IMG/VR virus record: IMGVR_UViG_3300030389_004951
Span: 1-25,360 of that record
Source: a virus
Direction: 5' to 3' (one strand)
DNA length: 25,360 bases
The position numbers and the translations under genes are program-made. The notes below the pieces were generated by a model that ran no database searches, was not told the origin of the DNA, and was given only the letters and a program-made list of their open reading frames with translations. Below are positions 1 through 25,360 of the stretch, piece by piece; the stretch's first letter is position 1, and each line of letters begins with the position of its first letter.

Positions 1-171
1 TTTCCAATTAGGTGTTCCCCATTCATTACGATATTCTGTATCATCACAATCTTGTCCATACGCAACATCTCTTTTGATTTCAGATGTCCTTTGTACATCT
101 TGACTATAACTTAATTGGAAGTTCAGACAAATAAAAAGTATTAGGGTTGTATTCAAAATACCAAATCTCAT
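1..171 (-). CDS. Secreted protein, 5' part only (runs off the left edge)
   Basis: An ATG at 169-171 opens a frame that stays open for 57 codons to base 1. It begins MRFGILNTTLILFICLN and has a classic Sec signal peptide: a short basic start, a hydrophobic core at residues 4-18 and a probable cleavage in SYS-QDV near residue 23. The mature part seen so far is polar and acidic, with one Cys at 42. A strong AGGAG lies at 180-184, 8 nt before the ATG and inside the upstream pilin gene, and this supports the start. The gene overlaps the 3' end of that pilin gene by 68 nt in another frame. Beyond the pilin stop this is the most protein-like frame. I do not recognise the family. Its position makes it the fifth gene of the pilin cassette, so it may be an exported partner of the pilins. 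Confidence 0.72.
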   Translation of the reverse strand, partial: MRFGILNTTLILFICLNFQLSYSQDVQRTSEIKRDVAYGQDCDDTEYRNEWGTPNWK

Positions 172-499
172 TATTCATTCTCCTATGATATAGTTTTGTC
201 CCATCAAACTGCCACTCATTATCTTCATCAGGTATTCCCAAATCAAGAGTGACTATTACACCTCTAGTTCTACCTAATACAGATAGTGGATGTTCAGGCC
301 AAACATCGGTGTCTGTTAATTCTTTTTGAATATCAGCATACAATTCTAACTCTTCCCACAATCGATAAGCAAATTGTTTTTCTGCTTTTAATTCTTCTAA
401 TTCAATTCTTTTTTCAAACTTTGGAATAGCTACAGCACTTAGTATTCCAATCAATAAAATCACTACTACAAGCTCGAATAAAGTGTATCCTTTATTCAC
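104..499 (-). CDS. Type IV pilin-like / pseudopilin protein (131 aa)
   Basis: The N-terminus is a textbook prepilin: MNKG then YTLFELVVVILLIGIL. The predicted prepilin peptidase site follows Gly4, Glu is at +5 (residue 9), and a ~20-residue hydrophobic helix ends in AIPKF. The processed protein would sit in the inner membrane and could enter a type IV pilus or type II secretion pseudopilus. The start is GTG at 497-499, overlapping the upstream TAG by one base (TAGTG), with GGAG 7 nt before it. The globular part shares a WPxHP motif and a later EWxF...HRR..N pattern with the pilin at 957-1388, so the two look like paralogues. It is the fourth pilin gene in a row. No prepilin peptidase or assembly ATPase is visible, so host factors would have to process it. 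Confidence 0.85.
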   Translation of the reverse strand: MNKGYTLFELVVVILLIGILSAVAIPKFEKRIELEELKAEKQFAYRLWEELELYADIQKELTDTDVWPEHPLSVLGRTRGVIVTLDLGIPDEDNEWQFDGTKLYHRRMNNEIWYFEYNPNTFYLSELPIKL

Positions 500-945
500 T
501 AGATTTCTCCAATTATATGTTCCTCATATGATGGACTATCTTCGTCCACATCACTAATAATAAATAGTTTAGTTATATATCCTTGCTCGGATGTATCTGA
601 TTCTATTTCATATTTGAATGGATTTTGATTGGAATTAAATGGCAAATCTCCACTAAACAAATGATTAGGAGTTCTACCATCAGATAATACTATTTGACGA
701 TATTCTCCATCTAACAAATTATTTTCTGGCTCTGTAGGAAGTTGTGGATTACCTTTCATATGTGTCTCTTGATAATATCTTAAAAAGGTGTCTCTGATAA
801 TAGACATATTAGCAAGATTGATTTGTCGTTGGGTATCCATAGTTACATTACTAAAAGTGGGAATAGCAAATGACATTACTACTCCCACTAATGCAATACT
901 AACAACCATCTCTGCCAATGTGAAACCAGCATTTGAGTTTCTCAT
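499..945 (-). CDS. Type IV pilin-like / pseudopilin protein (148 aa)
   Basis: The leader MRNSNAG is followed by FTLAEMVVSIALVGVVMSFA and IPTF. Cleavage is expected after Gly7, with Phe at +1 and Glu at +5 (residue 12). The helix is followed by a ~115-residue soluble domain rich in Asn, Asp and Glu that I cannot assign to a named pseudopilin. A GAGGGG Shine-Dalgarno follows and overlaps the TAG of the preceding pilin gene, 11 nt away. The C-terminal EI codons run into the GTG start of the next pilin, so translation is probably coupled. The helix is less regular than in the 957-1388 protein (a Met-Ser pair in its middle), which fits a minor pilin or pseudopilin rather than a main filament subunit. 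Confidence 0.83.
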   Translation of the reverse strand: MRNSNAGFTLAEMVVSIALVGVVMSFAIPTFSNVTMDTQRQINLANMSIIRDTFLRYYQETHMKGNPQLPTEPENNLLDGEYRQIVLSDGRTPNHLFSGDLPFNSNQNPFKYEIESDTSEQGYITKLFIISDVDEDSPSYEEHIIGEI

Positions 946-956
946 TGGTATCCCCT

Positions 957-1388
957 CTAATCTACAATAGCTTCTCTAGCACCAATTGAACCAACACCAG
1001 CATTGTCACCTGTTTGAACTCCTTTGTCATAAGCCCAAGCATAACGAGTGTTATCTTTTCGTTGGTGTGTGATTTTGTTGGTTGTGGTATTGAATGTCCA
1101 CTCGCCATCGGTATCAGCATTATCAACATCTGTTGAATCGTATCCTACTGGTACTTGGTCTAAAGCATCAAAAGGATGGGTTGGCCAACTCTTTCTACCA
1201 TTATCAAGAAGTTGTTCGACAGCATAGTTTTCCAAACCAGCCTTAACAGAAGATATTATAGCATCTTCTGCAGCCTGTTCTGCTTTGTCTACTACACCAA
1301 CATATCTTGGTATAGCTACTGCTGCAAGAATCCCTAAAATGATAGTAACCATTATTAGTTCTATTAATGTGAATCCTTTGTTATTCAT
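957..1388 (-). CDS. Type IV pilin-like / pseudopilin protein (143 aa)
   Basis: The frame opens further upstream, but the true start is the ATG at 1386-1388. It has GGAG at 1395-1398 and puts the prepilin leader MNNKG at the N-terminus, where it must be. The mature N-terminus FTLIELIMVTIILGILAAVA then IPRY matches classical type IVa pilins and T2SS pseudopilins, with Glu at +5. Residues ~55-60 carry WPTHP, and the end has EWTF...ITHQR.DN, matching the 104-499 protein. The 19-base gap to the upstream pilin and the 11-base gap downstream indicate one operon. It could be a type IVa-like pilin or a GspG/H-like pseudopilin. The sequence does not distinguish these, and there is no visible calcium-site signature that I would trust. 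Confidence 0.87.
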   Translation of the reverse strand: MNNKGFTLIELIMVTIILGILAAVAIPRYVGVVDKAEQAAEDAIISSVKAGLENYAVEQLLDNGRKSWPTHPFDALDQVPVGYDSTDVDNADTDGEWTFNTTTNKITHQRKDNTRYAWAYDKGVQTGDNAGVGSIGAREAIVD

Positions 1389-1407
1389 TGTATTCTCCAG
1401 TCTGATT

Positions 1408-2046
1408 TTAAGGTTGTAATTTTTTGTTAAAGTTCTTTGGACTTTCCAAATCTGCAATATAAAGAATTGGAGAATAGGATTGTTGTCCACTTCCACCACC
1501 AGCAATTACTGTGTAGATATAGTGACCATCCTGGAAAGGTGATTTGATAGCATTACCACCAAACTCATTCAAGAACTCTTCGGCACCAGCTGTAAGATCA
1601 AATGAACCATCATTATCATCATCTTCTGATACATTCACAGAAGAACCTTGTGGTGCTGGTGATTCTAAATTTGCTGTTCCAAACACAGAAGCCCATTTGG
1701 ATGCTTCTTCACTTTCAAAAGTTTCGAATACATCGATACTAGCGAGAAGTAAATCTTCGTTAGCATATCCACCATTATTATCAGGTACACTTTCGTTGTA
1801 CTTTACCTGACCAGGAAATCTACCACGACCTTCTGATGTTACCTTAGCATTATAAAAATTGTTAGCAGATTTCATTATCTTATCGATGTCTGCTAGAGTC
1901 TTCTTCTCTTTTGCACCTTCTCCTACGCCAGAGAACTTAGGTGCGGCAGTAGTAGCAAGTGTTGCCATCATCGCAGTTGTTACTGCAAATTCGGCAAGAG
2001 ACTGGCCTCTTCTACCTTTTAGTTTTTTTCTTAGTTTTGAAAACAT
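1408..2046 (-). CDS. Type IV pilin-like protein, first gene of the pilin cassette (212 aa)
   Basis: The start chosen is the ATG at 2044-2046, with a CGGAGAC Shine-Dalgarno 6 nt upstream. A longer frame beginning at 2097 has no ribosome site and would bury the leader. The N-terminus is basic (MFSKLRKKLKGRRG) and is followed by QSLAEFAVTTAMMATLATTA then APKF. If cut after Gly14, Glu19 is at +5 as in prepilins, although +1 is Gln instead of Phe and the helix is Ala/Thr-rich. QSLAEF also recalls TadE-like pseudopilins. The C-terminal half has Gly- and Asp-rich stretches (SEDDDNDGSFD) and a SPFQDGHYIYTV strand pattern seen in pseudopilin heads. It is the largest of the four, the first behind the promoter region and preceded by a terminator, so it may be the most expressed subunit. 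Confidence 0.78.
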   Translation of the reverse strand: MFSKLRKKLKGRRGQSLAEFAVTTAMMATLATTAAPKFSGVGEGAKEKKTLADIDKIMKSANNFYNAKVTSEGRGRFPGQVKYNESVPDNNGGYANEDLLLASIDVFETFESEEASKWASVFGTANLESPAPQGSSVNVSEDDDNDGSFDLTAGAEEFLNEFGGNAIKSPFQDGHYIYTVIAGGGSGQQSYSPILYIADLESPKNFNKKLQP

Positions 2047-2066
2047 TTTTGTCTCCGTTAGTTGTT

Positions 2067-2092
2067 CTATACTTATAGTACAATAACTGTAC
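2067..2092 (-). promoter_or_regulatory. Two adjacent palindromes upstream of the first pilin gene
   Basis: Bases 2067-2078 read CTATACTTATAG, a 5-bp inverted repeat with a 2-base centre. Bases 2078-2092 read GTACAATAACTGTAC, a 5-bp inverted repeat with a 5-base centre. They share one base and end 20 nt before the pilin ATG. TATAAG on the minus strand inside the first could serve as a -10 box, or the pair could be an operator. Short palindromes arise often in AT-rich DNA, so this is tentative. Confidence 0.35.
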
Positions 2093-2150
2093 CACAAACT
2101 GTTATTTTACAAACTTTTTTTATTTTTTTTTATTTATGTTGATATTATTG

Positions 2151-2158
2151 AATTTATA
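2151..2158 (-). promoter_or_regulatory. Candidate T4-type late promoter for the pilin cassette
   Basis: The minus strand reads TATAAATT here, one base from the T4 late promoter core TATAAATA. It lies just after the terminator at 2161-2195 and ~105 nt before the first pilin ATG, in the only sizeable intergenic gap of the window (2047-2223). The leader downstream is strongly A-rich (minus strand, ~2110-2135). The match is by eye only, and such 8-mers are frequent in AT-rich DNA. Confidence 0.35.
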
Positions 2159-2160
2159 GC

Positions 2161-2195
2161 ATAAAATAAAAAACCCCATTTAAAAATGAGGTTTT
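2161..2195 (-). terminator. Rho-independent terminator ending the accessory envelope operon
   Basis: On the minus strand AAAACCTCATTT (2195-2184) can pair with AAATGGGGTTTT (2181-2170) along 12 positions with one G-U pair and a very short loop. It is followed by TTTTTTATTTTA. It sits 29 nt after the stop of the 88-residue membrane protein and before the pilin promoter region, so it separates two transcription units. The stem could also work weakly on the plus strand. Confidence 0.82.
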
Positions 2196-2223
2196 CAAAA
2201 TGTTACACTTGTTAAAAAGTGTA

Positions 2224-2490
2224 TCAATAAATTACAAACGGTAATTTACTTGTAACAAAATTCCAACAAACAATACCAACAAATGCCACAACACCACCTA
2301 ACACAGTAGCAAAAGCATCAGGATTACTCCAACCACTTGATGAATTATATCTATCATATAACTCTTTACCAAATGCCAAAATACCTAACACTATCCAAGA
2401 ATGTGTTATTGCAAAACCAGCAGCACCAGCCATAAAGTGTAGAAACTTATCAGTTCCCCATTGTAACATAAAATCATTCAATTTACTCAT
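2224..2490 (-). CDS. Small YfiM/VanZ-like membrane protein (88 aa)
   Basis: Two or three hydrophobic segments are visible (about residues 16-41 and 58-80) around a conserved-looking polar framework: D14-K-x-x-H18, then GKELYD at 41-46, and W-x-N-P-D58 followed by a Gly-rich helix. This arrangement resembles the YfiM/DUF2279 and VanZ-like families of small membrane proteins, whose biochemical role is unclear. AGGAG overlaps the upstream TAG (TAGGAG) 6 nt before the ATG. The gene is the last before the terminator. In a phage a small multi-pass membrane protein could be a holin or antiholin, but nothing here proves that. A similar architecture occurs in the 96-residue protein at 4901-5191. Confidence 0.72.
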   Translation of the reverse strand: MSKLNDFMLQWGTDKFLHFMAGAAGFAITHSWIVLGILAFGKELYDRYNSSSGWSNPDAFATVLGGVVAFVGIVCWNFVTSKLPFVIY

Positions 2491-2499
2491 AATATTCTC

Positions 2500-2874
2500 C
2501 TAAAATACATCTTCCGATAAAACATCATCAATAGCACCTTTTATATCCTTATTACTAATATCCAACTCACCATCCATGTCAGCCTTCCAAGTTTCTTTTT
2601 TACTACCATCATAGAATAATGCCATCGATGGAAAATTTCTAAACCTTAGTTTTTTCACAACTTTAGGAGCATCCTCACTTTTAACTCTAATTATTTTACA
2701 ATCTTGATATCCACTAACACCTTTTAGTATCTTTTCATCTACATCTTGTTCTTGCCATTCAGATGAAAAGATAGCAACTACTATTCCACCATTGATTTCT
2801 GATTTAAAGTTCTTGTCATTTACTTGTGAAAATGTAACAGACAGGAATAGTAATAATCTCAATATGTTTTTCAT
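2500..2874 (-). CDS. Secreted thioredoxin-fold protein lacking CxxC (124 aa)
   Basis: A signal peptide (MKNILRLLLFLSVTFSQ, likely cut between Ser16 and Gln17) leads into a ~105-residue thioredoxin-like domain. The first beta strand (GGIVVAIFSSEWQEQD) is where WCxxC normally sits, and here it is SEWQEQ. The cis-Pro loop is visible as RNFPSMALFYDG at about residues 88-99, followed by the usual strand and last helix. Only one Cys (59) remains in the mature protein, so classical disulfide chemistry is unlikely. A binding, chaperone-like or single-Cys role is more plausible. The Shine-Dalgarno AGGAG overlaps the TAG of the MshEN gene upstream. It would act in the periplasm or outside the cell, like other products of this accessory set. 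Confidence 0.72.
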   Translation of the reverse strand: MKNILRLLLFLSVTFSQVNDKNFKSEINGGIVVAIFSSEWQEQDVDEKILKGVSGYQDCKIIRVKSEDAPKVVKKLRFRNFPSMALFYDGSKKETWKADMDGELDISNKDIKGAIDDVLSEDVF

Positions 2875-2883
2875 AACAGACTC

Positions 2884-3525
2884 CTATTTATCCCTTTTCC
2901 TTCGTTCAAGGTCTTTGATATCTTTTTGTAATTCTTTGATGAGTTCTTCATACTCATCTAATGCGTCATACACAGCATCCATATCCTCTTGTAGACCTCC
3001 AACTTGATTCTTGTATTGTTCATAAGACCTTGGCCAATTGTGACCGTCAGGTTTGGATGGATATTCATCCGTAAAAATCTCTTCTATATTTATCTTTGGT
3101 AATTCTTTTGCCTCTTCAATTTCACCTTGTAGAGTGTACCACATACCAATTAATGATGCTAGACCAGTTCCAGCTGCTATCATTGTTTGTACAGATAATG
3201 TGAATTTAGTATCTAATACTTTATCTTCACTTATTTCTATAGGTTCTTTTTTCTTTGATTTTGATTTTTCTTTAGGTTTTTCTTTTATTGGCGTGGGTTC
3301 AGCATGTATTTCTTCTGATTTTTCCTCGTGTTTCTCCGTGTCTGAATCGTGGTTTAATAATGCGTTAGTGATGTCATCAAAGTCGCAAAAACCTTGATCT
3401 ACAAGTATTTCACCAATAGTACGTTTGTCTCCCTTTACCTGAACTTGTAAGGCTTTGTTGAGTTGTCTTTTAGTAATGATATCCTCATCACACAACAATT
3501 TACCGATTTTGATGTCACCATTCAT
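2884..3525 (-). CDS. Membrane-anchored MshEN / T2SS-E N-terminal domain protein (213 aa)
   Basis: Residues 6-29 and 36-59 form two tandem copies of the helix motif of the GspE/PilB/MshE N-terminal domain: K-I-G-x-x-L...I-x(4)-L-x-x-A-L-x-x-Q, then T-I-G-E-I-L-V-x-x-G...I-x-x-A-L. In MshE-type ATPases such tandem motifs bind cyclic di-GMP. Here the leading Arg is Lys and Thr, the first copy has Asp at the Gly position, and the second copy ends in His, so binding is uncertain. A Lys/Glu/Pro-rich linker (60-105) follows, then a transmembrane helix (~108-130) and a C-terminal coiled coil (~172-213). No ATPase core is present. The predicted topology puts MshEN in the cytoplasm and the coiled coil in the periplasm. 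The ATG directly follows the TAA of the Cys-rich microprotein (TAAATG). It could regulate or titrate the host pilus/secretion apparatus. Confidence 0.8.
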   Translation of the reverse strand: MNGDIKIGKLLCDEDIITKRQLNKALQVQVKGDKRTIGEILVDQGFCDFDDITNALLNHDSDTEKHEEKSEEIHAEPTPIKEKPKEKSKSKKKEPIEISEDKVLDTKFTLSVQTMIAAGTGLASLIGMWYTLQGEIEEAKELPKINIEEIFTDEYPSKPDGHNWPRSYEQYKNQVGGLQEDMDAVYDALDEYEELIKELQKDIKDLERRKRDK

Positions 3526-3573
3526 TTATTTTCCACAATTACAATTACAATCACATCCACAACAGTCACACAT
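3526..3573 (-). CDS. Cys-rich microprotein, 15 residues (MCDCCGCDCNCNCGK)
   Basis: The ORF is too short for normal gene finders. It lies between the stop of the beta-barrel-like protein and the start of the MshEN protein. AGGAG (3580-3584, overlapping the upstream TAG) stands 6 nt before the ATG, as good as for any gene here, and the stop TAA abuts the next ATG. Seven of 15 residues are Cys in a C-x-C pattern with Asp/Asn/Gly between them. Such a peptide could bind zinc, iron or copper, but I know of no family it belongs to. It could instead be a leader peptide that couples translation to the MshEN gene. Confidence 0.55.
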   Translation of the reverse strand: MCDCCGCDCNCNCGK

Positions 3574-3582
3574 AATTATCTC

Positions 3583-4878
3583 CTAGTTTAAGAATTGATA
3601 ATTAAGACCAAATTTAATATCGTATGCTGGTCTTTCCCAATAATACAGATAACGACCTTCGGTGAATACACCTAAGTTTTCTTTTATTTTTACACCTAAG
3701 ATTGCACCAATGTCATAATCATTCCAATCGTGCCACATTGGATTCATATACATAAAATCACTTGCTTCACCACCTTCTTCTAAATGAGTTTGATAATGAG
3801 CAGCATTATGATAGGCATGTTTTGAATGACCATAGTGATAAGGTAGCCAATTACCCCAAGCATGTAACCACCACTTTTCATCATAGTGATACCAATCAAC
3901 ACCTAAAACTAAAGATGTTTCACTTTGATATCCCAAGTCTTTTTTTACACCACCTATGTAATTTTCTAACATTTTTGGAAAGTGGTAAATAAAATATTCT
4001 CTATCTGTATAAGCAAATATTCTACCTTCTTCATCTCTCCACAACCAATCGTGTCCCCAATACTCTCCACCTTCATTCCAAAAAGGTCCAGAACCTTCCA
4101 CCTCTCTGATTTCACCTGTTACAGGATCAACCTCGTATAGTGTTCTCTTCTTCCAACCAGTAGGCGAGTTCGGGTCAATCATAGTTGAGTCATACCACAT
4201 ATTATCATCTATACCAAAAGCATCTTCAGCAAAGTTCCACCATTGACCTTTATACCAAGTAGTATCTAATACCATGGCATCAAATCCATACACAGGATGT
4301 TGTCTATGTTTTAGACCAACAGAGAAATGTAGTTTGTTTCCTAATGCCTCTGGTGTTAGATGTAATCTAATGTCACCTTGCCCATAAGCAATATCTTCAA
4401 GACCTAACTCAGTCCATCCAACTTTTGCCATAACAAAGTCGCCAATGTATCTTAACCAATATTCTTGATTTAAGTATTCGTTACCCCATTGTCTACCTTC
4501 TGAGAATTTTATTAAGTATTCCCAACCCTTTACGGGACCGAATGTAGCACTTTCATTTGCATTTTGTTCTGAGCCATCATACCAAACACCACCTTTGCCT
4601 GCAGACTTTACACCTCTTTTAGCTTCGTACTGAAATCTACCAATCTTACGAAGTCCAAATGATGTTTGGAAATCAGGTTTCAATTCTCTTTCAGTTCGTT
4701 CTACTTGCAACACACCAGTTGATAGACCACCAACAATTGCAAATCTATCGTCTTGATAGCGAGGAGCATTTAAACTAAAACTTGAATAAGCTGTGGAATA
4801 CTTAAAAAAGTTAGTAAAAAAGTTCTGACTAAACAAAGATGAGGATAGCAGTATCCCTAATATAATTTTCTTTGACAT
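3583..4878 (-). CDS. Exported outer-membrane beta-barrel-like protein (431 aa)
   Basis: The start used is the ATG at 4876-4878, with AGGAG at 4886-4890. A 17-codon longer frame lacks a ribosome site and masks the signal peptide. MSKKIILGILLSSSLFSQ is a Sec signal peptide with cleavage likely at FS-QN. The mature protein is dominated by alternating aromatic/polar stretches typical of outer-membrane strands, and it closes with YDIKFGLNYQF-LN, a terminal strand with an aromatic residue near the C-terminus. The middle (about residues 340-385) is unusually rich in His, Trp and Tyr (WYHYDEKWWLHAWGNW, then PYHYGHSKHAYHNAAHYQTH). I recall similar unassigned proteins from marine phage genomes but cannot verify this here. 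Possible roles are a receptor mask, a porin-like channel or a virion surface protein. Confidence 0.68.
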   Translation of the reverse strand: MSKKIILGILLSSSLFSQNFFTNFFKYSTAYSSFSLNAPRYQDDRFAIVGGLSTGVLQVERTERELKPDFQTSFGLRKIGRFQYEAKRGVKSAGKGGVWYDGSEQNANESATFGPVKGWEYLIKFSEGRQWGNEYLNQEYWLRYIGDFVMAKVGWTELGLEDIAYGQGDIRLHLTPEALGNKLHFSVGLKHRQHPVYGFDAMVLDTTWYKGQWWNFAEDAFGIDDNMWYDSTMIDPNSPTGWKKRTLYEVDPVTGEIREVEGSGPFWNEGGEYWGHDWLWRDEEGRIFAYTDREYFIYHFPKMLENYIGGVKKDLGYQSETSLVLGVDWYHYDEKWWLHAWGNWLPYHYGHSKHAYHNAAHYQTHLEEGGEASDFMYMNPMWHDWNDYDIGAILGVKIKENLGVFTEGRYLYYWERPAYDIKFGLNYQFLN

Positions 4879-4900
4879 CTGTTTTCTCCTAAAGTTAATT

Positions 4901-5191
4901 TTAAAGAACCATCCACCACGCTGCACCAACTTCGACTATGATGTCGGCTGCCGTGTTCCAAGCCCATTTCTTTTTACTACCATAGACTCTCCAATCCTCT
5001 ATGATATATTCAAATATTTCCCAAGCAATTCCGATTATTAATACCCAAAGAACTGCCCATAAATCGGATGAACCCAACCATTGAGCAATCTTCGCAATAG
5101 CTAAACCAGCTGCTATATGATAAGATGTCCAATGATCTAATTGACCAGTTGATAATTGCCAATTTACAAATTTTGATATTGGACTTTCCAT
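4901..5191 (-). CDS. Small VanZ-like membrane protein (96 aa)
   Basis: This is a Trp-rich multi-pass protein with hydrophobic segments at about residues 24-40, 43-64 and 80-96. Polar residues fall in VanZ/DUF2238-like positions: H25, G54, W57-E58, E61, then YGS at 70-72, N79, D83, E87 and G89. AGGAG lies 7 nt before the ATG. It is the first gene after the structural run (31-nt gap with a palindrome), so it may open a separate unit. Its layout parallels the 88-residue protein at 2224-2490, and the two may be a functional pair. A holin-like or envelope-modifying role is possible, but no enzymatic activity can be read from the sequence. Confidence 0.7.
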   Translation of the reverse strand: MESPISKFVNWQLSTGQLDHWTSYHIAAGLAIAKIAQWLGSSDLWAVLWVLIIGIAWEIFEYIIEDWRVYGSKKKWAWNTAADIIVEVGAAWWMVL

Positions 5192-5211
5192 TTATTTCTC
5201 CTGTAAGTTAC

Positions 5212-5227
5212 ACTAATAAGTATTAGT
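5212..5227 (-). promoter_or_regulatory. Perfect palindrome at the boundary of the structural and accessory genes
   Basis: ACTAATA-AG-TATTAGT is a perfect 7-bp inverted repeat with a 2-base centre. It overlaps the stop codon of the 270-residue structural protein and ends 20 nt before the ATG of the VanZ-like gene. No T-tract follows, so it is not an obvious terminator. A promoter -10 region (TAATAC on the minus strand) or an operator fits better. It resembles the palindrome at 2067-2078. Confidence 0.35.
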
Positions 5228-6035
5228 AATCCATTCTTAATAAAAACTTCATTGGTATCTTTTGACTCTTAGGTATTGCTTTAGAAAGTTTTGCATAACC
5301 CACTAAACTGTTTTGCTCATCATATAATCCTACTTCTGTTATATAAGTTGGAAAATTACTACTTGTTAAATTATCTTTTAATTGTCCTAATCCATTTGAA
5401 TTGAATACAGTTACATTAGTCGTATTATTTAATTCATTTGGTACGGCATCACAAGTCCATTCATATGTATTTATTACGGTCGTGCCTTTGTATGTAATTG
5501 TGTAGTCACCACTTGTTACATCTGTATAATTTTGTGAACCATCAAATGAAGCTGTTTCGGTAATAGCAAAAGCACCAACATTATAAAAAATATTTCCTAT
5601 ATAGTTATCGGATGATGACAGTGCCGACACCGATTGTGAAAATGTTGCATTTGTAGAATAAAGATTTCCATTACTATCGTCCACTATGATAGCATTTGTA
5701 GTGGTGTCAATTAACTGAAAACTACCTCTTTTTATTTCTACATCAAATTTATTTTGTGGAATAAAAACAATTGAACCAGTATCATAAAACTTTGTTAAAA
5801 AAGTATTATATCCAGAACCATCGTTTCCTATATTAAATTGTTCAGTATATTTATCATTTGTAGAACCACTAAGATAAAAATTTACACGAGCAAAGTCGTA
5901 GTAACTTTTAGAAACTTCATTTGAAGAGTTATTTAAAAACTGATGTCTTGTGACATCTGCCTGAGTTAAAGTAAATGACTTATGTGCTTTATACTCGTAA
6001 GTATTTTGGTTTTCAGGTGTGAATTGTTTAAGCAT
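5223..6035 (-). CDS. Phage structural protein, probably tail/fibre-associated (270 aa)
   Basis: The protein is beta-rich, low in Cys and rich in Ser, Thr, Asn and Gly, with no signal peptide, as expected for a virion protein. The last ~40 residues (ITEVGLYDEQNSLVGYAKLS, then basic and hydrophobic strands ending LLRMDY) match the C-terminus of the neighbouring 353-residue protein, so the two share a domain that may trimerise or dock. The ATG follows the upstream stop by 9 bases with only a weak GGG as ribosome site, suggesting translational coupling. It is the last gene of the structural run. I do not recognise a named family, and a fibre or baseplate decoration role is inferred from position. 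Confidence 0.72.
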   Translation of the reverse strand: MLKQFTPENQNTYEYKAHKSFTLTQADVTRHQFLNNSSNEVSKSYYDFARVNFYLSGSTNDKYTEQFNIGNDGSGYNTFLTKFYDTGSIVFIPQNKFDVEIKRGSFQLIDTTTNAIIVDDSNGNLYSTNATFSQSVSALSSSDNYIGNIFYNVGAFAITETASFDGSQNYTDVTSGDYTITYKGTTVINTYEWTCDAVPNELNNTTNVTVFNSNGLGQLKDNLTSSNFPTYITEVGLYDEQNSLVGYAKLSKAIPKSQKIPMKFLLRMDY

Positions 6036-6044
6036 CCCATGACA

Positions 6045-7106
6045 TTAGTAAGTCAAACGAACCTTGACGATTGCTTCAGAACTAAAATTTTTATTTATTG
6101 GTGAACTTAATCTACCCACGGCTAATAAAGAGTTTTGGTCATCATATAATCCAACTTCACTTATAAAAGTTTGAGGATTTGTTACCATGTCATCATGTCT
6201 TATCTCATAAGTTGAACCACTCCAAAAAGTTAAATTTTGTGAAAGATTGAATTCACTAGCTCTAGCTCTACAGAAGTAATCAAAAACATACTGTTGTTCT
6301 TCTGAGCGAAGTGTTACTGAACCCTTTTGTAATGCTAGTGCAATTTTATTAGCATTGTCTACGGCATCAGCAACTCTTAAATCAGGTGCTAGACCTGTAC
6401 CTTGAGATGATGGATTACCACTTCCACTTTGAACTAAACCAGGATCACCTGGCAAACTTGATGAAACAGCATTGGCACTTAGCACCAATAGACCGGCATC
6501 AGGATAGAAGAATCCATAATTCTTTGTTGTAGCTGCCGTGTGAACAGTTCCAGCAGAACCAGACACAATATTAAATCTTGGACCAAATGGAACAGATGTA
6601 GCATCTACGTTTTTAGAATCATCAGTCAATAATAAAGAATGAGCAGCACCATTAGATAACGAACCAGAAAGAGTTACTGTCCATGTGCCTGGATTTAGTC
6701 TATCTTTCATCTGTAATCTTTCAGCAGCAATAATATAAACATCTGGCTGAGATACTGCATTAGTACCATCAGTTCCATCAACTATAGACCAACCTGCACC
6801 ATCTCTTATGTTTTCGGCATTTGGTTCTACAAAATTAAAAAACTGTTTGTATATTGCCTGTGTTGTTCCCTCTGTAGTTGCTGATTCTTCAGCAGAACCA
6901 CTACCACCCTTATGACCGTAAGTTACACTAAAATGGTCTTTAGAGTTATATTGTAGATTATAGTAATAAGATTTCTGTGTCGAAGACAACGAAGATGTAG
7001 AAAGGTTAGAACCAGCAAGTGTTCCAACACCACCATCAAAAAATCCGTTGGTTACAGTAATCTGTGTTGTTATAGTATCTTCTGCTATATTAAATGTTTT
7101 CATCAT
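6045..7106 (-). CDS. Phage structural protein with shared EVGLYDDQNSLL C-terminal domain (353 aa)
   Basis: The N-terminal part includes QKSYYYNLQYNSKDHFSVTY followed by GHKGGSGS. I associate this wording with virion proteins of marine T4-like phages, though I cannot check it here. The middle is Ser/Gly/Ala-rich (~residues 150-250). The C-terminus carries ISEVGLYDDQNSLLAVGRLS and then PINK, homologous to the next gene's C-terminus. Two successive ATG codons open the frame, and either could be used. The upstream stop TAG is 10 bases away and a weak TAGGG overlaps it. Expected to be part of the tail tip or a fibre, cytoplasmic until assembly. Confidence 0.72.
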   Translation of the reverse strand: MMKTFNIAEDTITTQITVTNGFFDGGVGTLAGSNLSTSSLSSTQKSYYYNLQYNSKDHFSVTYGHKGGSGSAEESATTEGTTQAIYKQFFNFVEPNAENIRDGAGWSIVDGTDGTNAVSQPDVYIIAAERLQMKDRLNPGTWTVTLSGSLSNGAAHSLLLTDDSKNVDATSVPFGPRFNIVSGSAGTVHTAATTKNYGFFYPDAGLLVLSANAVSSSLPGDPGLVQSGSGNPSSQGTGLAPDLRVADAVDNANKIALALQKGSVTLRSEEQQYVFDYFCRARASEFNLSQNLTFWSGSTYEIRHDDMVTNPQTFISEVGLYDDQNSLLAVGRLSSPINKNFSSEAIVKVRLTY

Positions 7107-7116
7107 GGTTCAAACC

Positions 7117-7785
7117 CTACGCTGTTGTGTTGTTTGTATTAATTGTTACAGTTACGAATGCTGGAGCAGCACCATCTCTAGATACTTCCACACCTATTGA
7201 CCTTTGTGAAGTGATTTGTTGTGGAGCAGCATTTAATACTAAGGTTTGTGCTTCACTTATATTAGCAATTACAGGATCTGGATGGTCAAATGGTGGTAAA
7301 TTTTCAAGTGTAAAATTTCCACCAATATTTATTTGTTCTAGTGCTATTCCTGAAGCTGTTAATCCCCTCATATCTAATACTTTGAAATTGTATGTGGCAT
7401 TATCAATACTTGGAAAAACTCTTGGTATTATTGTAATAGGATTACTTTCAGTTTCTCCAGCAACTTTTGTTATAGTAACAGAAGTTCCGCTTGTTATGGT
7501 GATAAAAGAAAAGTTCTGTACATTCCTTTCACCTTCACCATATAATTTAAATCTTAAAAATACATTATCATCTGGTACAGCCTCTAACATCGGAAGAGAA
7601 GTTATAGCACTTCCATATGAATCTGAACCACTTGGGTGGTCAGCATTGTAAAGAGTGTAATCAACTCCTGTATCTCCAAACGCATATTGTGTAACGCCCA
7701 ATGGTTGTCCATTAGCTAACTTCTGACGACCTAATTTTGTTAGAATGGCATCTACTATTACTGTATCATTATCTAAAATTCCCAT
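7117..7785 (-). CDS. Phage structural protein of the VDAILTKLGRQKLANGQ family (222 aa)
   Basis: The N-terminal ~75 residues (VDAILTKLGRQKLANGQ, later QYAFGDTGVDY and HPSGSDSYGSAI) form a very recognisable block that I associate with uncharacterised structural proteins of marine T4-like phages. The rest is beta-rich with a Thr/Asn-rich end. It starts at ATG 7783-7785, with AAAGGA 8 nt before it, after a 57-nt gap that holds a promoter-like element. It therefore probably opens a transcription unit with the two genes downstream. No enzyme motif is present. The role within the particle is unknown; position suggests tail or baseplate periphery. Confidence 0.75.
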   Translation of the reverse strand: MGILDNDTVIVDAILTKLGRQKLANGQPLGVTQYAFGDTGVDYTLYNADHPSGSDSYGSAITSLPMLEAVPDDNVFLRFKLYGEGERNVQNFSFITITSGTSVTITKVAGETESNPITIIPRVFPSIDNATYNFKVLDMRGLTASGIALEQINIGGNFTLENLPPFDHPDPVIANISEAQTLVLNAAPQQITSQRSIGVEVSRDGAAPAFVTVTINTNNTTA

Positions 7786-7815
7786 AATCGTAATCCTTTA
7801 AGTTATAATATTACT

Positions 7816-7823
7816 CATTTATA
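7816..7823 (-). promoter_or_regulatory. Candidate T4-type late promoter before the 222-residue structural gene
   Basis: The minus strand reads TATAAATG, one mismatch from TATAAATA, 30 nt upstream of the ATG at 7785. A TAATATTA palindrome lies between them at 7806-7813. The 57-nt gap (7786-7842) is one of only three gaps over 30 nt among the genes, which supports a promoter. The assignment is by eye. Confidence 0.4.
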
Positions 7824-7842
7824 AATATATCCAAAAAATATT

Positions 7843-10800
7843 TTACCTTATTACTTTTAACTTATTGATGGTATCTGAACCACCTACATTTATTTTGTAC
7901 GCTGGTGTTGACGGTAAAACATCTAATTCAGGATCGAATTGTGGTGGATTAGTACCATCATTTTGTGTTCCCTTATAAATAAGATTTATTAAACCATCTT
8001 TACTAGTTCCTACTTTAAAGAAATGATTGATAGGATATGTGATATTCCCATCATCATCTGATTTAAAGAAAAGTGTTCTACCTACCATTCTACCATCTAC
8101 AGTTGCATCATCACTACCAAAGAAAGATGAGTAAGTATATCCACTTCCACTATCTACATAATAACGATTTCCAAAATATCTAAAGTTGTCATGATGATTG
8201 AAAGGTTGTTTGGCATTTGTTCCTATTCTATTTTTGTATGAACCACTTGTTGGAAAAAACTCCTCTATATCGCCGATTGTTTTAAAGAAAAATCTACCAT
8301 CGTATCTGTATGTGTTAAAGTTTCCGTCACTACCTGGTTTACCAGATTTAAAGAAAGTTTGATTTTCATCCTTTCCAGCATTTTTATAAAACTCGTTTTT
8401 AGAACCGAAAAGCAAATTAGTAAAGTTACTTAGCTCTATATTGAAAACAGTTTGATTTAATGAATCTGATAAATCAATAATGTCTAATGGAGCAGATTTA
8501 TTCGTATGGACTTTATCATTAAAGGTAGATGTTATATTTACTTCATCGGTCAGAACATCAATAGATTCTTTATGCTTATTTTCATTTAACAATCCACTTA
8601 TATTTACTTCATCGGTCAGAACGTTAATAGATTTTTCATGTTTATTTTCATTAAAATTTATACTAAGAGTTGGTTCTGTTAAATTAGTCGAACCTTCTGC
8701 TTTGTTCGGATTAAGTTGTGTCTGTAAAGCAGCTCTTTTTATTCTTGGTCTAAATAGAGTATCATTTTTAATTTCGTATGAAAACTCTAACTTTGTGTTT
8801 GCTGGTAATAACTTTTCCATAGAGTCTATAAATTCAGGATTGTCTATATGTGATTCTACCATAGACAGATTATTAACAACGTCTACTGTTATTAATCGTT
8901 CATCGATAAGTTGTCTTCTTAAAGTTATTAACTCATCATAAATACCATTGTTGTCATAATCATCTAAGAAATCATCTAATACGAAATCAGACATAGCGTT
9001 TATCACAAGGGCATCAATAGCGTCCACATAAGAAAATGATTTTCCTATTTTATTTACATTTACCTCTTGATTATCTTGTGGATTATAAGGTAATCCTAAA
9101 GTTCTTGTACTTGGATTTAATTCTCCATAATATTTCATGTCAGAACCAATGTAATATTGTCTATCACTTCTCACAACATCACTTCCTCTTACTTGAAATG
9201 AAAAGTTTTTGACATCAGTAGTAGAACTCTTGACAGTTAAACTTGGTTGCGATGATATTGTCTTATCAAAGTTTTTTACTTTTTTTGTAGATGATATGTC
9301 TTTTATAGTTGAAGTATTTGGACTATCATTAAGTGGGTAATGATATATTAAATTATCTCTTGGAGCCGTTGCTGTTCCACCAACAACACTTTTGTAATTG
9401 AGAATATGTTGTTTAAATTTAGACATACTAATTACAGAATCCCAAGCTCTCACTTCAGCAATAGAACCTGTTATTTCTTCACCAATCAAAAAGTTATTTG
9501 ACGACTGACCTGAAGAAGTAATAAAGTTTTTATTAGCATTAATATTAAAAGATGACATACTAATATGTTGAATATCTTTTATTTTATCTCTATCTTTTCT
9601 ACCAACAAATAAACTATACGATTGTGTGACTTCAGCAGAAGATGTTACAATATTTCTCTGTAACATAACATTAAAAAAGTTATTATCATTTATGTTGTCA
9701 ATAAAATCAGTAGACATTGATATAGAATTAGTTGACAGTGGCAAAGAACCTGTTAGACTATTGTTTAATCTGAATTCAATTTTACCCCTAGTAGTAGATG
9801 AGCCTGATGGGACAATTCTTAAATCCCAATTATCTTCAGAACCACTTGACCTCAATATTTTTTGTTCGTTGTTAGTTCTAGTAGTTTTAACAATGAACTC
9901 TATTCCGTTTGGCTCGGCATCATTAGAGTACCAATCTAGTGCTAATTTATCAGAAGCAGAAGACAAATTTAATGATTTTTGAGCCTCTGTTTTTTCTCTA
10001 AAAGAAACATTTCCGACAACATTTTTTATTCCATTTTCCAAATCATTAGCAACATTATTGGTAACAACACTTGGATTATGTTCTTCTCTTGAGCCACCAT
10101 ATTCAGTCAATTTAAATGAAGTAGGATCGTATCCATATAAACTTAATAAAGTATTAATACTTTCTTGAGTTCCTTTTGTTTTATAGATATAAACTAAGTT
10201 GTTTAATATTTTTGTCCAAAGTGAACTAATAGCCTTTTTATCTCCAATTTGGTCACCACGAGTTGACTCTAAATAATTATCAAGACTACCAGTAAGTGGA
10301 TTTCTTAAATCAAACCCAAGTGAGTTTCCAATAATGGGTAAAAGATTGTCTGGCATTCCATTTGGATTTGTGTATCCAAGTTTATAAATGTTATGATAGT
10401 TGTCAATATAACTTCTTAACAAATCAAATTGTTCTCCTAGCATATTTACAAAATCACGAAGAGTTTGATGATCACTACCTTTTCTTAAAAAAGTAGGTAA
10501 GTTGTTAACCAGAGAATGAATATTATTATCGTCATAATCAGAAGCTATAGTGTGCATCGTATCATACCAATCATTCCATTCCGATGAACCATCATAACTT
10601 CCACTTGGTGGTCTATAAATCTTTGAGAAAGGATGTATATTAGTTGGGTTGTTTTTCGATACAACTACATCAGCAAAGAATGCTTGTTTATTTCCACTTT
10701 CTTGTGTAAACAATGGAAACAAATCTCCTTGTGGTAATATTGAACCTGTAACAAAATCTTCCATCCCCAATGTACCATCGTCTTTAATTTGATTTGGAAA

Positions 10801-12435
10801 TACATATGAATTATAAACACCAGTTAAATCATAAATACCGTAAGCAAAACCATCACCAATTGAACCACTTGTAGAAGCCGATATTGGATTTGAACCAGAG
10901 AGTATTTCCCAAGATGTGGAAGTCTTACTATAATCCTCAAGACCTGTTATCAACCCAAAATCACCAGTTTTTGTTGGTCTAAAAAAACTTTGTTGTGCTT
11001 GAAAAATATATCGTTGGTAATGAGAGCCAGTTGTTTGTGGATTTGCTATAACAGAACCACTCCAAGCGTTATGTGGTATTTGTCTTCCATTAAAATACCC
11101 ATAGTCCCCTACCTCATCTCCACCAGACCTATCATATCTTTCATTAGCAAAACCGCCAGAAGCAAAGTTTAAGTCATACTGACTATCAGGTCCTCCACCT
11201 CGTAAAACAAAAGAAAGATAAAACTTATCATCTGAACTGTAGAAAGGTTCGTTTTCTACGTTGTATACATCTGTAAAAAGATGTATAAATCCATCTTCTG
11301 ATTTTCTATAGACTCTATCAAATCCATCTAAGTTTTGTAACTTAGTAAAATCATTATTAATTAAATTATTGTAATTAGTTCCAGCAAAATTTTGACCAAC
11401 ACCTGGCGCAGAAGAAGTAGAATAACTGTGTCCGTCATGATACATAAAATGTTCATAGTGTGTAAACTCATCTTCTACTTTTCTTATTTGTCTAAATAAA
11501 TCTTTTCTTTTTTCTACTACTCTTAAGCTACTTGAAAAAGCAAGAGATGAACTTAACTGAGAATACAATCCTTCTAATGTTACTGCTTTAGTTTTAAAGT
11601 TTTGTAATTTGGATTTTGCTGAACCAAAGAAAACATGACCATCAAATTTTCCATAATCAATATTAAGATTAAGGTCTTTTTGTTGACGAGTTATTTCTTC
11701 TACAAGATTTTCACCAGAGGATCCTGTGATATTATTATAATTAACATATGAATCTTCCTCGTGAGTTGGTGTTGTAGAATACCCCTCGTCTATTGTTAGA
11801 CCTAATCCACTTATAGCAAGACCTTCTCGGTCAATAAAAAATATTGTTTCGGTTTGCGATGATAAAAATTTATTTGATATATTAAAATCAATTGATAACA
11901 CTGGCACATCACCCGGTAATGGTTGATTTAATTTCAATATTAAAGTTCTTTTATTATCAGTTACATTATCAAAAGCATATCCATTAATAGGAATTAATCT
12001 TCCTTGTGATAATTCCAAGTAAGTATTAAACTGATAAGTATCTTCATCACCTTGCATAAATGAAACAATATCATCTTGATTATTTATAGAACCACTTGCT
12101 ACACTTAATCTTATTTCGTTACGACTTGGTGATACTTCTGACAAATGTAAACCACTAGTATCCAATCTTTCTAAAAAATCATATTGTAAATTATAGTTAC
12201 CTTCACTAAAACCGTTTCTGTCTAAAAACTCATTAGGTTTAATAAAAAGGTCATTGTCCCTTACATAAAAGTCAATATCTTTTGATAGTTCAGTAGAATC
12301 TAAAAAACCACCAACACTTGAAAATACCGATAGTTTAATTACACCACTCTGTAACAAATCAGGTGTAAATTCATATGAAGTTTCATCCGATATTAATTGT
12401 AAAGTATTATTATTATATGGTTGTAATATTTCCAT
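7843..12435 (-). CDS. Giant baseplate/tail protein with tail-protein-I-like core and LamG-like segment (1530 aa)
   Basis: Residues ~635-760 (LPTFLRKGSDHQTLRDFVNM, GEQFDLLRSYIDN, LLPIIGNSLGFDL, NNLVYIYKTKGTQESINTLL, SLYGYDP) fit the P2 gpI-like tail protein fold found in baseplate wedges of contractile tails. The stretch at about 830-1010 (GIEFIVKTTRTNNEQKILRS and following strands) looks like a LamG/concanavalin-like domain. Residues ~1260-1304 hold two 22-residue repeats, and the end is rich in FFK and aromatic residues, like a fibre-attachment region. T4 gp7, the wedge protein next to gp6, is about 1030 residues, so this could be an enlarged gp7 counterpart, but I would not claim homology. 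The start overlaps the upstream stop (TAATG) within a 20-base sequence repeated at 14505-14524. Confidence 0.8.
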   Translation of the reverse strand: MEILQPYNNNTLQLISDETSYEFTPDLLQSGVIKLSVFSSVGGFLDSTELSKDIDFYVRDNDLFIKPNEFLDRNGFSEGNYNLQYDFLERLDTSGLHLSEVSPSRNEIRLSVASGSINNQDDIVSFMQGDEDTYQFNTYLELSQGRLIPINGYAFDNVTDNKRTLILKLNQPLPGDVPVLSIDFNISNKFLSSQTETIFFIDREGLAISGLGLTIDEGYSTTPTHEEDSYVNYNNITGSSGENLVEEITRQQKDLNLNIDYGKFDGHVFFGSAKSKLQNFKTKAVTLEGLYSQLSSSLAFSSSLRVVEKRKDLFRQIRKVEDEFTHYEHFMYHDGHSYSTSSAPGVGQNFAGTNYNNLINNDFTKLQNLDGFDRVYRKSEDGFIHLFTDVYNVENEPFYSSDDKFYLSFVLRGGGPDSQYDLNFASGGFANERYDRSGGDEVGDYGYFNGRQIPHNAWSGSVIANPQTTGSHYQRYIFQAQQSFFRPTKTGDFGLITGLEDYSKTSTSWEILSGSNPISASTSGSIGDGFAYGIYDLTGVYNSYVFPNQIKDDGTLGMEDFVTGSILPQGDLFPLFTQESGNKQAFFADVVVSKNNPTNIHPFSKIYRPPSGSYDGSSEWNDWYDTMHTIASDYDDNNIHSLVNNLPTFLRKGSDHQTLRDFVNMLGEQFDLLRSYIDNYHNIYKLGYTNPNGMPDNLLPIIGNSLGFDLRNPLTGSLDNYLESTRGDQIGDKKAISSLWTKILNNLVYIYKTKGTQESINTLLSLYGYDPTSFKLTEYGGSREEHNPSVVTNNVANDLENGIKNVVGNVSFREKTEAQKSLNLSSASDKLALDWYSNDAEPNGIEFIVKTTRTNNEQKILRSSGSEDNWDLRIVPSGSSTTRGKIEFRLNNSLTGSLPLSTNSISMSTDFIDNINDNNFFNVMLQRNIVTSSAEVTQSYSLFVGRKDRDKIKDIQHISMSSFNINANKNFITSSGQSSNNFLIGEEITGSIAEVRAWDSVISMSKFKQHILNYKSVVGGTATAPRDNLIYHYPLNDSPNTSTIKDISSTKKVKNFDKTISSQPSLTVKSSTTDVKNFSFQVRGSDVVRSDRQYYIGSDMKYYGELNPSTRTLGLPYNPQDNQEVNVNKIGKSFSYVDAIDALVINAMSDFVLDDFLDDYDNNGIYDELITLRRQLIDERLITVDVVNNLSMVESHIDNPEFIDSMEKLLPANTKLEFSYEIKNDTLFRPRIKRAALQTQLNPNKAEGSTNLTEPTLSINFNENKHEKSINVLTDEVNISGLLNENKHKESIDVLTDEVNITSTFNDKVHTNKSAPLDIIDLSDSLNQTVFNIELSNFTNLLFGSKNEFYKNAGKDENQTFFKSGKPGSDGNFNTYRYDGRFFFKTIGDIEEFFPTSGSYKNRIGTNAKQPFNHHDNFRYFGNRYYVDSGSGYTYSSFFGSDDATVDGRMVGRTLFFKSDDDGNITYPINHFFKVGTSKDGLINLIYKGTQNDGTNPPQFDPELDVLPSTPAYKINVGGSDTINKLKVIR
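8534..8654 (-). repeat. 66-bp tandem repeat inside the 1530-residue tail protein
   Basis: Two near-identical copies start at 8534 and 8600 (period 66 bp, in frame). They encode NENKHEKSINVLTDEVNI and NENKHKESIDVLTDEVNI, each with a four-residue spacer. A third, decayed copy follows in the protein (NDKVHTNKSAPLDIIDLS). The DNA is as similar as the protein, indicating a fairly recent duplication. Confidence 0.88.
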
Positions 12436-12449
12436 TAAAATGCCTGTTC
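12430..12449. repeat. 20-bp exact repeat at a stop/start junction, copy 1
   Basis: The minus strand reads GAACAGGCATTTTAATGGAA. It encodes the C-terminal EQAF-stop of the 691-residue protein and the ME start of the 1530-residue protein through a TAATG overlap. The same 20 bases occur at 14505-14524. Confidence 0.9.
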
Positions 12450-14510
12450 ATCATTTATGGTTTCCAATAAAGGTGTTTTCATCACACCTTGTTTTTGCAC
12501 TCGACCATTTTTAGGTTGATTCACTTCATAGTCCCCAATAAGAATTCCTTGTTCATCTGTACCAGCTTGGTTTTGTATAGATAAAAATTCATTATTTGGT
12601 GGATTCATATCAATAGTACATTCATCATCTCTTATAAATATATCAGTAGCTAAACTATTGATTGGTAAACTTCCAAAACCATCTGTTATCCATTCCAACT
12701 TATTACCACCAATAAAGTCATAAATGTCTCTTGGCTCTGAAAAAAATCTTGTTTGTCCTAAATCTAATTGACCTGGTTGCTCTCCTAAAAGATTACTATT
12801 TATTTTTTCAACATAATCTTTTGCTGATGCTTTTTGTAGATAATCTTCTGAAACAAAATTGTCATCCTTTACTATTCTAGATACAGACGAATGATACTCT
12901 GATGATTTATTAAAACCACCTATTATTGCTTGATTATCTCCAATGGGTAAAAAATTAAAATCAGTTCCACCAAATACAGCAAAATCTTGAGATTGTAAAA
13001 GTCCATCATTTACAACTATGTTTTTAGTCACAAGATATGTTTGTAATAACAATGACCTACTATCATCGTATCTATAGATTACTATTTTTATAGACTTCAC
13101 ACCCGGTTGATTGTAAACATGGCTATCTGTTTGCTCGAGTGGGATTGATTCACGAATCTGTGAGGCATACCATTTTTTCAAAAAATAGTTATCATAAGAT
13201 GGATACTCTGGCAAATCATATAAATTAAAAAAATAAGTTTGTTCAATCTGCTCATCTGATAATAAATTATTTTCATCTCCCCACTGTATAACCTGATAGG
13301 TAAAATAAGAATTAGATAAATTAAAATTCAAGTCGTTAATTAATGAAGCGATATCTTGACTTTCATCCAAATAATATAGATTGTTTAGTGTTGGTGAATA
13401 AGGTTGTAAAGTAGGATTTGTAAAAGACTCACCGAATATACTCATCCTTAAGTTGACTTTTACCGGATAAGATGTTTCGAGATATTTAGTCTCATCCTCG
13501 TCTATATCGTAGTATAAAAATTCATTTTCATTTTCAGTTGATGTATCTACCAAAAAAGAAACAGATTTAGGTTTTAGACTATTGACAATTTCTTCATTAC
13601 CAAAAAAATCGTTGTATTCGAAAGATGGAAAACCTAAACCAACTAAGTAATCTCCTCTTATATCATTTCCCACTGTTATTTCATTTGTAATAGGAGTAAG
13701 GTCGATTTCAAAAAAACCTGAGTTGCTTATTTCTGGTGGTGCAGTAATAGTCTCAACAAAAATAAAAGAATTTTCTGTTGGGTTTTTTATTTTTAATCTA
13801 TTTGGAAAAAACAACTCGTGAGTAAAATCAAATTGATTTCCGAATACACCTTGTGGTATTGAATACTCATAAGTCAAACCCATTGAATCACCACTATCTA
13901 ATTCTAAAACTAGACGAGCATTTTCCTCATTAACATCTCTTGGTTTTAAAAAACCAATTGTGTCAACGTTCTTAAAAAAAGTTCTATCGTCTGGCCAACC
14001 ATCTCGAATATTACTAAATTGATCGTAGATATTTTCACCTGTATAGTAATTACCGTATATTGCGAAGTGTCTCATAATTGCTATTTGAGATATAAATATT
14101 GGAGTGCCTGTTGGATCTTCTGTGTTTAGCACTCGATTCGGAATGTCATCGGGATTGAGTGTTTCTCCACCACCATCAGGAAGTAACGGAATTAAAGTAG
14201 GAAATGATTCAACATCGGAGATACTGTCAGGTATAATTTGACCGTTCACATCTCTTGAGTATGTAATACGATTTAAGCCACTTAGAAATGTTTGTTCATC
14301 AAACAAAATTTCAACGGGTCTTCCCTTCGGACTAGGAACGTCTAGCAATCTCAGTGGAAAGATTCTGTTATCTTTGACGATGGAATTCCAATTTCCTAAA
14401 GAAAAATCTTCTAAATTATCATTGTTCAATCCAAGTTCATTTATAGAACCATTTGGATAAACACCTGGCGTCAACCAACTTGGATATTGTTGTTTTTTAG
14501 AATATTCCAT
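12435..14510 (-). CDS. Large structural protein with PKD-like module (691 aa)
   Basis: The N-terminal third is rich in Pro, Asn and Asp (PSWLTPGVYPNGSINELGL near the start), without enzyme motifs. Residues ~401-500 (YQVIQWGDENN, then QPGVKSIKIVIYRY, ending KNIVVND) have the WGD...PG layout of a PKD-type immunoglobulin-like domain. They are followed at ~528-547 by IIGGFNKSSEYHSSVSRIV. The 654-residue protein has the same order of WGD, PG, NI-LN and IGG-S elements, so the two are related. PKD domains in virion proteins commonly serve as spacers or bind surface glycans. It overlaps both neighbours by one base. The C-terminus EQAF equals that of the 218-residue protein upstream. Confidence 0.75.
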   Translation of the reverse strand: MEYSKKQQYPSWLTPGVYPNGSINELGLNNDNLEDFSLGNWNSIVKDNRIFPLRLLDVPSPKGRPVEILFDEQTFLSGLNRITYSRDVNGQIIPDSISDVESFPTLIPLLPDGGGETLNPDDIPNRVLNTEDPTGTPIFISQIAIMRHFAIYGNYYTGENIYDQFSNIRDGWPDDRTFFKNVDTIGFLKPRDVNEENARLVLELDSGDSMGLTYEYSIPQGVFGNQFDFTHELFFPNRLKIKNPTENSFIFVETITAPPEISNSGFFEIDLTPITNEITVGNDIRGDYLVGLGFPSFEYNDFFGNEEIVNSLKPKSVSFLVDTSTENENEFLYYDIDEDETKYLETSYPVKVNLRMSIFGESFTNPTLQPYSPTLNNLYYLDESQDIASLINDLNFNLSNSYFTYQVIQWGDENNLLSDEQIEQTYFFNLYDLPEYPSYDNYFLKKWYASQIRESIPLEQTDSHVYNQPGVKSIKIVIYRYDDSRSLLLQTYLVTKNIVVNDGLLQSQDFAVFGGTDFNFLPIGDNQAIIGGFNKSSEYHSSVSRIVKDDNFVSEDYLQKASAKDYVEKINSNLLGEQPGQLDLGQTRFFSEPRDIYDFIGGNKLEWITDGFGSLPINSLATDIFIRDDECTIDMNPPNNEFLSIQNQAGTDEQGILIGDYEVNQPKNGRVQKQGVMKTPLLETINDEQAF

Positions 14511-14524
14511 TAAAATGCCTGTTC
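14505..14524. repeat. 20-bp exact repeat at a stop/start junction, copy 2
   Basis: Identical to 12430-12449: GAACAGGCATTTTAATGGAA on the minus strand. It spans the EQAF-stop of the 218-residue protein and the ME start of the 691-residue protein. Confidence 0.9.
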
Positions 14525-15166
14525 TGATTTTTCTGTTTCTATACCATCTGGTATTATTAAAGTATCGATTTGAAGTCTTAGGTTTTTATCAAGAGACAAT
14601 TGAAAATCTTGATTATATTCTATTTTATTTATCTCTGTTTTGTCAATTAAATCATCAGTATCATTTTGGTTAAAATCAACGTCTAATAATAGATTATTAT
14701 CTGTTTCATCTATATTTGTTATAGGAGCTATCGATGCATTTCCATAAGAGGTTTCTACATTTACATCATCATCAAAAACCCCAAACTTATTTAATTTTGG
14801 TAAAATAGGATATAAATAGTTTTCACTCCATTCTTGGGGACCATCATCAATTACAATTATCTCATCATAAGATTGTCTTGGCGTTTTCATACCATTAGAA
14901 ACTCCAATATCACTATTGACCTCAACATTTTTTATTTCAAAACTATTGGGTAAATCGAAAAAATTATAGTCTTGCGGTATTATATTTTTCCAATAAATTT
15001 TTTCATTTGGGACATCACTATCATCACTTTCAAATCCTAGTTGTTCCCACATTGGTTTTACTCCCTTGAAAACTTTAGTGGTTGCTATATCAACATTATT
15101 CAAAGAAGTATCTTTAAAAGTATTGGTCAATTTTTTATTAATGAATCCGCGATGTATTGTTGACAT
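14510..15166 (-). CDS. Phage structural-region protein of unknown function (218 aa)
   Basis: An acidic, Asn/Asp-rich protein with no signal peptide, membrane segment or recognisable fold. It opens MSTIHRGFINKKLTNTFKDT and later has PMWEQLGFESDDSDVPNEKI. It ends in EQAF, the same C-terminus as the following 691-residue protein, at a duplicated junction. Start and stop both overlap neighbours by one base (TAATG), and only a weak GGAGCAGG precedes the ATG, so translation is probably coupled to the 654-residue gene. The first ~60 residues look more conserved in composition than the acidic tail. I do not recognise the family; baseplate or fibre-connector is suggested only by context. Confidence 0.65.
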   Translation of the reverse strand: MSTIHRGFINKKLTNTFKDTSLNNVDIATTKVFKGVKPMWEQLGFESDDSDVPNEKIYWKNIIPQDYNFFDLPNSFEIKNVEVNSDIGVSNGMKTPRQSYDEIIVIDDGPQEWSENYLYPILPKLNKFGVFDDDVNVETSYGNASIAPITNIDETDNNLLLDVDFNQNDTDDLIDKTEINKIEYNQDFQLSLDKNLRLQIDTLIIPDGIETEKSEQAF

Positions 15167-17130
15167 TAGAAACCTGCTCCTGTTGGATCTACTAAATCAT
15201 CTCCTTCATATGTGCCTGTGCGACCATCTTCACCTCTTTTTCTACGACCAGCTCCACTTGTTTGTCTACGACCAACTCCACTCGTTTGTCTACGACCAAC
15301 TCCACTATTACCGCCAGTGTCGTCACTGCCAGTATCTACTTCATTTTCAAAGAAATTAGCTTTAATTTCAATCGTGCCAAAATTATTAGAGTCAGCATCT
15401 TTATTTATAGTTAATATAGTTTGAGGTGTATTCAAACTACTTAATTGTATTGTATTATTTTCAAAATTCTCATCACTTATTATTTGCCAATTCTGAAAGA
15501 TGCTTTCCCCCATTCCCTCATTTTGTATTGGTGTAGCATTTAATACTATTTGAACATTATCATTAATCAAAACTTCATATGGTATTGTTGGATTATTACC
15601 ATTAATTTGAGAACCATCGGCATAAGCCTGTGTGTTTCCAAGAGGTGCTGTACTTGTTAAATTTACTTCAAATGAATATAAGAAAGCCGTTGCTGTTATT
15701 TCAACATCTGAAGTTGGCATAATAAATTGATAACGAGCATTGTTATTAGTTTGTTCTACTAATTGTATTTCTAAATTTGTTGGAGTTGTAATAAAAGGTC
15801 TTAATTGAACATCATTATACCCTTCTACAAAAGATACAAGAAGCTCAATGACTTCGCCCTCAATAAAAGATGAATACACATCACCAAAGCCAAAGTTAAT
15901 AAGGTCATCATCACCCTCACTTTCTTCATTTAATGTAACATTATAATTACCCCCTATTGTCTCTATGAGTTGTTCAGTTGTATCACTTATCTCAATGGAA
16001 TATGGATTCAAAAATGTTGTGAAATTATTATTTAATTCTGAGTTTATTTTATTCAAAAAATTAAATATTATTAATCTATCTAATAGATTTAATTTTTCTA
16101 TTAATTTGGGCGTTGCATTTTCATTCTCTTGATTTAAAGTTAACGGGTTTAATCCCATTATATTGGCAGTAGATTTTACTAATGAAGAGTCTGAACTCAA
16201 TCCACCTATGGTGGCAAAATTAGAAAAGTCATATAATTTTAATTCATAACTTCGAGAGGGATTCAATAAAATATTTGTTTGAAACCTCTCGTAGCCACCT
16301 ATAATACGACCTTCGTAGATAGCACAAACTAATCCTGTTATAGAATAAAAGCCTGGTTTTTCATAAAAGTGCTCTAATAGAGTTGTGCCTTCTAATAATT
16401 TTAACTCACTTGTATGTTCTCTTGGACTACCGTCACCCCAATCCAAACGAAAAAGATAATAGCCAGTATCTTCTCTTTCTAACGATACAGATTGTGATAC
16501 ATAAAAATCAAATCTATTTTTCCCACCACCACCAGTAAACTTTTGTTTTGAACCATAAGTTTCAATATTGTGAGATGGCGTTCTACCACTAGTTCTTGGG
16601 TATAAATAATAATTTATTTTACCTTCGGTTGCTAAATTATATTCAGTCGGATTTATTTCTTTATCGTAATATCTATCTAATCTAATTATCTCGTCATCAT
16701 TGTTTACATCGGTTACGAATGGCAAAGCATCAATTGAATATCTATAAGTCGATGAAACATCAAAACTTTCATTAAAAACAATTTCCTCTTCATTACCATC
16801 GATAATAGGTCTGGTATTCAAAGTAGTCTCTATTTTACCTTTTACATATGATTGAAAAATACTTTCATCAAAATTAGAATTTTCCCAATAGTCTCTATTG
16901 TTAAGCGTCACCGTTCCTAAAGTTTGACGATTATCTCTTTCTTGTAAAACCTGAGTAGAGGTTGGTGTATCAGATTGACCTGTAAAATTTGGGTTATTAT
17001 AAGTTACATCAATACCTCTATCTGGTTGAAATACTCTTAGTTGTGGATTACCATCACCACCTTCAGTTGGTGGACCTACAGACTGTTCTGCCGTATTGAA
17101 TAATTCTTCTATGGAAGTAAACTTTGACAT
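15166..17130 (-). CDS. Structural protein with PKD-like and InlB/bacterial-repeat-like domains (654 aa)
   Basis: Residues ~222-290 (YYLFRLDWGDGSP, then YEKPGFYSITGLV, ending TNILLN) form a PKD-like domain, followed by IGGLSSDSSLVKSTANIMG at ~308-326, parallel to the 691-residue protein. Residues ~425-482 end in FIMPTSDVEITATA, the hallmark strand of bacterial MP-x-x-DV repeat domains. Residues ~515-594 (ATPIQ..., IFQNWQI, TILTINKD, IEIKANF) resemble an InlB B-repeat. The C-terminus carries three SGVGRRQT-type repeats and a Gly/Asp tail ending GAGF. These modules suggest an extended, surface-exposed fibre or baseplate appendage with adhesion potential. Only a weak ribosome site is visible 7 nt after the upstream stop. 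Confidence 0.75.
   Translation of the reverse strand: MSKFTSIEELFNTAEQSVGPPTEGGDGNPQLRVFQPDRGIDVTYNNPNFTGQSDTPTSTQVLQERDNRQTLGTVTLNNRDYWENSNFDESIFQSYVKGKIETTLNTRPIIDGNEEEIVFNESFDVSSTYRYSIDALPFVTDVNNDDEIIRLDRYYDKEINPTEYNLATEGKINYYLYPRTSGRTPSHNIETYGSKQKFTGGGGKNRFDFYVSQSVSLEREDTGYYLFRLDWGDGSPREHTSELKLLEGTTLLEHFYEKPGFYSITGLVCAIYEGRIIGGYERFQTNILLNPSRSYELKLYDFSNFATIGGLSSDSSLVKSTANIMGLNPLTLNQENENATPKLIEKLNLLDRLIIFNFLNKINSELNNNFTTFLNPYSIEISDTTEQLIETIGGNYNVTLNEESEGDDDLINFGFGDVYSSFIEGEVIELLVSFVEGYNDVQLRPFITTPTNLEIQLVEQTNNNARYQFIMPTSDVEITATAFLYSFEVNLTSTAPLGNTQAYADGSQINGNNPTIPYEVLINDNVQIVLNATPIQNEGMGESIFQNWQIISDENFENNTIQLSSLNTPQTILTINKDADSNNFGTIEIKANFFENEVDTGSDDTGGNSGVGRRQTSGVGRRQTSGAGRRKRGEDGRTGTYEGDDLVDPTGAGF
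15241..15307 (-). repeat. 24-bp tandem repeat encoding SGVGRRQT
   Basis: Copies begin at 15241, 15265 and 15289 (the last is partial), with only a few third-position or single-base differences. They encode SGVGRRQT, SGVGRRQT and SGAGRRKR near the C-terminus of the 654-residue protein, giving a short, strongly basic, flexible segment in an otherwise acidic protein. Confidence 0.9.
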
Positions 17131-17137
17131 GTTTTAT

Positions 17138-18391
17138 TTATGCTAATTCTGTTGTTGTTTGTTCTTCTTCAGGTGTATCCTCTAACTCAGGCTCCGGTAA
17201 ATCTGATGAAGTTGTAGTTGTCTGTGTAGCAGTAATACTTAAGTCACCTATTTTGTAACCTCGTGCTCTTAAAAGCTCTGATTTACTAATAATTTCTACT
17301 TTACATTTAGCACCAAGCTCACTATTCGATACGAAGGAAGCCTCATCAATATCTTGTTGACTAGGGTTATCCTCACTAATGTATGGTAAATCAAGATGGT
17401 TTAACCAATATTCTTTACTTTTTCGTAGTGGACTATTTGCACCCACATTTAACTCATTAACATTTGGATTATAAGTAGCACATATAAAATACCATTCATT
17501 TAAATCATCGGTTGGTATGTTTGGATAAAGTTGATGTATTACATCGTCAGCGTAAAAATCAATAGGATTACTTTGATTGACAGTTCTTCTCAATCTGTTA
17601 TCAGTACCCCAATGATTGTCTCTTAAAATTCCATCACCCTCTTTGACTGCTAATCTAATCCATCTTTTATAATTACCTGCACTATCAATATTAGTTCTTG
17701 TTTCTAATCTAAATCCTTCACCATTTTCATCTAAAGGATTACCAAAATTAAAAAGTGTTCCACCTTGTGTTTTTCCAACAAACCTTACCCACATGGTTAT
17801 GGTAAAACCATCATCTAAATAACTTGGAATTCCATTGGAATTTATTTTTTGAAATTCTAATAAGCCATCATTAGGAGCTTTTATTATAATTGCTTGATTT
17901 GGTTTTCTTATTTTTAGAAACCCACTTGCTATATTTTCATATTCAGGTCGTTGGTCTTCAACCTCTTGTATAACATTGTCAACATCACCTAGATAGGTGT
18001 TTAACCTATTTCTCATTGTCTCAAGAGTTTTTCCTTGATTGACACTACTACCCTCTGCTTGTTTATCTAACCTTGTTATAAAAGCATTTGATTTATTTTC
18101 AAAACTAATACGAGACTGTTCATCTTGTTCTTTATTTTGAATGACTTCACCAACACCATCACCATCAACATCTTGAAAAATTGGTGTTGGGCCAATCAAA
18201 TTATCAAACTCTGTAAAAAAGTCATTTATTTGATCTTGACGAGTTGTTTGATTTGGAAGTAATTCAAATATATTAGTGTCTAAAACCTCACTAGCTTTTT
18301 CAGGTGCTATTTTTTTACCTGTTTTTGGTTTTGTTAATTGACTAAGATTTAAAATATTTATAAAAAATCTATCTATTATTACAGCAGCCAT
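17138..18391 (-). CDS. Structural protein with LamG/concanavalin-like domain (417 aa)
   Basis: Residues 1-155 look mainly helical and polar, with predicted coiled segments (TLETMRNRLNTYLGDVDNVI) and an Asp-rich DVDGDGVGE loop at 74-82 that resembles a calcium-binding loop. From ~160 to ~330 a beta-sandwich is indicated by YLDDGFTITMWVRFV, GGTLFNFGNPLDENGEGFRL and DLNEWYFICATYNPN, the strand order of LamG-type domains that commonly bind glycans. The C-terminal 30 residues are Thr/Glu/Pro-rich and probably disordered. The start overlaps the upstream stop (TAATG), with GGGGA 6 nt before it. A receptor-binding or decoration role in the baseplate is inferred. Confidence 0.73.
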   Translation of the reverse strand: MAAVIIDRFFINILNLSQLTKPKTGKKIAPEKASEVLDTNIFELLPNQTTRQDQINDFFTEFDNLIGPTPIFQDVDGDGVGEVIQNKEQDEQSRISFENKSNAFITRLDKQAEGSSVNQGKTLETMRNRLNTYLGDVDNVIQEVEDQRPEYENIASGFLKIRKPNQAIIIKAPNDGLLEFQKINSNGIPSYLDDGFTITMWVRFVGKTQGGTLFNFGNPLDENGEGFRLETRTNIDSAGNYKRWIRLAVKEGDGILRDNHWGTDNRLRRTVNQSNPIDFYADDVIHQLYPNIPTDDLNEWYFICATYNPNVNELNVGANSPLRKSKEYWLNHLDLPYISEDNPSQQDIDEASFVSNSELGAKCKVEIISKSELLRARGYKIGDLSITATQTTTTSSDLPEPELEDTPEEEQTTTELA

Positions 18392-19485
18392 TAGGAATCC
18401 CCTACTTCTTCTGTCTGAATAAGACTTTCATCATGGTACAAAATCACTTCTTCCGCAATTACTACATCTATTATATAATCATCATTATTATATCGTATTA
18501 CATATCTTTGTAATTTATAATAATTACCAGGTGCCAATTCAGTATCGAAAGGGTTAGGGTAGCTTATTTCTTCTGGCAACTCAAGAGTAAATTTAGATTC
18601 GATGTCAAGAATAGAATTTGCATAAATATTTCTACAAATTTGTTCGAAATTGTCTCCTTGTAAGTCTTGTCTATTTTGTAAAGTATTTCTATCTTTTTTA
18701 TAAAATACAAGTGGTTCGTCTTCGTTACGACCTGTTTGTTTTATCCCATCTCTTATCGTAGTTTGCATTGATAAAATTTGTTCATCACTTAAGGTATTAT
18801 TTTCAAACCATTTTTTGTAAATGACATCACTAACTATTTCCCTTACTTCTTGTATTGTTTCATAGGACACTGGTTCTACTATCGTTTCGACAATATCCAC
18901 TTCTACTTCTGGTATGGGAAGTTGAATAATTATTTCATCTGGCTTTAGCTCATGAACTACACCCAACACACCCTCATTAATCATTGCAGTACCATCTTCA
19001 TGCAAATGATACAACCCAACATATGGCTCTCCACTAATTTCATAAAACCAATTATCTTGACTTGATGCAATCAACCCAACTTCTACTATTGGATTGTTAA
19101 GAGGCACATTAACATCTGGCACAATTGGTTGCACAACATCACTTTGATCAGATGTAACTACAGTTTGTCGTGGGATTATATCAGTTTGAGATGTTTGTTC
19201 AATCGGTCTAGGAGTTGTTACTCTTGGTTGTTGAGTTTCGGTAATTTGTCGTCTATTTATTGTGCGTGGTTGACGAGACACTATACTTTGCTGTTGTGTG
19301 ACTGCATCTTGTTGACGAGTTGTCCTAGTTCTTGGTTGAACACGACTACTTTGCTGCCGAGTCGTTGTGGTTCTTGGTTGAACACGAGTGCTTTGCTGAC
19401 GAGTCGTTGTAGTTCTCTGTTGTGTATCAGTATCTTGCTGACGAGTTCTTGTGCTTATCTGTCTAGTTCTAGTGTGATAAGGCAT
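18391..19485 (-). CDS. Structural-region protein with Arg/Gln/Thr repeat N-terminus and YHxHEDG motif (364 aa)
   Basis: Residues 1-94 are low-complexity and strongly basic, built from Arg, Gln and Thr, with a 14-residue repeat (RTTTTRQQSTRVQP) in 2.5 copies. After a Val/Asp/Pro linker, residues ~152-168 read GEPYVGLYHLHEDGTAM, a compact motif I associate with uncharacterised marine phage tail proteins. The C-terminal 200 residues are acidic, with helices around 225-265 and strands near the end. No signal peptide, Cys cluster or enzyme motif is present. GAGGAC lies just before the ATG, one base after the upstream stop. The basic tail might bind DNA or an acidic partner in the particle. Function unknown. 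Confidence 0.7.
   Translation of the reverse strand: MPYHTRTRQISTRTRQQDTDTQQRTTTTRQQSTRVQPRTTTTRQQSSRVQPRTRTTRQQDAVTQQQSIVSRQPRTINRRQITETQQPRVTTPRPIEQTSQTDIIPRQTVVTSDQSDVVQPIVPDVNVPLNNPIVEVGLIASSQDNWFYEISGEPYVGLYHLHEDGTAMINEGVLGVVHELKPDEIIIQLPIPEVEVDIVETIVEPVSYETIQEVREIVSDVIYKKWFENNTLSDEQILSMQTTIRDGIKQTGRNEDEPLVFYKKDRNTLQNRQDLQGDNFEQICRNIYANSILDIESKFTLELPEEISYPNPFDTELAPGNYYKLQRYVIRYNNDDYIIDVVIAEEVILYHDESLIQTEEVGDS
19309..19458 (-). repeat. 42-bp tandem repeat region encoding Arg/Gln/Thr-rich segment
   Basis: The clearest copies start (minus strand) at 19416, 19374 and 19332, with a period of 42 bp (14 residues: RTTTTRQQSTRVQP, RTTTTRQQSSRVQP, RTRTTRQQ). Flanking bases down to ~19309 and up to ~19458 keep the TRQQ pattern in decayed form. 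The DNA copies are close enough for slippage or recombination to change copy number. Confidence 0.85.
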
Positions 19486-19486
19486 G

Positions 19487-20581
19487 TTAAGTCCTCAATA
19501 TAAATTCAAAATCGTTATCGTAGATTATCTCCTGACCATCATTATGGTTGACCTTGATCAAAATCTTATAAGCACGATTAGGCTCAAAGGCATTTAAGTC
19601 TTGTTTGAAATAATTGGAAGTATTATCACAACTCATTGTTGTGAAAGCACTAAAAGGTACAACTGATTCGTTTGTTGCCATATCTATAATAGAATAAAAA
19701 CCCGAACCATGTGGTATGAAACTACCACTAACAGTTTGGACTGATGTTGTAAATGATTTTTGTATGTATCTTTTTCGAGCACCAAATCTAAACTTAACAG
19801 TTTCGTTTTCTTTATATGCTTCTCTAAAATGTAATGGATATAAAAAGTTTTCACTATTACCACTAATATCTAACTGAGTTAAACTACCTGTATTTGAACC
19901 AGTTGCCGGTAAATGGTCATCCCATTTCAATTCTATTTTTGGTGAGTAAATTGTATTGGTCTGTCTTGAGAAAAATTTAATGTCTTCAAAACTACCACTT
20001 GATGTTTCTCTACTACCAGAAAGTCTTATTAGTAAACCATGATTTTCGTTAGTACCACTAAACCATTTTTTACTAATATCAGTTATGTCCATATTAATAT
20101 CAGGTGACTCTGATGAAAAGGATTGTGTTGCTTCATCGCTGTCAATATAAGTTCCACCAGCATCTGTCCATTCTATTTCAGAAGCACCATCTCTATTTTT
20201 TCTATACAACCAGCTACAACCATCTGTTGTTTTTGGAACATCCGACTCTTTACCCACACCCTCATCCCATTCTTGACTCAAAGGATAAGCTGCTACCGTA
20301 TACTCTTCGGTCAACCCACTTGTACCTTCTGTTTCATAAAGTCTAAGGTTTAACTTATAATCACTTGGTAAAACAGATGAACTAATGTAGGTTTCTATCT
20401 CATTGGTATCAAATTGAACAAGGACACGAGTTGGATGAGAAAACGTTCTATCAAAGAAAACTTTTTTTAACTCAAGAATCTCGTCTTGTCCTACATTTTT
20501 ATCCTTAAAATCTTCACCTGTAATTTGGTCTGAACCACTATTAATAAAAGTATCTTTGGTTGTAAAAAAATATTTATGCAT
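19487..20581 (-). CDS. Structural protein with DNRLRE-like beta-sandwich domain (364 aa)
   Basis: Residues 1-222 follow the DNRLRE pattern of secreted carbohydrate-associated beta-sandwiches: TTKDTFINSGS at the start, HPTRVLVQFDTNEI, YKLNLRLYE, YPLSQEWDEGVG, a W...DAGGTYIDSD segment, DITDISKKWFSG and HGLLIRLSGSRE. The remaining ~140 residues are a second beta-rich domain (KFRFGARKRYIQKSF and GSFIPHGSGFYSIID). No signal peptide is present, fitting a virion protein. The ATG overlaps the gp6-like gene's stop by one base (TAATG), with GGAAAGG upstream, so it follows the baseplate wedge protein directly, where T4 has gp7. A baseplate-attached glycan-binding role is inferred. Confidence 0.72.
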   Translation of the reverse strand: MHKYFFTTKDTFINSGSDQITGEDFKDKNVGQDEILELKKVFFDRTFSHPTRVLVQFDTNEIETYISSSVLPSDYKLNLRLYETEGTSGLTEEYTVAAYPLSQEWDEGVGKESDVPKTTDGCSWLYRKNRDGASEIEWTDAGGTYIDSDEATQSFSSESPDINMDITDISKKWFSGTNENHGLLIRLSGSRETSSGSFEDIKFFSRQTNTIYSPKIELKWDDHLPATGSNTGSLTQLDISGNSENFLYPLHFREAYKENETVKFRFGARKRYIQKSFTTSVQTVSGSFIPHGSGFYSIIDMATNESVVPFSAFTTMSCDNTSNYFKQDLNAFEPNRAYKILIKVNHNDGQEIIYDNDFEFILRT

Positions 20582-22497
20582 TATATTACCTTTCCATATA
20601 TGTCTTGGTTAGGGTTTCTTAATTCAAATACTGCTGGAGTAACAGATGGTCTTATTATTCCATCTTGTAAGGCATTTTCAAAGTTATATTGAAAACCATA
20701 TCCAGATTCACCAAGATCTACGATATCACCATCACCTTGATATTGATAAAGTTTTCTACCACTGGCATAACTAGTATTTCCATCTTGAAATAATTTTAAT
20801 TCTTTTATACCAATCACACCATCTAAACCTAAAATATTATATTGTAAATCATTTAAATTTATTGATTGTCTGAATTGCATTTTCTCTATTCTAAAAAAGT
20901 CCTTTATAACTTGAATTACATTTAACTTTACTTCGGTTGGATTTAATCTCCTATCATAGTTGATAATAAAACGAACTCCAAAGTTTATTACATAACCAGA
21001 AAATAAAGTATCATTCAATGTAAACCCAAAACCTACTTGATTATTTATCATTCTATATTGATTCAGGTATGTGCCAATATTCTGTAAAACTAGCTGCGGT
21101 GTTTGAACTAATTGTTTATTTTGATTGTAAGAAAGTGTGGAAACTAACAGAGCTCCACCCTCTACTCTTTCAACATAACATTTAGCAATACTACCAAACT
21201 TTTGTGGTAAAGATAATATTCTTGATTGGTAATCTTCTTTGGTTACACAACGAAGTTGAGACGCAAAAAAGGCAGAAGCATTGTTTCTTATCTCATCTAC
21301 AGTTTGTCCGTCTGTCCCACCAACACTTGGCTCATCGTTTGTTACGGTTATAGAAACACCAGCTGGTGGGTTACTTACTGTTGTAAGTTCTCCAGCTTGA
21401 ATATTAGATTCAGCTCCACCACCAACTCTATAGGTAAATCTCAAAGAAGTGTTCGATGGTGTCTCACCTAAGTTTGGATTATTACCAACTGCAACTCCTA
21501 TAGCGCTTGGAACATCGGCAAGATTAGTGCCGTTTATTGTTACACCGGCTTGTTCAACAGGATCCACATTTGAACCAGAGTTACTAAATCTAAATAGTCC
21601 ATTACCAAAACAAGCTTTGTATGTTCCTGTGTCTTCATCAAATTTAGTCGTGAATTTTTTTGTAGAAGATATATACTCGGCAACATAAGGAATAGGTATT
21701 GTTGAAGTTTCAGTTGATGCATCACCTTGGTCATAGGCACTTGTTCTAGTTGAATCGTCACTATAGTGTGTTTCTTTCAAAATTTTAGTTTGTGCTAAAT
21801 AGTCTACTTCATACCATTTTTGTCCAGAGCCATCTGTACAGTCCAATACCTCTATTAAATCACTTTCACCTAAATCTAACTCTAAAAATTTTGTAGGAGT
21901 TGTAATATTAAAAGTTTTTGATTTAGTTTTACCTGATATAGCTCTTACATATCTAGTTAGAGTATATGAACTAGCTTCTCCATTACCATCAAGTATTGGA
22001 GCACTTATAATAGGATCACCTGAACCACTTGATGTGAAATCAATTTCATCAGTTGTCTCAAAAACAATTTCAGAATCTATGTTTGAGGTAACTTGTAATT
22101 CGCTATCTATAGGTGATGGTGCTTCACCGTAAAGTGGTTCACCAGTTGTACTATCGGCACCGATACTAGTTTGTACTTTTAACCTAACAACTGACGGTGT
22201 TTTATTTGGAGTTTTATATCCAAGAAATTCTGATAGCCTACGAATGTTTCTTTTCTCTGTAGCAGTAGTTAAAAGATTTTCTTTATAATTATAATCAATA
22301 TAATAAGAAAGTACATCACCAACATAACTTGATAATTCTATTAACATCATACCAGGCGATGTTTCGTTGAAATCTTTGTATGTATCAGGAAAATAAGATT
22401 TAGTATATTCAATCAAGTCGGCTTTTATTGAACTAAAATCTTTACTTGTGTAATTTACATTTGTTGGTTTTACTTTTTGTTTTTCTGTATATGCCAT
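20581..22497 (-). CDS. gp6: Baseplate wedge protein, gp6 / baseplate-J-like (638 aa)
   Basis: The size (638 residues; T4 gp6 is 660), the position directly after gp25 and the N-terminal block identify this wedge subunit: KPTNVNYTSKDFSSIKADLI, then ETSPGMMLIELSSYVGDVLS, YYIDYNYKENLL, and RRLSEFLGYK. These are the hallmark of gp6/J-type baseplate proteins, which dimerise into the ring around the tail hub and transmit the signal for sheath contraction. The region around 360-420 (PPAGVSITVTNDEPSVGGTD, RNNASAFFASQLRCVTKEDY) is the conserved J core. The AGGAG ribosome site lies 6 nt before the ATG. The C-terminal third contains the helical, aromatic segments seen in wedge proteins. Confidence 0.92.
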   Translation of the reverse strand: MAYTEKQKVKPTNVNYTSKDFSSIKADLIEYTKSYFPDTYKDFNETSPGMMLIELSSYVGDVLSYYIDYNYKENLLTTATEKRNIRRLSEFLGYKTPNKTPSVVRLKVQTSIGADSTTGEPLYGEAPSPIDSELQVTSNIDSEIVFETTDEIDFTSSGSGDPIISAPILDGNGEASSYTLTRYVRAISGKTKSKTFNITTPTKFLELDLGESDLIEVLDCTDGSGQKWYEVDYLAQTKILKETHYSDDSTRTSAYDQGDASTETSTIPIPYVAEYISSTKKFTTKFDEDTGTYKACFGNGLFRFSNSGSNVDPVEQAGVTINGTNLADVPSAIGVAVGNNPNLGETPSNTSLRFTYRVGGGAESNIQAGELTTVSNPPAGVSITVTNDEPSVGGTDGQTVDEIRNNASAFFASQLRCVTKEDYQSRILSLPQKFGSIAKCYVERVEGGALLVSTLSYNQNKQLVQTPQLVLQNIGTYLNQYRMINNQVGFGFTLNDTLFSGYVINFGVRFIINYDRRLNPTEVKLNVIQVIKDFFRIEKMQFRQSINLNDLQYNILGLDGVIGIKELKLFQDGNTSYASGRKLYQYQGDGDIVDLGESGYGFQYNFENALQDGIIRPSVTPAVFELRNPNQDIYGKVI

Positions 22498-22513
22498 TAA
22501 TATCTCCTATGTG

Positions 22514-23035
22514 TTAGTAACCACCACCGCCGCCACCACCACTAGTTCCGCCAGTAGCCCCACCTGTGGCTCCACCACCAGTGCTGGTAGAACTTCCATC
22601 ACCAACACCATCAAATGTAACTTGAACACTTTCTAAAGAATTAGGTGCTCTTCTTATATTAAATTCTATATTAATTTTTGTTTGACTCAATTCGTTTTTA
22701 TTATCTATATCTATATTTCTTAACTCAACAAAAGGAAGCCATCTTTCAAACACATCTACAATATTATTTTCTATTTGTATTGTTAAGTCTTCGGTCATAG
22801 GTTCAAATAAAAGATTTTTTAAGTTCATTCCTAAGTTCGGTTGAAACATTCTTTCACCTTGATTAGTTTGTAAAAGAAGTTTAATATTGTTTTTTATAGC
22901 ATCTATTGTTGTCTTTGTAGTTTTGAAAAATCCATCGCCATTACCAACTCTACCAAAAGGAAAGTCGATTCCCACAGATACTCTTGTATCTTGGTCTTCT
23001 AAAAATCTATCTTTTCTTCTATCGAGTATTGGCAT
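22514..23035 (-). CDS. gp25: Baseplate wedge protein, gp25-like, with Gly-rich tail (173 aa)
   Basis: The core (~residues 18-142) is a gp25/GPW-type domain: VSVGIDFPF near the start, then NNIKLLLQTNQGERMFQPNL, GMNLKNLLFEPM and a terminal INIEFNIRR strand. gp25 sits in the inner baseplate, contacts the first sheath ring and nucleates sheath assembly. T4 gp25 is about 132 residues. The extra ~30 here form a Gly/Ser/Thr/Ala tail ending in a run of Gly and Tyr, encoded at 22514-22610. GAGGTG, overlapping the upstream stop, serves as ribosome site. The order spike, gp25, gp6 supports a contractile-tailed phage or related injection machine, and the surrounding genes favour a phage. Confidence 0.93.
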   Translation of the reverse strand: MPILDRRKDRFLEDQDTRVSVGIDFPFGRVGNGDGFFKTTKTTIDAIKNNIKLLLQTNQGERMFQPNLGMNLKNLLFEPMTEDLTIQIENNIVDVFERWLPFVELRNIDIDNKNELSQTKINIEFNIRRAPNSLESVQVTFDGVGDGSSTSTGGGATGGATGGTSGGGGGGGY

Positions 23036-23036
23036 C

Positions 23037-23402
23037 TTACACCTCTACGGCTCTTTTTAATTGTACTTTGCTTTTCATTGATTCCACTTTACCACCACCT
23101 TTTAAATTAGTTGGTTTTTGTCCCTTATCACTAACAGCAGTTGTTACATTTAATAATGGTATTACTGCTGGTGCACCTGGTGCCGTAGGTAATGAGGTTA
23201 CATTAGTTAAAGTTTGGGATGCTTCAAGCTCTGTCACAACAAAGGTTTGAGCCTGAATAAACTTTACAATAGCATTAGTCAAGTCTTGTGCTAAAGTATC
23301 TACCTTATCAACGTCCTTATCCGATAAATCAAAATTGTCACCAATATTATCTGGTTGAATATTGTTAATCAAAGCTGTGAATATATCGTCTTTAAGTCCC
23401 AT
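23037..23402 (-). CDS. Small baseplate-region protein of unknown function (121 aa)
   Basis: The protein opens MGLKDDIFTALINNIQP. It has a helical, acidic first half (DLSDKDVDKVDTLAQDLTNA) and a Pro/Ala/Gly-rich middle (TSLPTAPGAPAVIPLLNVTT), and ends basic (KSKVQLKRAVEV). No membrane helix, signal peptide or known motif is seen. It overlaps the preceding gene by 11 nt and is separated from gp25 by one base, so it belongs to the same translation chain. A small baseplate assembly factor or hub cap is possible from position only. Confidence 0.6.
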   Translation of the reverse strand: MGLKDDIFTALINNIQPDNIGDNFDLSDKDVDKVDTLAQDLTNAIVKFIQAQTFVVTELEASQTLTNVTSLPTAPGAPAVIPLLNVTTAVSDKGQKPTNLKGGGKVESMKSKVQLKRAVEV

Positions 23403-23820
23403 TTTTAAACTTTGCCTTTTCTTCTACTTTTTGCATTACTTGTGAATAATCTTTGTTGAGAGCATTTGCCAGATGGTCTGGTAGACCTTGAGTATTTTCC
23501 GTTACAGATTGAACTTGTGGTTCTTCATCTATTTTTTTCCAATCATCAGACGCTGCTGTTTCAGCAAGAATATCATTCAGGACACTATCTTTTGTAAGCA
23601 CAGTATTGGTTGATGGTAATGTTGGAGTCGGAACTCTTGACTGAGTTTTTGTTTTTTTAGTCGGAGATGAGTTAAGTTGTGACACTCTATCTTCAACTAT
23701 ACTATTAGAATTAGAGCTAACTAACACTTCATCTAATTTTTTTTCAAGTCGGCTAAATTTATAATCCAACTCTTCTCTTACTACTTCTCTTATTAATTTC
23801 TTAAATATATTAACCTTCAT
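23392..23820 (-). CDS. Small coiled-coil protein in the baseplate operon (142 aa)
   Basis: The N-terminus (MKVNIFKKLIREVVREELDY) continues into a heptad-like helix to about residue 45. A Ser/Thr/Pro/Lys-rich disordered stretch (50-75) and a helical acidic C-terminal part follow. The IRxxVREEL start is a style I have seen in small marine phage proteins, without known function. It overlaps both neighbours by 11 nt, and AGGGAACAGAATA precedes the ATG. Probably a soluble assembly or scaffolding factor; I cannot name it. Confidence 0.6.
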   Translation of the reverse strand: MKVNIFKKLIREVVREELDYKFSRLEKKLDEVLVSSNSNSIVEDRVSQLNSSPTKKTKTQSRVPTPTLPSTNTVLTKDSVLNDILAETAASDDWKKIDEEPQVQSVTENTQGLPDHLANALNKDYSQVMQKVEEKAKFKNGT

Positions 23821-25057
23821 TATTCTGTTCCCTATTGTTTATTTCTATGAAATGATGTTTACTTAAAAATGGCGTATTACCATCTTGATAAATTCCATTG
23901 TCATCTTGTTCTCTTGGTTGTAGTTTATCTATCAAACTCTGTATTCTCTGAAACATTGGTTGAGAAGTTTGGTCATACAATGGAATCGGAACTCCTTGAA
24001 CTAATGCTCGTGAATCTTGTAATATAGTCATAATATCTAATAATAATGTCCTAAGTTCATCACCCAATACCAACGGTTCTTTTTTAGACTTTGCTGGTAC
24101 TCCTAAATAAATATTACCAGAATTAATAACTGAGTTACCTTGATTGTTTAATGTAAAATTTTGTTTAGAACCAAAGTTTATATTTCTTTGTGATGATACA
24201 GTAAAATCTCCTTGTGGATCTCTAGCATCAAATGTTATTTTATCAGATGTTATTATGATTTGGTCAAACGTAGTTGTGCTCTGTACCTCCCCATAATCAT
24301 AATCAAAAACTTGCTCTGTATTATCATTCCCTAAATTTAGTTTAAAAAGAGGATTGTCGTTTTCTGTTAATAAATCAGCTGATAATAGAAACCCACTATT
24401 AAGCGTAAAGTTTTCTTCCAAAGAACCGTTAGATAAAAGTGATATTAAAGAACCTTGACTTAATGATTCTTCTATACTATTATTGTTATTACTTATATTA
24501 AGTAATGGATATTTAGTTCTTGAACCAATCCTAATTGCATTACTATGTCTACCCTCCAAAAGCACATCAGAGTGTTTTGATGGACCGTAACCAAAATCAC
24601 TATACAAGTCTAATTTATTTTTTCTTTTTTGTAATTTTTTTACTGTCTTTTTAGCATATTCTTTACCACGACCTGTGGATTGCTCAATTTCATCTTTAAG
24701 ATACAAACCTCTACTTTCTAATTTACTATTGTAAAAATTAGAATACGTTTCATTTGGATCGTTAAAAGTATTTAATGGACCTATATAGTAAAACTTTTTA
24801 GCAATTCTAGCAAACAAAACAATATCACCTCTTGTAATTGAATCACTTATACCTCTAAATAAAGGCCTTGCCGTTATTTTTCTTTGTATAGTCGGTAACG
24901 TAGTATTAAGAGGTTTCAACTCTATTATTTGAGATGATTGCGTTTCTTCTAGTTGTTGAGAAAGAGTATCTTTGTTAATAGAAACTCTACTAACAAAACC
25001 TAAATTAAACTCTATAGCTCTAGTTGCTACATCATCAAAAATTCTACCTAGAGACAT
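23810..25057 (-). CDS. Baseplate hub / tail spike-like protein (415 aa)
   Basis: Residues ~63-96 (ARPLFRGISDSITRGDIVLF then ARIAKKFYYIGPLN) look like the OB-fold entry of gp5/VgrG/gpV-type spikes. Residues 164-190 (DVLLEGRHSNAIRIGSRTKY) recall a conserved segment of T4-like marine hub proteins. From ~262 to 325 short alternating strands (QIIITSDKITFDAR, DFTVSSQRNINFG, NSGNIYLGV) suggest a triple-stranded beta-helix. The helix after it (EPLVLGDELRTLLLDIMTIL) matches the end of many spike families. No lysozyme domain (as in T4 gp5) is seen. It would form the membrane-puncturing tip of the tail tube. The ATG overlaps the upstream stop by one base, and no clear ribosome site is needed if coupled. 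Confidence 0.75.
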   Translation of the reverse strand: MSLGRIFDDVATRAIEFNLGFVSRVSINKDTLSQQLEETQSSQIIELKPLNTTLPTIQRKITARPLFRGISDSITRGDIVLFARIAKKFYYIGPLNTFNDPNETYSNFYNSKLESRGLYLKDEIEQSTGRGKEYAKKTVKKLQKRKNKLDLYSDFGYGPSKHSDVLLEGRHSNAIRIGSRTKYPLLNISNNNNSIEESLSQGSLISLLSNGSLEENFTLNSGFLLSADLLTENDNPLFKLNLGNDNTEQVFDYDYGEVQSTTTFDQIIITSDKITFDARDPQGDFTVSSQRNINFGSKQNFTLNNQGNSVINSGNIYLGVPAKSKKEPLVLGDELRTLLLDIMTILQDSRALVQGVPIPLYDQTSQPMFQRIQSLIDKLQPREQDDNGIYQDGNTPFLSKHHFIEINNREQNNEG

Positions 25058-25281
25058 TATGAGTCACCATACTTTTGTCTTATCTCAGTCATATCAACGA
25101 TGTCATCTTTCTTCTTCTGTAAGTCTTCTGCTACATCTTCAAGGGAAGCCATAAGTTGTTCTTTCTCTTCATCAGATAATAAACTAACTCCACTTTCATC
25201 AATAGTTTGTTTGGACATTATCCTCTGATACAGAGTGGCTAGTTTGACAAGGTTGTCATCATTTTTAATACCCACATCCAT
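25057..25281 (-). CDS. Small acidic helical protein (74 aa)
   Basis: Mostly helical, with many charges and Met/Leu heptads (LSDEEKEQLMASLEDVAEDL, then QKKKDDIVDMTEI). The ATG at 25279-25281 has AAGGA 4-5 nt upstream. The same frame remains open upstream to a TAA at 25354-25356 with protein-like codons (GYIQGIEDIAIVGPIIKEL) but no ATG, GTG or TTG, so the start could be non-canonical or involve frameshifting. It overlaps the spike gene by one base. It could be a small assembly chaperone of the hub. I do not recognise it. Confidence 0.6.
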   Translation of the reverse strand: MDVGIKNDDNLVKLATLYQRIMSKQTIDESGVSLLSDEEKEQLMASLEDVAEDLQKKKDDIVDMTEIRQKYGDS

Positions 25282-25360
25282 TAGTTCCTTAATAATAGGA
25301 CCTACGATAGCAATATCTTCAATACCTTGTATGTAACCATGTACCTCTTGGATTTATCCC
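25282..25360 (-). other. Right window edge: end of an upstream gene, frame uncertain
   Basis: Two frames run in from the edge. One reads GINPRGTWLHTRY and stops at TGA 25319-25321. The other reads DKSKRYMVTYKVLKILLS and stops at TAG 25302-25304. One of them is probably the 3' end of the preceding minus-strand gene. The first looks slightly more natural, but the piece is too short to decide. Confidence 0.3.

Follow-up and report, generated by a model that had tools for sequence, protein, structure and literature searches.

MshEN is a small domain that bacteria employ for c-di-GMP sensing in pilus motors. It is familiar from pilus and secretion motors, where it forms the head, and is also found fused to bacterial signalling domains (PMC5013675). 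The locus described here raises the question of what such a domain does on a phage protein that has a membrane anchor and no motor. The window, by which the whole analysed stretch of DNA is meant, is a 25-kb IMG/VR fragment (25,360 nt, IMGVR_UViG_3300030389_004951). The protein, labelled MSH in this report, has 213 aa and is encoded on the minus strand at 2884..3525, with its ATG at 3525 and its stop at 2884; all other window features located below lie on the same strand.

Domain identity and architecture

The proposal that the N-terminus of MSH is an MshEN domain was borne out by profile searches and by modelling. Residues 6-56 match the NCBIfam model NF053729 ('c-di-GMP_motif, MshE-related') with an E-value of 1.1e-10 and 41.1 bits, above the curated cut-off of 38 bits; the model is matched by 37/37 aligned homologues at E <= 0.01, and its cut-off is exceeded in 30/30 related records. 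Compared with the PDB, the MSH-family profile matches T. thermophilus PilF (1.3e-9), PilB structures (6.9e-8 and 7.1e-7) and MshE (0.002), whereas Pfam gave no MshEN/T2SSE_N match up to E 1 for MSH or up to E 10 for residues 1-65. In a template-free AlphaFold model, four helices are placed at residues 3-58 (pLDDT about 78), and the closest structure to this modelled head is that of MshE-c-di-GMP (5htl; Z 8.5, rmsd 2.2 A, 57 residues); the full-length model has a pTM of 0.27, with low confidence outside residues 3-58. The likeness is not due to chance, since the profile and fold matches are joined by a dN/dS of 0.15 in the MshEN part, and residues 6-59 are confirmed as a real MshEN domain. The dN/dS is also 0.15 in the TM/periplasmic part, so that purifying selection on MshEN is as strict as on the membrane half of the protein.

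The first-pass annotation had described the remainder as a linker, one transmembrane (TM) helix and a coiled coil, with no ATPase. This is supported by the predictions and by a Pfam scan, in which the T2SSE ATPase domain was absent from the 213-aa ORF. The charged linker (residues 60-97; 3235..3348) is variable, with a dN/dS of 0.47 and low pLDDT. It is followed by a predicted TM helix (residues 108-132; 3130..3204), whose hydropathy peak is modest in the window MSH (1.41 over a 19-mer) and clear in another family member (2.12), and by a predicted periplasmic coiled coil (residues 168-212; 2890..3024) in which hydrophobic periodicity is strongest at 3.5. An N-in orientation fits the distribution of Lys and Arg, which in the 30 residues flanking the TM helix average 5.6 before it and 2.2 after it. 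The MSH head is like that of the MshE, PilB and PilF assembly ATPases in its profile match, four-helix fold and motif I residues, and its motif II likewise keeps Gly40 and the hydrophobic positions. Unlike these enzymes, MSH is phage-encoded and membrane-anchored, is without an ATPase and has a 6-residue spacer between the motifs, and most of its members have lost the Arg38 and Gln61 positions.

A half-degenerate c-di-GMP motif

Wang et al. (2016) described MshEN as two 24-residue motifs with a 5-residue spacer, the residues concerned being Arg9, Leu10, Gly11, Leu25, Leu29 and Gln32 in motif I and Arg38, Leu39, Gly40, Leu54, Leu58 and Gln61 in motif II (PMC5013675). The tandem motifs noticed at first reading are both present, at residues 6-29 (KIGKLLCDEDIITKRQLNKALQVQ; 3439..3510) and 36-59 (TIGEILVDQGFCDFDDITNALLNH; 3349..3420), but the spacer between them has 6 residues instead of the canonical 5, and motif II departs from the consensus at both ends, with Thr36 in place of Arg38 and His59 in place of Gln61. 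In motif I of the window MSH, K6, G8, L22, L26 and Q29 fit the ligand-contact pattern, and the equivalent of Gly18 is Asp15. Across 37 members motif I retains K/R6, I/L7, G8, L22, L26 (36/37) and Q29 (37/37), while the residue equivalent to Gly18 is Asp in 36 of the 37. Motif II retains its glycine and hydrophobic positions throughout the family; at position 36, the Arg38 equivalent, Thr is found in 27 members, Ser in seven, Ala in two and Lys in one, and at position 59, the Gln61 equivalent, His in 15, Ser in 12 and Gln in three. Judged by these residues, the c-di-GMP motif of MSH is half degenerate, motif I being intact and motif II degenerate in most members. The most divergent member (L050) retains Arg, Lys and both Gln, and the range from this canonical-like protein to the degenerate members constitutes a natural series for loss of c-di-GMP binding.

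The idea that MSH senses c-di-GMP, as first put forward, keeps the motif I pattern in its favour; binding in the canonical mode appears unlikely, in the family as in the window protein, because motif II is without the Arg38 and Gln61 equivalents. In a wider form, the head would bind c-di-GMP or another nucleotide and switch a periplasmic module through the linker and TM helix, for instance in the timing of release. The invariance or near-invariance of motif I, Gln29 included, and the residues kept in the divergent L050 are consistent with such a role, as is the membrane-bound, cNMP-binding Popeye-type protein encoded one or two genes on in many MSH loci. Moreover, PilF GSPII-B binds at 6 nM with a natural Lys for Arg and with Leu196 stacked on guanine, and its Q218E variant still binds at 460 nM (PMC11731258). 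However, Arg38 is replaced by Thr/Ser and Gln61 by His/Ser in most members, in addition to the Asp at Gly18; a Ser at the Arg38-type position in rebuilt PilF GSPII-A resulted in complete loss of binding (PMC12002112), and no binding is seen in XpsE, whose changes include R38G/Q61V (PMC5013675). A nucleotide sensor is, on balance, unlikely. The non-binding GSPII-A of T. thermophilus PilF shares with MSH one nearly intact and one degenerate motif, its Ser at the start of motif II paralleling the Thr/Ser of MSH, and neither has Gln at the motif II end; it differs in having His33 where MSH keeps the motif I Gln, and in the MSH context, which is that of a membrane protein.

Constant partners and sister phages

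MSH relatives are encoded at 54 viral-contig loci; the locus counts given here are not phylogenetically independent, and all records are fragments. The cassette order is tail fibres, (a 96-aa membrane protein), an outer-membrane (OM)-type protein, (a lipoprotein), MSH and a thioredoxin (Trx)-like protein, and downstream of the last come pilins and/or Popeye, or Popeye/holin/TM107. The Trx-like gene (2500..2874 in the window) is the invariant partner: it adjoins MSH in 50/50 loci and, counted in reverse, has MSH immediately upstream in 40/40. It encodes a secreted thioredoxin-fold protein, with a Pfam Thioredoxin match of 0.0011, below cut-off, a fold match of Z 11.9 to the S. aureus and B. subtilis thioredoxins, and an N-terminus that by inspection resembles a signal peptide (MKNILRLLLFLSVTFSQ). 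A redox role is unlikely because the CXXC active site is absent from every aligned member, and a structural or binding role is suggested instead. Equally constant is the upstream neighbour of MSH, a secreted OM-type protein of 431 aa (3583..4878) that gave no family match and whose gene lies upstream of MSH in 47/47 loci. The lipoprotein gene is present at 38/47 loci and absent from 9/47, the window showing none; its product, a larger lipoprotein considered as a candidate o-spanin partner, is without a PHROG match. At 2224..2490 lies the gene of an 88-aa membrane protein that weakly resembles YfiM/DUF2279 in Pfam and NCBIfam.

The membrane part of MSH also occurs without the MshEN head. A PilA-bearing relative (G051), which matches MSH weakly and in the C-terminal half only (E 9.7e-5), encodes a TM-coiled-coil protein without MshEN behind its tail-fibre and OM-type genes, at the map position of MSH, and this MshEN-less protein has 28 loci of its own. 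The TM regions of the two proteins were aligned by hhalign with a probability of 96 (E 4.9e-9, 41 columns), compared with 0.3 for a different TM-coil protein, so that homology and map position both identify it as the membrane part without the head. Downstream of the TM protein, sister phages carry several genes in a row for lipoprotein, OM-type and secreted products (L285:5761-8822), and those scanned among such downstream genes gave no NCBIfam family match.

Directly before MSH in the window lies a 15-aa Cys-rich mini-ORF (MCDCCGCDCNCNCGK; 3526..3573), with the Shine-Dalgarno sequence AGGAGA and a stop that abuts the MSH ATG. Mini-ORFs of this kind, about 11-24 aa long and mostly with a strong Shine-Dalgarno, stand directly behind the OM-type gene in 12/51 loci, and at 20/26 sister loci they lie no more than 200 nt ahead of the MshEN-less TM protein (window, L002, L005, L006, L010, L018, L022, L027, L031, L036; L276-L301). 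When all retrieved loci were scanned, most such ORFs fell within these cassettes. Fusion of the mini-ORF to MSH by stop-codon read-through was set aside, the two sharing a frame in only a few close relatives.

Optional downstream genes

The window also carries a cassette of four pilins, PilA-D (1408-2055, 957-1385, 499-945 and 104-499; span 104..2055), three of whose four ORFs contain Pfam N_methyl. The PilA-like protein (1408-2055), with a GQSLAEFAVTT N-terminus, has no convincing family in Pfam, PHROGs or NCBIfam, although viral contigs encode at least 80 relatives. The first-pass annotation had placed MSH next to this cassette and taken the adjacency as a sign of a functional link. The proximity is real but looser than stated, as two genes (Trx-like, 2500-2874; YfiM-like, 2224-2490) intervene before the first pilin, and the functional link did not hold up. 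Of the 30 loci that extend 3 kb or more past MSH, scored over 6 kb, 14 have pilins downstream; PilA is present in 24/40 MSH records, MSH was found at 18/51 PilA loci having at least 5.5 kb of upstream sequence, and of 27 PilA records in which MSH is not adjacent, 25 lack it in full length, these records being fragments. The link is unsupported because the pilins are separable from MSH and the Trx-like gene is its invariant partner; MSH homologues are thus largely found without pilins and with another partner, and co-occurrence in both directions rules out pilins as an obligate partner. In L042 and L039 pilins are located elsewhere in the record, and within the 6 kb downstream at the 30 loci the pilins (14) and a 3-TM holin (10) are mutually exclusive.

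Among the 30 related records, all fragments, no motor ATPase (PF00437) exceeded the cut-off, and neither a T2SSF platform protein nor a GGDEF protein was found. The PF00437 matches below cut-off, in seven records (best 15.6 bits), are mostly in ORFs of about 400 aa that, judged from inspection of related loci, resemble MoxR-type AAA ATPases. A phage-encoded pilus motor, a phage-encoded platform and phage-made c-di-GMP were all rejected accordingly, and since no phage motor was found, any phage pilins must use the host machine. Here an adaptor or decoy for the type IV pilus or T2SS of the host comes into consideration, in which the tethered head would stand in for the host ATPase N-domain on the inner-membrane platform, blocking pili or feeding phage pilins. 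MshEN is indeed the N-domain of PilB/GspE-type motors, pilins lie two genes away in the window and no more than 6 kb away at 14/30 loci, and the phage inhibitory peptides Tip, Aqs1 and Zip, which bind PilB or PilZ-PilB, are precedents for disabling PilB (PMC11656802). They are the nearest functional precedent should the MSH head act on host pilus motors, although no MshEN domain has been described for them (PMC11656802). A block of this kind would mean superinfection exclusion. The separability of pilins and MSH in both directions, the Trx-like and OM-type genes as invariant partners, and the sister phage that combines PilA with an MshEN-less TM protein nevertheless make this role improbable.

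The Popeye-type protein found near MSH (L038:10314-10964 and another 24 loci; 109 viral stretches) consists of an N-terminal membrane part and a cNMP-binding domain (Pfam POPDC1-3 2.6e-14, cNMP_binding 2.7e-14). Its bacterial relatives reach 48% identity, the best being in Bacteriovoracaceae, and INPHARED gave no match. That tethered second-messenger receptor folds, MshEN together with Popeye in many loci, form an envelope-spanning switch controlling a periplasmic/OM module is a quite unlikely reading; if true, the signalling state of the host would gate virion release or exclusion.

The holin (phrog_3427, E 3.3e-28) lies downstream of MSH in 10/30 loci, and MSH itself shares with Rz-type i-spanins and class III holins a predicted topology, N-in with one TM helix and a periplasmic coiled coil. 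A role as a lysis protein proper, i-spanin-like or class III holin-like with a regulatory head, would also suit a gene located behind the tail-fibre genes, and weak spanin matches exist for MSH (Rz-like phrog_739 in 3/37 members, best E 0.025) and for the sister protein (phrog_739, 0.037; phrog_7686, 0.038). These matches are at coiled-coil noise level, no clearly significant sequence match to either group was obtained, and MSH differs in having a cytosolic part of 100 residues that includes a folded domain, and in its Trx-fold partner; with the phrog_3427 family missing from 11/16 records tested and no endolysin of two families in 16 records, a lysis protein is very doubtful. A lysis cassette with a standard endolysin was rejected, Amidase_2 and Phage_lysozyme being absent in the 16 records.

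Phage family and host

In uncultured marine T4-like phages, MSH is a conserved member of an envelope cassette. Its gene is single copy in 30/30 records, and the window carries T4-type baseplate genes; the nearest proteins to its gp6-like product, with identities of about 30-34%, come from Microcystis, Flavobacterium and uncultured phages. Among INPHARED phages no homologue of full MSH or of the Trx-like partner was found, and the C-terminal half of MSH gave a chance-level match only; no MSH homologue was confirmed in bacterial genomes by a pattern-based search that reaches close relatives only. Literature searches covering MshEN in phages, Popeye proteins of phages and phages of Marinimicrobia turned up nothing on the family. 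An 895-aa secreted protein of a sister phage (L273:1537-4221) has a T9SS type A sorting domain at its end (TIGR04183, 5.2e-7), a pointer to a T9SS-bearing host. Together with FSQ-type signal peptides, this domain suggests from sequence features that the host may lie on the Bacteroidota/Marinimicrobia side.

A proposed component of a phage-made envelope module

The explanation that we tentatively prefer is that MSH is an inner-membrane component of a phage-made envelope module, with MshEN as a cytosolic docking or regulatory head. MSH would sit N-in/C-out in the inner membrane, its periplasmic coiled coil pairing with the Trx-like protein and reaching towards OM partners. In favour of this module are the constant Trx-like and OM-type genes and the sister protein at the MSH map position; against it stand the low model confidence beyond the head, the modest TM peak of the window MSH and the loci lacking the lipoprotein. 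The head may be a docking lobe for inner-membrane proteins of the phage or the host; alternatively, it may act late in infection as a nucleotide switch, weak or altered, that determines which state the complex is in. Evolutionarily, the head would have been joined to, or lost from, the phage inner-membrane coil protein of the module, and the pilins would be an optional addition at the locus, not the reason for the MshEN domain. The likely outcome, as the setting suggests, would be a host envelope changed for virion release or for the exclusion of other phages; the tie of the module to lysis is weak because no endolysin was found (two families, 16 records).

In these phages MshEN caps a conserved inner-membrane protein that is under purifying selection and is tied to a CXXC-less secreted thioredoxin fold. 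MSH is in this respect a small, testable system for how phages put a domain made for signalling or docking to new use at the membrane.
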